Positions 1-64,000 of a stretch of 64,000 nt of DNA are shown in pieces. The translations under genes and the position numbers were made by a program. The stretch comes from Pantoea sp. Cy-639 (GTDB taxonomy: Bacteria; Pseudomonadota; Gammaproteobacteria; Pseudomonadales; Pseudomonadaceae): assembly GCF_011752525.1 (NCBI RefSeq), contig NZ_VWXI01000011.1, positions 62,001 through 126,000 on the forward strand. Reading direction: 5' to 3'. Below the pieces are notes generated by a model. The model was not told the DNA's origin. It ran no database searches and worked only from the letters and a program-made list of their open reading frames with translations. Each line of letters begins with the position of its first letter. The stretch's first letter is position 1.

Positions 1-3000
1 CGCCGGCATCTGCCGGAGTACATGGTGCCGGCGCACCTGGTGCTGCTCGAGCGCCTGCCGCTGATGGGCAACGGCAAGCTCGACCGCCGCGCACTGCCGG
101 CACCGGACCTGGAACAGGCGCGCCAGCATTACCTGGCCCCGGCCAATGCGCTGGAAAGCCAGTTGGCGCAGGTCTGGCGCGAAGTGCTCAACGTGCCGCG
201 CATTGGCGTGCAGGACAACTTCTTCGAGCTGGGCGGTGATTCGATCCTGTCGATCCAGGTGGTCAGCCGCGCTCGTCAGTTGGGCTTGCAGTTCACCCCG
301 CGCGACCTGTTCCAGCACCAGACCATCCAGACCTTGGCGGCGGTGGTCACCCGCAGCGCGGCGCCCAGCGACATCGAGCAGGGGCTACGCCAGGGCCGCA
401 CCGCCCTGACGCCGATCCAGCACTGGTTCTTCGACAGCGCAGTGGCGCAACCACAGCACTGGAACCAGGCGGTGCTGCTCGAGGGACGCCAGCCACTGCA
501 GGCCGAGCGCCTGGAGCGGGCCCTCGGCGCGCTGGTGGCGCACCACGACAGCCTGCGTCTGCGCTTCGTCCAGGCCAATGGCCGCTGGCACGGCGACTAC
601 GCCCAGGCGGGCGGCCAACCGCTGTTGTGGACCGCCACGGTCAGCGACTTTGCCGACTGCCAGGCGTTGTACACCGATGTGCAACGCAGCCTGGACCTCG
701 ATCAGGGGCCGCTGCTGCGAGGGTTGCTGCTGACCGACGGGCAGGGGGCGCAACGCTTGCTGCTGGCGATCCATCACCTGGTGGTCGATGGCGTGTCCTG
801 GCGGGTGCTGCTGGAAGACCTGCAGGCGCTGTACCGCGGCGCCACGCTGGCGGCCAAGACCCATGCCATGAGCGATTGGGCCGCGCGCCTGGCCAGCTAT
901 GCCGGCAGTGATTCGCTGCGCGACGAGCTGGACTGGTGGGAAACCCAGCTGGGCGACGCCTGCCTTGAACTGCCCTGCGACCACCCTCAGGGCGGCAACC
1001 TGCAGCGTCATGCCCGAAGCCTGGCCATCGAGCTGGACACCGAACAGACCCGGCAATTGCTGCAGCAAGCCCCGGCGGCGTACCACACCCAGGTCAACGA
1101 CCTGCTGCTGACCGCCCTGGCGCGCACCCTGTGCCGCTGGACCGGCGATGCGCAGGTGTTGGTGCAGCTCGAGGGCCATGGCCGTGACGGTCTGTTCGAA
1201 GACATGGACCTGACCCGCAGCGTCGGCTGGTTCACCAATGCCTATCCGCTGAGCCTGAGCCCCGTCCCGGGCGATGACGAGGCGGCCCGGGCGGCGTCGA
1301 TCAAGGGCATCAAGGAGCAACTGCGCCAGGTCCCGCACAAGGGCCTGGGGCATGGCGTGCTGCGCTACCTGGCCGATCCGGCCGTGCGCGAACGCATGGC
1401 AGCGTTGCCCCAGGCACGCATCACCTTCAACTACCTCGGCCAGTTCGACCAGCAGTTCGACGCCACGGCGCTGTTCCAGCCGCTGGATGAACCGGCGGGC
1501 CTGCCCCATGACCTGGAGGCGCCGCTGCCGAACTGGCTGAGCGTCGATGGCCAGGTGTATGGCGGTGCCCTGCAGTTGCGCTGGCGCTTCAGCAACGAGC
1601 GCTTCGAGGTATCGACCATCGAGGCCTTGGCCGAAGCCTATCGCCAGGAACTGCTGGCCCTGGTCGCGCATTGCCTGGCCGAGGGCAACGGCAGCTTCAC
1701 GCCGTCGGACTTCCCGCTGGCGCAACTGACCCAGGAGCAGATCGATACGTTGCCGGTGCCGGCCGCCGAGATCGAAGACGTCTACCCACTGACGCCGATG
1801 CAGGAGGGCCTGCTGCTGCATACCCTGCTGGAGCCAGGCACCGGTCTGTACTACATGCAGGACCGCTATCGGATCGACAGCGCCCTGGATCCCGAGCGTT
1901 TCACCCAGGCCTGGCAGGCCGTGGTGGCACGCCATGAGGCACTGCGCGCATCGTTCAGCTGGAACGCCGGCGAGGCGATGCTGCAGATCATCCACAAGCC
2001 GGGCCGCCTGCCGGTGGACTACCAGGATTGGCGTGACCTTGACGAGGCCGCCCAGGAACAGCGCCTGCAAGCCTTGCACAAAGAGGAGCGCGAGGCCGGC
2101 TTCGAGCTGCTGCGCGAGGCGCCATTCCACCTGCGCTTGGTGCGGGTGGCCGATGAGCGCTACTGGTTCATGATGAGCAACCACCACATCCTGATCGATG
2201 CCTGGTGTCGTTCGCTGCTGATGAACGACTTCTTCGAGCTGTACCAGGCCCTTGGCGAAGGCCGCCCGGCGGCGTTGCCGGTGCCGCCGCGCTACCGCGA
2301 CTACATCGGCTGGCTGCAACGTCAGGACCTTGCCGAGGCGCGCCAATGGTGGCAGGACAACCTGGCCGGCTTCGAACGCGCCACGGCCGTCCCCAGCGAC
2401 CGTCCGCTGCGCCATGACCATGCCGGCGACGGCATGCAGGTGGGAGACTGCCATACCCGCCTGGAGGTCAGCCAAGGCGCGCGTCTGCGCGAGTTGGCCC
2501 AGGCCCATCAGCTGACCGTCAACACCTTCGCCCAGGCGGCCTGGGCCCTGACCCTGGCACGCTACAGCGGCGAGCGCGACGTGGTGTTCGGCGTCACCGT
2601 GGCCGGGCGTCCGGTGAGCCTGCCGCAGATGCAACGAACGGTCGGGCTGTTCATCAACAGCATCGCCCTGCGCGTGCAACTGCCCCGACCAGGCGAGCGC
2701 CGCAGCGTGCGCCAATGGTTGCAGGCGTTGCTCGAATGCAACATGCAACTGCGCGAGTACGAGTACCTGCCGTTGGTGGCCATCCAGGAATGCAGCGAGC
2801 TGCCCAAGGGCCAACCCTTGTTCGACAGCCTGTTCGTGTTCGAGAACGCGCCGGTGGAGAGCGCCGTGCTCGACCATGCCCAGCACCTGAATGCCAGTTC
2901 CGATTCGGGCCGGACCCACACCAACTTCCCGCTGACTGCGGTGTGCTACCCGGGCGATGACCTTGGCCTGCACCTGTCGTTCGACCAGCGTTACTTCGAC

Positions 3001-5010
3001 TTCCCCACCATCGAGCGCCTGCTGGGCGAGTTCAAGCGCCTGCTGCTGGCGCTGCTGGACGGCTTCGAGGGCGACGTGGACGCACTGCCATTGCTGGGCG
3101 CGCAGGAGCAACGCTTCCTGCTCGACGACTGCAACCGCACCGAACACGTCTATGCGCTGGAGCAGAGCTATGTCGAGCTGTTCGAGGCGCGGGTCGCCGC
3201 TCATCCGCAGCGCACGGTCGCGCGCTGCCAGGAGGCGTCCTACGACTATGCCGGGCTGAACGTGGCGGCCAACCGCCTGGGCCATGCCCTGGTGGCGGCG
3301 GGCGTGGCCATCGACCAGCCGGTGGCGCTGCTGGCCGAGCGCGGCCTGGCCCTGCTGGGCATGATCGTCGGCAGCTTCAAGGCCGGCGCCGGCTACCTGC
3401 CGCTGGACCCGGGCCTGCCGGCGGCGCGCCTGCAACGTATCGTCGAGCTTAGCCGCACGCCGGTGCTGGTGTGCAGCGCCGCCTGCGCCGAACAGGCGCG
3501 CCTGCTGCTCGATGAAGTGGCCGGCGCGGTGCGCCCGAAGCTGCTGGTCTGGGAAACGGTGCAGGCAAGTTGCGTGGACTGCGCCAACCCAGGCATCCAC
3601 AGCAGGCCGGACAACCTCGCCTACGTGATCTACACCTCAGGCTCCACCGGCTTGCCGAAGGGCGTGATGGTCGAGCAGCGCGGCATGCTCAACAACCAAC
3701 TGAGCAAAGTGCCGTACCTGGCGCTGGACGAGCAGGACGTGATCGCCCAGACCGCCTCGCAGAGCTTCGACATCTCGGTCTGGCAGTTCCTCGCCGCGCC
3801 CTTGTTCGGCGCCACGGTGCAGATCGTGCCGAACGCCATCGCCCATGACCCGCAAGGGTTGCTGGCGCACGTCCAGGCCACCGGTATCACCGTGCTGGAA
3901 AGCGTGCCGTCGCTGATCCAGGGCATGCTGGCGGGTGACCACCAGGCGCTCGACGGCCTGCGCTGGATGCTGCCGACCGGCGAGGCGATGCCCCCCGAAC
4001 TGGCCGCGCAGTGGTTGCAGCGTTACCCGGCGATTGGCCTGGTCAACGCCTATGGCCCGGCCGAGTGCTCGGACGACGTGGCGTTCTTCCGGGTCGACGA
4101 GGCCTCTACCCGTGGCAGCTACCTGCCGATCGGCACGCCGACCGACAACAACCGGCTGTACCTGCTGGGCGAGGATCATGCCCTGGTGCCGCTGGGGGCG
4201 GTGGGCGAGTTGTGCGTCGCCGGCAGCGGTATCGGCCGTGGCTATGTCGGTGACCCGCTGCGTACCGCCCAGGCTTTCGTTCCGCATCCCCATGGCGCGC
4301 CGGGCGAGCGCTTGTACCGCACCGGCGACCTGGCTCGTCGTCGTCCGGATGGCGTGCTCGAGTATGTCGGGCGCATCGATCACCAGGTGAAGATTCGCGG
4401 CTATCGCATCGAGCTGGGCGAGATCGAGGCGCGCCTGCATGAACAGGCGGAGCTGCGCGATGCCGCAGTGGGCGTGCAGGAGGGCGCCAATGGCAAGCAT
4501 CTGGTCGGCTACCTGGTGGCACGCCAGGACGTGATTGCCGATGGCGCGCTGCTCGAACGGATCAGGCAGCGCCTGCGCGCCGAGTTGCCGGAATACATGG
4601 TGCCGCAGCACTGGGGCTGGTTCGACGGCCTGCCGCACAACGCCAACGGCAAGCTCGACCGTAAGGCCTTGCCCGTCATCGACATCGGCGGTCGACACGG
4701 CCAGGACTACCTGGCGCCGCGCGATGAGCTGGAGCAGACCCTCGCCGGTATCTGGGCCGAAGTGCTCAAGGCCGAACGGGTCGGGGTGCGCGACAACTTC
4801 TTCGAACTGGGCGGGCACTCGCTGCTGGCCACGCAGATCGCCTCGCGGGTGCAGAAGGCGTTGCAGTTGAACGTGCCACTGCGGGCGATGTTCGAGTGCA
4901 GCACCGTGGAGGCGTTGGCCGAGTATGTGAGGGGGTTGCAGGACAGCGCGCTGGACACGGACAAGGTCGATCGGCTGAGCGACCTGATGGCGGAGCTGGA
5001 GGCGTTGTAG
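1..5010 (+). CDS. pvdL: Pyoverdine chromophore NRPS PvdL, C-terminal part (5' end outside window)
   Basis: The reading frame is open from base 1, so the gene starts upstream; 1669 codons are visible. Domains in order: end of an A domain (A10 motif NGKLDRR, about 70-90); T domain (GGDS, Ser codon 241-243); epimerization domain (HHLVVDG near 770, NYLGQF near 1430); condensation domain (from about 1780, HHILIDAW near 2180); A domain ([11 protein letters not shown] near 3630, YRTGDLARR near 4315, NGKLDRK near 4650); T domain (GGHS, Ser codon 4819-4821). No thioesterase follows; the protein ends MAELEAL. This A-T-E-C-A-T ending matches PvdL, whose third module epimerizes Tyr and whose fourth adds Dab. 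The Stachelhaus positions of the last A domain read DIWELTADDK, which I associate with 2,4-diaminobutyrate. PvdL builds the acyl-Glu-D-Tyr-Dab chromophore precursor in the cytoplasm and passes it to the next NRPS, consistent with no TE. The domain reading is firm; the gene name is inferred from architecture plus context. Confidence 0.9.
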
Positions 5011-5021
5011 CCTCGGACCCT

Positions 5022-5069
5022 CGCCGGCCCCACCCGCACCCTTGTTCGAGGGTGCGGGTGGGGCCGGCG
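5022..5069. terminator. Perfect 21-bp-stem hairpin between pvdL and dsbG
   Basis: Arms 5022-5042 and 5049-5069 are exact reverse complements with a 6-nt loop (TGTTCG). The hairpin lies 11 bases after the pvdL stop and just before the convergent dsbG stop. It has no clear T tract on either side, so it may stop transcription poorly or act mainly as an RNA-protecting structure. Confidence 0.6.
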
Positions 5070-5076
5070 ACGGCGT

Positions 5077-5835
5077 TCAACGCTTGCCGAGGATCTTGCC
5101 GAGCATTTCCGGGCGCGGCGCGCCCTGCTGGCTCTGCAGGTTGCCGTGCTCGTCCTGGTAGAAGATCGCCGGGGTGGCTGCCAGCCCCAACTCCTCCATC
5201 AGCGCCATGTTCAGCTCGAGCTTCTTCTGCACCGCCTCCGGCACTTTCGCCAGTGGCTTGAGCGTGCTGGCCTTGCCGGCCTTCTCATGGCTCAGCAAGG
5301 CCGTGGCCGGGTCCTTGGCCGCGAGCAGCGCGGCGGACTTGCCGGGGCTGTCTTCGCGGATGATGCCGACCATGATGTGGCGTAACTGCACCTTGCCTGA
5401 CTCGACCCATGGTCGGGCCTGTTCCCAGAACATGTTGCAATACGGGCAGTTGGGGTCGCTGAACAGGTAGACGACGCGCGGCGCGTCGGCCTTGCCGTCG
5501 GCGATCCATGCGGTCTTTTCCATCTTCGCCCAGATCTCTTTGCTCATCGGCGCGTACACCAGCTTTTCCAGCGGCTCGGCACTGAGGTCCTTGCCTTGTT
5601 CGTCGAACAGGCTGCCGACCAGCACATGCTTGCCATCCGCTGTCAGGTAGAGGGCGATGCCGTTGTTCTGGTATTCGGCGGCATAGCCGCGCAGGCCGTC
5701 GGGCGCGTCGAAACTGCCCTTGATCACGGCGCCCTTGGCTTGCAGTTGCTGGACCGCCTTGGGCAGTTCCTCGGCTTGCAGCGCCGGGGCGGCGAGCAGG
5801 GCGAGGGTGAGGGGCAGTAGCGCATTCAATCGCAT
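5077..5835 (-). CDS. dsbG: Thiol:disulfide interchange protein DsbG (periplasmic disulfide isomerase/reductase)
   Basis: 252 residues. An N-terminal signal peptide (hydrophobic LLPLTLALLAAPALQA) is followed by a DsbC/DsbG-type dimerization region and a thioredoxin fold. The catalytic motif is CPYC (context SDPNCPYCNMF), the redox pair of DsbG, and a cis-proline loop TP lies near the C-terminus (AATPAIFY). DsbG keeps single periplasmic cysteines reduced, using electrons from DsbD. It is the last gene of a three-gene minus-strand operon: its ATG lies one base after the stop of the TlpA-like gene, which itself overlaps dsbD2. The same trio occurs in P. aeruginosa (PA2476-PA2478, from memory). 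Confidence 0.92.
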   Translation of the reverse strand: MRLNALLPLTLALLAAPALQAEELPKAVQQLQAKGAVIKGSFDAPDGLRGYAAEYQNNGIALYLTADGKHVLVGSLFDEQGKDLSAEPLEKLVYAPMSKEIWAKMEKTAWIADGKADAPRVVYLFSDPNCPYCNMFWEQARPWVESGKVQLRHIMVGIIREDSPGKSAALLAAKDPATALLSHEKAGKASTLKPLAKVPEAVQKKLELNMALMEELGLAATPAIFYQDEHGNLQSQQGAPRPEMLGKILGKR

Positions 5836-5836
5836 G

Positions 5837-6667
5837 TCATTTTCCTTGTGGTACAGGCGCCTCGGCGCTGTCGAAGGGTTCCAGGGCGTGACGCAGGCTG
5901 GCGCGGGACAGCTCGCCCAGGTGGCTGCCGACCAGACGTCCGTCGGCGTTGTAGAACAGGGTGGTGGGCAGGGCCATGGAGCCGACCTTGCGCGCCAGTT
6001 CGCCGGTGCCGTCGAACAGCACGTTGGCCAGGTTCAGCCCGGTGGTGGCCATGAACGTGCTGACGTTTTCCGGGGTTTCTCCCTGGTTGACGAACAGGAA
6101 GGTCACATGAGGGTAGTCGCTCTGGGCCTGTTGCAGCACCGGCATTTCGCGTCGGCAGGGCGGGCACCAGGTGGCCCAGATGTTGATCACCAGCGGCTTG
6201 CCGCGGTAGTCGTGCAGGGCCACGGCCTGGCCGCGGCTGTCGCGCAGGGCCATCTGCGGCAGTTCGGTGCCTTTGCTGTAGAGGTGGCTGGCCAGGCTGG
6301 CGAGCCCCCAGAACAGCGCGCCGCTGACCAGCGCCCAGCCCAGCGGCCGGCGCAGGCCCGGGCGTCTCCAGCCCTGCCACAGGGTGCCCAGGACGATGCC
6401 GAACAGGCCGCCCCAGAGCAGGAAGCCACCGTCGCGGATGTCGATGACCTGCAGCGGATCGTCGCGGTACATCGGCCAGTAGGCAAAGACGAAACCCAGG
6501 CGAGCGAACAGCAGGCCCAGCAGGAACAGGTTGAACAGCGCCGACTCGGGGTTCTCGCCGCCGCGCTTGGCCACGCGCCAGCCGACCAGGCTGGCGATGC
6601 CCAGGGCGGCGAGCAGCAGCAGGTGGTTCAGGGCCATGGTCAACGGCCCCAGGGTGACGGTCAGCAT
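5837..6667 (-). CDS. TlpA-like thioredoxin fused to an N-terminal multi-pass membrane domain
   Basis: 276 residues. The first ~135 residues contain about four hydrophobic segments, with a central GGFLLWGGLFG that resembles the core of prolipoprotein diacylglyceryl transferase-type membrane domains. The C-terminal ~140 residues are a TlpA/ResA-type thioredoxin with the active site WCPPC (context WATWCPPCRREMPVL) and a cis-Pro loop (ALPTTLFY). The likely role is a membrane-anchored periplasmic thiol-disulfide reductase that accepts electrons from DsbD2 or passes them to DsbG. The start ATG overlaps the dsbD2 stop in TGATG, so translation is probably coupled. The thioredoxin assignment is firm; the Lgt-like label for the membrane part is a judgement by eye. 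Confidence 0.85.
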   Translation of the reverse strand: MLTVTLGPLTMALNHLLLLAALGIASLVGWRVAKRGGENPESALFNLFLLGLLFARLGFVFAYWPMYRDDPLQVIDIRDGGFLLWGGLFGIVLGTLWQGWRRPGLRRPLGWALVSGALFWGLASLASHLYSKGTELPQMALRDSRGQAVALHDYRGKPLVINIWATWCPPCRREMPVLQQAQSDYPHVTFLFVNQGETPENVSTFMATTGLNLANVLFDGTGELARKVGSMALPTTLFYNADGRLVGSHLGELSRASLRHALEPFDSAEAPVPQGK

Positions 6668-8385
6668 CAGCCTTGGCTCCTGGTCTGGGCCCAGTGTTGC
6701 AGGAAGGCGGCGGCATCCACCTCGCCGGTGATGCGTCGGGCACGGCGCTCGTCACCTTCGGGGCCGATCCACACCAGGCTGGGCGGGCCTGGTACCTGGT
6801 AGCGACGCAGCAGTTCGCGGCTGGCCGGGGTGTCGGCGGTCACGTCGAGGCGCAGCAGGTGCACGCCAGCGAGGCTGGCCTGGACATCCGGCCGGGCGAA
6901 CACCTGTTTTTCCATGACCTTGCATGACACGCACCAGTCGGCATAGTAGTCCACCAGCACCCATTGGCCATTGGCCTTGGCGGTCTCCAGCTGGCGTTGC
7001 AGGTCGGCTGGGTTGTCCACCGTGGTGAAGGCGTCGTGGCTGCTGCCTGGCGCCGGGCCCGTGGCTTGGCCGACGAAGGGCTGCAGGGGTTGCCAGAGAT
7101 CGTTGCCACCGGCGGCGGCACCGACCAGCAGCAGGCCGCCCCACAGGGCGCCCAGCAGGGGCACCGCGCGCAAGGCGGGCAGGCTGTGCAGCGCCGGCCA
7201 GGCGGCCCAGCCCAGGGCGATCAGCCAGGCGCCGGCCAGGGCCAGCAGCAGCGCCTCGGGCAGCAGGCTGCGCACGGTGTACAGCGCCATGGCCAGGAAC
7301 ACGAAGCCGAACACGCCCTTGACCCGGTTCATCCAGGCACCTGGGCGGGGCAGGAAACGGTTGCCCAGGGTCACCAGCAACAGCAGCGGCACGCCCATGC
7401 CCAGGCCCAGGCTGAACAGCACCAGGGCGCCTTGCAGCACGTCGCCGCTCTGGGCGATGTACAGCAGGGCGCCGGCCAGCGGCGCGGTCATGCAGGGGCC
7501 GAGCAGCAGGCCCGACAGCGCGCCGAGCAGCGCCGCGCCGTACAGGTTGCCGCCACGGGTACCCCGGCCGGCGCGGTCGAGGCGATCGCGCAGGGTGGCA
7601 GGCAACTGTAGTTCGAAGGCGCCGAACATCGGCAGGGCGAGGAGCACGAACAGCGCTGCCAGGCTGCCCAGCAGCCAGGGTTGCTGCAACCAGGCCTGCA
7701 GGCTGGCACCGAGCAGCGCGGCGACCACGCCCAGGGCGGCGTACACCAGGGCCATGCTCAGCACGTATACGCCGGCCAGCAGCCAGCCGCGCCGGGTGTT
7801 GGCGCCGTTGCCCAGGACCAGCCCGGCGAGGATCGGCAGCATGGGTAACGAGCAGGGGGTGAAGGCCAGCAGCAAGCCGAGGCCGAAGAAGGCCAGCAGA
7901 CTCCAGGCCAGGGTGCCTTGCTGCAGGCCGCTGGCCAGGGCTTGGTCGCTGGCCTGGGCGGGCGCCTGGCTGGCGACAGTTTCGCCGCCGAGGGCGATCG
8001 GGGTGGTCTGTGGCGGGTAGCACAGGCCGGCGTCGGCGCAGCCCTGCCAGCCCAGGCGCAGCTCGCCGCTGGCGCTGGCAGGCAGCAGCAGCTCGAGTTG
8101 CTGACGGTAGACCGCGCTGTCGCCGAAGAACTCATCGTGGTGGTTTTGTGCCTGGGGCAGCGCGGGCTGCTGGTCCACGGGCAGACCGTCGAATTTGAGG
8201 CGTTTCTGGTAGAGGTAGTAGCCGTCCTGGATCTGGAAATGCAGGCGCATCTGGCCATCGGGCAGGCGCTCGTGGGTCAGCACGAAGGCCTGGTCGACTG
8301 GCAGGAAGTCCGGTTTGACGGCAAAGGGGTTGGCCTGGAGCGGGCCGGCGAGCAGGAATGTCAGGAAGAGCAGGAGAACACGCAT
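6667..8385 (-). CDS. dsbD: Thiol:disulfide interchange protein DsbD (DsbD2-type), transmembrane electron transporter
   Basis: 572 residues, the usual DsbD length. A signal peptide (residues 1-18) is followed by the periplasmic alpha domain with its cysteine pair in WQGCADAGLCYPP. The beta domain has about eight membrane segments, with the conserved cysteines in FTPCSLPMLPIL and GPCMTAPLAG. The C-terminal gamma thioredoxin domain has WCVSC (context YYADWCVSCKVM). DsbD carries electrons from cytoplasmic thioredoxin to periplasmic DsbC/DsbG-type partners. It is the first gene of the dsbD-tlpA-dsbG operon. The operon starts at a repeat-filled intergenic region and is divergent from a two-component pair that probably controls it. 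Confidence 0.93.
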   Translation of the reverse strand: MRVLLLFLTFLLAGPLQANPFAVKPDFLPVDQAFVLTHERLPDGQMRLHFQIQDGYYLYQKRLKFDGLPVDQQPALPQAQNHHDEFFGDSAVYRQQLELLLPASASGELRLGWQGCADAGLCYPPQTTPIALGGETVASQAPAQASDQALASGLQQGTLAWSLLAFFGLGLLLAFTPCSLPMLPILAGLVLGNGANTRRGWLLAGVYVLSMALVYAALGVVAALLGASLQAWLQQPWLLGSLAALFVLLALPMFGAFELQLPATLRDRLDRAGRGTRGGNLYGAALLGALSGLLLGPCMTAPLAGALLYIAQSGDVLQGALVLFSLGLGMGVPLLLLVTLGNRFLPRPGAWMNRVKGVFGFVFLAMALYTVRSLLPEALLLALAGAWLIALGWAAWPALHSLPALRAVPLLGALWGGLLLVGAAAGGNDLWQPLQPFVGQATGPAPGSSHDAFTTVDNPADLQRQLETAKANGQWVLVDYYADWCVSCKVMEKQVFARPDVQASLAGVHLLRLDVTADTPASRELLRRYQVPGPPSLVWIGPEGDERRARRITGEVDAAAFLQHWAQTRSQG

Positions 8386-8511
8386 GTCGACGCCTTGGTA
8401 GAGCTTGGGATGGTGGCATGCTGGCCTTGGCTTATTAACGGAAGGTTAACCGGGGGAAGCAGATTGGGCGAGGGTGGGCAGGTGTCTGGCGATAGTCTGT
8501 GGGGGCCTGTC

Positions 8512-8574
8512 AGATCGAGCGCCGCCCGCGCGGCGCATCGCGGGCTATCGCCCACTCCCACATTTGTTTCGGGC
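8512..8574 (-). repeat. Left 63-bp inverted repeat containing a REP core
   Basis: This segment is the reverse complement of 8989-9051 with a single mismatch (near 8565-8566, opposite the A run at 8994-9000). It contains the REP-like core GTGGGAGTGGGCGATAGCCC on the minus strand plus a GC-rich hairpin GCCGCCCGCGCGGC. With its partner it brackets the 142-bp tandem array. Confidence 0.9.
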
Positions 8575-8606
8575 CAATCTCTCCTGTGGCATTGCCTGGT
8601 CCGCCT

Positions 8607-9030
8607 TGTTGGCATGGAGAGGTTTCAGCGCGGGCGCTGCTGGCGCTTCGCCTGGCTTGAGGCATGCACCAAGGCGCACAGCGACAACATCACATGACTG
8701 CATCGCCCGAAACAGATGTGGGAGTGGGCGATAGCCCGCGATGCGCCCTGCTGGCATGGCGAGGTTTCGGCGCGGGCGCTGCTGGCGCTTCGCCTGGCTT
8801 GAGGCATGCACCAAGGCGCACAGCGACAACATCACAGGACTGCATCGCCCGAAACAGATGTGGGAGTGGGCGATAGCCCGCGATGCGCCCTGCTGGCATG
8901 GCGAGGTTTCGGCGTGGGCGCTGCTGGCGCTCCCCCTGGCTTGAGGCATGCACCAAGGCGCACAGCGACAACATCACAGGACTGCATCGCCCGAAAAAAA
9001 TGTGGGAGTGGGCGATAGCCCGCGATGCGC
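8607..9030 (+). repeat. Tandem array of a 142-bp unit, about three copies, each with a REP-like core
   Basis: The motif GGCATGCACCAAGGCGCACA recurs at 8661, 8803 and 8945, exactly 142 bases apart. A partial unit precedes the first copy (from about 8607), and the third is cut at the right inverted repeat. Each unit includes GTGGGAGTGGGCGATAGCCC (about 8718, 8860 and 9002). The copies are nearly identical, pointing to recent duplication or gene conversion. It is not a CRISPR array: units are too long and have no variable spacers. Confidence 0.92.
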
Positions 9031-9051
9031 CGCGCGGGCGGCGCTCGATCT
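8989..9051 (+). repeat. Right 63-bp inverted repeat containing a REP core
   Basis: Partner of 8512-8574, ending in the GC-rich palindrome GCGCCGCGCGGGCGGCGC. Its left half coincides with the REP part of the third tandem copy, so array and inverted repeat share sequence. Confidence 0.9.
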
Positions 9052-9234
9052 CAAGAGCGCTACAAATCTTCCGACGAGCATGCTCGACCACACCACAAAA
9101 CCTCCAACAACCCCCTGTTGCCCCCCACATCCCCTTATCAACAATCCCAAACGACGCACCCACCGAAAAGGTCCATAATCCCCCCTTAATCACCACCCTG
9201 TGCAATGCCCGCATCCCACCCCGAGGACTCCCCC

Positions 9235-9918
9235 ATGCACGTTCTGCTCTGCGAGGACGACGACCTGATCGCCAGCGGCATCTGCGCCGGCCTCTCGGCC
9301 CAGGGCCTGACCGTGGACCGGGTGGCGAGCGCTTCGCAGGCCCGTCAGATGCTCCAGGCCGCGCAGTTCGACGTGATGATCCTCGACCTCGGCCTGCCCG
9401 ACGAAGACGGCCTGAAACTGCTGCGGCGCCTGCGTCAGCAAGGCGAGACCCTGCCCGTGCTGGTGCTCACCGCGCGCGACGCCGTCACCGACCGGGTCGA
9501 CGGCCTGCAGGCCGGTGCCGACGACTACCTGCTCAAACCCTTCGACCTGCGCGAACTGGCCGCACGCCTGCACACCTTGTTGCGTCGGGTCGCCGGGCGC
9601 GCGGTGAATGTCATCGAACATGGCCCGCTGTGCTACGACCCGAGCAGTTGCGCGGCGACCCTGGCCGGGCAACCGGTGGACCTGTCGCGCCGCGAGCAGG
9701 CGCTGCTCCAGGCCTTGCTGCAGAACCCCGGGCGGGTGCTGTCCGGCGAGCAGCTCAAGGACTGCGTCTACGGTTTCAGCGATGAAGTCGAGAGCAACGC
9801 CCTCAACGTGCATATCCACCACCTGCGGCGCAAGCTCGGCAATGGCATCGTCGAGACCGTGCGCGGGCTCGGCTACCGCCTGGGCCCTGCGCAGGCGCCC
9901 GGAGAGGCCGTCTCGTGA
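9235..9918 (+). CDS. OmpR-family response regulator (DsbR-like)
   Basis: 227 residues from ATG 9235, preceded by GAGG (9223-9226) at 8-base spacing; an in-frame ATG at 9205 lacks a comparable site. The receiver domain shows the acidic pair in CEDDD, the phosphoacceptor D51 in ILDLGLPDEDG and K101 in LLKPFD. The C-terminal half is an OmpR/PhoB winged helix (LSRREQALLQAL, VHIHHLRRKL, VRGLGYRL). It overlaps the sensor kinase gene by 4 bases and is divergent from the dsbD operon. In P. aeruginosa the equivalent pair PA2479/PA2480 (DsbR/DsbS) controls the dsb genes in response to copper, from memory; the same role here is inference from synteny. Confidence 0.93.
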   Translation: MHVLLCEDDDLIASGICAGLSAQGLTVDRVASASQARQMLQAAQFDVMILDLGLPDEDGLKLLRRLRQQGETLPVLVLTARDAVTDRVDGLQAGADDYLLKPFDLRELAARLHTLLRRVAGRAVNVIEHGPLCYDPSSCAATLAGQPVDLSRREQALLQALLQNPGRVLSGEQLKDCVYGFSDEVESNALNVHIHHLRRKLGNGIVETVRGLGYRLGPAQAPGEAVS

Positions 9919-11237
9919 GCCTGCGGGTACGCCTGTCGCTGATCCTCGGCAGCGCCTTCATCGTCATCTGGGTGCTGGCCGCCGCCTGGATGCTGCGCGA
10001 CCTGCGCCAGCAGATGATGTTCTCCCTCGACCAGCGCTTGGTGGCATCGGCGCGAATGGTCGCCGGGCTGATCGACCAACTGCCGCAACCACTGGCGGCC
10101 AAGGGCCAGGAGGCGCACTTCTCGGCCGACCAGTTCAGCGTGCCGGACGGCATGGCCTGCCAGGTCAGTTCGCTGCGTGGCGAGATCCTTGCCAGCAACC
10201 ACAAGCACGATGGTGCGATGGACGATCAGCGCAGCGGTTTCCGCGACCAGACCATCGACGGTGCCTCGTGGCGCACCTTCACCTATAACCACGGCGATGT
10301 GCGCATCACCACCGCCGACCGGCACATGGAGCGCGAGGCGCTCAACCAGTCGATCCTGCTGGCCGCCTCGGCGCCGGTGCTGATGGCCCTGCTGGGCAGC
10401 CTGGGCTTGGTGTGGATCGGCCTGGGCAAGGGGCTGGCCCCCCTCAACCGCATGCGCGATGCCTTGCGCAGGCGGCGGGCCGACAGTGTCGAGCCGTTGC
10501 GGGTGGCTGGGCTGCCGAGCGAGTTGCAGCCGTTGCTCGACACCCAGAACCAGCTGTTCCTGCGCATTGCCCAGACGATCGAACGCGAACGCCGGCTGAC
10601 CGACGATGCCGCTCACGAACTGCGCAGTCCGCTGACCGCGATCAAGACCCACTTGCAGGTGGCACGGATGACCGATGGCGCCATACGCGAACAGGCGCTG
10701 GAGCATGCCGAACAGGGCGCCGACCGCATGCATCGCACCCTGGAGCAGTTGCTGATGCTGGCCCGGGTCGAGGGCAGCCTGTCGTTCGACGATGGCGTGC
10801 AGTGCAGCGCCGAACAGGTGGCGCGCCAGGCGGTGCAGGATGCCGGTGGTGGCGACAACCGGCGCATCCTCCTGCGCCTGCCTGACGAGGCGGCGCAGGT
10901 CTACCTCGGCATGCCGGCGCCACTGGCGGTGGCGGCCCTGCGCAACCTGCTGGACAACGCCCTGCGCCATGGCGGCGACGCGGCGGTGGAGCTGGAGGTA
11001 CAGGCGCGGGATGGGCAGGTGGGTTTCCTGGTACGTGACCATGGGCCGGGGATTCCCGAAGAAGACCTGCAGCACCTGACCGAGCGTTTCTGGCGCAACG
11101 GCCAGAGCGGTGGTTGCGGCCTGGGCCTGGCCATCGTCCAGGCGATCGTCCAGCGTTGCGCTGGCAGCTTGCGTTTCGACAGCCAGGCCGACGGCCTGCG
11201 GGTGTGGTTGCAGGTGCCGGCGCGCCCGGCTGGCTGA
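9915..11237 (+). CDS. Sensor histidine kinase (DsbS-like)
   Basis: 440 residues from a GTG start that overlaps the regulator stop (GTGA). There is a membrane segment at about residues 8-27, a periplasmic region of about 120 residues, a second membrane segment (about 147-170), then HisKA with H234 (DDAAHELRSPLTAIK), the N box (NLLDNALRHGG), G1 (DHGPGIPEED) and G2 (GGCGLGLAIV). A lone periplasmic cysteine lies at residue 82 (GMACQVSS); this is the position I recall as the copper-binding Cys82 of P. aeruginosa DsbS. It probably phosphorylates the upstream OmpR-type regulator and adjusts the divergent dsb operon to copper or thiol stress. Confidence 0.92.
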   Translation: MSLRVRLSLILGSAFIVIWVLAAAWMLRDLRQQMMFSLDQRLVASARMVAGLIDQLPQPLAAKGQEAHFSADQFSVPDGMACQVSSLRGEILASNHKHDGAMDDQRSGFRDQTIDGASWRTFTYNHGDVRITTADRHMEREALNQSILLAASAPVLMALLGSLGLVWIGLGKGLAPLNRMRDALRRRRADSVEPLRVAGLPSELQPLLDTQNQLFLRIAQTIERERRLTDDAAHELRSPLTAIKTHLQVARMTDGAIREQALEHAEQGADRMHRTLEQLLMLARVEGSLSFDDGVQCSAEQVARQAVQDAGGGDNRRILLRLPDEAAQVYLGMPAPLAVAALRNLLDNALRHGGDAAVELEVQARDGQVGFLVRDHGPGIPEEDLQHLTERFWRNGQSGGCGLGLAIVQAIVQRCAGSLRFDSQADGLRVWLQVPARPAG

Positions 11238-11282
11238 CCGTGAAAGCGCCACCCGGCCCACTTCCGGCGAGCGGCACGGTTC

Positions 11283-11304
11283 GTGGGAGCGGGCTTGCCC
11301 CGCG
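11283..11304 (+). repeat. REP element
   Basis: Single copy of the Pseudomonas REP form GTGGGAGCGGGCTTGCCCCG just after the kinase gene, able to form an imperfect hairpin. Confidence 0.75.
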
Positions 11305-11343
11305 ATCAGGTCGGGCTGGCCCGACAAATCCCGCACCAAGCGC

Positions 11344-11367
11344 TAAATCCTTGCCTCGCCAAAGCGT
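11344..11367 (+). promoter_or_regulatory. PvdS-type promoter (iron-starvation box) for pvdH
   Basis: TAAAT at 11344-11348 and CGT at 11365-11367 with exactly 16 bases between, the consensus of PvdS-dependent promoters. It ends 81 bases before the pvdH ATG. Confidence 0.85.
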
Positions 11368-11448
11368 TTTCCTTGCGACAACCACCCGCACACATCCGGT
11401 TACAGGAAGCGTGGCGGGCACATTCGCTTGCTTGCGAGGGCTTTTCCG

Positions 11449-12843
11449 ATGTCGACCGCTTCCAGCCTTGCCCAGCGCCAGCCCGCCACTGCGGCGCAGG
11501 CCCTGTACGAATTTGCCGATTCCCCGCTGTTGCTGCGTCAGCAGCAGCAAGAGTCCAACGCCCGCAGTTATCCACGGCGCATTCCCCTGGCACTCAGGCG
11601 TGCCCGTGGCATCCATGTCGAGGATGTCGAGGGTCGCCAGTTCATCGACTGCCTGGCCGGCGCTGGCACCCTGGCCCTGGGGCACAACCACCCCGTGGTG
11701 GTCGAGGCGATCCAGCGGGTACTGGCCGACGAGTTGCCGTTGCATACCCTGGACCTGACCACGCCGGTCAAGGACCAGTTCGTCCAGGACCTGTTCGCCC
11801 TGTTGCCCGAGCCCCTGCGGCGTGAGGCGAAGGTGCAGTTTTGCGGACCGACCGGCACCGATGCGGTGGAGGCGGCGCTCAAGCTGGTGCGCACCGCCAC
11901 CGGGCGCAGCACCGTGCTGGCCTTCCAGGGTGCCTATCACGGCATGAGCCAGGGCGCGTTGAGCCTGATGGGCAGCCTCGGGCCGAAGAAGCCGCTGGGG
12001 GCGCTGCTCAACAGTGGCGTGCAGTTCCTGCCGTACCCCTATGACTATCGCTGCCCGTTCGGCCTGGGGGGCGAGGCCGGGGTGCGTGCCAACCTGCACT
12101 ACCTGGAAAACCTGCTGGGCGATCCCGAGGCCGGGGTGGCGCTGCCAGCGGCGGTGATCGTCGAGGTGGTGCAGGGCGAGGGTGGGGTGATCCCGGCGGA
12201 CATCGAGTGGTTGCGTGGCCTGCGGCGGATCACCGAGCAGGCCGGGGTGGCGCTGATCGTCGACGAGATCCAGAGCGGTTTCGCCCGCACCGGGCGGATG
12301 TTCGCGTTCGAGCACGCGGGCATCGTGCCGGACGTGGTCACCCTGTCCAAGGCTATCGGCGGCAGCCTGCCGCTGGCGGTGACGGTCTACCGCGACTGGC
12401 TCGACCAGTGGTCGCCAGGCGCCCATGCCGGCACTTTCCGCGGCAACCAGATGGCCATGGCCGCCGGCTCGGCGGTGATGAACTATCTGGTCGAACAACG
12501 TCTGTGCGAGCACGCCGAGGCCATGGGGCAGCGCCTGCGTGGACACCTCGAGCGCCTGGCCCGGGACTATCCGCAACTGGGTGATATCCGTGGGCGCGGC
12601 CTGATGCTTGGGGTCGAACTGGTCGACCCGGCAGGCACGCTCGATGCGCTGGGACATCCGCCGGCGTGCCGGCTGTTGGCGCCGAAGGTGCAGCGTGAGT
12701 GCCTGCGCCGCGGGCTGATTCTCGAACTGGGCGGGCGTCATGGCGCGGTGGTGCGCTTCCTGCCGCCACTGATCATCGACGCCGCCCAGGTCGACGAGGT
12801 GGCGGGGCGTTTCGCCGAGGCACTGCGGGCGGCGGTTGCTTGA
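11449..12843 (+). CDS. pvdH: L-2,4-diaminobutyrate:2-oxoglutarate aminotransferase PvdH
   Basis: 464 residues from ATG 11449 (GAGGG at 11436-11440, 8-base spacing); an upstream in-frame TTG at 11428 is less likely. It is a class III PLP aminotransferase: cofactor-phosphate region GPTGTDAVEAALK, AYHG motif, IVDEIQSGFARTG with the PLP-pyridine Asp, and the Schiff-base lysine K301 in TLSKAIGG. PvdH transfers the amino group from glutamate to aspartate beta-semialdehyde, yielding Dab, the substrate predicted for the last PvdL module in this window. A consensus PvdS box precedes it. A general Dab aminotransferase for another pathway is possible, but the iron-starvation box and neighbours favour pyoverdine. 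Confidence 0.93.
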   Translation: MSTASSLAQRQPATAAQALYEFADSPLLLRQQQQESNARSYPRRIPLALRRARGIHVEDVEGRQFIDCLAGAGTLALGHNHPVVVEAIQRVLADELPLHTLDLTTPVKDQFVQDLFALLPEPLRREAKVQFCGPTGTDAVEAALKLVRTATGRSTVLAFQGAYHGMSQGALSLMGSLGPKKPLGALLNSGVQFLPYPYDYRCPFGLGGEAGVRANLHYLENLLGDPEAGVALPAAVIVEVVQGEGGVIPADIEWLRGLRRITEQAGVALIVDEIQSGFARTGRMFAFEHAGIVPDVVTLSKAIGGSLPLAVTVYRDWLDQWSPGAHAGTFRGNQMAMAAGSAVMNYLVEQRLCEHAEAMGQRLRGHLERLARDYPQLGDIRGRGLMLGVELVDPAGTLDALGHPPACRLLAPKVQRECLRRGLILELGGRHGAVVRFLPPLIIDAAQVDEVAGRFAEALRAAVA

Positions 12844-12852
12844 GGTCTGTCC

Positions 12853-12870
12853 GGGGCCGCTTGCGGCCCC
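12853..12870. terminator. Short GC hairpin between convergent pvdH and reductase genes
   Basis: Arms GGGGCCGC (12853-12860) and GCGGCCCC (12863-12870) with a 2-base spacer, lying between two convergent stops. No T tract is seen, so terminator function is tentative. Confidence 0.5.
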
Positions 12871-12888
12871 ATCGTCTCGGTCTGGCGT

Positions 12889-13824
12889 TCAGTCGCCGAA
12901 GGTTCGTCCGGCGCGCCAGTAGCCCATCAGCGACAGGCTGTCCCGTGGCAGCCCGCAGGTCTGGATCAGGTGGCGGCGAATGTCCATCACGGTACCCGAC
13001 TCACCGGCGACCCAGGCATGGAAGTCGCTGCGTTCGCCGCTGGCCTGTTCCCACGGCAGGCGCTTTTCGATATCCACGTCCTCCAGTCTGACCGCCTTGC
13101 CGGGCTTGGGCGTTGGCAGCGTGGCCAGTTCGCGCACGGCATGCTGCATGCCCTGGCCATGATCGCAGCGCAGCAGGTCGCGGGGCAGCCAGTGCAGGCG
13201 GGTCGCCGGGCTGTGGCGCAGGTCGAGGCAATCGGTCTCCAGGGGCACCTCGATGAAGGCTTCCACCGGCAGTTCGGTGGCGTTGTCGGCCAGCGCCTCG
13301 AGGATACCGGCCAAGGCTGGCAAGGCGGTCTCGTCACCCACCAGCAGGATGCGCCGTGCGCTGCGCGGCGGCTTCCATTCATAGCCACCGGGGTCGCCGG
13401 CGTACGCCAGGTTGGGCGCGGCCATCTGCAGGCGGTCGCCGATCCGGGCGTGGGTGGCCCAGGCCGAGGCGGGGCCGTTGACGCCGTGCAGGACGAAGTC
13501 GACGTCCACCTCGCGGGCTTCGCGGCGCAGGGCACGGATGGTATAGGTGCGCATCGGTGGCGTGTCCTCGGGCGCGAGGTTGCGGCGTGCTTGTTGCCAC
13601 TGGCCGTCCTTGGGCAAGCCGGGCGCGGCGCCGGATGGCGTGGGGAAGAACAGCTTGACGCGCTGGTCGGGGGCGAGGGTGGTCATCTGCGTCACGTCCT
13701 CGCCGCTGAAGACGAAGCGGCACAGCGAAGGGCTCAGGCGCTCGATGGCCTTGAGGCGAAGGTCGAAGATCCGGTAGGGAGTGGCTTTGGCTGGACGGAT
13801 CAGTCGGTCAATCAGGGCGGTCAT
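12889..13824 (-). CDS. Siderophore-interacting protein (FAD/NAD(P)H ferric-siderophore reductase family)
   Basis: 311 residues. The family's FAD-binding signature RTYTIR is at about residue 91, an NAD(P)H-binding region LLVGDETALPALAGIL follows at about 160-175, and GYWRAGR lies at the C-terminus, as in ViuB/YqjH-type reductases. These cytoplasmic enzymes reduce Fe(III) bound to imported siderophore to release Fe(II). Location between pvdH and pvdP supports a role with pyoverdine or another siderophore. A near-consensus PvdS box (TAATT-N16-CGT) lies 34 bases upstream of the ATG, suggesting iron-starvation control. The gene points away from pvdP. Confidence 0.88.
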   Translation of the reverse strand: MTALIDRLIRPAKATPYRIFDLRLKAIERLSPSLCRFVFSGEDVTQMTTLAPDQRVKLFFPTPSGAAPGLPKDGQWQQARRNLAPEDTPPMRTYTIRALRREAREVDVDFVLHGVNGPASAWATHARIGDRLQMAAPNLAYAGDPGGYEWKPPRSARRILLVGDETALPALAGILEALADNATELPVEAFIEVPLETDCLDLRHSPATRLHWLPRDLLRCDHGQGMQHAVRELATLPTPKPGKAVRLEDVDIEKRLPWEQASGERSDFHAWVAGESGTVMDIRRHLIQTCGLPRDSLSLMGYWRAGRTFGD

Positions 13825-13858
13825 GGTCGAGCCTCTGTCGGCAAGGGGTACTGAACAG

Positions 13859-13882
13859 ACGAGTCACTGAAGGCGCGAATTA
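13859..13882 (-). promoter_or_regulatory. Near-consensus PvdS-type box for the siderophore-interacting reductase
   Basis: On the minus strand this reads TAATT, 16 bases, CGT: one mismatch to TAAAT-N16-CGT with exact spacing, 34 bases from the start codon. Weaker than the three exact boxes nearby. Confidence 0.5.
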
Positions 13883-13901
13883 GCAGCGGGCTGCCCCGGC
13901 T

Positions 13902-13925
13902 TAAATTTCACCGTGCAGGTTACGT
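13902..13925 (+). promoter_or_regulatory. PvdS-type promoter (iron-starvation box) for pvdP
   Basis: TAAAT at 13902-13906 and CGT at 13923-13925, 16 bases apart, ending 47 bases before the pvdP ATG. Confidence 0.85.
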
Positions 13926-13972
13926 CCTAGCTTGGATAGAAACCGCCGCGGGCGGGAGTGGACTGAGGCGCA

Positions 13973-15595
13973 ATGACAATTTCTCGACGAGGATTCATCG
14001 CGGGCCTGGCCGTGGCGGGTGCTGCCGGCTCTGCCGCTTACTACGCCCACAGGGAGCTGACCCATGACCCCGAGGATGACATCGTCACCCCGGGGGAGGC
14101 GAGCGTGGAACTGGCCGATCCGGCCGGGCAGATCCTGGCCGAGCGCCTGCGTGGCGTATGGGACCTGCGTTTCGAAGGTGTCGATGGCGGTCTCGAAGGC
14201 CTGCCGCTCGAGGGTGTCGAGGTGTTTCTCGACGTGGCCACCAAAGGCCGTGGCCTGCGCGGCTTCGTCGACCTTGGCGAGCGCCTGCGTGGTGAAGGCG
14301 AGGCAGCCTACCGGGTGCTTGGCGACCTGGTCGGTGCCGGCACTGGCGAAGTGCGCTGGCGTCTGCTCGCCCGTTCGGGCGGGGTGGATTACGAGTGCGT
14401 GGCCAAGCTCGACGAAGTCTGGGGCGCGTTCGCCAATGCCGGTAGCGGTACCTTGAGTGGACACCTGCAGCGCCTTGACCGGCCACTGACCCTGCCGTTG
14501 CAGGACAACCGCTTCGTCGCGACCAAGCGACCGTTTCCCGAAGCCCGCGAGCGCATCGCCTACACCCCACGGATGCAGGCCTGGGTGATCGGCGCCGAGC
14601 ACCGTTTGTTCCACCAGTTGTGGCATGCCACCCGGGACAAGTGGCACAAGCTGTCGAAGGACAAGCAGAACGCCCTGCGTGGCCTGGGCTGGCAGCCTGG
14701 GCCGCGGGATGTCGAGCGCGATGCCCGGGGCCCGCGCAAGCACCGCAATGGTTCGGGCATCGACTTCTTGTTCATGCACCGGCACATGCTGATGCACGCC
14801 CGTACCCTGCAGGACCTGCCGTCGTGGCAGCGCTTTCCGCTGCCGCAGCCGGGCGTCGAGTTCGATCGGGCCGGATTTGCCCGTTATCACGACAACCATG
14901 ACGGCCATCGGGTGCCACCGGCCTGGCAGGCCCCGGGGGACGATGCCTATGGCCAGTGGGTGGCGGCGATCAAGGCCGGCGAGACGTTCTGCAGCAACTT
15001 CCAGGTGTGGGAGTCGCAGTACCAGGATCCGGTTTACCTGTCGCGGTTGTCGTTGGGCGCGTTCGGTTCGGAACTGGAGATGAACCTGCACGATTGGCTG
15101 CACATGTGCTGGGCGAGCGTCCCCCGCGATCCGGTCAACGGCGCCCCGGTGCCGTTCGCCCGCGATCCGTCGGACTTCGCCGGGCGCTGGTTCCTGCGTG
15201 AGAACGACTTCCTCGGCGATCCGTTCTCGTCCCACGTCAATCCGGTGTTCTGGGGGTTTCATGGCTGGATCGACGACCGCATCGACGACTGGTTCCGTGC
15301 CCATGAGCGCTACCATCCCGGCCAGGTCCGGCGCCTGGAAGTCAACGGCGTGCCCTGGTTCGCCCCCGGTCGCTGGGTCGAGGTCGGCGACCCCTGGCTC
15401 GGGCCGGACACCCATGGCTGCAGCACCCAGCCCGGCACCCGCCCGGGCAAGTCGGTGGAGATGGATGTCGAGGTCATGAAACTGGCCTTGCGCATCACCT
15501 TCGGCCAGGACGACAAGATCGATGGGTTCCTGCGCAAGGTGCCGCAACGGCCTTGGTATGCGCGGCACCTGTCGATGAAGAACATCCTGTCCTGA
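13973..15595 (+). CDS. pvdP: Pyoverdine maturation tyrosinase PvdP (Tat-exported)
   Basis: 540 residues, ATG after GAGG (13964-13967). The N-terminus has a twin-arginine signal (SRRGFIAGLAVAGAAGSAA), so the protein is exported folded to the periplasm. The C-terminal half carries tyrosinase-type copper sites: CuA histidines in FHQLWHATRDKWH and MHRHMLMHAR, and CuB histidines in NLHDWLHM and VFWGFHGWIDDRIDDWF. PvdP oxidizes the D-Tyr of dihydropyoverdine to complete the fluorescent chromophore. The N-terminal ~190 residues form the extra beta domain typical of PvdP. A consensus PvdS box precedes the gene, which is convergent with opmQ as in P. aeruginosa, where pvdP and opmQ are neighbours (from memory). 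Confidence 0.93.
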   Translation: MTISRRGFIAGLAVAGAAGSAAYYAHRELTHDPEDDIVTPGEASVELADPAGQILAERLRGVWDLRFEGVDGGLEGLPLEGVEVFLDVATKGRGLRGFVDLGERLRGEGEAAYRVLGDLVGAGTGEVRWRLLARSGGVDYECVAKLDEVWGAFANAGSGTLSGHLQRLDRPLTLPLQDNRFVATKRPFPEARERIAYTPRMQAWVIGAEHRLFHQLWHATRDKWHKLSKDKQNALRGLGWQPGPRDVERDARGPRKHRNGSGIDFLFMHRHMLMHARTLQDLPSWQRFPLPQPGVEFDRAGFARYHDNHDGHRVPPAWQAPGDDAYGQWVAAIKAGETFCSNFQVWESQYQDPVYLSRLSLGAFGSELEMNLHDWLHMCWASVPRDPVNGAPVPFARDPSDFAGRWFLRENDFLGDPFSSHVNPVFWGFHGWIDDRIDDWFRAHERYHPGQVRRLEVNGVPWFAPGRWVEVGDPWLGPDTHGCSTQPGTRPGKSVEMDVEVMKLALRITFGQDDKIDGFLRKVPQRPWYARHLSMKNILS

Positions 15596-15662
15596 GCCGG
15601 GCGGGCTCGTCCTTCGTGGTAGCGGGCCGGTGTGGGTAGCGCCTGGAGAGGCCCAGGGCTGC

Positions 15663-17087
15663 TCACCGATCCGGCAGCGCCTGGGCGATCTCCCAGCCAC
15701 CTCCCAGCGCCTTGTACAGTGCCACGCTGCCCTGCAACCGGGCCAGGCGCAACTGCGCTTGCTGATCCTGGGCCAGGTACAAGGTGCGCTGGGTCTCCAG
15801 CACGCTGAGCAGTGTCTCGGCGCCAGCGGCATAACGCTGCTGGGCCAGGTCGAAGGCGATGCGGGCCTGTGCCACTTCCTGGTTCTGCCAGCGACGCTGG
15901 TGCTCCACGCCATCGATCGCGTTCAGCGCTTTCTCCACATCGGCGAAACCGGCGAGGATGCTGGCGCGGTAGTCCTCCAGCAACTCTTGCTGCTGGGCCC
16001 GGGCCAACGCTCGGGCGGCAGCCAGGCGGCCCTTGTCGAAGACCGGCGCGAGCAGGCCGGCGGTCAGGGTATGGTAGGGGCTGTCGAGCAGGTTGGAGAA
16101 GGTTCGCGCGCCGCTGCCCAGTTCCGCGCCGAGCAGCAGCCTTGGCAGCATGGCGGCTCTGGCCACCTGGACATTGGCGCTGGCGGCGGCCAGGCGTGCC
16201 TCGGCCGCGGCGATGTCGGGGCGGCGCTGCAGCAGGTCGCTGGGCACGCCGCTGTCGATTGCCGGCCAGCGCAGGCTGTCGAGCGATTGCTGTGCCACGG
16301 ACAGGCGCTGCACCGGTTCGCCGAGCAAGGTGGCGAGGGTCACGCGGTTGTCCTGGCGACGCTGCGCGAGCAGCGGCAATTGACGTTGCTGGGCGGCCAC
16401 CAGGCTGCGTTGCTGGGCCAGTTCGAGGCGGGTGGCCGAACCTGAGCGCTCACGGGTCTCGACCAGCTTCAGCACATCCTCGGCGTTGGCCAGGTTGAGC
16501 TGGGCGATGCGCAACCGCTCGTCCAGGGCCAGACCCTGCAGATAACTGTCGGCCACGGCGCCGAGCAGCGTCAGTTCTACGGTCTGGCGCTCGAAGCGGC
16601 TGGCGTCGAGGCTACGCAGGGCGCTGTCGCGGGCGGCCTGCAGGCCGCCCCAGAAATCGATCTCGTAGCTGGCGCTCAGGCGTGTGCCGAACGACGTGGT
16701 GGTGCGTTGGCCACGGCTGCTGTCGAGCGCGTCGCTGTCCTGACCGTGCAGCAGGTGCTGACGCTTGCCGTCCAGGCCCAGGCGCAGCTCGGGCCACAAG
16801 GGCGCGCCGGCCATCACCGCGCTGGCCTGGGCCTGGCGCACCCGTGCCGCGGCAGCGGCCAGCTCATGGCTGTTGTCGCGGGCGCGTTGGATCAACTGGT
16901 CCAGCTCAGGGCTGGCGAAGGCGCGCCACCATTGGCGTTCTGGCCAGGAGGGGGGCAGGGCGTTGCCCGCCTGCCAGGCTGCGGGGGGCTGGATGCCTGC
17001 TGAGGGCGCCAGCGGGGTGCTGGCGCAGGCAGCGAGGCAGAGGCACAGGGACAACAAGCTGATACGGCTGGGCATGGGCATGGGCAT
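15663..17087 (-). CDS. opmQ: Outer membrane efflux lipoprotein OmpQ/TolC-type of pyoverdine exporter
   Basis: 474 residues. A lipoprotein signal ends in LAAC (Cys21), followed by the two repeated TolC/NodT-type coiled-coil and beta-strand halves (for example ASYEIDFWGGL and LLQRRPDIAAAEARL, the usual RND/MacB outer-factor motif). It would form the outer-membrane channel for the PvdRT pump, which exports and recycles pyoverdine. It lies 3 bases after the pvdT stop. The start has three consecutive ATG-CCC units (MPMPMP), so the exact start is uncertain by a few codons. Confidence 0.93.
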   Translation of the reverse strand: MPMPMPSRISLLSLCLCLAACASTPLAPSAGIQPPAAWQAGNALPPSWPERQWWRAFASPELDQLIQRARDNSHELAAAAARVRQAQASAVMAGAPLWPELRLGLDGKRQHLLHGQDSDALDSSRGQRTTTSFGTRLSASYEIDFWGGLQAARDSALRSLDASRFERQTVELTLLGAVADSYLQGLALDERLRIAQLNLANAEDVLKLVETRERSGSATRLELAQQRSLVAAQQRQLPLLAQRRQDNRVTLATLLGEPVQRLSVAQQSLDSLRWPAIDSGVPSDLLQRRPDIAAAEARLAAASANVQVARAAMLPRLLLGAELGSGARTFSNLLDSPYHTLTAGLLAPVFDKGRLAAARALARAQQQELLEDYRASILAGFADVEKALNAIDGVEHQRRWQNQEVAQARIAFDLAQQRYAAGAETLLSVLETQRTLYLAQDQQAQLRLARLQGSVALYKALGGGWEIAQALPDR

Positions 17088-17090
17088 GGT

Positions 17091-19055
17091 TCATTCGCTG
17101 GTAAGGGCTTTGACCGGATCGAGGCGCGCGGCCTTGCGCGCCGGCATGAAACCGAACACCACGCCGGTGAGTACCGCGCAGGTGAAGGCGCCGAGGATCG
17201 CTGCCGGGGTAAAGGCGACGCTGATGCCGGCCAGCAGCAGGCCGCCACCGATGCACAAGGCCAGGACAATGCCGGTGACACCTCCCAGCATCGACAGCAA
17301 CACCGCCTCGCTGAGGAACTGGCGCAGGATGTCGCGCTGGCGGGCGCCGGTGGCCATGCGGATGCCGATCTCGCGAGTGCGCTCGCGCACGGTCATGAGC
17401 ATGATGTTCATCACGCCGATGCCGCCGACCAGCAGGGAGATCGCCGCAATCGCCCCGAGCATCAGCGACAGGCTGTTCTGGGTGCGCGCCTCGGCCTGGA
17501 TCAGCGCAGCGTCGTTGGTCAGTTCGAAGTCGTGCTTGCCCTGGTGGCGCTGGCGCAGCAGGCGGTCGATGGCCGCCTCGGTCTCGTCGACCCGGCCCGA
17601 GTCGTGAGCGGCGATGGCGACGTACTCCGGGTCGCGCCCGCCGAACAGGCGGATGGCGGCGGCCCAGTAGGGCACGACGATGCGCTCGTCGCTGTCCTCG
17701 CTGCCCGAGCTTGCGCCCTTGCCGGCGAGCACGCCGATCACCTGGAACGGCACGTTGCCGATCAGCAGGTACTGGCCGAGCGGATCGCGGTGTTCGCCGA
17801 ACATCTTGCTGCGGACCTTCTGGCCGATCACCGCCACGGCGGCGCCGCTGGCCTCGTCGGCCTCGCTGTAGAAGCTGCCGTGCACCACCGGCCAGTTGAA
17901 GACCTCGGGAAACCAGGTGTTGTTGCCGCCCACGTAGAACGGCTGGCTGTTGTTGCCCTGACGCACCATCAGCTTGCCGCCGATCACCGGCATGACGTGG
18001 CGCACCTGGGGCAATTCGCCGATGGCCGCGACATCGTCGAGGGTGACGATGCCGGCCGGCTCACGCGCAGTGGCATGCTTGCCGTTGAGGTAGAGAATGT
18101 TCGAACCGAAGGCGGCCATCTGCGCCATCACCTGGCGCTTGCTGCCTTCGCCGACCGCCAGCATGACCACCACCGAGGCCACGCCGATGACGATGCCGAG
18201 CAGGGTCAGGGCGGTACGGAAACGGTTGATCCACATGAGCCGCCAGGCGGCTTGCAGTGCTTCGAGCAACTCGCCTTTCCAGGCGCCGCGCAAGGTGGCG
18301 CCGCGATCCAGGCGCTGGCGCAGCTCGCCGGCCTGCAGTTGCTGCACAGGCTGGAGCACTGGCTGCACGCTGGCCGAATCGCCCACCACCTCACCGTCGC
18401 GTACTTCGATCACCCGTCTGGCACGTGCCGCGACTTCGCGGTCATGGGTGATAAGGATGATCACGTGGCCCTGGCTGGCCAGTTCGTCGAGCAGGCTCAT
18501 CACTTCGGCGCCGCTGTGACTGTCCAGTGCGCCGGTAGGTTCGTCGGCAAGGATGATGTGGCCGCCGTTCATCAAGGCCCGGGCGATCGACACACGTTGC
18601 TGCTGGCCGCCGGAGAGCTGGTGCGGGCGGTTGCCGGTACGGCTGGCCAGGCCCAGGCGTTCGAGCAGGGCCAGGGCCCGTGCATGGCGCGCGGCCGGTG
18701 GCGTGCCGGCATAGATGGCCGGCATCTCGACGTTCTCCCGGGCCGAGGCGGATGCAATCAGGTGGTAGCCCTGGAACACGAAACCGAAGGCCTCGCGGCG
18801 CAGCCAGGCCAGTTCGTCGCTGTCCAGTGCCGCCACGTCGCGGCCGGCGAAGCGGTACTGGCCGCTGCTGGGGCGGTCGAGGCAGCCGAGGATGTTCATC
18901 AGCGTCGATTTGCCGGAGCCCGAGGCGCCGACGATGGCGACGAATTCGCCGGGGTGGATGCGCAGGTCGATGCCGCGCAGTACCTCGACCTTCGGCGAGT
19001 CGATGCCGCCGTAGGCCTTGCGGATGTCGCACAGTTCGATCAGGGGCGTGCTCAT
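17091..19055 (-). CDS. pvdT: MacB-like ABC exporter PvdT (fused ATPase and permease)
   Basis: 654 residues. The N-terminal ~230 residues are an ABC ATPase: Walker [10 protein letters not shown], signature LSGGQQQR, Walker [15 protein letters not shown]-loop LITHD. The C-terminal part is a MacB-type permease with one membrane segment near 290, a large periplasmic domain, and three C-terminal segments (FtsX-like, ending in [19 protein letters not shown]). With PvdR and OpmQ it forms a tripartite pump for pyoverdine secretion and recycling from the periplasm. The pvdR stop TGA is directly followed by this ATG, so translation is likely coupled. Confidence 0.94.
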
Positions 19056-20234
19056 TCAGCCTCCACTGCTGGCGGGGGCGCCGATCACCAGCCGTTCGCC
19101 TTCGCGCAGGCCGTCGAGGACCTGCACCCGCAGGCGGTCGCTCAGGCCGGTGCGCACCTGGCGCGCCTCGATCCGGCCATCGGCAGCGAGCACCTGGGCC
19201 AGGTGCAGGCCATCGCCGGGGGCCTCGTCCAGGGCCGCCAGCGGCACGCTGAGCACCTGGCTGGCCTGGCCGGCGACGAAGAACACCTGGGTGGTCATCT
19301 CGGCCATCAGCGCGCCGTCGGGGTTGTCGACATCGAGCAGCACCGTGTACTGCACCACCTTGCCGGCGGCGCTGCCGGCACTGGCGCTGGCTGGGCTGCC
19401 GCTACCCTGGCCGGCCTGCTCGAGGGGCTTGGGCGGTACCGGCAGGATCTGTCTGACCTGGCTGTTCCAGCGACGCTTGCCGCCGGCCAGGGTGGTGAAG
19501 TAGGCGCGCATGCCTGGCTTGACCTTGCCGATATCGGCCTCCGACACCTGGGCCCAGACGGTCATTGGAGACAACCGGGCGATCCGCAGGATCAACGGCG
19601 TTTGCTGTTGGGCGTTGAGGGTCTGGCCTTCGCGGGCGTCGACCGCCACCACGGTGCCGTCCATCGGCGCGTAGATGCGCGTGTAGCCGAGTTCCGCCTC
19701 GGCGCTGCGCAGGTTGGCCTGGGCCTCGAGGATCTGGGCCTGGAACCGGTCGATGCGGGCCTGGGTCACCTTGAGCTGGGCCTCGGCGGCCTGCAGGTCT
19801 TCCTGGCGGGTGGCGCCGGCATCGGCCAGTTCGCGCTGGCGCTGGTGCTGCTGGCGTGCCAGGCGCAGGTTGGCGCGCTGCTCGGCGAGCTGGGCCTTGA
19901 GGTTCTCGATCGAATAGCGCCCGGCGTCGAGCCGGGCCTGCTGGGTGGACGGATCGATTTCCACCAGCAGTTGGCCCTGGCGCACCGGCTCGCCAGCCTC
20001 CACATGCAGCTTGCGGATCTGCCCGGAGGCCTGGGCGCCGACATCGACGTAGCGCCGTGGCTGCAGGGTGCCCAGGGCGGTCACGCTGCTTTCGATATCG
20101 GCCCGGGTCACCGCCACGGTGCTGATGGACTTGCCGCCGAAGGGCAGGCCCTTGAGGGCCAGCAGGCTGCCCAGGCCGAGCAGGCCCAGGCTGGTGAGCA
20201 ACAGTCTGCGGCGCAGGATGTGGGTGCGTGTCAT
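19056..20234 (-). CDS. pvdR: Periplasmic adaptor PvdR (MacA-like membrane fusion protein)
   Basis: 392 residues from ATG 20234, with GGAAG 5 bases upstream; an in-frame GTG at 20279 is less likely. A membrane anchor spans about residues 10-27. Then come a split biotinyl-lipoyl domain (GQIRKLHVEAGEPVRQGQLL), a long alpha hairpin rich in Q/A/R (about 100-190), and the beta-barrel and membrane-proximal domains. A Gly/Ser/Ala-rich insertion (GSGSPASASAGSAAG) sits near residue 290. It links PvdT to OpmQ. First gene of pvdR-pvdT-opmQ, with an exact PvdS box 66 bases upstream. Confidence 0.93.
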   Translation of the reverse strand: MTRTHILRRRLLLTSLGLLGLGSLLALKGLPFGGKSISTVAVTRADIESSVTALGTLQPRRYVDVGAQASGQIRKLHVEAGEPVRQGQLLVEIDPSTQQARLDAGRYSIENLKAQLAEQRANLRLARQQHQRQRELADAGATRQEDLQAAEAQLKVTQARIDRFQAQILEAQANLRSAEAELGYTRIYAPMDGTVVAVDAREGQTLNAQQQTPLILRIARLSPMTVWAQVSEADIGKVKPGMRAYFTTLAGGKRRWNSQVRQILPVPPKPLEQAGQGSGSPASASAGSAAGKVVQYTVLLDVDNPDGALMAEMTTQVFFVAGQASQVLSVPLAALDEAPGDGLHLAQVLAADGRIEARQVRTGLSDRLRVQVLDGLREGERLVIGAPASSGG

Positions 20235-20299
20235 ACGAGCTTCCAGCCGGAGAAGGTGGCCGAGGGCGGCCAGCGGCACGTGCTCGGGGTGCCAGTTAG

Positions 20300-20323
20300 A
20301 CGAAGGGCAGATGGGCGGATTTA
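20300..20323 (-). promoter_or_regulatory. PvdS-type promoter (iron-starvation box) for pvdR-pvdT-opmQ
   Basis: On the minus strand TAAAT (20323-20319) and CGT (20302-20300) are 16 bases apart, exact consensus, 66 bases upstream of the pvdR ATG. Confidence 0.85.
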
Positions 20324-20357
20324 GCCGATGGCGGGGGAGGTGGGGCGGTGTGTTGCT

Positions 20358-20376
20358 GAGAATAATTATAATTTGT
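20358..20376. promoter_or_regulatory. Candidate Fur box upstream of the ECF sigma factor gene
   Basis: An AT-rich 19-mer (GAGAATAATTATAATTTGT) matches the classic Fur consensus at 12 of 19 positions and stands out in GC-rich surroundings. It could repress the sigma gene and, from the other side, pvdR under iron-rich conditions. Confidence 0.5.
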
Positions 20377-20426
20377 AAGATCGCACCCTGATATCAGCCA
20401 GACCCACTGCCCATGCCTGCCAGCGC

Positions 20427-20930
20427 TTGCGCAGGGACACGCCAGGTGCCGTCGTGGAACATTACTATCGCGAGTTGGTGAGCTTCCTTAGCGCACGCCT
20501 GGGTAACCGGCAGGCGGCGGAGGATGTTGCCCATGACGCCTATCTGCGGGTGCTGGAGCGTGGCGAGGGCGAGCAGATCGAGCACCCGCGTGCCTTCCTC
20601 TATCGCACGGCGTTGAACCTGGTGATCGATCGTCATCGACGGCAACAGGTGCGCCAGGTCGAACCCCTCGAAGTGCTGGATCACGACGAGCGCTGGCACA
20701 GCCCGGCACCGACCCAGCACATGCAGCTCGACCAGCGCCTGGCGCTGATGCAGCGGGCCTTGGACGAACTTGCCCCGGTGTGCCGGGACAGCTTCCTGCT
20801 ACGCAAGCTCGACGGCCTGTCCCATCCGCAGATTGCCGAGCGCCTGGGCATTTCCCGCAGCCTGGTGGAGAAGCACATCGTCAACGCCATGAAGCATTGC
20901 CGAGTGCGCATGCGCCAGTGGGAGTCCTGA
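20427..20930 (+). CDS. fpvI: ECF sigma factor, FecI/FpvI family
   Basis: 167 residues if started at TTG 20427; GTG 20454 (start VEHYYREL) is an alternative, and no ATG in frame exists after the stop at 20376. Region 2 is HYYRELVSFLSARLGNRQAAEDVAHDAYLRV with RAFLYRTALNLVIDRHRR; region 4 is LPLV-type helix-turn-helix IAERLGISRSLVEKHIVNAMKHC. FpvI directs transcription of the ferripyoverdine receptor gene when the anti-sigma FpvR is relieved. The position beside pvdR matches P. aeruginosa, where fpvI and fpvR precede pvdR (from memory). No fpvR-like anti-sigma gene is adjacent here. The ECF call is firm; the fpvI name is inferred from context. Confidence 0.8.
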   Translation: MRRDTPGAVVEHYYRELVSFLSARLGNRQAAEDVAHDAYLRVLERGEGEQIEHPRAFLYRTALNLVIDRHRRQQVRQVEPLEVLDHDERWHSPAPTQHMQLDQRLALMQRALDELAPVCRDSFLLRKLDGLSHPQIAERLGISRSLVEKHIVNAMKHCRVRMRQWES

Positions 20931-21099
20931 ACGCGGCGTCAAGGCGGGGTGAAAAATTCCTGTGCTGGCCACTTGATTTCCAGATGTTTCAGGGCAACTA
21001 TCAATAAAGACCCCGTCCGGGCCTCGCCCGTCGTTTGCCTGCATTGGCGCAGTATGGTCATGGAGTTGCCTTGATCACCTTGCTGACCAGGTCTGAACG

Positions 21100-21585
21100 A
21101 TGCCGAACAAATCCATGCGCATCCTCATCGCTGACGAGTACCCCGACCAGCGCCTGCAGCTGGAAAAGCTGCTCAATGGCCTGGGCTACTACCGCATCGC
21201 GCCGGTAGAGAGCTTCGGCGACCTGCAACGCCTGGTACACAGTGCCTTGCAACCGTTCAACCTGCTGCTGGGCAACATCGAGCTGGCCAGCCGTGTCGGT
21301 GTCGACCTGGCCCGTTTCTGCCGGGTCAGCCCGCAGGTCCAGCATGCGCTGCTGTACCATTCCCGCCAGTTGAAGATACCGTCCGTGCCACAGGGTGAGC
21401 GCCAGGCAGTCAGTGTCAGTCTGCCGCGCGCGCCGGATGCAGAGGCGCTGGAGTCGTTCATGGCGATCATCGACCAGCCAGTGCTGGTCGGCCTATTGTC
21501 CTTGCCACTGGGCGTGTCCACCGGCCACCTGAAGGTGCGGCGGTCATTGAACTACACCGACCCCTTGTTCAGCCGTACTCCCTGA
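21100..21585 (+). CDS. Stand-alone receiver-like protein with degenerate phosphorylation site
   Basis: 161 residues, with alternative starts at ATG 21100 and 21115. The N-terminal ~75 residues follow a CheY-type receiver pattern (MRILIADEYPDQRLQLEKLL, then FNLLLGNIELASRVGVDLARFCR). The acidic pocket keeps only DE, and the usual phosphoacceptor Asp is replaced: LLLGNIEL where LLLxDI is expected. No receiver lysine motif is evident. The remaining ~70 residues have no recognised output domain. It may act as a phosphorylation-independent partner protein. It stands alone between the sigma factor gene and a transporter. Confidence 0.65.
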   Translation: MPNKSMRILIADEYPDQRLQLEKLLNGLGYYRIAPVESFGDLQRLVHSALQPFNLLLGNIELASRVGVDLARFCRVSPQVQHALLYHSRQLKIPSVPQGERQAVSVSLPRAPDAEALESFMAIIDQPVLVGLLSLPLGVSTGHLKVRRSLNYTDPLFSRTP

Positions 21586-21646
21586 TCCGCGACAGCGTGC
21601 TGTTTTGCTATCCTCTTGGCCTTTTGCCGAGCCGCGGAACCTGCCC

Positions 21647-22972
21647 ATGACTGCCATCGATACCGCCTGCCCGTCGCGTTTGAGCCGCGCCGACCACCGG
21701 ACCCTGGGGTTGGCGGCGCTGGGTGGTGCCCTGGAAATCTACGATTTCATCATCTTCGTGTTCTTCGCGCTGACCCTCAGCCAGCTGTTCTTTCCGCCCG
21801 AGATGCCCGAATGGCTGCGCCTGCTGCAGAGCTTCGGCATCTTCGTCACCGGTTACCTGGCACGCCCGCTCGGCGGCATCCTCATGGCCCATTTCGCCGA
21901 TCACCTGGGGCGCAAGCGGGTGTTCAGCCTGAGCATCCTGATGATGGCCCTGCCATGCCTGTTGATCGGGGTGATGCCGACCTACGCCGACATCGGCTAT
22001 GCCGCGCCCTTGATCCTGCTGGCCCTGCGCATCCTCCAGGGGGCCGCGGTCGGCGGCGAGGTGCCCAGTGCCTGGACCTTCGTCGCCGAGCACGCGCCGC
22101 CTGGACGGCGTGGTTACGCACTGGGCTTCCTGCAGGCGGGGCTGACCTTCGGCTATCTGCTCGGCGCCTTGACCGCGACACTGCTGGCGCAGGTGTTCAC
22201 GCCCCAGGAGATCCTGGACTATGCCTGGCGCTACCCGTTCCTGCTGGGCGGCGTGTTCGGGGTCATTGGCGTCTGGTTGCGCCGCTGGCTGAGCGAGACC
22301 CCGGTATTCCTGGCGCTGCGCGCGCAACAGGCGCAGCCGGTGGCGTTCCCGCTGCGCAGCGTGCTGGGCCGGCATCGTCGGGCGCTGATGCCGGCGGCGC
22401 TGCTGACCTGCGTGCTGACCTCGGCGGTGGTGGTACTGGTGGTGATCACGCCGACCGTGATGCAGCAGCGCTTTGCCATGGGGGCCGGGCAGACCTTTGC
22501 CTTGAGCAGCGTGGGTATCGTCTTTCTCAATCTTGGCTGCGTGCTGGCCGGTTTGCTGGTGGACCGCATCGGCGCCTGGCGCGCCCTGATGATCTACAGC
22601 CTGCTGCTGCCACTGGGGATCGGCGTGTTGTATGCCAACCTGGTGGGGCAGTGGAGCATGGCCTGGCTGGCCTACGCGCTGGCGGGGCTGTCCTGTGGCG
22701 TGGTGGGGGTGGTGCCGTCGGTGATGGTCGGGCTGTTCCCGGCCGAGATTCGTGTGTCGGGCATCTCCTTCACCTATAACGTTGCCTATGCATTGTGGGC
22801 CAGCACCACGCCGCTGGCGTTGATCGCGCTGATGCCGTGGAGCCCGTGGGTGTGTGTCGGCTTCTGTCTGGCCATGGGCGCGGTCGGGCTGCTGACAGCA
22901 CTGTATTTCGGGCGGCGCGAGCCTTTGTCGTTCGGCGCGGAGTCGATGCCGCTCATGTGTGGTGACAAATGA
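21647..22972 (+). CDS. MFS transporter, metabolite:H+ symporter (MHS) family
   Basis: 441 residues from ATG 21647. About 12 hydrophobic segments are present. The family signature between TM2 and TM3 is HFADHLGRKRVFS, preceded by ARPLGGI, and RILQGAAVGGEVPSAW in TM4 is characteristic of the MHS group (ProP, KgtP, citrate or shikimate carriers). The N-terminal ALEIYDFIIFVFFA also fits this family. It imports an organic acid or compatible solute with protons; the substrate cannot be read from sequence. It stands alone. Confidence 0.85.
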   Translation: MTAIDTACPSRLSRADHRTLGLAALGGALEIYDFIIFVFFALTLSQLFFPPEMPEWLRLLQSFGIFVTGYLARPLGGILMAHFADHLGRKRVFSLSILMMALPCLLIGVMPTYADIGYAAPLILLALRILQGAAVGGEVPSAWTFVAEHAPPGRRGYALGFLQAGLTFGYLLGALTATLLAQVFTPQEILDYAWRYPFLLGGVFGVIGVWLRRWLSETPVFLALRAQQAQPVAFPLRSVLGRHRRALMPAALLTCVLTSAVVVLVVITPTVMQQRFAMGAGQTFALSSVGIVFLNLGCVLAGLLVDRIGAWRALMIYSLLLPLGIGVLYANLVGQWSMAWLAYALAGLSCGVVGVVPSVMVGLFPAEIRVSGISFTYNVAYALWASTTPLALIALMPWSPWVCVGFCLAMGAVGLLTALYFGRREPLSFGAESMPLMCGDK

Positions 22973-23044
22973 GGCGGTAAGGCTTGCGGGGCGGTGAGGC
23001 AGACTTCCGGGCGTAGGGTATTGGAATAACCTATTAGCCAAAAA

Positions 23045-23059
23045 TAACCTGGAAGGTTA
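23045..23059. promoter_or_regulatory. MqsA operator palindrome
   Basis: TAACCTGGAAGGTTA is a perfect 6-bp inverted repeat with a 3-base spacer. It matches the AACCT-N3-AGGTT site that MqsA binds in E. coli. It ends 7 bases before the mqsR ATG. A degraded second copy (AACCTATTAG) begins near 23028. Confidence 0.85.
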
Positions 23060-23066
23060 ATTTCTC

Positions 23067-23363
23067 ATGGAAAAGAGAACGCCTCATTGCCCGCTGGAAC
23101 GGGTGCGCCTGCTACTGCGGCAGGGCCGATTCGGCATGACCCGTGAGGCGAGCCGTAGTGCCGCCTTGATGGGGTTGCACTCCAGAGACGTGATCGAAGT
23201 CGTTCAGGCTTTGTGTCCCGGTGATTTCCATAAAAGCATGACGACTTACGCTGATCACCGTACCTGGCAGGATGTCTACCGCCCCCGGACTGCCATCGGC
23301 AGGGTGTATCTCAAACTGATGGTGGTAGAGGGTGTGCTGATCGTTTCCTTCAAGGAGCTTTGA
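23067..23363 (+). CDS. mqsR: mRNA interferase toxin MqsR
   Basis: 98 residues, the exact length of E. coli MqsR, with the shared start MEKRTPH and conserved KSMTTYADH..WQDVYRP and VLIVSFKE. Residues K56, Q68, Y81 and K96, which are functionally important in E. coli MqsR, are all present, so the toxin looks intact. MqsR has a RelE-like fold and cuts mRNA at GCN sites. The antitoxin gene starts after one base. The operator palindrome just upstream implies autoregulation. Confidence 0.95.
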   Translation: MEKRTPHCPLERVRLLLRQGRFGMTREASRSAALMGLHSRDVIEVVQALCPGDFHKSMTTYADHRTWQDVYRPRTAIGRVYLKLMVVEGVLIVSFKEL

Positions 23364-23364
23364 A

Positions 23365-23766
23365 ATGAAATGTCCAATTTGTGGGGGGGCAGAGCTGGTT
23401 GCAGACGCTCAGGACATGCCTTACCGGTACAAGGGCGAATCGACGGTCATTCCTGCTGTTTTCGGTGACTATTGTCCTGCGTGCGGCGAAGCCGTCCTGG
23501 GCATGGAGGAGGCGGCGCGTATCAGTGACGTGATGCTGTCTTTCAATAAGCGGGTCAATGCTGACTTGGTCGACCCAGGCTTCATCGCCGCCGTGCGTCG
23601 CAAGTTCGATCTCGACCAGCGTGAGGCTGGCGAGATCTTCGGCGGGGGAGTGAACGCTTTCTCCCGCTACGAGAACGGCAAGACCCAGCCTCCGGTAGCA
23701 CTGATCAAGTTGTTCAAGTTGCTCGACCGTCACCCGGAACTGTTCGAAGAAGTGCGAACCGCCTGA
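23365..23766 (+). CDS. mqsA: Antitoxin MqsA (zinc-binding, HTH)
   Basis: 133 residues. The N-terminal zinc-binding domain has paired cysteines MKCPICGG and DYCPACGEAV that bind the toxin. The C-terminal HTH-Xre domain (LDQREAGEIFGGGVNAFSRYENGKTQPP) binds the palindrome at 23045-23059. MqsA neutralises MqsR and represses the operon. The toxin gene coming first is typical of mqsRA. The start of this gene is AT-richer than the flanking genes, consistent with horizontal acquisition. Confidence 0.95.
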   Translation: MKCPICGGAELVADAQDMPYRYKGESTVIPAVFGDYCPACGEAVLGMEEAARISDVMLSFNKRVNADLVDPGFIAAVRRKFDLDQREAGEIFGGGVNAFSRYENGKTQPPVALIKLFKLLDRHPELFEEVRTA

Positions 23767-23770
23767 AACG

Positions 23771-23806
23771 AAGAAGCCCCCGGACCTTGCGGCCTGGGGG
23801 CTTCTT
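23771..23806. terminator. Bidirectional terminator between mqsA and ETF-QO
   Basis: 11-bp stem AAGAAGCCCCC (23771-23781) with GGGGGCTTCTT (23796-23806), between two convergent stops. Confidence 0.8.
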
Positions 23807-23827
23807 CTTGCCGCGCGGGCAGGGCGC

Positions 23828-25492
23828 TTACATGTTCGGATAATTCGGCCCGCCCGCGCCTTCAGGGGTGACCCAGGTGATGTTCTGGGCCGGGTCCTTG
23901 ATGTCGCAGGTCTTGCAGTGCACGCAGTTCTGCGCGTTGATCTGGAAGCGCTTGTTGCCGTCTTCCTGGGTAACCACCTCGTAGACGCCCGCCGGGCAGT
24001 AGCGCTGCGCCGGTTCGTCGTACAGCGGCAAGTTGCTGGCGATCGGGATGTTCGGATCGGTCAGCTTCAGGTGGCAGGGTTGTTCCTCTTCATGGTTGGT
24101 GCTGGAGAGGAATACCGAGCTGAGCTTGTCGAAGCTGAGCTTGCCGTCCGGTTTTGGGTAGTCGATCTTCTGCGCGTCCGCCGCCAGCTTCAGGCAGGCA
24201 TAGTCCGGCTTAGTGTCGTGCAGGGTGAACGGCAACTTGCCGCCGAACCAGTTCTGGTCGACATAGTTGAATGCCGCGCCGAGGATCGGGCCGAACTTGT
24301 GCATGGCCGGGCCGAAGTTGCGGCTGGCGTACAGCTCTTCATACAGCCAGCTGGCCTTGAAGGCGCTGACATAGCCATCGAGCTGGTTGCCACCCTCGCT
24401 GCCGGCGATCAGCGCGTCGGCCACCGCGTCGGCGGCGAGCATGCCCGATTTCATCGCGGTGTGGCTGCCCTTGATCTTGGCGAAGTTCAGGGTGCCCAGG
24501 TCGCAGCCGATCAGCGCGCCGCCGTTGAACACCATCTTCGGCAGCGAGTTCAGGCCACCCTTGCAGATGGCGCGGGCGCCGTAGCTGATGCGCTTGCCGC
24601 CTTCGAGGTACTGGCTGAGCACCGGGTGGTGCTTCAGGCGCTGGAATTCGTCGAACGGCGACAGGTACGGGTTGGCATAGGACAGGTCGACGATCAGGCC
24701 GACCACTACCTGGTTGTTCTCCAGGTGGTAGAGGAACGAACCGCCGGTGTTCTCGGCGCTCATCACGTCCAGCGGCCAACCGGCGGTGTGCACCACCAGG
24801 CCTTGCTCGTGCTTGGCCGGATCGATCTCCCAGATTTCCTTGAGGCCGATGCCGTAGTGCTGGACGTCGGAGGCGTTGTCCAGGTCGAAGCGCTTGATCA
24901 GCTGCTTGCCGATATGGCCGCGGCAGCCTTCGGCGAACAGGGTGTACTTGGCGCGCAGTTCCATGCCAGGGGTATACAGGCCGTCCTTCGGATTGCCTTC
25001 GCGGTCGACACCCAGGTCACCCGTGACGATGCCGCGGACCACGCCGTTTTCATCGAACAGCGCTTCCTGGGCGGCGAAGCCTGGGTAGATCTCCACGCCC
25101 AGGTTCTCGGCCTGCTGGGCCAGCCAGCGGCACAGGTTGCCCAGCGAGATAATGTAGTTGCCCTGGTTGTGCATGGTCTTGGGCACGAACAGGTCCGGGA
25201 CCTTGGTCGAACTGCCGGCATCCTTGAGTACATAGATGTCGTCACGCTTCACTTCGGTGTTCAGCGGCGCACCCATGGCCTTCCAGTCGGGGAACAATTC
25301 GTTCAGCGCACGGGGCTCGAACACCGCGCCGGAGAGGATGTGGGCGCCGACTTCGGAGCCTTTCTCGACCACGCAGACGCTGATCTCGCTACCGGCTTCG
25401 GCGGCCTTCTGCTTCAGGCGGCAGGCGGCGGACAGGCCCGCCGGGCCTGCGCCGACGATGACCACGTCGAATTCCATGTATTCGCGTTCCAC
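23828..25492 (-). CDS. Electron transfer flavoprotein-ubiquinone oxidoreductase
   Basis: 554 residues if started at GTG 25492, which has AGGAG 7 bases upstream; an in-frame TTG at 25510 is less likely. FAD-binding motif VVIVGAGPAGLSAACRLK is at the N-terminus, a quinone/membrane region in the middle, and a C-terminal 4Fe-4S domain (CPAGVYE and CVHCKTCDIKDP). It is bound to the inner membrane and passes electrons from reduced ETF (EtfAB), made in fatty acid and branched-chain amino acid oxidation, to ubiquinone. Divergent from etfBA, with a PsrA-like operator between them. Confidence 0.96.
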   Translation of the reverse strand: MEREYMEFDVVIVGAGPAGLSAACRLKQKAAEAGSEISVCVVEKGSEVGAHILSGAVFEPRALNELFPDWKAMGAPLNTEVKRDDIYVLKDAGSSTKVPDLFVPKTMHNQGNYIISLGNLCRWLAQQAENLGVEIYPGFAAQEALFDENGVVRGIVTGDLGVDREGNPKDGLYTPGMELRAKYTLFAEGCRGHIGKQLIKRFDLDNASDVQHYGIGLKEIWEIDPAKHEQGLVVHTAGWPLDVMSAENTGGSFLYHLENNQVVVGLIVDLSYANPYLSPFDEFQRLKHHPVLSQYLEGGKRISYGARAICKGGLNSLPKMVFNGGALIGCDLGTLNFAKIKGSHTAMKSGMLAADAVADALIAGSEGGNQLDGYVSAFKASWLYEELYASRNFGPAMHKFGPILGAAFNYVDQNWFGGKLPFTLHDTKPDYACLKLAADAQKIDYPKPDGKLSFDKLSSVFLSSTNHEEEQPCHLKLTDPNIPIASNLPLYDEPAQRYCPAGVYEVVTQEDGNKRFQINAQNCVHCKTCDIKDPAQNITWVTPEGAGGPNYPNM

Positions 25493-26035
25493 AGGTTCTC
25501 TCCTACTCAAGGCTCATCGCTGTTGCTGGTCTTTTATGGGTGTTCACGGTCACGCGCGGCGTGCAGCTGCTGTAGCTGCGCAGGCGACGGACTACACCGT
25601 TTTGTCTTGGCCGCGCATTATATCTACACCACTTGGCGGGTCCAATACAAACGTTTGTTTGAATTTGCCGGAGGCCCGTAAAATCACAGGTGGGCGGCTG
25701 GAGGCTGGCCAATTTGCCGTATTGACCGGATTGGGTGTTACGGTCAAGATACGAGCGCTTTCGCGTTCGCCGTAGGCTGACCGTCGGGCGCAGGTGCACC
25801 CCTAAAGACCAGGCGTAGAGCAGGGTTTACGGGCCGGATCGGGTCTTGTAGTGGAGTCTACACGCCACGACAGAAAATGACTCGCGGGTTTTGCCCGTGA
25901 AGGTCGGGACAGGACTGATCGGTCACTTGAACATTGCCGGTGTCGACACGTTTTTAGAGGTGCCCTTGTACCCACGCGCATTCGCCGGGCAGTCCCCAGG
26001 CGATCTTCTTTTCACCGGAGAGTAACGAGGAATCC
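25493..26035. other. Divergent promoter region of ETF-QO and etfBA
   Basis: 543 bases without a gene. It holds the PsrA-like palindrome at 25648-25661 and an AT-richer stretch around 25640-25680. TTGACC near 25719 could be part of an etfB promoter, but no clean -10 follows. GGAG at 26019-26022 provides an etfB ribosome site. Confidence 0.6.
25648..25661. promoter_or_regulatory. PsrA-like operator (CAAAC-N4-GTTTG)
   Basis: CAAAC, GTTT, GTTTG: an exact match to the PsrA palindrome (G/C)AAAC-N2-4-GTTT(G/C). In P. aeruginosa PsrA, a TetR-type repressor released by long-chain fatty acids, is reported to control etf and beta-oxidation genes (from memory). It lies 156 bases upstream of the ETF-QO start. 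Confidence 0.7.
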
Positions 26036-26785
26036 ATGAAGGTTCTTGTAGCTGTCAAACGAGTGGTCGACTACAACGTCAAGGTTCGCGTCAAGGCGGA
26101 CAACTCCGGCGTCGACCTTGCAAACGTCAAGATGTCCATGAACCCCTTCTGCGAAATCGCCGTGGAAGAAGCCGTCCGCCTGAAAGAGAAGGGCGTGGCG
26201 AGTGAAATCGTCGTCGTCAGCATCGGCCCGACTGCCGCCCAGGAGCAACTGCGTACCGCGCTGGCACTGGGTGCCGACCGCGCGATCCTGGTCGAAGCTG
26301 CTGACGAGCTGAACTCCCTGGCCGTGGCCAAGGCGCTGAAAGCCGTTGTCGACAAGGAGCAGCCGCAACTGGTCATCCTCGGCAAGCAGGCCATCGACAG
26401 CGACAACAACCAGACTGGCCAGATGCTGGCCGCGCTGACCGGCTTCGCCCAGGGCACCTTCGCCTCCAAGGTCGAGGTTGCCGGCGACAAGGTCAACGTC
26501 ACCCGTGAGATCGATGGTGGCCTGCAGACCGTCGCGCTGAACCTGCCGGCGATCGTCACCACCGACCTGCGCCTGAACGAGCCGCGCTACGCGTCGCTGC
26601 CGAACATCATGAAGGCCAAGAAGAAGCCGCTGGAGACTGTCACTCCGGATGCGCTGGGCGTCTCCATCGCCTCCACCACCAAGACCCTGAAGGTTGAAGC
26701 CCCGGCTGCCCGCAGCGCCGGTATCAAGGTCAAGTCGGTGGCCGAACTGGTCGAGAAGCTGAAGAACGAAGCGAAGGTAATCTAA
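26036..26785 (+). CDS. etfB: Electron transfer flavoprotein beta subunit
   Basis: 249 residues. Typical EtfB start [20 protein letters not shown], the family region [19 protein letters not shown], and the AMP-site signature [17 protein letters not shown]. It forms a heterodimer with EtfA that collects electrons from acyl-CoA dehydrogenases for ETF-QO. The TAA stop is directly followed by the etfA ATG. Confidence 0.97.
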
Positions 26786-27715
26786 ATGACTATCCTGGTT
26801 GTCGCTGAACACGAAAACGGTGCCGTAGCCCCGGCCACCCTGAACACTGTCGCCGCTGCCGCCAAGATCGGTGGTGATATCCACGTGCTGGTCGCTGGCC
26901 AGAACGTCGGTGGCGTTGCCGAGTCCGCCGCCAAGATCGCCGGCGTTGCCAAGGTGCTGGTCGCCGACAATGCGGCCTACGCCCACGCCCTGCCGGAAAA
27001 CGTCGCGCCACTGCTGGTCGAGCTGGCCAAGGGCTACAGCCACGTGCTGGCCCCGGCCACCACCAATGGCAAGAACATCCTGCCGCGCGTCGCTGCGCTG
27101 CTGGACGTCGACCAGATCTCCGAGATCATCGCGGTCGAATCCGCCGATACCTTCAAGCGTCCGATCTACGCCGGTAACGCCATCGCTACCGTGCAGTCGA
27201 GCGCTGCCGTCAAGGTCATCACCGTGCGCACCACCGGCTTCGACGCCGTCGCCGCCGAAGGTGGCTCGGCCGCTGTCGAAGCGGTTGCCGCTGCCCACGA
27301 CGCCGGCAAGTCGGCCTTCGTCAACGAAGAGCTGGCCAAGTCCGATCGTCCTGAGTTGACCGCCGCCAAGATCGTCGTTTCCGGCGGTCGCGGCATGGGC
27401 AACGGTGACAACTTCAAGCACCTGTACGCCCTGGCCGACAAGCTCGGTGCCGCGGTCGGTGCCTCGCGCGCCGCGGTCGACGCTGGCTTCGTGCCAAACG
27501 ACATGCAGGTCGGCCAGACCGGCAAGATCGTCGCGCCTCAGCTGTACATCGCCGTCGGTATCTCCGGCGCGATCCAGCACTTGGCTGGCATGAAGGACTC
27601 GAAAGTGATCGTCGCGATCAACAAGGACGAGGAGGCCCCGATCTTCCAGGTGGCCGACTATGGCCTGGTCGCCGATCTGTTCGAAGCGGTTCCGGAGCTG
27701 GAAAAGCTGGTCTGA
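26786..27715 (+). CDS. etfA: Electron transfer flavoprotein alpha subunit
   Basis: 309 residues. The C-terminal FAD-binding domain shows [48 protein letters not shown] and [18 protein letters not shown], all family signatures. It binds FAD and, with EtfB, shuttles electrons to the divergently encoded ETF-QO. A strong terminator follows. Confidence 0.97.
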
Positions 27716-27737
27716 TCCGCCTGCTTCACTTATAAAG

Positions 27738-27771
27738 AACCCGGTTCGCCCTTGGCGGACCGGGTTTTTTT
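27738..27771 (+). terminator. Rho-independent terminator after etfBA
   Basis: Stem AACCCGGTTCGCC / GGCGGACCGGGTT (one mismatch, 3-base loop) followed by seven T's. Confidence 0.9.
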
Positions 27772-27804
27772 ATGGCGCTCGCGCCAAGGTCGGGGAGTGG
27801 TTGC

Positions 27805-28614
27805 ATGGTGTTGCATAGGAGCAAGGGAGGGCTGGTCCTGGTACTGGCGCTGCTGTCGGCCCCGGCGTGGGCGGTGGGCAAGTGCGAGCGCCTGGTGGCT
27901 ACCGGCAGCCCGGATGCCCCGCCGTATTCCTGGCAGGACCCAGAGGATCCGAAACACCTGATCGGCGCCAATGTCGACCTGCTGCGCCAGGTGGCGGGGT
28001 CGCTGGGGCTCAAGGTCGAGGTCCTGCATGCGGGCAAGCGCGAGCAGGCGCTGGAAGAGGTCCGCAGCGGGCGCATGGACCTGCTGCTCGACACGCCGAT
28101 GCAGGTTGCCCAGCTGACCGCCCTGGACTATATCCACCCGGCCTTGCAACTCAACGAGTACCTGGTCTGGACTCGGCACGACAGTCCGCTCGAATTCAGC
28201 GGTCCCGCCGACCTTGCCCGTTACCGGGGCAGCTTGTCGGAGAAGGCGCGCCTGACGCCGGCCTTCGACGCCTTCGCCAAGGCCCAGCTGCAGCTCGAGC
28301 CGGCGCAGAACCTCACGCAAGCCTTCCAGAAGCTGGTGCTCGGCCAGGTCGACTATGCGCTTGCCGGACGCTATGCCGGGATGGCCATGGCCCAGAGCCT
28401 CGGGGTAGGCGATGACCTGGTCGGCCGTGGCCTGCCAGTCGATCGGCCGGGACTGTACCTGGCGGTGTCGCACAACTCGGCATGCAATGACAGCTGGTTG
28501 CGTGGGCAGTTGGCACAGAAACTCACTGAGCTGCCGATTTCCGGCGCCACCGAGGCGGTGCTGCAGCGCAATGTCGAGCGCTGGAAGGCGCAGATGCAGC
28601 CGGTTGCTCGCTGA
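27805..28614 (+). CDS. Periplasmic amino-acid-type substrate-binding protein (SBP family 3)
   Basis: 269 residues from ATG 27805 with GGGGAG 7 bases upstream. A signal peptide (GLVLVLALLSAPAWA) precedes the family 3 fold: ATGSPDAPPYSW near the mature start, DLLLDTPMQVAQ and a C-terminal lobe with FQKLVLGQVDYALAGRYAG. Two cysteines (C34-type KCERL and SACNDSWL) may form a disulfide. No permease or ATPase gene is next to it, so it may be an orphan binding protein or feed a distant transporter. Confidence 0.82.
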   Translation: MVLHRSKGGLVLVLALLSAPAWAVGKCERLVATGSPDAPPYSWQDPEDPKHLIGANVDLLRQVAGSLGLKVEVLHAGKREQALEEVRSGRMDLLLDTPMQVAQLTALDYIHPALQLNEYLVWTRHDSPLEFSGPADLARYRGSLSEKARLTPAFDAFAKAQLQLEPAQNLTQAFQKLVLGQVDYALAGRYAGMAMAQSLGVGDDLVGRGLPVDRPGLYLAVSHNSACNDSWLRGQLAQKLTELPISGATEAVLQRNVERWKAQMQPVAR

Positions 28615-28774
28615 CCGACGCTGCAGATTGGCGGTGCTGAGCTGTCTCGGCGTCTGGATGGCGCATGCGGATGCTCGCTCCTGGCTTTACCGAGGCCAAA
28701 GAAAGGTTACTATTGCCGCTTTGCCCGCGAGCCATCCGCGGGCCCTGTCATCAAGCGCAAGAGGCTCAAACGGC

Positions 28775-29149
28775 TTGAATACACCCTTCTCATCCCAGGC
28801 TCCTCGGGCATTGGCCCTGGCCCTGGCTTTCGTCGGTCTCGCCGGCTGCGCCAACGACCCGGCGCCCAATGAACAGTTGCGTCTGTCGGAACAGGCGCTG
28901 GAGCAGGCCAAGGCAGTCGGTGCCAATGAACAGGTGCCGGCATTCAAGCTGGCCGAGGACAAGCTGGAGCGGGCCAAGAGCAACATGATCAGCGAAAGCT
29001 ACCGCGACGCGCGCATGCGTGCCGAGCAGGCCGAGCTCGATGCGCGCCTGGCCGAGGCGCAGGTGCTGACGCAGAAGAGCGACGAGCAGCTGCAATTGCT
29101 GCAGTCGAGGGTCAAGCGCCTGCGCAAGCAGTTGGAGGTGCAGCCATGA
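28775..29149 (+). CDS. DUF4398-type lipoprotein
   Basis: 124 residues if started at TTG 28775, with AAGAGG at 28759-28764. That start gives a proper lipoprotein signal (ALALALAFVGLAGC, Cys25); starts further upstream give no signal. The mature protein is short, charged and largely alpha-helical with heptad-like Leu (ALEQAKAVG, KLAEDKLERAKS, QLQLLQSRVKRLRKQLEV). It overlaps the OmpA-like gene by 4 bases (ATGA), so the two are probably made together. The role is envelope-associated and otherwise unknown. Start codon assignment is moderate. Confidence 0.72.
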   Translation: MNTPFSSQAPRALALALAFVGLAGCANDPAPNEQLRLSEQALEQAKAVGANEQVPAFKLAEDKLERAKSNMISESYRDARMRAEQAELDARLAEAQVLTQKSDEQLQLLQSRVKRLRKQLEVQP

Positions 29150-29955
29150 GCCGTATCAAGGCGATGTCCGCGCTGGCCCTGCTCGCGCTGGTCGGGTTGC
29201 AGGGGTGCGCCAGCCAGCGCAGCGCATCGGCGCTGGATGAAGCCAATGCCGCCTTCCTCAAGGTCAAGGACGATTCCGATGTGCTGCGCAGTGCGCCGCG
29301 TGACGTGATCCGTGCTGGCGAATCGCTGGCGCGGGCCGAGCGCCTTGCCGGCTATGTCGGTACGGGCAGTGATGTGCGCCACTATGCCTACCTGAGCCAG
29401 CGTTACAGCGAGATTGCTCGCGAGCACGCCAAGCTGGCGCTGAACCAGGAGCGCCTGGCCAAGCTCGACCTGGAGCGACAGCGCCTGCAGTTGGGGTTGC
29501 GCGAGGCCAAGCTGGCCAGCGTGCAGCAGCAAGGCAAGTTCGTCGAGGCGCAGATCGTCGCCATGGCTTCGGAGCAGGCTGATCGTGGCCTGGTCATGAC
29601 CTTGGGGGATGTACTGTTCGATACCGGTGAGGCCGAGCTGAAGAATTCGGCCAGCCGCACCGTGCTCAAGCTGGTGCAGTTCCTGCAGCTCAATCCGCGG
29701 CGCGTGGTGCGTATCGAAGGCTATACCGACAGCACCGGCACGCCTGAGGACAACGTGCGGCTATCCCGGGAGCGGGCCCAGTCGGTGGCCGACATGCTGG
29801 CGGACCTGGGCGTCGACGAGAAGCGTATCCTGGTCGAGGGTTATGGCGACCAGTATCCGGTGGAGGCCAATGCCTCTGAGCGGGGCAGGGCGCAGAATCG
29901 CCGGGTCGAGATCGTGTTCTCCGACGACAAGGGCAAGCTCGCGCCGGCGCGCTGA
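29146..29955 (+). CDS. OmpA-family lipoprotein with N-terminal helical domain
   Basis: 269 residues. Lipobox LQGC with Cys21; a helical DUF4398-like region (about 30-135) rich in R/E/L; then an OmpA C-terminal peptidoglycan-binding domain (LGDVLFDTGEAELK, IEGYTDSTGTPEDNVRLSRERAQSVADML, EGYGDQYPVEANASERGRAQNRRVEI) with the Asp and Arg that contact diaminopimelate. It likely ties the outer membrane to peptidoglycan. The upstream lipoprotein shares the helical domain type, so the pair may form a complex. Confidence 0.88.
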   Translation: MSRIKAMSALALLALVGLQGCASQRSASALDEANAAFLKVKDDSDVLRSAPRDVIRAGESLARAERLAGYVGTGSDVRHYAYLSQRYSEIAREHAKLALNQERLAKLDLERQRLQLGLREAKLASVQQQGKFVEAQIVAMASEQADRGLVMTLGDVLFDTGEAELKNSASRTVLKLVQFLQLNPRRVVRIEGYTDSTGTPEDNVRLSRERAQSVADMLADLGVDEKRILVEGYGDQYPVEANASERGRAQNRRVEIVFSDDKGKLAPAR

Positions 29956-30199
29956 GGCCGGGCATCCCGATCGCAGGGCAAACTCCTTCCATGGCGTCGC
30001 GTGAGGTGGGGTTGCGCTGCGATCGGCGGATACGCGTTCGTCGCGCGTTGACGTTGTTGTTCACCGTTTCGCTGTCACGCCACTGTATTGTTGACTATCC
30101 TGCGATCTGTCCCAGTACACTTTGCAACTGTTACGGTATTCTGGCTCCGCAGTGAGCCGCACAAGAACAACGATCCCGTCCGCGTTTCGAGACCACGCC

Positions 30200-31642
30200 A
30201 TGACCAACCTGCTGCTGTATCAGCGTATCGCCCAGCAACTGGCCGACGATATCCGTCGTGGCGTCTATCAGCCGGGGGAGCGGGTGCCGTCGGTGCGCAA
30301 GATGAGCGCCCAGCTCAATGTCAGTCATGCCACTGTCCTGCAGGCCTACGCCAATCTCGAGGACCAGGGTCTGATTCGTGCCCGTCCGCAGTCGGGCTAC
30401 TACGTGCACCAGACCCCGGCGCTGACCGCGCAGACCCCGGATATCGCCCGGGTCGAGCGACCAGGCCTGGTGACGCGGGCCAGCATCATCCAGCAAGTGC
30501 TGGTCGAGGCGCGGCGTGACGGGGTGTTTCCGTTCGGTGCGGCGGTGCCGCACGTCGACTACCTGCCGGTGCGCGCGTTGCACCAGCAGTTGGCCAAGGT
30601 TACTCGCTTCCATAGTCCGCGCGCCTTCAGCTACATGTTCAGCCCCGGGTTCGAGCCACTGCGCCGGCAGATCGCCATTCGCATGCGTGATGCCGGGGTG
30701 CTGGTCGATCCGCGCGAAGTCATCGTCACCCATGGCTGCGTCGATGCCCTGCAGATGGCGTTGCGGGTGCTGACCCGTCCGGGGGACTTGATCGCCGCCG
30801 AGTCGCCGACCTATTACGGGTTGCTGCAACTGGCCGATCTGCTGGGGTTGAAGGTGATCGAAATTCCCAGTGATCCTGCCACCGGCATCAGTCTCGAGGC
30901 TCTGCAACTGGCGGCCAACCAGTGGCCGATCAAGGCGCTGGTGCTGACTGCGAGACTGAGCAATCCATTGGGTGGCACCATCCCGGAGGAGCGGCAGAAG
31001 CAGCTCCTGCGCCTGGCATCGGACTTCGATATCCAGATCGTCGAGGACGACATCTATGGCGAGCTGATGTTCGAGCAGGGGCGGACCAAGGCGCTCAAGG
31101 CCTTCGACCGGCTGGACCGGGTGATCTACTGCTCGAGCTTCTCCAAGACCCTGTCGCCAGGGGTGCGGGTCGGCTGGATGATCGCTGGTCGCTACCAGGA
31201 CGAGATCCAGCGATTGCAGACCTTCACCACCCATTCGGCGTGCAGCGTGACCCAGATGGGGGTGGCCGCGTACCTGGAGAACGGTGGCTATGATCGTCAC
31301 CTGCGCTTCATTCGCCAGGAATACCGCAAGAACCTCAGCGCCTACCAACTGGCGGTGCAGCAGCACTTTCCCGAGGGTACCCAAATGACGCGGCCGACCG
31401 GTGGGTTCATCCTGTGGGTCAGCCTGCCGGGACGGATCAACACTCAGGAGTTGCATGTGCGGGCATTGCAGCAGGGCATCAGCATTGCGCCGGGGCTGAT
31501 CTTCAGCAATACCGAACAATTCAACCACTGTATCCGGCTCAACTGTGGCATTCCCTGGAACAAGGAGGCCGAACGGGCGGTGGTGACGCTTGGCTTGTTG
31601 GCGCGGCAATTGTGCCGGGAGTCGACAGTCTCACTTTTGTAG
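30200..31642 (+). CDS. MocR-type transcriptional regulator (GntR HTH fused to PLP aminotransferase-like domain)
   Basis: 480 residues from ATG 30200. The N-terminal winged helix (YQRIAQQLADDIRRGVYQPGERVPSVRKMSAQLNVSHATVLQAY) is GntR type. The C-terminal ~380 residues are fold-type I aminotransferase-like: VTHGCVDALQMAL, ESPTYYGLLQLA, RLSNPLGGTIP, IVEDDIYGEL and the PLP lysine in SSFSKTLSPGVRVGWM. MocR proteins sense PLP or amino-acid adducts and control neighbouring metabolic genes. No pdx or amino acid gene is adjacent, so the target is unclear. Confidence 0.92.
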   Translation: MTNLLLYQRIAQQLADDIRRGVYQPGERVPSVRKMSAQLNVSHATVLQAYANLEDQGLIRARPQSGYYVHQTPALTAQTPDIARVERPGLVTRASIIQQVLVEARRDGVFPFGAAVPHVDYLPVRALHQQLAKVTRFHSPRAFSYMFSPGFEPLRRQIAIRMRDAGVLVDPREVIVTHGCVDALQMALRVLTRPGDLIAAESPTYYGLLQLADLLGLKVIEIPSDPATGISLEALQLAANQWPIKALVLTARLSNPLGGTIPEERQKQLLRLASDFDIQIVEDDIYGELMFEQGRTKALKAFDRLDRVIYCSSFSKTLSPGVRVGWMIAGRYQDEIQRLQTFTTHSACSVTQMGVAAYLENGGYDRHLRFIRQEYRKNLSAYQLAVQQHFPEGTQMTRPTGGFILWVSLPGRINTQELHVRALQQGISIAPGLIFSNTEQFNHCIRLNCGIPWNKEAERAVVTLGLLARQLCRESTVSLL

Positions 31643-31703
31643 GCTTGTCAGATGAGCGGGGAACAGGGAGCATACGCGTTTTTCCAGCTTGTTCCCGGTA
31701 CTT

Positions 31704-32174
31704 ATGAAAGCGCTTCGACCACTTGTCCTTCTGTTCTGCCTCGCCGTGCCCTGTCTCCAGGGTGTGATGGCCCAGGCTGCGGAGCCAGCGGCCAAGGCGC
31801 AGGGCGGGACAACCAAGGCGCCAGCAAAAGCGTCCGGCAAGCCGGCCACCAAGCCGGTCGCCAAGCCTGCGTCCAAATCCAAGCCTCGCGCGAAGCCGGT
31901 CAGCAAGGCGGTCGCGCAACCGCTGCCCAAGGCCAGGCTGGATCTCAGCCTGCCCAGCGACATGGTGCGTGAACTCAAGCCCCAGGTCGGTGGCGCTGCG
32001 CCGGCTGCGCGCAAACCGTTATTGCCGGCGATGTTCTCGGACAAGCCTGAAGCCGATGACAGTCCTTTTCAGCTCAATGGCCGGCTGATCAGCAACGAAA
32101 TGCAGCTGCAGTTGCGCAACGATAGTCGCAAGGAAGTAGAGGGCGCGGCCATCGAGTTTCAATTCCGCAACTGA
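31704..32174 (+). CDS. Exported Lys/Ala/Pro-rich protein of unknown function
   Basis: 156 residues from ATG 31704; an in-frame TTG lies at 31689. The signal peptide (ALRPLVLLFCLAVPCLQGVMAQA) is followed by a low-complexity Lys-Pro-Ala linker (about 30-75, repeats such as PATKPVAKPASKSKP). A short C-terminal domain (about 80-156) ends IEFQFRN, with a beta-like pattern. The linker recalls periplasm-spanning or peptidoglycan-associated linkers, but there is no recognised binding domain. Confidence 0.7.
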   Translation: MKALRPLVLLFCLAVPCLQGVMAQAAEPAAKAQGGTTKAPAKASGKPATKPVAKPASKSKPRAKPVSKAVAQPLPKARLDLSLPSDMVRELKPQVGGAAPAARKPLLPAMFSDKPEADDSPFQLNGRLISNEMQLQLRNDSRKEVEGAAIEFQFRN

Positions 32175-32212
32175 CTGCCGGGTCACGGGTGAAATCATCC
32201 TCCTGGCAATTT

Positions 32213-32226
32213 CAAACGTATGTTTG
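32213..32226. promoter_or_regulatory. Second PsrA-like operator (CAAAC-N4-GTTTG)
   Basis: CAAAC, GTAT, GTTTG, the same exact palindrome as at 25648, 56 bases upstream of the cysteine-cluster gene. Confidence 0.62.
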
Positions 32227-32281
32227 GGCGGTTAGTATCCAGGGACGTTCGTCCCGTTTTGCTCCTGGGAGTCCTGTTGTC

Positions 32282-32536
32282 ATGAAATGCCGCGAGGGCT
32301 GTGGTGCCTGCTGCATCGCCCCGTCCATTAGTTCGCCGATTCCTGGCATGCCTCATGGCAAGCCGGCTGGCGAACGCTGCCTGCATCTGAATGTCGAAAA
32401 CCTTTGCGCGCTGTTCGGCAGGCCCGAACGGCCGCAGGTGTGTGGTGGCTTCAAGGCAGAGGCGGAGATTTGCGGCAACGATCGTGACGACGCCATCCGT
32501 ATCATCGGATGGCTGGAGCAGATGACGGCGGCGTGA
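32282..32536 (+). CDS. YkgJ-family cysteine cluster protein
   Basis: 84 residues from ATG 32282. CREGCGACC at the N-terminus, then CLHL, LCALF and PQVCGGFKA: the conserved cysteine set of the YkgJ family, thought to bind zinc or iron. The protein is small and soluble. It follows a PsrA-like palindrome, hinting at control by long-chain fatty acids; this is inference. The next gene begins 30 bases later. Confidence 0.85.
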   Translation: MKCREGCGACCIAPSISSPIPGMPHGKPAGERCLHLNVENLCALFGRPERPQVCGGFKAEAEICGNDRDDAIRIIGWLEQMTAA

Positions 32537-32566
32537 CAGGTTGGATCTTCGACAACAAGGAACAAG

Positions 32567-33175
32567 ATGATGAGATCGATCAAGCGTATTGCTCTGTTGT
32601 GTGGCATGGGTGTGGTGCTGGCCCCGGCAGCCTGGGCCGAGAACTGGCAGGTGGCCAAGGACGAGGAGGGCATCAAGGTTTCCCTCAGCGAGGTGGCGGG
32701 CTCCAAGTACAAGGCCTACCGAGGCGTGACCGTGATCAAGGCGCCGCTGGCCAAGGTCAAGGCGCTACAGGAAGATGTGGCAGGCGCTTGTGCCTGGATC
32801 CATGAGTGCAAGACCCAGAAGCTGCTCAAGGCCGAAGGCGACCAGAGCTGGACCTATACCCAGTTCAATACGCCGTGGCCGGTGACCGCGCGTGATTCGA
32901 TCCTGCATGTGACCACGGTGCAGGACGCCGATGGCAGTGTCACCCGCAAGCTCAAGGAGGAGCCGACCTACCTGCCGGAAGAGAAGGGGTTCGTCCGGGT
33001 TGCCCAGGTGGATGGTTTCTGGAAGCTGGTGCCCAAGGGCGACAGTACCGAAGTGACCTACCAGGTGCACACCGAGCCGGGCGGCAGTGTGCCGTCGTGG
33101 CTGGCCAACAAGTTCGTGGTGGATGCGCCGTTCAATACCCTCAAGGGGTTGCGCGAGAAAGCCGAGAAACCTTGA
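32567..33175 (+). CDS. Secreted START domain protein
   Basis: 202 residues with a cleavable signal (IALLCGMGVVLAPAAWA). The mature part is a START-like lipid-binding fold (WQVAKDEEGIKVSLSEV, YKAYRGVTVIKAPLAKVKAL, FNTPWPVTARDSILHV, VDGFWKLVPKGDSTEVTYQVHTEPGGSVPSWLAN). START domains bind lipids or sterols in a cavity; a periplasmic lipid role is inferred. A strong hairpin follows, shared with convergent gltA. Confidence 0.85.
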   Translation: MMRSIKRIALLCGMGVVLAPAAWAENWQVAKDEEGIKVSLSEVAGSKYKAYRGVTVIKAPLAKVKALQEDVAGACAWIHECKTQKLLKAEGDQSWTYTQFNTPWPVTARDSILHVTTVQDADGSVTRKLKEEPTYLPEEKGFVRVAQVDGFWKLVPKGDSTEVTYQVHTEPGGSVPSWLANKFVVDAPFNTLKGLREKAEKP

Positions 33176-33191
33176 TCGGCATGGGGTGGTC

Positions 33192-33215
33192 CTGTCGTGG
33201 GCTTGCCCTGCGACA
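33192..33215 (+). repeat. Degenerate REP-like element
   Basis: GTCGTGGGCTTGCCCTGCGAC resembles the REP core with changes; it can form a small hairpin between the START gene and the gltA terminator. Confidence 0.5.
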
Positions 33216-33233
33216 AGGTTGCCACAGAAACGA

Positions 33234-33259
33234 AAAAGGCTGCCCGAGGGCAGCCTTTT
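33234..33259. terminator. Bidirectional terminator between START-domain gene and gltA
   Basis: 12-bp stem AAAAGGCTGCCC / GGGCAGCCTTTT with a 2-base spacer, A- and T-rich ends suiting both directions. Confidence 0.88.
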
Positions 33260-33277
33260 CGCGTTGGGCCCGAAGGC

Positions 33278-34567
33278 TTACTTGCGGTCTTTCAGGTCAA
33301 CGATGTCGCGCTGCTCGTGACCGGTGTACAACTGGCGCGGACGACCGATCTTGTACGGGCCGGAGAGCATTTCCTTCCAGTGCGAGATCCAGCCCACGGT
33401 ACGTGCCAGGGCGAAGATCACGGTGAACATGCTGGTCGGGATGCCGATGGCCTTGAGGATGATGCCCGAGTAGAAGTCGACGTTCGGGTACAGCGAGCGC
33501 TCGATGAAGTACGGATCGGTGAGGGCGATCTCTTCCAGGCGCATGGCCAGTTCCAGCTGCGGATCGTTCTTGATGCCCAGCTCGCCCAGCACTTCGTCGC
33601 AGGTCTTCTTCATCACGGTGGCGCGCGGGTCGCGGTTCTTGTAGACGCGGTGACCGAAGCCCATCAGCTTGAACGGATCGTTCTTGTCCTTGGCCTTGGC
33701 GATGTACTTGTCGATGTTCGAGACATCGCCGATTTCATCGAGCATGGTCAGGACGGCTTCGTTCGCACCGCCGTGGGCCGGGCCCCACAGGGCGGCGATG
33801 CCGGCGGCGATACAGGCGAACGGGTTGGCGCCCGAGGAGCCCGCCAGGCGTACGGTGGAGGTGGAGGCGTTCTGCTCGTGGTCGGCGTGGAGGATGAAGA
33901 TCCGGTCCATCGCCTTGGCCAGCACCGGGCTGATCGGTTTGATCTCGCACGGGGTGTTGAACATCATGTGCAGGAAGTTTTCCGCGTACGACAGGTCGTT
34001 GCGCGGGTACATCATGGGCTGGCCCATGGAGTACTTGTAGACCATCGCGGCCAGGGTCGGCATTTTCGCGACCAGGCGCACTGCGGAGATTTCGCGGTGC
34101 TGCGGGTTATTGATGTCCAGCGAGTCGTGATAGAACGCCGACAGGGCACCGACCACGCCGCACATCACCGCCATCGGGTGAGCGTCGCGGCGGAAGCCGT
34201 TGAAGAAGGACTTCAGCTGCTCGTGAACCATGGTGTGGTTCTTCACGGTGCTGACGAACTGGGCCTTCTGCTCGGCATTCGGCAGTTCGCCGTTGAGCAG
34301 CAGGTAGCAGGTTTCCAGGTAGTCCGATTTCTCGGCGAGTTGTTCGATCGGGTAGCCGCGGTGCAGCAGGATGCCCTTGTCGCCGTCGATGTAGGTGATC
34401 TTGGATTCGCACGAGGCGGTTGCCATGAAACCAGGGTCGAAGGTGAAGTGACCGGATGCCCCCAGCCCGCGGACGTCGATAACATCGGGACCAACGGTGC
34501 CGGTTAAAATGGGCAGCTCGACGGGGGCATTGCCCTCGATGACCAACTGCGCTTTTTTGTCAGCCAT
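33278..34567 (-). CDS. gltA: Citrate synthase (type II, hexameric)
   Basis: 429 residues, usual for Gram-negative type II enzymes. The N-terminal beta region precedes [32 protein letters not shown]. Catalytic residues: His in [12 protein letters not shown], His in [15 protein letters not shown] and Asp in YPNVDFYSG. It condenses oxaloacetate and acetyl-CoA to citrate. It is divergent from the sdh operon, with a consensus sigma70-type promoter upstream. Confidence 0.98.
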
Positions 34568-34625
34568 GTGGCCTCCTATTAATGCTTGAAATCATCAGAC
34601 AGACCCCCCACGCAGGGCCCGCACC

Positions 34626-34653
34626 ACTATAGAGGGATAAAATCGAATGTCAA
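34626..34653 (-). promoter_or_regulatory. Sigma70-type promoter for gltA
   Basis: On the minus strand TTGACA (34653-34648), 16-base spacer, TATAGT (34631-34626); 59 bases upstream of the gltA ATG. Confidence 0.8.
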
Positions 34654-34767
34654 TTTGCCTAAAGGCTGGTTGAAACGCCCTCTGATGCCTGATTTTTCGC
34701 GAAATTCCCGCCCATTTACGCCTTTTGTTCACTAAAGGCAATGCGCTATTCGGGCTAGCCCCTTGCG

Positions 34768-34796
34768 TTGTCATGAGCAGCCTAACTGTCTATACT
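34768..34796 (+). promoter_or_regulatory. Sigma70-type promoter for the sdh-suc operon
   Basis: TTGTCA (34768-34773), 17-base spacer, TATACT (34791-34796). It leaves a leader of about 120 bases before sdhC. The whole gltA-sdhC gap (34568-34919) otherwise shows only an AT-rich stretch around 34660-34730. Confidence 0.72.
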
Positions 34797-34919
34797 CGAC
34801 AGCCGACTCCCAGAGGCTTTCAAGCCTGTCCTGCTGGGTGTCGTCGCTCTCCTGGGTGGTGGGTACCTGACCAGTACACTTACCAACAACTTTGCCCTGT
34901 TAGCTAGGGGCTCTTCAGT

Positions 34920-35306
34920 GTGAAAAAAGCCGTGAAAAGCCAACGACCTGTAAACCTAGACCTAAGGACCATCAAGCTTCCTGTCACTGCGTACACGTCC
35001 ATTCTTCACCGTATCTCCGGCGTCATCCTGTTCTTCGGCATTGCCATCATGCTTTATGCACTGGGCAAATCGCTGGGTTCCGAGGAAGGCTTTGCCGAGG
35101 TGAAGGCGTGTCTGACCAGCCCGCTGGCCAAGTTCGTGACCTGGGGCCTGCTGTCCGGCCTGCTGTATCACCTCGTGGCAGGTGTGCGTCACCTGATCAT
35201 GGACATGGGTATCGGTGAGACGCTGGAAGGCGGCAAGCTGGGCTCGAAAATCGTGATTGTCATCTCCGTGGTGCTGATCGTTCTGGCAGGAGTTTGGGTA
35301 TGGTAA
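34920..35306 (+). CDS. sdhC: Succinate dehydrogenase cytochrome b556 subunit
   Basis: 128 residues from GTG 34920, with AGGGG 9 bases upstream; a second in-frame GTG at 34932 (KSQRPVNLDL) is possible. Start motif RPVNLDLRTIKLPVTAYTSILHRISGV with the quinone-site Ser/Arg, three membrane helices, and the heme ligand His in SGLLYHLVAGVRHL. With SdhD it anchors SdhAB in the inner membrane. It overlaps sdhD by 7 bases. Confidence 0.96.
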   Translation: MKKAVKSQRPVNLDLRTIKLPVTAYTSILHRISGVILFFGIAIMLYALGKSLGSEEGFAEVKACLTSPLAKFVTWGLLSGLLYHLVAGVRHLIMDMGIGETLEGGKLGSKIVIVISVVLIVLAGVWVW

Positions 35307-35668
35307 CTAATGTCACGAACCTGTCGCGTTCGGGCCTCTATGACTGGATGGCACAGCGCGTCTCGGCGGTCGTTCTCGCGGCTTACTTCATTTTCCTGAT
35401 CGGCTACGTCGCCGCCCACCCGGGTATCGACTACGCCCAGTGGCACGCCCTGTTCTCCAACAGCGCGATGCGAATCTTCAGTCTCCTGGCCCTCGTTGCC
35501 CTCGGCGCTCACGCCTGGGTCGGCATGTGGACCATCACCACCGACTACCTGACGCCGATGGCGTTCGGCAAGTCGGCGACTGCGATTCGTTTCCTGTCCC
35601 AAGCGGTATGCGGCGTCATCATGTTCGCCTACTTCGTCTGGGGTGTGCAGATTCTCTGGGGTATCTGA
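35300..35668 (+). CDS. sdhD: Succinate dehydrogenase membrane anchor subunit
   Basis: 122 residues from ATG 35300, with CAGGAG 7 bases upstream inside the end of sdhC. N-terminal SGLYDWMAQRVSAVVLAAY is typical of SdhD; three membrane helices; heme-side His in LGAHAWVGMWTITTDY. It binds heme b and ubiquinone with SdhC. Confidence 0.95.
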   Translation: MVTNVTNLSRSGLYDWMAQRVSAVVLAAYFIFLIGYVAAHPGIDYAQWHALFSNSAMRIFSLLALVALGAHAWVGMWTITTDYLTPMAFGKSATAIRFLSQAVCGVIMFAYFVWGVQILWGI

Positions 35669-35671
35669 TTC

Positions 35672-37444
35672 ATGGCTAACATTCCAACGATTTCCTTCGA
35701 CGCCATCATCATCGGTGGCGGCGGCGCCGGCATGCGCGCAGCGCTGCAGCTGGCTCAGGGCGGCCACAAGACCGCCGTGGTCACCAAGGTGTTCCCGACC
35801 CGTTCGCACACCGTTTCCGCCCAGGGTGGCATCACCTGTGCCATCGCTTCGGCCGACCCGAACGATGACTGGCGCTGGCACATGTACGATACCGTCAAGG
35901 GTTCCGACTACATCGGTGACCAGGACGCTATCGAATACATGTGTCAGGAAGGTCCGGCCGCGGTCTTCGAGCTGGACCACATGGGCCTGCCGTTCTCCCG
36001 TACCGAAACCGGTCGCATCTACCAGCGTCCGTTCGGCGGTCAGTCCAAGGACTTCGGCAAGGGTGGCCAGGCTGCCCGTACCTGCGCCGCTTCCGACCGT
36101 ACCGGTCACGCGCTGCTGCACACCCTGTACCAGGGCAACCTGAAGGCAGGTACCACCTTCCTCAACGAGTACTACGCCGTTGACCTGGTGAAGAACCAGG
36201 ACGGCGCCTTCGTCGGTGTGATCGCGATCTGCATCGAAACCGGCGAGACCATGTACATCAAGTCCAAGGCCACCGTGCTGGCCACTGGCGGTGCCGGCCG
36301 TATCTACGCCTCCACCACCAACGCCCTGATCAATACCGGCGACGGTATCGGCATGGCCCTGCGTGCCGGCGTGCCGGTGCAGGACATCGAGATGTGGCAG
36401 TTCCACCCGACCGGCATCGCCGGTGCCGGAGTACTGGTCACCGAGGGTTGCCGCGGTGAGGGTGGCTACCTGATCAACGCCCACGGCGAGCGCTTCATGG
36501 AGCGTTACGCGCCGAACGCGAAAGACCTGGCCGGCCGCGACGTGGTCGCCCGTTCCATGGTCAAGGAAATCATCGCCGGCAACGGCGTGGGCCCGAACAA
36601 GGACCACGTACTGCTGAAGCTGGACCACCTGGGCGAGGAAGTGCTGCACAGCCGCCTGCCAGGTATCTGCGAGCTGTCCAAGACCTTCGCCCACGTCGAC
36701 CCTGTGGTCGCGCCGGTGCCGGTCATCCCGACCTGCCACTACATGATGGGCGGCGTTGCCACCAACATTCATGGCCAGGCCATCACCATGGACGCCGAAG
36801 GCAAGGATCACATCATCCCGGGTCTGTTCGCCGTGGGTGAAGTGGCATGCGTATCGGTGCACGGTGCCAACCGCCTGGGTGGCAACTCGCTGCTCGACCT
36901 GGTGGTCTTCGGTCGCGCCGCCGGCCTGCACCTGGAGAAGGCGCTGAGCGATGGCGTCGAGTACCGCGATGCCAGCGACACCGATGTCGATGTTGCCCTG
37001 AACCGCCTGAACAAGCTCAACGAGCGCACCACTGGCGAAGACGTCGCCAGCCTCAAGCGCGAGCTGCAGAGCTGCATGCAGAACTACTTCGGTGTGTTCC
37101 GTACCGGCGAATACATGCAGAAGGGTATCGAGCAACTGGCCGGCCTGCGTGACCGCATCGCCAACGTCAAGATCAACGACAAGTCCCAGGCCTTCAACAC
37201 CGCGCGTATCGAAGCGCTGGAGCTGCAGAACCTGCTGGAAGTCGCCGAAGCCACCGCCATTGCGGCAGAGGCCCGTAAAGAGTCCCGCGGCGCTCACGCC
37301 CGTGAAGACTTCGAAGACCGTGACGACGAAAACTGGCTGTGCCACACCCTGTACTACCCGGGTGAGAAGCGCGTCGCCAAGCGTGGCGTCAACTTTGCGC
37401 CGAAGACAGTTCCTGCCTTCGAACCAAAAGTCCGGACTTACTAA
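35672..37444 (+). CDS. sdhA: Succinate dehydrogenase flavoprotein subunit
   Basis: 590 residues. FAD Rossmann motif [17 protein letters not shown], the covalent FAD histidine in [11 protein letters not shown], substrate-binding [16 protein letters not shown], and [19 protein letters not shown] near the C-terminal half. It oxidizes succinate to fumarate in the TCA cycle. It starts 3 bases after sdhD. Confidence 0.98.
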
Positions 37445-37455
37445 GGGTGGCCGCT

Positions 37456-38160
37456 ATGTTGCAAGTCGAAGTTTATCGTTACAACCCGGACACCGATTCT
37501 GCGCCGAAGATGCAGACCTTCCAGGTCGACACTGGCGGCAAGGATCTGATGGTCCTGGACGTGCTGGCGCTGATCAAGGAGCAGGACGAAGGTTTTTCCT
37601 ACCGTCGTTCCTGCCGTGAAGGCGTCTGCGGTTCCGATGGCATGAACATCAACGGCAAGAACGGCCTGGCGTGCATCACGCCGCTGTCCTCCGTGGTCAA
37701 GGGCAACAAGCTGGTCCTGCGCCCGCTGCCTGGCCTGCCGGTCATTCGTGACCTGGTTGTCGACATGAGCATCTTCTACAAGCAGTACGAGAAGGTGAAG
37801 CCGTTCCTGCAGAACGACACTCCGGCGCCGGCCATCGAACGCCTGCAGTCGCCGGAAGATCGCGACAAGCTGGACGGTCTGTACGAGTGCATCCTGTGCG
37901 CCTGCTGCTCGACGTCCTGCCCATCGTTCTGGTGGAACCCGGACAAGTTCCTGGGCCCGGCCGCGCTGCTGCAAGCCTATCGCTTCCTGGCCGACAGCCG
38001 TGACACCAAGACTCAGGAGCGCCTGGCGTCCCTGGATGACCCGTTCAGCGTATTCCGCTGCCGCGGGATCATGAACTGCGTGAACGTGTGCCCGAAGGGT
38101 CTGAACCCGACCAAGGCAATCGGTCACGTACGTAACATGCTGCTGCAAAGCGGCACCTGA
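37456..38160 (+). CDS. sdhB: Succinate dehydrogenase iron-sulfur subunit
   Basis: 234 residues from ATG 37456, placed 8 bases after AAGGG; an in-frame GTG at 37447 is less likely. The 2Fe-2S domain is CREGVCGSDGMNINGKNGLAC; the 4Fe-4S and 3Fe-4S ligands are CILCACCSTSCP and CRGIMNCVNVCPKGLNP. It carries electrons from SdhA to the membrane quinone site. Confidence 0.97.
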   Translation: MLQVEVYRYNPDTDSAPKMQTFQVDTGGKDLMVLDVLALIKEQDEGFSYRRSCREGVCGSDGMNINGKNGLACITPLSSVVKGNKLVLRPLPGLPVIRDLVVDMSIFYKQYEKVKPFLQNDTPAPAIERLQSPEDRDKLDGLYECILCACCSTSCPSFWWNPDKFLGPAALLQAYRFLADSRDTKTQERLASLDDPFSVFRCRGIMNCVNVCPKGLNPTKAIGHVRNMLLQSGT

Positions 38161-38405
38161 TACAAAGTGTTGTACCTGCAGTAAGCCGAGGTGCGGGTGG
38201 TGAGCCCGCACTGAGGTAAAACCCGAGCAAGGGCCCACAAAGCCCGCGCTCATTACCTATGAAGATATGAGACCAGCAGGGGCTTCCGGGCTGGTACCCG
38301 GAAAATCAGCAGGATCCAGGTGGCGTGGTTCAGTCGCTGTTTTCGGACTTTTCCAGGTTTGCTGTGGCTCTCGCCGATCAGTCCCCTAATCGAGGGTGAC
38401 CAAGC

Positions 38406-41237
38406 ATGCAAGAAAGCGTGATGCAGCGCATGTGGGATAGCGCCCACCTTTCAGGTGGTAACGCTGCATATGTGGAAGAGCTTTATGAGCTCTACCTGCA
38501 CGACCCTAACGCTGTGCCAGAAGAGTGGCGCACCTACTTCCAGAAGTTGCCCGCCGACGGCAGCACCGCTACCGATGTATCGCACTCGACAATCCGCGAC
38601 CATTTCGTACTGCTGGCAAAGAACCAGCGCCGCGCCCAACCGGTATCCGCCGGGAGCGTGAGCAGTGAACACGAGAAGAAGCAGGTTGAAGTTCTGCGAC
38701 TGATCCAGGCCTATCGTATGCGCGGCCATCAGGCTGCCAAGCTCGACCCGTTGGGGTTGTGGCAGCGTCCCGCGCCCGTAGACCTGTCGATCAATCACTA
38801 CGGCTTGACCAATGCCGATCTTGATACGACCTTCCGTGCCGGCGACCTGTTCATCGGCAAAGAGGAAGCGAGCCTACGCGAAATTTTCGAAGCGCTCGAG
38901 AAGACATATTGTCGCACCATTGGCGCCGAGTTCACCCACATCGTCGATTCCGAGCAGCGCAGCTGGTTCCAGCAGCGTCTGGAAAGCGTACGTGGCCGTC
39001 CGGAATTCTCCGCCGACGTGCAGACCCACCTGCTCGAGCGCGTCACGGCCGGTGAGGGCCTGGAGAAGTACCTGGGCACCAAGTACCCGGGCACCAAGCG
39101 CTTCGGCCTGGAAGGCGGCGAAAGCCTGATCCCGATGCTGGACGAGATGATCCAGCGCTCCGGTTCCTACGGCACCAAGGAAGTCGTGATCGGCATGGCC
39201 CACCGTGGCCGCCTGAACGTGCTCGTCAACACCTTCGGCAAGAACCCGCGCGAGCTGTTCGACGAGTTCGAAGGCAAGAAGATGAACGAGCTTGGCTCCG
39301 GTGACGTGAAGTATCACCAGGGCTTCTCCTCGAACGTGATGACCCCGGGTGGCGAAGTGCACCTGGCCATGGCGTTCAACCCCTCCCACCTGGAAATCGT
39401 CTCGCCGGTGGTGGAAGGTTCGGTGCGCGCCCGTCAGGACCGTCGCAACGACACCGTGGGTGACAAGGTTCTGCCGATCTCGATCCACGGCGACGCTGCG
39501 TTCGCCGGCCAGGGCGTGGTCATGGAAACCTTCCAGATGTCGCAGACCCGCGGTTTCAAGACCGGCGGCACCGTGCACATCGTGATCAACAACCAGGTTG
39601 GCTTCACCATCAGCAACCCGCTGGACGCGCGCTCCACCGAGTACGCCACCGACGTTGCCAAGATGATCCAGGCGCCGATCCTGCACGTGAACGGCGATGA
39701 TCCAGAGGCGGTGCTGTTCGTCACCCAGCTGGCCATCGACTACCGCATGCAGTTCAAGCGTGACGTGGTCATCGACCTGGTCTGCTACCGTCGTCGCGGC
39801 CACAACGAGGCCGACGAGCCGAACGGCACCCAGCCTTTGATGTACCAGCAGATCAGCAAGCAGCGCACCACCCGTGAGCTGTACGCCGATGCGCTGATCC
39901 AGGCCGGTCGCATCGATGCCGAGCGCGCCCAGGCCAAGATCGACGAGTACCGCAACGCGCTGGACAACGGCCTGCACGTGGTCAAGAGCCTGGTCAAGGA
40001 GCCGAATCGCGAGCTGTTCGTCGACTGGCGCCCGTACCTGGGTCACGCCTGGACCGCGCGTCACGACACCCGCTTCGACCTCAAGACCTTGCAGGAACTG
40101 TCGGCCAAGCTGCTGGAACTGCCAGAAGGCTTCGTCGTCCAGCGCCAGGTCGCGAAGATCTACGAAGACCGCCAGAAGATGCAGGCCGGTGGCTTGCCGA
40201 TCAACTGGGGTTACGCGGAGACCATGGCCTACGCCACGCTGCAGTTCGAAGGTCACCCGATCCGCATGACCGGCCAGGACATCGGCCGTGGCACCTTCTC
40301 GCACCGTCACGCGGTGCTGCACAACCAGAAGGACGCCAGCACCTACGTACCGCTGAAGAACCTGTTCCCGGGCCAGCCGCGCTTCGATCTGTACGACTCC
40401 TTCCTCTCGGAAGAGGCCGTACTGGCCTTCGAATACGGCTACTCGACCACCACGCCGAACGCGCTGGTGATCTGGGAAGCCCAGTTCGGCGACTTCGCCA
40501 ACGGTGCGCAAGTGGTGATCGACCAGTTCATCACCAGTGGCGAGCACAAGTGGGGCCGTTTGTGCGGTCTGACCATGCTGCTGCCGCACGGTTATGAAGG
40601 TCAGGGGCCGGAGCACTCCTCCGCGCGTCTGGAGCGCTACCTGCAACTGTGCGCCGAGCACAACATCCAGGTCTGCGTACCGACCACCCCGGCACAGATC
40701 TACCACCTGCTGCGTCGCCAGGTCATCCGTCCGCTGCGCAAGCCGCTGATCGTGCTGACGCCGAAGTCGCTGCTGCGCCACAAGCTGGCCATCTCGACCC
40801 TGGAAGACCTGGCCGATGGCTCGTTCCAGACCGTGATCCCGGAAATCGACGCGATCGATCCGGCCAAGGTCGAGCGCCTGGTCCTGTGCGGTGGCAAGGT
40901 CTACTACGACCTGCTGGAAAAACGCCGTGCCGAAGGCCGCGAAGACATCGCCATCGTGCGTATCGAGCAGCTGTATCCGTTCCCCGAGGACGACCTGGTC
41001 GAGATCCTGGCGCCTTACACCAACCTCAAGCATGCGGTCTGGTGTCAGGAAGAGCCGATGAACCAGGGCGCCTGGTACAGCAGCCAGCACCACATGCGCC
41101 GTATCCTGGGCCGCCACAACAAGGCACTGGTCCTGGAATACGCCGGCCGCGACGCTTCCGCCGCGCCAGCCTGTGGTTACGCATCGAAGCACGCCGAACA
41201 GCAGGAAAAACTGCTGCAAGACGCCTTCACTGTCTAA
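38406..41237 (+). CDS. sucA: 2-oxoglutarate dehydrogenase E1 component
   Basis: 943 residues. The N-terminal MWDSAHLSGGNAAYVEELYELYLHDP helix for E2 binding is followed by the thiamine diphosphate core: MAHRGRLNVLVN, YHQGFSSNVMTPGGEVHLAMAFNPSHLE, HGDAAFAGQGVVMET and NNQVGFT, then the transketolase-like C-terminal half (DIGRGTFSHRHAVLHNQ, LPHGYEGQGPEHSS). It decarboxylates 2-oxoglutarate and transfers the succinyl group to SucB. The 245 bases between sdhB and sucA hold no gene or clear terminator. Confidence 0.97.
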   Translation: MQESVMQRMWDSAHLSGGNAAYVEELYELYLHDPNAVPEEWRTYFQKLPADGSTATDVSHSTIRDHFVLLAKNQRRAQPVSAGSVSSEHEKKQVEVLRLIQAYRMRGHQAAKLDPLGLWQRPAPVDLSINHYGLTNADLDTTFRAGDLFIGKEEASLREIFEALEKTYCRTIGAEFTHIVDSEQRSWFQQRLESVRGRPEFSADVQTHLLERVTAGEGLEKYLGTKYPGTKRFGLEGGESLIPMLDEMIQRSGSYGTKEVVIGMAHRGRLNVLVNTFGKNPRELFDEFEGKKMNELGSGDVKYHQGFSSNVMTPGGEVHLAMAFNPSHLEIVSPVVEGSVRARQDRRNDTVGDKVLPISIHGDAAFAGQGVVMETFQMSQTRGFKTGGTVHIVINNQVGFTISNPLDARSTEYATDVAKMIQAPILHVNGDDPEAVLFVTQLAIDYRMQFKRDVVIDLVCYRRRGHNEADEPNGTQPLMYQQISKQRTTRELYADALIQAGRIDAERAQAKIDEYRNALDNGLHVVKSLVKEPNRELFVDWRPYLGHAWTARHDTRFDLKTLQELSAKLLELPEGFVVQRQVAKIYEDRQKMQAGGLPINWGYAETMAYATLQFEGHPIRMTGQDIGRGTFSHRHAVLHNQKDASTYVPLKNLFPGQPRFDLYDSFLSEEAVLAFEYGYSTTTPNALVIWEAQFGDFANGAQVVIDQFITSGEHKWGRLCGLTMLLPHGYEGQGPEHSSARLERYLQLCAEHNIQVCVPTTPAQIYHLLRRQVIRPLRKPLIVLTPKSLLRHKLAISTLEDLADGSFQTVIPEIDAIDPAKVERLVLCGGKVYYDLLEKRRAEGREDIAIVRIEQLYPFPEDDLVEILAPYTNLKHAVWCQEEPMNQGAWYSSQHHMRRILGRHNKALVLEYAGRDASAAPACGYASKHAEQQEKLLQDAFTV

Positions 41238-41279
41238 CGCCTTCGCGCACCTGAAACCGAATTTAAGGAAACACTGATA

Positions 41280-42506
41280 ATGGCTATCGAGATCAAAGCC
41301 CCAACCTTCCCGGAATCGGTCGCCGACGGCACCGTTGCCACCTGGCACAAGCAACCGGGCGACGCTGTCAAGCGTGACGAGCTGATCGTCGACATCGAAA
41401 CCGACAAAGTCGTCCTGGAAGTCCTGGCCACCGCCGATGGCGTGCTGGGCGCCATCGTCAAGGGCGAGGGCGACACCGTCCTGTCCGACGAAGTCCTGGG
41501 CTCGATCGTTGAAGGTGGCGCCGCCGCCGCCGCCGCCGCCCCGGCTGCGGCCCCGGCCGCTGCTACTCCGGCTGCCGCTGCTGCCGACGCCGGCGAAGAC
41601 GACCCGGTTGCCGCCCCGGCCGCGCGCAAGCTGGCTGAAGAGAACGGCATCGACCTGGCTACCGTTGCCGGTACCGGCAAGGGCGGTCGCATCACCAAGG
41701 AAGACGTCGTCGCTGCCGTCGCCAACAAGAAGTCGGCCCCGGCCCCGGCTGCCAAGCCTGCCGCCGCAGCTGCCGCTGCCCCGGTTGTCGTTGCCGCTGG
41801 CGACCGCACCGAGAAGCGCGTGCCGATGACCCGCCTGCGCGCCAAAATTGCCGAGCGTCTGGTCGAAGCCCAGTCGAACATGGCCATGCTGACCACCTTC
41901 AACGAAGTCGACATGACTGAAGTCATGGCCCTGCGTTCGAAGTACAAGGACCTGTTCGAGAAGACCCACAATGGCGTGCGCCTGGGCTTCATGTCGTTCT
42001 TCGTCAAGGCGGCCACCGAGGCGCTGAAGCGCTTCCCGGCGGTCAACGCCTCGATCGACGGCAACGACATCGTCTACCACGGTTATGCCGACGTCGGCGT
42101 CGCTGTTTCCAGCGACCGTGGCCTGGTGGTTCCGGTGCTGCGCAATGCCGAATCGATGTCGCTGGCCGAGATCGAGAACGGCATCGCCACCTTCGGCAAG
42201 AAGGCCCGTGACGGCAAGCTGGCCATCGAAGAGATGACCGGCGGTACCTTCACCATCACCAACGGTGGTACTTTCGGCTCGATGATGTCGACCCCGATCG
42301 TCAACCCGCCGCAGGCCGCGATCCTGGGCATGCACAACATCATCCAGCGCCCGATGGCCATCAATGGCCAAGTGGTGATCCGTCCGATGATGTACCTGGC
42401 GCTGTCCTACGACCACCGCCTGATCGACGGCAAGGAAGCGGTAACCTTCCTGGTGACCATCAAGAACCTGCTGGAAGATCCGTCCCGCCTGCTGCTGGAC
42501 ATCTAA
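41280..42506 (+). CDS. sucB: 2-oxoglutarate dehydrogenase E2 (dihydrolipoyl succinyltransferase)
   Basis: 408 residues. One lipoyl domain with the lipoylated Lys in ETDKVVLEV, an Ala/Pro-rich linker, the peripheral subunit-binding domain ([29 protein letters not shown]), a second Ala-rich linker, and the catalytic domain with [14 protein letters not shown] (His and Asp of the active site). It transfers succinyl to CoA. Confidence 0.97.
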
Positions 42507-42513
42507 CGCTCAA

Positions 42514-44038
<1,525 letters not shown>

Positions 44039-44048
44039 TTATAAGAAA

Positions 44049-44071
44049 CCACGGCGGGCTGCCCGTCGTGG
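44049..44071 (+). terminator. Hairpin after lpdG
   Basis: 11-bp stem CCACGGCGGGC / GCCCGTCGTGG (one G-T pair), one-base center, no T tract; may attenuate rather than end transcription before sucC, 172 bases from the lpdG stop. Confidence 0.5.
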
Positions 44072-44210
44072 GTCTTGCGTGCAAGACTCACCGCGGAACG
44101 TCCGCCGGACCGGATCACATGGGATAACCCGGGGTCAACGGTCACAGGTGGTGCGGCGCCAGTGATGGCGCAGCGCCGAAGCGCAGTACCTAACGAAGAC
44201 GGTAAAAAGC

Positions 44211-45377
44211 ATGAATCTTCACGAGTATCAGGGTAAGCAGCTGTTCGCTGAATACGGCCTGCCAGTTTCCAAGGGTTTCGCTGTCGATACCCCTGAGCAA
44301 GCGGCAGAAGCCTGCGACAAGATCGGCGGTTCCGAGTGGGTCGTCAAAGCCCAGGTTCACGCTGGTGGTCGCGGCAAGGCGGGCGGCGTCAAGCTGGTTC
44401 GCAGCAAGGAAGACGCCAAGGCGTTCGCTGCACAGTGGCTGGGCAAGAATCTGGTGACCTACCAGACCGATGCCAATGGCCAGCCAGTTTCCAAGATCCT
44501 GGTCGAATCCTGCACTGACATCGCCAAAGAGCTGTACCTGGGCGCTGTAGTCGATCGTTCGAGCCGTCGCATCGTGTTCATGGCCTCCACCGAAGGTGGC
44601 GTGGACATCGAGAAAGTCGCTCACGACACTCCTGAGAAGATCCTCAAGGCCACCATCGATCCGCTGGTCGGCGCTCAGCCGTTCCAGGGTCGTGAACTGG
44701 CGTTCCAGCTGGGCCTGGAAGGCAAGCAGGTGCAACAGTTTGCCAAGATCTTCGTAGGCCTGGCCAAGCTGTTCAAGGATCACGATCTGGCCCTGCTGGA
44801 AGTGAACCCGCTGGTGATCAAGGCCGATGGCGATCTGCACTGCCTCGATGCCAAGATCAACATCGACGCCAACGCCATGTACCGTCAGCCAAAGCTGAAG
44901 ACCTTCCACGACCCGTCTCAGGACGACGCCCGTGAAGCCCACGCTGCCAAGTTCGAACTGAACTATGTCGCCCTCGAAGGCAACATCGGCTGCATGGTCA
45001 ACGGTGCCGGCCTGGCCATGGGTACCATGGACATCGTCAACCTGCACGGCGGCAAGCCGGCCAACTTCCTCGACGTTGGCGGTGGTGCTACCAAAGAGCG
45101 CGTTACCGAAGCGTTCAAGATCATTCTGTCCGACAGCAATGTCGCGGCCGTTCTGGTCAACATCTTCGGCGGCATCGTTCGCTGCGACATGATTGCCGAA
45201 GGCATCATCGGTGCTGTGAAAGAAGTCGGCGTCAAGGTTCCGGTCGTCGTTCGCCTCGAAGGCAACAACGCCGAACTGGGCGCTAAAGTACTGGCAGAAA
45301 GCGGTTTGAACATAATTGCGGCAACCAGCCTGACCGACGCTGCTCAACAAGTTGTCAAAGCTGCGGAGGGCAAGTAA
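44211..45377 (+). CDS. sucC: Succinyl-CoA synthetase beta subunit
   Basis: 388 residues. ATP-grasp start [20 protein letters not shown], nucleotide-binding [26 protein letters not shown], and the C-terminal ligase domain ([37 protein letters not shown]). It makes ATP or GTP from succinyl-CoA with SucD. The stop overlaps the sucD ATG by one base (TAATG). Confidence 0.98.
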
Positions 45378-46261
45378 TGAGCGTCCTGATCAATAAAGAC
45401 ACCAAAGTCATCTGCCAGGGCTTCACCGGCTCGCAGGGTACTTTCCACTCCGAACAAGCCATTGCCTATGGCACCAAGATGGTCGGCGGCGTTACCCCAG
45501 GCAAGGGTGGTACCACCCACCTGGGCCTGCCAGTGTTCAACACCGTCAAGGAAGCGGTAGAAGCTACCGGCGCTGACGCTTCGGTGATCTACGTTCCGGC
45601 TCCGTTCTGCAAGGACTCGATCCTTGAAGCTGCCTTTGGCGGCATCAAGCTGATCGTCTGCATCACCGAGGGTATTCCTACCCTCGACATGCTGGACGCC
45701 AAGGTCAAGTGCGACGAGCTCGGCGTTACCCTGATCGGCCCTAACTGCCCAGGCGTCATCACCCCGGGCGAGTGCAAGATCGGCATCATGCCGGGTCACA
45801 TCCACTTGCCGGGCAAGGTCGGTATCGTGTCGCGTTCCGGCACCCTGACCTACGAAGCCGTCAAGCAGACCACCGACGCCGGCTTCGGCCAGTCGACCTG
45901 CGTCGGCATCGGCGGTGACCCGATCCCGGGCTCCAACTTCATCGATATCCTGAAGCTGTTCCAGGAAGACCCGCAGACCGAAGCGATCGTCATGATCGGC
46001 GAAATCGGCGGTTCGGCTGAAGAAGAAGCCGCGGCCTACATCAAGGCCAACGTGACCAAGCCTGTCGTTTCCTACATCGCCGGTGTGACTGCACCTGCGG
46101 GCAAGCGCATGGGCCACGCTGGCGCCATCATCTCGGGTGGCAAGGGTACTGCGGACGAGAAGTTCGCCGCCCTGCAGGACGCTGGTGTGAAAACCGTGCG
46201 TTCGCTGGCTGACATCGGCAAGGCCCTGGCCGAGCTGACCGGCTGGGAAATGAAGAAGTAA
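45377..46261 (+). CDS. sucD: Succinyl-CoA synthetase alpha subunit
   Basis: 294 residues. CoA-binding Rossmann part ([21 protein letters not shown]), [21 protein letters not shown], and the phosphorylated active-site His in [16 protein letters not shown]. Last gene of the sdh-suc cluster; a textbook terminator follows. Confidence 0.98.
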
Positions 46262-46662
46262 GCAACACGTAAGACCCCCCACGCGCACAAAGGCCACCTT
46301 CGGGTGGCCTTTGTCGTTTCCATGGCAGTGCACGGCCTCGTGCCGGCGCCGGCAAGGCCAGCTCCTACAGAAATTTCGATCACCTCAATCAGAATTTTCA
46401 ACCAGACATCTGCGCAAATGAGCAATAAATTGTCGTCCAACACATTCAACCAGACGACAAACACATACGCACATCGGACAAGCAGCACTGTGCCAGTGCG
46501 TTTGTCAGACAAAACAGGTACCCTACGCGTTCACTCTGTGCCCGTACCCCAAAAGGGAACGACACGCTAAACGGGTCTGGCTCACCAAGCCGGGCAGCAT
46601 TTCCCTTAATCCTGTGGGAAATCCCCTCCGACTCCCGATTCAGCAGTGTGGTATTTCCTTAA
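46262..46662. other. Gap between sucD and brnQ with terminator and short repeats
   Basis: 401 bases without a gene. After the sucD terminator there is an AT-richer zone with two copies of TTCAACCAGAC (46397-46407 and 46445-46455, 48 bases apart), an inverted pair TTGTCGTC (46430-46437) and GACGACAA (46453-46460), and the palindrome TTTGTCAGACAAA (46501-46513). These could be regulator sites for brnQ. No clear sigma70 pair was found. Confidence 0.6.
46287..46314 (+). terminator. Rho-independent-type terminator after sucD
   Basis: 12-bp stem ACAAAGGCCACC / GGTGGCCTTTGT with TTCG loop. Confidence 0.85.
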
Positions 46663-47976
46663 ATGAAAGTGTTAAAAGGCCAGGATATCCTGGCGCTTGG
46701 CTTTATGACGTTCGCGCTGTTCGTCGGCGCCGGCAATATCATCTTCCCGCCCATCGTCGGCCTGCAGTCCGGTCCACACGTGTGGATGGCGGCGCTTGGC
46801 TTCCTGGTCACCGCAGTCGGCCTGCCGGTCATCACCGTGGTCGCCCTGGCCAAGGTCGGCGGCGGCATGGACGCCCTGAGCAGCCCGATCGGCAAGTTCT
46901 TCGGCGGCCTGCTGGCGGCGGTGTGCTACCTCTCGGTCGGCCCGCTGTTCGCCACTCCGCGTACCGCGACCGTGTCGTTCGAAGTGGGCGTTGCGCCACT
47001 GACCGGCGAAAGCCCGACCGCGCTGTTCATCTATAGCCTGGTGTATTTCCTGGTAGTGTTGGCGGTGTCGATGTATCCGGGCAAGCTGCTCGATACCGTC
47101 GGCCGCTTCCTCGCCCCGCTGAAGATCATCGCCCTGGCCGTGCTGGGTATCGCGGCCTTCGCGCTTCCTGCCGGCACCATCGGCGAAGCGCAGCCGGCCT
47201 ATGCCGCTGCCGCGTTTTCCAAGGGCTTCGCCGACGGCTACCTGACCATGGACACCCTGGGCGCGCTGGTCTTCGGCATCGTCATCGTCAATGCCATCCG
47301 CTCGCGCGGTGTCGAGTCGCCAAAGCTGATCACCCGCTATGCCATCATTGCCGGCCTGATCGCAGGTGTCGGCCTGGCTCTGGTCTATGTCAGCCTGTTC
47401 CGCCTGGGCGCCGGCAGCCATGACATTGCCGCGGACGCCACCAACGGCGCCGCGGTCCTGCATGCCTACGTGCAGCACACCTTCGGTTCGCTCGGCAGTG
47501 GCTTCCTCGCCGTGCTGATCGCCCTGGCGTGCCTGGTCACCGCGGTAGGCCTGACCTGTGCCTGCGCAGAGTACTTCAGCCAGATCCTGCCGCTGTCGTA
47601 CCGCACCCTGGTGGTGATCCTGGCCGGTTTCTCGCTGGTGATCTCCAACCTGGGTCTGACCAAGCTGATCATGTTCTCGATCCCGGTGCTGACCGCCATC
47701 TATCCGCCGTGCATCGTGGTGGTGGGCCTGAGCTTCGTGAAGGAGCTGTGGAACTCGCCGACCCGCATTCTGGCGCCAGTGATGCTGGTCTCGCTGCTGT
47801 TCGGCGTAGTCGATGCAGTCAAGGGCAGCGACATCGCTCATGTGCTGCCAGACTTCATGGCCCACTTGCCGCTGAGTGATCAGGGGCTGGCCTGGCTGGT
47901 GCCTTCGGTCATCACCCTGGCCCTGGCCGTGGCGTGCGACCGCATGCTCGGCAAGCCGCGCGAGGCGTTGGCCTGA
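46663..47976 (+). CDS. brnQ: Branched-chain amino acid:cation symporter BrnQ
   Basis: 437 residues, about 12 membrane helices. Family start [34 protein letters not shown], with [13 protein letters not shown] and ETF-like conserved [26 protein letters not shown] further on. It imports Leu, Ile and Val with Na+ or H+. The start ATG lacks a strong ribosome site, and an unusual repeat-bearing leader precedes it, so translation or transcription may be regulated. Confidence 0.95.
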
Positions 47977-48041
47977 CAGGTTGAAACCCAGGGGCGGGCG
48001 CCGGCCACAAGCCGAAAGGCGCTCGCCGAAGGTGGATATCG

Positions 48042-48075
48042 AAACCCCGCTTCCTGCAAAGGAGCGGGGTTTTTT
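48042..48075 (+). terminator. Rho-independent terminator after brnQ
   Basis: Stem AAACCCCGCT / AGCGGGGTTT extended by CC/GG, followed by a T run. Confidence 0.88.
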
Positions 48076-48096
48076 GTGGCTGTGCCGACGCGCTAT

Positions 48097-48118
48097 CGCG
48101 GGACCAGCCCGCTCCCAC
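48097..48118 (-). repeat. REP element
   Basis: CGCGGGACCAGCCCGCTCCCAC, the reverse-strand REP form, right after the brnQ terminator. Confidence 0.75.
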
Positions 48119-48204
48119 GCCAGGCGCTGCAGCGAATCCGGGCGTGTCTTTTCCCGAGCCCGGGCGTCGAAAGCTGGTCTGTCTCTGTTTCATGGGATTC
48201 CCGC

Positions 48205-48954
48205 ATGAGCTTCATTCAAAGCAACCTGGGTAACCTCCTGGCAGCCTGCTGGTTCGCCATCTGCTGGGGTGGCTATACCCGCTATGCCATCTGGAAAGGG
48301 CGTGACACCGCATGCCTGGCCAGCGTCCTGCATCTCTATCGCGAGGACTGGATGCGCCGCATGTTGTTGCGCGACAACCGTATCGCCGACGCCAGCGTGA
48401 TTGGCAACCTCGAGCGCAACGCCTCGTTCTTTGCCTCCAGCACCCTGATCATCCTCGCGGGTATCCTCACCGTGCTCGGCGCATCGGATCGGGCGTTGTC
48501 GCTGCTGGCCGACCTGCCATTGGTGCAGCAGGCCTCCCAGGGCATGTCGGAAATAAAGTTGTTGTGCCTGGCGATGGTGTTCGTCTATGCCTTCTTTACC
48601 TTCAGCTGGTGCATGCGCCAATACAACTTCGCCGCCGTATTGGTGGGGTCGGCGCCCATGATTGGCGAGCGCCTGGTCAATGAGCTCGAGCGCAAGGCCT
48701 TTGCCTCGCGGGCGGCGCGGGTACTGTCGCTGGCCGCCAACCAGTTCAACCTCGGCCTGCGCTCGTATTATTTCGGCATGGCGATGTTGAGCTGGTTCAT
48801 CAGCCCGTGGCTGTTCATGGGCATGAGTGTGGGCGTGGTATTTATCTTGTATCGCCGCGAGTTTCATTCCAGGGTGCTGGAAGTGATGGTGTTCACCCCG
48901 ACGGAAAGTGCCTCTGCGGAGGCGGGCAAGGATACTTCGGAGTTTGCAGGCTGA
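48205..48954 (+). CDS. DUF599 family inner membrane protein
   Basis: 249 residues from ATG 48205. About four to five hydrophobic segments: N-terminal LGNLLAACWFAICWGGYTRY, then NASFFASSTLIILAGILTVL, LLCLAMVFVYAFFTFSWCMRQYNF and YFGMAMLSWFISPWLFMGMSVGVVFILY. The RNASFFASSTLI and SWCMRQYNFA stretches are conserved in DUF599. Function unknown; no operon partner. Confidence 0.85.
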   Translation: MSFIQSNLGNLLAACWFAICWGGYTRYAIWKGRDTACLASVLHLYREDWMRRMLLRDNRIADASVIGNLERNASFFASSTLIILAGILTVLGASDRALSLLADLPLVQQASQGMSEIKLLCLAMVFVYAFFTFSWCMRQYNFAAVLVGSAPMIGERLVNELERKAFASRAARVLSLAANQFNLGLRSYYFGMAMLSWFISPWLFMGMSVGVVFILYRREFHSRVLEVMVFTPTESASAEAGKDTSEFAG

Positions 48955-48985
48955 AGCCTTTCAGCCTTTTGGTATTGCAAGTTCC

Positions 48986-49026
48986 AGCTATAAAAAAACC
49001 CGACATTGTCGGGTTTTTTTATAGCT
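48986..49026. terminator. Bidirectional terminator with perfect 20-bp arms
   Basis: Arms 48986-49005 and 49007-49026 are exact inverse complements around one base. Seven A's and seven T's flank a CCCGACA/TGTCGGG core, serving both convergent genes. Confidence 0.92.
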
Positions 49027-49035
49027 GCTGCGCGA

Positions 49036-49320
49036 TTACTGCTTGGCAGGCTCGGCAGGGGTAGCAGGCGCGGTTTCTGGCGCTGGAGTAGCCGGAGCGG
49101 CTTCCTCTGCGGCTTTCTGCTGCGCTTCGGCCTGATCTTTGGCAGCTTCGGCGTTTTCCTTGGCGGCGTCGTTCAACTTATCCTGAGCTTCGCCCATCTT
49201 TTCCTGGGCCTGCTCGGCGTGTTGCTGTGCGTCCTGGGCCTTGTCTTCGCTCGCTTTATCGCAAGCAGCCAGACCCATGGCAGCGGCCAGCATCAGAGCA
49301 AAAGCAAAAGGTTTACGCAT
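49036..49320 (-). CDS. Small Ala/Gln/Glu-rich lipoprotein
   Basis: 94 residues from the minus-strand ATG at 49320 (AAGGAGAG upstream). Lipobox LAAC with Cys20, then a helical, coiled-coil-like region (KASEDKAQDAQQHAEQAQEK and onward, A/E/Q/K repeats) and a Pro/Ala/Thr C-terminal tail. It resembles small Lpp-like or LEA-like envelope lipoproteins. Function not known; stands alone. Confidence 0.8.
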   Translation of the reverse strand: MRKPFAFALMLAAAMGLAACDKASEDKAQDAQQHAEQAQEKMGEAQDKLNDAAKENAEAAKDQAEAQQKAAEEAAPATPAPETAPATPAEPAKQ

Positions 49321-49458
49321 GGGGGTGTCTCTCCTTGGTGGAATAACTTTTCTTGGTCCTTCGAGTTCGCCGCTGGCGAATAAGTTCCACAAAGGTTACA
49401 GATATATAACTGTCCGGGCTATATGGACTTTCCAACGATTTCATGCAGTGACGGATCA

Positions 49459-49935
49459 ATGAGCGACAATTCCTTGAAGGCCATGGCCGAGCGTTTTCTC
49501 TCGGCCCTCAGACATTGCCAGGTATTGAACATGCGCGTGCATCAGGCCGATGCCGAAGGCATGACCCTGGTCCTGCCCTGGTCGCCGCTGATCGTCGGCA
49601 ACCCGCAGAACGGCGCGATCCACGGTGGTGCCCTGACCACGTTGATGGATACCACCTGTGGCATGGCTACACTCTGTGCGCTGCCTGACTTCGAGGTGTG
49701 TCCCACGCTGGACCTGCGTATCGACTACATGCACCCGGCCGAGGCCGGCAAGGATATCTACGGTCATGCCCTGTGCTACCGGGTGACTCGCGATGTGATC
49801 TTTACCCGAGGCATGGCCTATCAGGATGATCCCACGCAGCCGATCTGCCAGGTGGTTGGCACCTTCATGCGCCTCGGCCAGGAGGTCAAGGGCGGCCTGC
49901 GTTTCGGTCGCGGCCTTAAGGAGACGCGCCCATGA
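49459..49935 (+). CDS. Hotdog-fold thioesterase (PaaI-like)
   Basis: 158 residues from ATG 49459; an in-frame ATG at 49423 would add 12 residues. The hotdog motif NPQNGAIHGGALTTLMDTTCGMA includes the HGG loop and catalytic Asp position, followed by DLRIDYMHPA. It likely hydrolyses an acyl-CoA, substrate unknown. It overlaps the next hotdog gene by 4 bases (ATGA), forming a co-translated pair. Confidence 0.88.
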   Translation: MSDNSLKAMAERFLSALRHCQVLNMRVHQADAEGMTLVLPWSPLIVGNPQNGAIHGGALTTLMDTTCGMATLCALPDFEVCPTLDLRIDYMHPAEAGKDIYGHALCYRVTRDVIFTRGMAYQDDPTQPICQVVGTFMRLGQEVKGGLRFGRGLKETRP

Positions 49936-50390
49936 TTCCGGCCGATATTCGCCAGCAACTGAACGAGGCCCATGCCCGCGGTGACTACCAGCCGTTGCTG
50001 GCGCTGATTCCCTATGCCGGCCTGATCGGTATCGTCTGCGAGCGCCAGGGCGACGACCTGCTGTTCCGCCTGCCGGCCAATCCGGACAACATCGGCAATC
50101 CATTGCTGCCGGCGATCCATGGTGGGGTCATCGCCGGCTTCATGGAGCTGTCGGCGGCGCTGTACCTGCTGATCTACAGCGAAAGCGCGAGCATTCCGAA
50201 GATCATCGACTTTTCCATCGATTACCTGCGCGCCGGGCATTTTCGCGACACCTTCGCCCAGTGCCGCCTGTGGCGTCAGGGCAGGCGGGTGACCAACGTC
50301 GCCATCACCGCCTGGCAGGGCGATCGCGACTCGCCTATCGCCACGGCGCGCGCGCATTTCAAGATTGAGCCGGAAAAGCCCTTGAAATAG
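49932..50390 (+). CDS. Second hotdog-fold thioesterase family protein
   Basis: 152 residues. [22 protein letters not shown] matches the hotdog helix and HGG region, then [19 protein letters not shown]. The Asp expected in the central helix is replaced by Glu (FMELSAA), as in some PaaI relatives. Tandem hotdog genes often form mixed oligomers or paralogues; no pathway is evident from neighbours. Confidence 0.87.
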
Positions 50391-50484
50391 TCGGGCATGC
50401 CCCCATCTGTTGGACATCCGCCAGCAAAAGCAGGCCATGACGGCCGCCAGGCGCCACAACCAACAGATTGGAGTTTTGAAGACC

Positions 50485-52392
50485 ATGAGTGTGGAGACTC
50501 AAAAAGAAACCCTGGGCTTCCAGACCGAGGTGAAGCAACTGCTGCACCTCATGATCCATTCCCTGTATTCGAACAAGGAGATCTTCCTTCGCGAGCTGAT
50601 CTCCAACGCCTCCGACGCTGCCGACAAGCTGCGCTTCGAGGCCCTGGCCAAGCCTGAGCTGCTCGAGGGCGACGCCGACCTGAAGATCCGCGTCAGCTTC
50701 GACAAGGCCGCCAACACGGTCACCCTCGAAGACAACGGTATCGGCATGAGCCGCGAAGACGTCATCGCGCACCTGGGCACCATCGCCAAGTCCGGCACCG
50801 CCGACTTCATGAAGCACCTCACCGGCGACCAGAAGAAGGACTCGCACCTGATCGGTCAGTTCGGCGTGGGCTTCTATTCCGCGTTCATCGTCGCCGACAA
50901 GGTCGATGTGTTCAGCCGTCGCGCCGGCCTGCCGGCCGCCGAGGGCGTGCACTGGTCGTCGAAGGGCGAGGGCGAGTTCGATGTCGCCACCCTCGACAAG
51001 CCGCAGCGCGGCACCCGTATCGTCCTGCACCTGAAATCGGGCGAGGATGAATTCGCCGATGGCTGGCGCCTGCGCAATATCGTCAAGAAGTACTCCGATC
51101 ACATCGCCCTGCCAATCGAGCTGCCCAAGGAGCAGGCTGCCGCCGCCGAAGGCGAGGAACAGCCGGAGCAGGAGTGGGAAACCGTCAACCGTGCCAGTGC
51201 CCTGTGGACTCGTCCGCGCACCGAGGTCAAGGACGAGGAGTACCAGGAGTTCTACAAGCACATCGGTCACGACTTCGAGAACCCGCTGGCCTGGAGCCAC
51301 AACAAGGTCGAAGGCAAGCTCGAGTACAGCTCGCTGCTTTACGTGCCGGCCCGTGCACCGTTCGACCTGTACCAGCGCGAAGCGCCACGCGGGCTGAAGC
51401 TGTACGTGCAGCGTGTGTTCATCATGGACCAGGCCGAGTCGTTCCTGCCGCTGTACCTGCGCTTCATCAAGGGTGTGGTCGACTCCAACGACCTGTCGCT
51501 GAACGTCTCGCGCGAGATCCTGCAGAAGGATCCGGTCATCGATTCGATGAAGACGGCGCTGACCAAGCGCGTGCTGGACATGCTGGAGAAACTGGCGAAG
51601 AACGAGCCTGAGCAGTACAAGGGCTTCTGGAAGAACTTCGGCCAGGTGATGAAGGAAGGCCCGGCCGAAGACTTCGCCAACAAGGAGAAGATCGCCGGCC
51701 TGCTGCGCTTCGCCTCGACCCACGACGACAGCGGCGAGCAGAGTGTCTCCCTGGCCGACTACCTGGCCCGAGCCAAGGAAGGCCAGGACAAGATCTACTA
51801 CCTGACCGGCGAATCCTATGCCCAGGTCAAGAACAGCCCGCACCTGGAGGTCTTCCGCAAGAAAGGCATCGAAGTGCTGCTGTTGACCGACCGTATCGAC
51901 GAGTGGCTGATGAGCTACCTCAACGAGTTCGATGGCAAGGCCTTCGTCGACGTTGCCCGTGGCGACCTGGACCTGGGCAAGCTGGACTCCGAAGAGGACA
52001 AGAAGGCCCAGGAAGAAGTCGCCAAGGACAAGGAAGGCCTGGTCGAGCGCCTGAAAGGTGCCCTGGGTGACAGCGTCGCCGAGGTGCGTGTCTCGCACCG
52101 CCTGACCGACTCGCCGGCGATCCTCGCCATCGGCGAGCAGGACCTGGGCCTGCAGATGCGCCAGATCCTCGAGGCCAGTGGGCAGAAGGTGCCGGACTCC
52201 AAGCCGATCTTCGAGTTCAACCCGACCCACCCGCTGATCGAGAAGCTCGATGGCGAGCAGAGCGAGGATCGCTTCGCCGAGCTGTCGCACATCCTGTTCG
52301 ACCAGGCGGCCCTGGCGGCTGGTGACAGCCTGAAGGACCCGGCGGCCTATGTCCGTCGCCTGAACAAGCTGCTGGTCGAGCTGTCTGCCTGA
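50485..52392 (+). CDS. htpG: Molecular chaperone HtpG (Hsp90)
   Basis: 635 residues from ATG 50485. Start [38 protein letters not shown] with the ATP-site Glu and Asn, [10 protein letters not shown], and [16 protein letters not shown]. The middle domain has [10 protein letters not shown] and the catalytic-loop Arg, and the C-terminal dimerization domain ends the protein. It is an ATP-driven cytosolic chaperone. A strong terminator follows, so the unit is probably monocistronic. I saw no clear sigma32 promoter. Confidence 0.98.
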
Positions 52393-52402
52393 CCCGATGC
52401 AA

Positions 52403-52428
52403 AAAAAGCCCGCTTCGGCGGGCTTTTT
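52403..52428 (+). terminator. Rho-independent terminator after htpG
   Basis: 11-bp stem AAAAAGCCCGC / GCGGGCTTTTT with TTCG loop. Confidence 0.92.
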
Positions 52429-52450
52429 CATGTCTGCGCACGGCTGATCT

Positions 52451-52502
52451 GTGGGTGGGCTTGTCCCGCGAAGCCGCTTTCGCCGGGCAAGCCCGCACCC
52501 AC
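52451..52502. repeat. Inverted pair of REP elements (BIME-like)
   Basis: GTGGGTGGGCTTGTCCCGCG and, in opposite orientation, CCGGGCAAGCCCGCACCCAC, separated by about 12 bases; a long hairpin is possible. Confidence 0.8.
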
Positions 52503-52549
52503 GAATGCATCTATCCTGTGCAGACCCGTGAAAGCCCAAGGAGAGCTGA

Positions 52550-53275
52550 ATGAGCAAGGTCATCGTCGAGTCGCTGGTCTATCACCTGTCAGGCAAGGCC
52601 TATGAAAGTCGCCTGGTCTATACCCCCGGCGCGCTGCCGCAGCCGGGCCTGGTGATGGCGCCGAACTGGATGGGTATCGGCGAGGGCGCCGAGCGCATCG
52701 CCAAGGAAGTGGCGGAGCAGGGGTACGTGGTGTTGATCGCCGACCTGTATGGTCAGTCGGTGCGGCCGTCCAATGCCGACGAGGCAGGTGCGGCGATGAT
52801 GCCGCTGAAGAATGATCGCGCTGAGCTGCGCAAGCGCATGCAGGAAGTGCTGGCGCAGTTGGTGGGGCAATCGAAGGCGCTGCTCGAGCCGGGCAAGGTC
52901 GCGGCGTTCGGTTTCTGTTTCGGTGGTTGCTGCGCGCTGGAGCTGGCCCGTACCGGTGCCGACCTCAAGGCCGCCGTGTCGTTCCACGGTACCCTGGACA
53001 CGCCGGATCCGGCAGATGGCAAACGCATCAAGGGCTCGGTACTGGTGCTGCATGGCGCATCGGACCCGTTGGTGCCCAAGGAGCAGTTGCCGGCGTTCGA
53101 AGCGGAAATGAACGCGGCCAAGGTCGATTGGCAACTGCTCAGCTATGGTGGGGCGGTGCATTCGTTCACCGATCCGAATGCCAACGTGCCGGGCAAGATG
53201 CAGTATGACCGGCGCACCTCGGAGCGGGCGTTCAAGGCCATGCACAACCTGTTGGCGGAAGTCTTCAGGCGCTGA
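52550..53275 (+). CDS. Dienelactone hydrolase family protein
   Basis: 241 residues, ATG after AGGAGAG. Alpha/beta hydrolase with the nucleophilic C123 in GFCFGGCCAL, the catalytic Asp in HGASDPLVPK and His in GGAVHSFTD, the Cys-His-Asp triad of carboxymethylenebutenolidases. The substrate is unknown; no aromatic degradation genes are near, so a broad detoxifying esterase or lactonase role is as likely as a true dienelactone pathway. Confidence 0.9.
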   Translation: MSKVIVESLVYHLSGKAYESRLVYTPGALPQPGLVMAPNWMGIGEGAERIAKEVAEQGYVVLIADLYGQSVRPSNADEAGAAMMPLKNDRAELRKRMQEVLAQLVGQSKALLEPGKVAAFGFCFGGCCALELARTGADLKAAVSFHGTLDTPDPADGKRIKGSVLVLHGASDPLVPKEQLPAFEAEMNAAKVDWQLLSYGGAVHSFTDPNANVPGKMQYDRRTSERAFKAMHNLLAEVFRR

Positions 53276-53286
53276 GCGGGCCCTGT

Positions 53287-53336
53287 CTCGGGTCAAGCCC
53301 GTTCCCACTAGGGTCTGTGGGATCGGGCTTGACCCG
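53287..53336. repeat. Inverted pair of REP-like elements
   Basis: CTCGGGTCAAGCCCGTTCCCAC and the opposite GTGGGATCGGGCTTGACCCG with an 8-base gap, between two convergent genes; may also serve as terminator. Confidence 0.75.
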
Positions 53337-53343
53337 TGCAGAT

Positions 53344-54207
53344 CTATCGGGGCAACTCGATCCGTGTGTGTTCACCTGGCACCGCAGGCCAATCCCCGGC
53401 CGCCCAGCGCGCCCGCGCCTGTTCGATCAAGGCCGGGTCGCTGGCCACGAAATTCCAGTTCATCCGCCGTGGCCCATCCAGCGGCGCGCCGCCAATCAGC
53501 ATCAGCTGGCATGCCTGCTCGGCGTACAACACCACGTCTTCACCTTCTGGCAGCACTACCAGGCTGCAAGGCTCTACGGCATCGCTGTCTAGCAGCAGTT
53601 CGCCTTCCAGCAGATACAGCGCCCGCTGAGCATGCTCCGCCGGCACTGTCAGCGTGGTCGCCGCCTGCATCTGCACATGGGCGTAGAGCGTAGGGGAGAG
53701 CACCGGTACCGGCGATGCCAGGCAAAAGCCCGTGCCCGCGATCAGGCAGATGCGCACGCCCAGGCTGTCGCTGACCGGCAGGCTCGCCGCAGGATGATGG
53801 CTATAGCTCGCCGGGCCCTGTTCATCGGCCTGTGGCGAGGCCAGCCAGACCTGCAGGCCATGCAGGCGCGAGCCTTCTTCGAACACCTGGGCCGGGGTGC
53901 GCTCGACATGGGCGACGCCCGCGCCAGCGGTCATCCAGCTGACGTCGCCTGGTAGCACGCGCTGGTCCGAGCCGAGGCTGTCCTTGTGCTGGATCTGGCC
54001 TTCGAACAGGTAGGTGAGGGTCGACAGCCCGATATGCGGGTGCTGGCGAATGTCCACGCCGCTGCCGGGGGCATAGTCGGTCTCCAGCATATGGTCGAAG
54101 AACACGAATGGGCCGACGCTTCGGCACTGGGCTGAAGGCAGTGGGCGCAGGATTGGCTGGCCTTCGACCGATTCGGCGCGAGGGCGGATGACCAGTGGGC
54201 TGCTCAT
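53344..54207 (-). CDS. Pirin family protein
   Basis: 287 residues from minus-strand ATG 54207. Bicupin: the N-terminal cupin carries the metal ligands in RQHPHIGLSTLTYLFEGQIQHKDS (three His and Glu) and PGDVSWMTAGAGVAHVE; the C-terminal cupin (HAQRALYLLEGELLLDSD) lacks an obvious metal set, as in other pirins. Pirins bind iron and either act as quercetin-type dioxygenases or bind regulators. No partner is indicated by context. Confidence 0.9.
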   Translation of the reverse strand: MSSPLVIRPRAESVEGQPILRPLPSAQCRSVGPFVFFDHMLETDYAPGSGVDIRQHPHIGLSTLTYLFEGQIQHKDSLGSDQRVLPGDVSWMTAGAGVAHVERTPAQVFEEGSRLHGLQVWLASPQADEQGPASYSHHPAASLPVSDSLGVRICLIAGTGFCLASPVPVLSPTLYAHVQMQAATTLTVPAEHAQRALYLLEGELLLDSDAVEPCSLVVLPEGEDVVLYAEQACQLMLIGGAPLDGPRRMNWNFVASDPALIEQARARWAAGDWPAVPGEHTRIELPR

Positions 54208-54494
54208 GGGGTGGCTCCAGGCGGATGGCGTGCGCTCAGCATAACGGTTCCCGCGGCATGACTGAAACCTTGCCGTGCGAGGCTGTCGGTACGGTTGTCC
54301 CAGGCGATGCTTGGGCGTGGGCATGAGGCCAGTGAGGTGGAAAAAGTCGGGCTATCTGCTGCTAAAGCGCGCGAATCTGTGCCTTTTAGCAGGGGGTAGC
54401 GTTTTGATATTGCTTTTTCGTCTTACGCAATTTCCCAAGCGCCCGATACCTTCTTTAAGCGATGGACCAACGCTTATTGGGAGGGATCCTGGAA

Positions 54495-56120
54495 ATGAGC
54501 CTCAGACGCTTGAACATCGCCCCGCGTGCGGGGCTCGGCTTCGGCATCATGGCGTTGCTGGTGATGGCGCTGGGGGTCTTTGCCCTCAAGCAGATGACCA
54601 GCATGCGTCAGCAGGCCGAGCAGGTAGACAACAATTGGCTGCCCAGCGTGATCTCGGTGGGGCGTATGACCCAGGACATGCTGCGCATCCGCGCCTTGAC
54701 CTTGCGCTTGCTGGTCAATACCGACGCGAGCGCGCAGCAGCAGAACCGTGCGCGTATCGACGAGATCAAGGCTGGGCTGGGCAAGGCCCAGGAGCATTAC
54801 GCGTCACTGATCGTGCTGCCCGAGGAGCGCACCCTGCTCGATCGCTACCAGGGGCTTGAGCGCCAGTACATGAGCCTGCAGGCGCAGGTCACCCAGCTGG
54901 CCACCGAGGGGCGCATCGAGGCCGCTGCGGCGCTGGTCAACGGCGAGATGAACCAGTTCGCCGACCAGATGACCGCCACCCTCAACGACCTGATCGAGCT
55001 GAACAACCACCATGCCGGGATCGCCACCAACCTTGCCGAGGCGGTCTACAGCGGTGCGCGCATCTGGGTGATCGGGCTGCTGGTGATTGCCCTGACGCTC
55101 ACCGTGGTGCTGGCCCTGGCCCTGACCCGCAGCATCGTGCGACCGCTCGGGCAGTCGCTGCAGGTGGCCGAGACCGTCGCCACCGGCGACCTGACCCCGC
55201 AGATCACCGTGCAGGGCGACGACGAGCCGGCGCGCCTGTTGGCCGCGCTCAAGAGCATGCAGCAGAGCCTGCGCGAGACCATAGGGCGGATCTCCGACTC
55301 GGCCAGCCAGCTGGCCTCGGCGTCGGAGGAGCTCAGTGTGGTGACCGAGGATGCTACCCGTGGCCTGCAGCAGCAGAGCCAGGAGATCGAGCAGGCGGCC
55401 ACTGCGGTCAACCAGATGACCGCCGCGGTGGAGGAGGTGGCGAGCAATGCCGTGGCGACTTCGGAGGCCTCGCGCGAGTCCGATCGTATCGCTCGCCAGG
55501 GGCGTGAGCAGGTACGTGCCACGGTCACGGCCATCGAAGCGCTGGCCAATGGCGTGGCAGGCAATGCCGAGGAGGTCGGGCAATTGGCGCAGCAGGTGCA
55601 CGACATCAGCAAGGTGCTGGATGTGATTGGTTCGATCGCCGAGCAGACCAACCTGCTGGCGCTCAATGCCGCCATCGAGGCGGCCCGGGCCGGGGAGGCC
55701 GGGCGTGGCTTCGCGGTGGTCGCCGATGAGGTGCGGGCCCTGGCGCATCGCACCCAGAGCTCGACCCAGGAGATCGAGCAGATGATCGTCGCCATCCGCA
55801 GTGGTGCCGAGCGCGCGGTGCAGGGCATGCAGCACAGCGATGCCCAGGCTCGCTCGACCCTCGACGGTGCCCATGCCGCCGGCGAGGCGCTGGAGGCGAT
55901 TGCCGGTGCCATCGGCCAGATCAACGAGCGCAACCTGGTGATCGCCAGTGCTTCGGAGCAACAGGCCCAGGTGGCACGGGAAGTGGATCGCAACCTGACC
56001 ACCATCCGCGACCTGGCGCACCAGTCTTCGGCCGGGGCCGAGGAAACCTCTGCTGCAAGCCAGGCGCTATCGCGCCTGGCGGTAGACCTCAACACCCTGG
56101 TGCAGCGGTTCTCGGTCTGA
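54495..56120 (+). CDS. Methyl-accepting chemotaxis protein
   Basis: 541 residues from ATG 54495 (GGAGG upstream). TM1 about residues 12-32; a four-helix-bundle periplasmic sensor of about 155 residues without cysteines; TM2 ([20 protein letters not shown]); HAMP ([24 protein letters not shown]); then the signalling domain with the conserved hairpin [20 protein letters not shown] and [16 protein letters not shown]. It signals through CheA/CheW; the ligand is unknown. No C-terminal CheR pentapeptide. The P. aeruginosa equivalent, by position beside fabB, is PA1608 (from memory). Confidence 0.94.
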
Positions 56121-56154
56121 TTGCTGGGGAGGCGGACTGGTTCGAGTACAAACA

Positions 56155-56184
56155 AAAACGCCCCGACCTAGGTCGGGGCGTTTT
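56155..56184. terminator. Bidirectional terminator between MCP gene and fabB
   Basis: 14-bp stem AAAACGCCCCGACC / GGTCGGGGCGTTTT with a minimal loop, between convergent stops. Confidence 0.92.
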
Positions 56185-56203
56185 CGTTCAGCGCATCAGG
56201 CGA

Positions 56204-57424
56204 TCACTTGCCTTCCCAGCGCTTGAGCACCAGGGTGGCGTTGGTGCCACCGAAGCCGAAGCTGTTGCTCATCACGGTGGTGAGCTTGGCGTTCTCTTCG
56301 GTCTTGCGCAGGATCGGCAGGTCGGCGACTTCAGGATCCAGCTCGTCGATGTTGGCCGAGCCGGCGATGAAGTTGTTCTCCATCATCAGCAGGCAGTAGA
56401 TCGCCTCGTGCACGCCAGCGGCGCCCAGCGAGTGGCCGGACAGGCTCTTGGTCGAGCTGATCTTCGGTGCCTTGTCGCCGAACACTTCACGCACGCCCTT
56501 CATCTCGGCGACGTCGCCGACCGGAGTGGAGGTGCCGTGGGTGTTCAGGTAGTCGATCGGGGTGTCGACGGTGGACAGCGCCTGCTGCATGCAGCGGATC
56601 GCGCCTTCGCCGCTTGGGGCGACCATGTCGTAGCCGTCGGAGGTCGCGCCGTAGCCGACGATCTCGGCGTAGATCTTGGCGCCGCGGGCCAGGGCGTGCT
56701 CGAGTTCCTCGACCACCACCATGCCGCCGCCACCGGCGATGACGAAGCCGTCACGGTCGGCGTCGTAGGCACGCGAAGCCTGCTCCGGGGTATCGTTGCG
56801 CTTGGTCGACAGGGCGCCCATGGCATCGAACAGGAACGACTGGCTCCAGTGCTCTTCCTCACCGCCGCCGGCGAAGACGATGTCCTGCTTGCCCCACTGG
56901 ATCTGCTCCATGGCGGTGCCGATGCAGTGCGCGGAGGTAGCGCAGGCCGACGAGATCGAGTAGTTGATGCCCTTGATCTTGAACGGGGTGGCCAGGCACG
57001 CCGAGACGGTGCTGCCCATGGTGCGGGTGACGCGGTATGGACCGACGCGCTTGACGCCTTTTTCGCGCAGGGTGTCCAGGGCTTCCATCTGGTTCAGCGT
57101 GGAGGCGCCGCCGGAACCGGCGACCAGGCCGGTGCGCGGGTTGGAGATCTGCTCCTCGGTCAGGCCGGAATCCTTGATCGCGTCCTGCATCGCCAGGTAG
57201 GCGTAGGCGGCAGCGTGGCCGACGAAGCGATAGACCTTGCGGTCGATCAGCTCTTCGAGGTTGAGGTCGATGGAGCCGGAAACCTGGCTACGCAGCCCCA
57301 TTTCCTTGTATTCCGGGTTGTAACGGATGCCCGGACGGCTGTTGCGCAGGTTTTCGGTGACGGTAGCTTTGTCATTGCCCAGGCACGACACGATGCCCAG
57401 ACCAGTGATAACGACGCGGCGCAT
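56204..57424 (-). CDS. fabB: 3-oxoacyl-ACP synthase I
   Basis: 406 residues, [17 protein letters not shown] start. Active-site C161 in SSACATSAH, and histidines in [12 protein letters not shown] and [11 protein letters not shown]. FabB elongates the cis-3-decenoyl chain made by FabA, an essential step for unsaturated fatty acids. It starts 11 bases after fabA and shares its operon. Confidence 0.98.
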
Positions 57425-57435
57425 GCGAATAACCC

Positions 57436-57951
57436 TTAGAAATTGTCAGTGGAGGTGAACACGCCGACCCGCAGGCCTTCGGCGGTGTAGATCTCGCGAC
57501 CGTCGACGCTGACCGAACCATCGGCGATGGCCATGTTCAGCTTGCCCTTCAGGACGCGTTTGATATGAATGTTGTAGGTGACTTTCTTGGCCGATGGCAG
57601 GACCTGGCCGAAGAATTTCACTTCGCCCGAACCCAGGGCGCGACCACGGCCCGGCAGACCCTGCCAGCCGAGGAAGAAACCGACCAACTGCCACATGGCG
57701 TCGAGGCCCAGGCAGCCCGGCATCACCGGATCGCCTTCGAAGTGGCAGGCGAAGAACCACAGGTCCGGATTGATATCCAGCTCGGCGACCAATTCACCTT
57801 TGCCGAACTTGCCGCCTTCCTCGCTGATGTGGGTGATGCGATCGACCATCAGCATGTTCGGGGCGGGCAGTTGCGCATTACCGGGGCCGAACAGCTCACC
57901 GCGACTGCAGCGCAGCAGGTCTTCCCGGGTAAAGGCGTTTTGTTTGGTCAT
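57436..57951 (-). CDS. fabA: 3-hydroxydecanoyl-ACP dehydratase/isomerase
   Basis: 171 residues, with the catalytic pair H70 ([13 protein letters not shown]) and D84 (LGLDAMWQL). It dehydrates 3-hydroxydecanoyl-ACP and isomerizes trans-2 to cis-3-decenoyl-ACP, the branch point to unsaturated fatty acids. First gene of fabA-fabB. The 206 bases upstream (57952-58157) hold no gene; I did not find a convincing promoter. Confidence 0.98.
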
Positions 57952-58157
57952 GCGAGCTCCTCAATAACCCCCTGTGGCAGGGGATGAATCTTCCCGGCCG
58001 ACCCGAAACGCTTGGCATCCGGGGCGGCAGCCTACAGGTAGACTATTGCGTTGTAGTGAAAGTCACAGCGCACCTGGCAAAAGAAGTACAGGTGTGCACT
58101 GAAATGTTATTTTCAGGTCCCGCGGCGGTCCTGTCCAGTCTTTAAGACTGCCGCACT

Positions 58158-60086
58158 TTAGCATTTATCTCCAGTCGCGACTGCCTGGCCGGGCAACCAG
58201 CGGCGCAGCACGTGCTGCAAGTCGGTACGTTTGAATGGTTTGCTCAGGTAATCGTTCATGCCGGCGGCGAGGCAGCGCTCGCGGTCGCCCTCCAGGGCGC
58301 TGGCGGTCAGGGCGATGATCGGCAGTTCCGCAGCCTGGGGCATCAGGCGGATGCGCCGGGTCGCCTCGTAACCGTCCATCTGCGGCAGCCGGCAGTCCAT
58401 CAATACTGCGGCAAAACGTTGCAGACCGACCAGGTCGACGGCCTGGGCGCCATCCATGGCCAGGCTGACCTCGAAGCCCAGGCTGCGCAGCATGGCTTCG
58501 ATCACGCTCTGGTTGACCGGGTTGTCCTCCACCAGCAGGATTCGCCCGCCATTGCCGGCGGTGCCGGCATCGTGACTGGCACCGGGCAGGTGCGTGGGCG
58601 GCGTGCTGGCCAGGGCCAGCGGCATTTCCAAGGTAAAGGTCGAGCCCAGGCCCTCGCGGCTTTCACCGCGCAGCTGGCCGCCCATGCGCTCGGCCAGGGT
58701 GCGGGCGATCGACAGGCCCAGCCCGGTACCGCCGTAGCGGCGCGAGATCGAACTGTCGGCTTGCTGGAAGGCCACGAACATCATTTCCAGGCGGTTGCTG
58801 TCGATACCGATGCCGGTGTCGCGCACCGTGCAGGTCAGCCACAGCAACTGACGGTCGAGTAGCTGCCAGCGAGCCTCCACCGCGACTTCGCCGTGCTCGG
58901 TGAATTTCAATGCATTGCCTACCAGGTTGAGCAGGATCTGGCGGATCCGTGTCGGATCGCCCACCACCCGTTGGTGGCCGTTGCCTTGTGGCAGTTGCAG
59001 GCGCAGGTCCAGGCCGCGCTGCTGGGCGGTGTGCTGGAACGACTGGACGCTGCTGGCGATCAGTTCGCCGAGGTCGAAGTCGAGGTGCTCCAGCTCTACC
59101 GTGGTGCGTTCGATGCGCGAGAAGTCGAGAATGTCGTTGATCACCTTCAGCAGGTGCCCGGTGGATTCGCTGGCCAAGGCGGTGTATTCGGCCTGCTCGC
59201 TGGTCAGCTGGGTGGTTTCCAGCAGTTGCAGCATGCCCAGCACGCCGTTCATCGGTGTGCGCAGTTCATGGCTCATCATGGCCAGGAAGTCCGACTTGGC
59301 GCGGTTGGCCTGCTCGGCCTCCTCGCGGGCCTGGATCAGCTGGCCCATGGCTTGCTGCTGTTCGTGGGCGGCCTGGTCGAGAGCGCTGGCCAGGTTGTTG
59401 ATATGCCGCGCCAGGTGGCCGAGCTCGCTGTCGTCGACCACTGGCAGGGGGGCGTTGAAGTCGCCCTGCTGGATGGCCTTCACGGCATGGCCCATATCGC
59501 TGATCGGCTTGGACAGGCTCATGGCCAGGCGCCGGGCCAGGAGGAAGGTGAACAGCAGGGCGAACAGCGCGAGGATCGCCGCCTTGATCACGATTTCCTG
59601 CTGGCGCTGGCTGAAGGCATCGTCGGACATGCCGACGATCACTCGCCCGAGGTAGTCGTCGCCGATGTTCGGTGGCGGCGCCTTGCCGAGCAGGAAGTCG
59701 TTGTCCAGGCGGATCTGCTGCAAGCGGATCGGTGCCTGGAACACTTCGACCCGCTGCGCGCGGTTGACGCTTTCGTCCGGTTGCTCGACGTACACCAGGA
59801 TATGGTTGCGGCTGTCCTGTACCTCCAGGAAGCGCACATGGGGGATGCTCAGAGTGGCGCGCATCAGGCTGTCGAGCACTTCGTTGTTGCCCGAGATCAC
59901 CCCGTACTCGGAAGCGGGCGCCAATTGGTTGGCGATCAACTGCCCGGTGTGGTTGAGCTCCTGGCGCAAGTCCTGGATACGCACGAAGGTGAAGAAGCTG
60001 ATCAACAGCAAGGTCAGCAGCAGGGCAGGGCCGAGGCTGATGATCTGGGTGCGGGTATGGATGTCCCAGCTCATGCGTTTGCTCAT
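58158..60086 (-). CDS. Hybrid sensor histidine kinase with C-terminal receiver (PA1611-like by position)
   Basis: 642 residues. TM1 about 15-36; a periplasmic domain of about 130 residues (37-166); TM2 about 168-185; HAMP; coiled coil; HisKA with H273 ([10 protein letters not shown]); HATPase_c with N box ([12 protein letters not shown]), G1 (DTGIGI) and G2 (GGTGLGLSI); then a receiver domain with EDN (520-522), D564 in [10 protein letters not shown] and K in LSKPFKR. No Hpt domain follows, so phosphate must pass to a separate Hpt protein. The start overlaps the periplasmic binding-protein stop by 4 bases (ATGA). In P. aeruginosa the hybrid kinase next to fabA is PA1611, reported to interact with RetS; the equivalence is inferred from position only. 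Confidence 0.92.
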
Positions 60087-60973
60087 GGGGTGGGTTCTCC
60101 TTCGGCCAGGGCCTGGACCGCGGTGGCCGTGTCGATGGCTTCCAGGCCCAGGGCGCGGGCCACCTGCTGGTTGCCGCTGACCCCGAAGTGCGTGGGGTAC
60201 AGGCTGCGTGGCCAGCGTGCCGAGGGTTGTGCCAGCAACTGGTCGAGCACCGCCAGCCAGTCGTCCTGGTCGCTGTAGGTGCTGGCCAGGGCGCCGGCGC
60301 GGACGAAGCCGACGTTCGGGCCGATCAACGCCATCTGCCGGCCATAGCTGCTGAGCAGCACGTTCTTGGCCGACTTGGAGTTGTACAGCTCGGGGTCGTC
60401 CACGCCGAGCAGCACGTCGCTGTTGCCGAGCACGTTCTGCAGAGGCCGGCTGTCGCGCAGGTCAGGCCACTCCTGGGCGACGATTTCCAGCCCCAGCGGG
60501 CGGGCCGCCTGGCGCAGTTCGTCGAGCAGGAAGCGGCTGTGCTCACCGTACAGCACGCCGATGCGCCTGGCCTGTGGCAGCAGGTAGCGGCTCAGGCGCA
60601 ACTGGCGCGCCGGCGGCGGGTCGCTCCACAGCAGGGTGAGAAATGCCGGTCGCGACTTTCCCAGGCGCTGCTCGGCCTGCACCCGGCTGACGCGCAGCGC
60701 CAGCGCCGGTGGTCCGGCGTTTTCGCCCAGGCGCCACTCCAGTGCGGCAGTGTCGAGCAGGACCAGGCGTGTATCGGCCTTGAGCTGGCCGGGGGGCGGC
60801 AGCATGGCCACGCTCTGGAAGTGCACCTGATCCTGCGGATGTCGCTGTTGCATGGCGGCGACGAAGCTGCGGATGCCGGGTTGCTCCTCGGCGCCGACCA
60901 GCAGGATTTCGCTGGCGGACAGCGGACCCAGGGGCAGCAGGCAGAGCAGCAGCAGACGCAGCAGGCGCACCAT
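60083..60973 (-). CDS. Periplasmic binding-type protein (ABC_sub_bind-like), kinase partner
   Basis: 296 residues from minus-strand ATG 60973, which overlaps the receptor stop (TGATG). A signal peptide ([20 protein letters not shown]) is followed by two Rossmann-like lobes: [21 protein letters not shown], then [42 protein letters not shown] and [30 protein letters not shown]. This pattern fits the ABC transporter substrate-binding family known as ABC_sub_bind. No permease or ATPase gene is nearby; with a receptor before and a kinase after it, it probably senses an imported ligand and talks to the kinase. Confidence 0.8.
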
Positions 60974-63120
60974 CAGAACTCCAGCTCCGCACTCACGCTC
61001 AGACGGTGGTGGCTGTCGTAGCGGTTCTGCGGCGCCGTGGTCGGTTCGTTGTCCAGGCGCTGCTGCCACAGGGCGGCGAGCTCGAGGTTGCTGCCCTGCA
61101 CGCGCAAACGCTTGGCCAGGCGCAGGTCGATGCGCTCGAACCGATACTGGTTCAGGGCGTCGTCACCGTAGTAGAACAGTGCGCTGGACCAGCCCTCGCC
61201 CCAGTCGCGCATCCAGCCCGCCGAACCGCTGTTGCGTGCGCTCAGGCGGCGGTCGTCGGGGTTGCTGGCCCAGGCGTCGACATAGGCATAGGTGACGCGA
61301 AGGCGGTCGCGGGCAGTGGCGTGCCAGTCGAACTGGGCCTCGCTGCCACTGAAGCGGGCCTTGTTGGCGTTGCTGGCGATGAACTGGTTGTTCTTCAGCG
61401 GCTCGCTGATCATCCCGGTGATCTCGTCGTAGAACAGCTTCACGTCCATGCTCAGGTCGAGGTCGCTGAAGTAGCCGTTGTAGCCCAGTTCGCGCGAGCG
61501 CATGCGTTCCTGGTCGAGGTTGCCCGGGCCGCGGGTCTTGACGAAGTATTCGCCGTTTTGCAGGCCGTAGCGGTTGGCGCTCAGGTTCCTGACCGTGTAG
61601 CTCCAGTTGACGTTGTTCTCGAACATGTCCGGCGAGCGGATCGCTTCGGAATACACCGCGCGCAGGCCGTGGCGCGGGGTGATCAGGTAGTTCACCGCCA
61701 GGCGCGGCGTCAGCGAGTTGCCGGACAGCTGGGCATCCTCGTACATCGCGCCACCCTGGAGGATCCAGTGTTCGTCGGCGCGCCATTCGAGTTGACCGAA
61801 CAGACGCCAGGTACGGTCGTCGATGCTGCCGTTGAAGTAGGTCTGCGAATCGGCGCGGTCGTAGCGGTAGTTCATGCCGCTGACCAGGCGCAGGCTGTCG
61901 CTGAGGCTGTAGGTGTCCTGGATCTCCAGGTCGTAGCGGGTCTCGCGGGTGCTCTGGTCGACGTCGCCGCAAATGGTGTTGCTGCCGCCGTTGCGCCACT
62001 GGTCGCGCACCTGGCTCATCAGGGTGCCGAGCGTCGGGTCGCTGGTGGAGGGCAGGTTGCCGGTATGCAGGTTGCGCGCGACCTTCTCGGTGAAATTCGG
62101 GTCAATCTGCCACATCCGGGTCAGTTCCGGGCTGAAGGCGATGGCGGCGTCGCAGGCCCGCCACACCTGCTGGCGATCGAAATGCTGGGCCGAACCCTGT
62201 ATGTACAGGCTGTGCTCGGGGTTGAGGTCGATGTTCCAGCGCACCGAGCCGGCATAGTCCTTGGCATTGACGTCGGCATCGTTGCCGGCCCGGTAGTTGC
62301 CGAACACCGGCTGGTAAGTGTAGGGCCGCTGGTTACTGCCTTCCTTCGCCGCCAACTGCCACTCCAGGGTCTGGTTCGGCGCCAGGCTGTGGCTGGCGCT
62401 GAGGTTGAAGCGGTTGAGCCGGCGGCTGTCGCGGTAGTCATGGCCGAACTGGTCCTTGTCGAAACCATCGTCCTGTTGCCCGGACACCGACAGGCGCAGG
62501 TCGCCGCCGTCCCAGCCGAAGCCGTGGCTGACGTAATAGTCGTTGATGCCGTCCTGGCCGCGGGTCATCTTCAGGCGCGTGCCGTGGCTGTCCGCCGGGT
62601 TGCGGGTGAGGATGTTGACCACCGCCATCAGCGCGTTGGCGCCATAGCTGACAGTGTTGGGGCCACGGAACACCTCGATGCGCTCGATGTCCTCGATGGC
62701 CACCGGGATGTCGCTCCAGTCCACCGTGGCCAGGCCTGCGCGGTACACCGAGCGGCCGTCGATCAGTACCTGCATGCGCCGGGCGTCGTTGACGTTGCTG
62801 CCGTGGTAGTTGACCGTCGGCTGGTTGCCGGCGCCGTAGCCGATCATCATGCCCGGCACCAGGCGCAGCAACTCGGGAATGTCGCGGGCGCCGCTGGCAC
62901 GGATCAGGCTGCTGTCGAGCACGGTCATGCTGCCGGGCACCGCGGCCGGGGATTGTTTGAGGCGCGTGGCGGTCAGAACCTGGGGCAGGTCCTGGTTGTC
63001 GACGAACAGATCGTCGGCCAGGGCAGGGCCGCCGAGCAGCGCGGTCAGCAACAGCAGGCGAGGGTAAGGGGGCGTGCCTGGCAACACGGAACGGCCTTGT
63101 TTCTGAAATGGGTCAGGCAT
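60973..63120 (-). CDS. TonB-dependent outer membrane receptor
   Basis: 715 residues from minus-strand ATG 63120. Signal region (LLLLTALLGGPALA), a TonB-box-like segment DLPQVLTATR, the plug domain (PGSMTVLDSSLI, IPELLRLVPGMMIG, VLIDGRSVYRAG, DIERIEVFRGPNTVSYGANALMAVVNILTR), and a 22-strand-type barrel ending in the aromatic SAELEF. No N-terminal STN signalling domain is present, so it does not work through an FecR/FecI route. Two cysteines (WRACDA and TICGDV) may bridge an outer loop. It starts a three-gene operon with a periplasmic binding protein and hybrid kinase. The ligand is unknown; no Fur box was seen upstream. Confidence 0.92.
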   Translation of the reverse strand: MPDPFQKQGRSVLPGTPPYPRLLLLTALLGGPALADDLFVDNQDLPQVLTATRLKQSPAAVPGSMTVLDSSLIRASGARDIPELLRLVPGMMIGYGAGNQPTVNYHGSNVNDARRMQVLIDGRSVYRAGLATVDWSDIPVAIEDIERIEVFRGPNTVSYGANALMAVVNILTRNPADSHGTRLKMTRGQDGINDYYVSHGFGWDGGDLRLSVSGQQDDGFDKDQFGHDYRDSRRLNRFNLSASHSLAPNQTLEWQLAAKEGSNQRPYTYQPVFGNYRAGNDADVNAKDYAGSVRWNIDLNPEHSLYIQGSAQHFDRQQVWRACDAAIAFSPELTRMWQIDPNFTEKVARNLHTGNLPSTSDPTLGTLMSQVRDQWRNGGSNTICGDVDQSTRETRYDLEIQDTYSLSDSLRLVSGMNYRYDRADSQTYFNGSIDDRTWRLFGQLEWRADEHWILQGGAMYEDAQLSGNSLTPRLAVNYLITPRHGLRAVYSEAIRSPDMFENNVNWSYTVRNLSANRYGLQNGEYFVKTRGPGNLDQERMRSRELGYNGYFSDLDLSMDVKLFYDEITGMISEPLKNNQFIASNANKARFSGSEAQFDWHATARDRLRVTYAYVDAWASNPDDRRLSARNSGSAGWMRDWGEGWSSALFYYGDDALNQYRFERIDLRLAKRLRVQGSNLELAALWQQRLDNEPTTAPQNRYDSHHRLSVSAELEF

Positions 63121-63200
63121 GTTAACCGACCGGACGGCTTTTACCAGTGATCTGGCCAGGTAGACCTGCTGCGGGCACTGGTTCTGGCGCATGTGCCCCG

Positions 63201-63206
63201 TATAAT
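63201..63206 (+). promoter_or_regulatory. Candidate -10 element for gpsA
   Basis: Perfect TATAAT 41 bases before the gpsA ATG; the -35 position (CTGGTT) is weak. Confidence 0.5.
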
Positions 63207-63246
63207 GCGCCAGTCGCCACTTACTTTATTGGTTAACGGATTGGAT

Positions 63247-64000
63247 ATGACCGAACAGCAACCTGTTGCAGTTCTTGGAGGCGGCAGCTTCGGCACCGCC
63301 GTGGCGAACCTGCTGGCCGAGAACGGCCACCCCGTGCGCCAGTGGATGCGCGACCCGGACCAGGCCGAGGCGATGCGCGCCAACCGCGAGAATCCGCGTT
63401 ATCTCAAAGGCATTCGCCTGCACGACGGGGTCGAGCCGGTCAACGACCTGCTCGCCACCTTGCAAGGCAGCGCCCTGATCTTCGTCGCCCTGCCGTCCAG
63501 CGCCTTGCGCAGCGTGCTGGCGCCTCACGCCGAGCTGCTGCGCGGCAAGGGGCTGGTGAGCCTGACCAAGGGCATCGAGGCGCAGAGCTTCAAGCTGATG
63601 AGCCAGATCCTCGAAGAGATCGCCCCCCAGGCGCGCATCGGCGTGTTGTCCGGGCCGAACCTGGCCCGCGAGATCGCCGAGCATGCGCTGACCGCCACCG
63701 TGGTGGCCAGCGAGGACGAGGTGCTGTGCCAGCAGGTGCAGGCCGTGCTGCATGGCCGCACCTTCCGGGTCTACGCCAGTGCCGACCGCTTCGGCGTCGA
63801 GCTGGGCGGAGCGTTGAAGAACGTCTATGCGATCATCGCCGGCATGGCCGTGGCCCTGGGGATGGGCGAGAACACCAAGAGCATGCTGATCACCCGCGCG
63901 CTCGCCGAAATGACCCGCTTCGCCGTGAGCCAGGGGGCCAACCCCATGACCTTCCTGGGCCTGGCCGGGGTCGGTGATCTGATCGTCACCTGCTCCTCGC
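63247..64000 (+). CDS. gpsA: Glycerol-3-phosphate dehydrogenase [NAD(P)+], 5' part (cut by window end)
   Basis: 251 codons from ATG 63247; the family is about 340 residues, so the C-terminus lies beyond the window. N-terminal NAD(P) motif [34 protein letters not shown], the catalytic Lys in [14 protein letters not shown], and [14 protein letters not shown]. It reduces dihydroxyacetone phosphate to sn-glycerol 3-phosphate for phospholipid synthesis. Divergent from the TonB receptor operon. Confidence 0.96.

Follow-up and report, generated by a model that had tools for sequence, protein, structure and literature searches.

The spacer between dsbD and a divergently transcribed response regulator gene in Pantoea sp. 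Cy-639 (GTDB family Pseudomonadaceae) is occupied by a 540-nt block of inverted and tandem repeats, which could represent an assembly artefact, a chance cluster of REPs, a regulatory structure, or a copy of a mobile element. We addressed this question in the window, a 64,000-nt stretch of contig NZ_VWXI01000011.1 in whose numbering the block spans 8512-9051, and by comparison with the rest of the draft genome and with other Pseudomonas genomes (L numbers denote loci and G numbers genomes). The initial annotation, made from the letters alone, had described 63-bp inverted repeats one base apart, each holding a REP core and a GC palindrome, around about three nearly identical 142-bp units with direct REPs, and our measurements agreed with it on every point. 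The arms (8512-8574 and 8989-9051) mismatch at 1 of 63 positions, with the first 54 positions perfect and 6 mismatches by 77 nt, and both join the palindrome AGATCGAGCGCCGCCCGCGCGGCGC to a REP. The left arm consists of the palindromic core (8512-8536, + strand), a REP identified by the REP-class pattern with its GTGGGAG head pointing inward (8537-8562, - strand), and an inner part beginning with TTTGTTTCGGGCCA (8563-8588, + strand; from sequence and alignment); the palindromic core of the right arm lies at 9027-9051 (- strand), and both cores are nearly invariant in the 30-sequence alignment described below. The tandem array between the arms (8602-9031, 3.0 copies, 96% matches) resolves, by tandem-repeat detection and unit comparison, into + strand units at 8602-8743, 8744-8885, and 8886-9027, which agree pairwise at 137, 132, and 137 of 142 positions. 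The second unit is preceded by a junction of GATGCGCC with CTGCTGG starting at 8740 and the third by one starting at 8882. The REPs of the first two units (8717-8742 and 8859-8884) have the same orientation as the right-arm REP (9001-9026), into which the third unit merges.

Outside the arms, members of the family to which the block belongs carry a degenerate inverted repeat, which we defined from the pooled arms of 78 element copies and whose information fades over ∼40-50 bp without a sharp end. In the window copy, this outer repeat is weakly recognisable at 8474-8511 on the left, the right flank (9052-9089, beginning with caagagcgctacaaatct) is closer to the family outer consensus, and mutual pairing of the flanks has been lost. 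As a single strand, the 540-nt block folds with a z of -11.5 relative to shuffles, none of 100 of which was as good; its excess over the ∼250 bp of a canonical copy comes from the array. An assembly artefact is unlikely because the units are non-identical and because, elsewhere in the genome (L010), the same junction recurs in another array that has diverged in sequence. We conclude that the block is a genuine, orderly feature.

The block lies between dsbD on its left (6667-8385, - strand; NCBIfam NF001419, E 7e-177) and an OmpR-type response regulator gene on its right (9235-9918, + strand; PF00072 and PF00486; the best NCBIfam models are QseB/PmrA, below their cut-offs). The regulator is accompanied by a QseC/PmrB-like kinase (below equivalog cut-offs), and beyond dsbD are a TlpA/ResA-like gene (below the cut-offs of those models) and then dsbG. 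The home genome is assigned to the P. putida group of Pseudomonas by the relatives of its DsbD. The proposal that the block could influence the divergent promoters found no support here: a simple scan of 8380-9240, a weak one that also misses the promoters of both genes, returned no promoter- or terminator-like site, and the gene-proximal motifs of element-free relatives are, by eye, retained on either side of the block. A terminator reading was dropped.

We sought further copies, as the initial annotation had recommended; its proposal would have fallen had all close strains lacked the repeats and the genome held no other copy. A search of the draft genome listed 79 matching stretches, from which 20 regions were fetched and the elements read with 60 bp of flank; 19 contained arms or arm parts (L028, a lone 26-bp match with no arm, was excluded), so that the block has 18 further counterparts in its own genome and that refuting condition does not apply. 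Two-armed copies follow one plan: from the outside inward come the fading outer inverted repeat, AGATCGAGCGCCGCCCGCGCGGCGC, and a REP, then TTTGTTTCGGGCCA or a sequence related to it; a non-coding middle follows, and beyond it lie the same parts in mirror image. Canonical copies are non-coding and ∼250 bp long, with a middle of ∼100 bp and arm cores ∼226 bp apart; in one of them (L013) the 63-bp stem is perfect and folds with a z of -17.5. Other copies depart from this plan, with different middles (L022 and L025), three left arms and no right arm (L020), or only part of the element (L010, L018, L019, L026, and L027). As expected for repeats, six of the 19 loci are at contig ends. A rough ORF call placed seven loci between tandem, three between divergent, and three between convergent genes, with six uncalled, and the element overlapped an ORF call by 26-51 bp in three. 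A search of a plasmid collection gave no match. The Pseudomonas sRNA P15 lies near one copy (L014:2094-2212), and a C4 antisense RNA, possibly from a prophage, lies close to another (L024:1599-1685).

Across 199 Pseudomonas genomes sampled, 32 contained the 24-mer arm core (at most 1 mismatch), with up to 178 sites in a genome; a reversed-pattern control gave 0. We parsed 85 inward arm pairs, some of them nested, from home, named, and relative loci, and the element was found in three forms: 13 copies are solo palindromes of 30 bp, others are short copies whose spacers differ, and the third form is that of ∼250 bp, of which G072 frequently has a 221-bp variant. The 13 solo palindromes lack REPs and, as a group, keep the outer repeat; they match the remnant expected from deletion between arms, although the order of events may be the reverse. 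The ∼250-bp architecture recurs in ten genomes, with 81% mean column identity over 30 aligned copies; these were picked for an orientable middle from 50 copies of 215-260 bp, and in the other 20 the middle diverged too far for orientation or showed only weak similarity. By its sequence, the block is one copy of a family dispersed in the Pseudomonas putida group.

The comparison of empty sites that had been suggested for sister strains could be made at the dsbD spacer. From 80 named loci, we set aside five with <400 bp upstream of dsbD, which left 75, and then 17 in which no regulator start was in reach. The spacer lacked the core in 56 of the 58 loci with the divergent pair and held a two-armed element in the other two (L030 and L031), so most named relatives are without the element at this site. 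The spacer measures 161-323 bp in 50 of the core-free loci and 445-913 bp in six, and 501 bp in the two filled loci. An element also lies upstream of dsbD in L036, which is nonetheless among the 17 loci without a reachable regulator start, and four of the five short loci (L035, L046, L060, and L063) have a partial element before dsbD at the contig start. L030 and L031 share a site and have mutually inverted middles, as would be expected from recombination between arms. The spacer after dsbG is a hot spot (near 9300-9600 in L030-L068, near 3835 in L046): at roughly one position, some species have REP pairs of differing kinds, and others a solo palindrome or a copy of the element.

The initial annotation had also suggested looking for a REP-associated tyrosine transposase (RAYT). 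The home genome has a single RAYT (L109), which has no such core alongside and falls outside the clade of arm-associated RAYTs described below. RAYTs are present in 178 of 199 genomes and thus nearly universal, so their co-occurrence with the element is uninformative, and we rejected it as evidence of a link. We also examined RAYT flanks. The 20 element-bearing genomes gave 41 Y1_Tnp matches, 30 of which were fetched as loci and 11 left unfetched; a core (≤2 differences) lay within 350 bp of the RAYT in seven of the 30 and in the remainder of the fetched flanks in none of the 30. This proximity has a P of 3e-7 under random placement but 0.057 when sites are confined to intergenic DNA. In L193, a single RAYT, matching NF047646, is bracketed by two inward arms, and in L192 the RAYT is bracketed with the second arm degraded; the other five (L194, L195, L203, L211, and L213) have complete or solo elements beside the RAYT with no clear bracketing. 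The similarity extends beyond the arm cores: with 50 nt of arm trimmed, the L192 unit is 88.5% identical over 87 nt to the home copy L024 (E 5e-28), and the inner arm of L193 is 84-91% identical over 32-38 nt to at least 16 copies among the best 60 of 63 matches. Six of the seven arm-associated RAYTs belong to one supported clade of nine (Fisher P 0.0009), outside which are the arm-associated RAYT of L194 and that of the home genome; three of the nine clade members have no core with ≤2 differences. Core sites also occur in genomes without a Y1_Tnp match (32 sites in G096 and five in G076). A RAYT gene flanked by the ends of the element thus exists in relatives and is absent from the home genome. 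Beside the 5' end of the home RAYT (L109:1900-2048; G000:C15:48723), a different stem-loop is fused to a REP in the order CGAGCGCTTTGCGCTCG-ATCGC-REP; the join of CGAGCGCTTTGCGCTCG and ATCGC has three exact genomic copies and perhaps marks a second composite family.

Taken together, the dispersal of the family, the 56 of 58 dsbD spacers that are core-free, and the RAYT genes with the same arms support the suggestion that the block is a non-autonomous mobile element. We consider it likely that it is a copy of a dispersed non-autonomous element derived from a RAYT unit and here internally tandemised. In the ancestral unit, composite arms of constant palindrome and REP would have flanked a RAYT gene encoding a Y1/HUH transposase; in the ∼250-bp form, the arms and inner flanks would have been retained and a non-coding middle of ∼100 bp would have replaced the gene. 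The RAYT would act in trans on the arm hairpin when the DNA is single-stranded, and the 142-bp repeats would reflect replication slippage or a template switch, placed close to or at a shared CGCC next to the hairpin. Because the RAYT of the home genome is outside the arm clade, the family there may depend on a non-cognate enzyme for its mobility, or it may no longer move. The loci compared yielded no instance of transposition, no excision read, and no duplicated target.

These same ends could instead belong to a MITE of a classical (DDE) insertion sequence; its true end would be the long outer inverted repeat, and the REPs would have been gained later, inside that repeat. Several arms in G130 do extend ∼110 bp to GCATGGGTATCTACACATCT, which has 67 sites in that genome (≤3 mismatches) and three in 11 others, and the outer repeat kept by the REP-less solo palindromes would also fit. 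Nevertheless, no target duplication was seen by eye and no sharp end is common across genomes, no DDE gene came to notice between the arms on reading through the loci, and it is RAYT genes that have the same arms and inner sequence instead; we regard this origin as improbable. An autonomous partner with the G130-specific end was also considered and rejected, as no gene-bearing pair was identified among the pairs read.

The arms are composite, and we asked how their two parts vary. The palindrome is nearly invariant in the 30-copy alignment, with a variable REP stem. Among 66 element copies, of which five with an unreadable REP were excluded, the two arms had an identical REP stem in 43 of 61, compared with a mean of 23.3 and a maximum of 32 in 2000 shuffles of arms within genomes. 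Stems of different elements were identical in 47 of 195 comparisons within a genome versus 61 of 1635 between genomes. One unusual REP with a ∼15-bp insert has 60 sites in G130 (≤2 mismatches) and was not found in the eight other genomes searched. Of its G130 matches, 20 were fetched as loci, nine in element arms and 11 as free REPs; the nine arms belong to eight elements, with the insert in both arms of one, in one arm with an insert-free partner in six, and in the single recognisable arm of one. We infer that REP modules in the arms are swapped with free REPs.

In some genomes, the REP in most sampled arms is that flanking a resident RAYT. Exact agreement was seen in G190 (seven of 10 sampled arms), G127 (14 of 18), and G072 (nine of 12), and a difference of one base in five of 10 arms in G174 and in the home copy L021; the match was two of 14 in G057 and none in G104, and the flanking REP of G189 was unreadable (RAYTs of G127, G057, and G072 were sampled in part). 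Among 50 REPs listed in G190, there are types commoner than the arm type; REP abundance alone therefore does not account for what the arms carry. These observations raise a more tentative possibility, which we rate as somewhat doubtful, that the element is modular: the palindrome and outer repeat would constitute its identity, and the REPs would be overwritten arm by arm from the host, often from the resident RAYT's, so that the element is re-adopted by a new transposase in each host. A REP that differs by host over a constant palindrome and matches between the arms of a copy appears to be new; in the literature searched, mostly open papers, we found no description of host-dependent REP exchange inside a constant arm, and a text search for the 17-mer core found no paper. 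A fixed outer tag across species, with a differing REP inside it, offers a constant reference for counting and dating REP replacements, which bears on the spread of REP/RAYT systems and on the turnover of REP types between species.

The same data bear on whether the block is simply ordinary REP/BIME clustering, that is, chance REPs beside an unrelated palindrome with an array formed by slippage. REP families are known, and REP-class sites are abundant in the home genome (374 versus 42 for the reversed pattern), but chance clustering does not explain a single ∼250-bp architecture in ten genomes or arms that match beyond the permuted maximum, and we disfavor this reading as very improbable. Least credible of all is a functional structured RNA or cis-regulatory hairpin under selection and mobile in looks only, since the strong hairpin, the two-sided changes at 14 of 68 predicted pairs, and the intergenic position where genes are callable are set against presence that differs between species at compared sites, the lack of any promoter or terminator match, Rfam matches at the element in none of 10 element-bearing loci (at the gathering threshold, only PrrF, P15, C4, and a tRNA nearby), and the location of the two-sided changes, which fall within REP modules, at module edges, and in the inner arm alongside, where exchange of modules and correction between arms would put them.

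Returning to the RAYT-derived element, the window copy differs from canonical copies by its array, and the home genome seems prone to internal amplification of the element. TRF reported tandem repeats in eight of 19 home loci (units of 37 to 393 bp) versus one of 60 relative loci (P 2e-5), a comparison in which the relative loci were partly chosen by paired arms and so biased against arrays, and which omits repeats seen by eye in L010 and L017 of the home genome, as well as the left-arm doubling in relatives L144 and L146. The complete list of 35 sites in G174 comprised seven two-armed copies (all with 227-228 bp spacing), seven solos, and seven lone arms; among 100 of the 141 sites in G127, we saw by eye two multi-arm arrays and no two-armed copy at 250-1000 bp spacing. 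The unit junction of the block occurs twice at L009, the block's own locus, and once at L010, and at no other of the 159 loci scanned. The L010 array, which contig C63 may continue, is at a different site and has its own sequence differences, and because an array with the same junction exists at this second site, the element was probably already tandem when it was copied or moved. Such a readily tandemising genome offers a way to test hairpin-driven amplification and the collapse of copies to solo palindromes. Two other home loci contain arrays of their own: ∼11 tandem 59-bp REP-bearing units within one arm pair at L025:2001-2758 (G000:C3:57038-57795), and a four-left-arm array with a ∼374-393-bp period ∼1.2 kb from a PrrF sRNA gene (L015:2017-3432 and 4679-4829, respectively).

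We compared the element with known systems, for which the published accounts were available in part. E. coli BIMEs also repeat REPs in ordered clusters; BIME REPs alternate in orientation (PMC2817692), whereas the inner REPs of the block are direct repeats inside one inverted-repeat frame, and the BIME reading was dropped. The MITE-like Pseudomonas repeats R0 and R2 (Silby 2009, PMC2718517) likewise lie between genes as non-coding inverted-repeat elements, and their ends are found around a transposase gene as well, but they are 89 and 110 bp long and come from P. fluorescens, and composite arms are not among the features given for them in the part of that account available. The element is short (∼250 bp in canonical form) and non-coding with terminal inverted repeats, as are MITEs, although no target duplication was seen by eye and its arms lose definition outward or vary with lineage. 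REPINs have been described together with ordered tandem REP arrays, the latter in SBW25 (Bertels and Rainey 2011, PMC3116915). Like a REPIN, which is thought to be RAYT-dependent, the element pairs two inverted REPs into one hairpin; unlike published REPINs, which in our reading have no fixed sequence outside the REPs, its REPs are fused on the outside to a near-invariant palindrome, its cores are separated by ∼226 bp in canonical copies, and its REP is variable beside a constant palindrome. RAYT-REP pairs have been tabulated, including a P. entomophila REP with a GGATTCATCC stem (PMC2817692), and this stem is also found in element arms of G127, G104, and G190. The terms conversion and replacement do not appear in the available part of PMC3686654.

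The closest likeness is to P. putida and P. fluorescens RAYTs in whose ends a degenerated GTAG-1 REP is joined to an unrelated stem-loop, an arrangement reported to occur by the hundreds in genomes of these species; examples are P. putida ppf 607 and P. fluorescens pfs 4255, and the terms TIRtron and TIRYT are used for such units (PMC3733652). The same composite ends are given for tnpAREP subclass 2.5 (PMC6006769), so that composite REP and stem-loop RAYT ends were noted in 2013 and again in 2018. The element shares with TIRtrons and TIRYTs a REP and second stem-loop in inverted repeats flanking a RAYT, a likeness matched by description and not by the letters of the stem-loop: in our family the REP is fused to a stem-loop in inverted repeats, and a RAYT with the same ends is found in relatives only. 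It differs in its internal arrays, solo palindromes, and host-dependent REP exchange, which are not mentioned in the available portions of these two accounts. We conclude that the composite RAYT-linked kind is already known and that the block is a variant of RAYT-linked REP elements.
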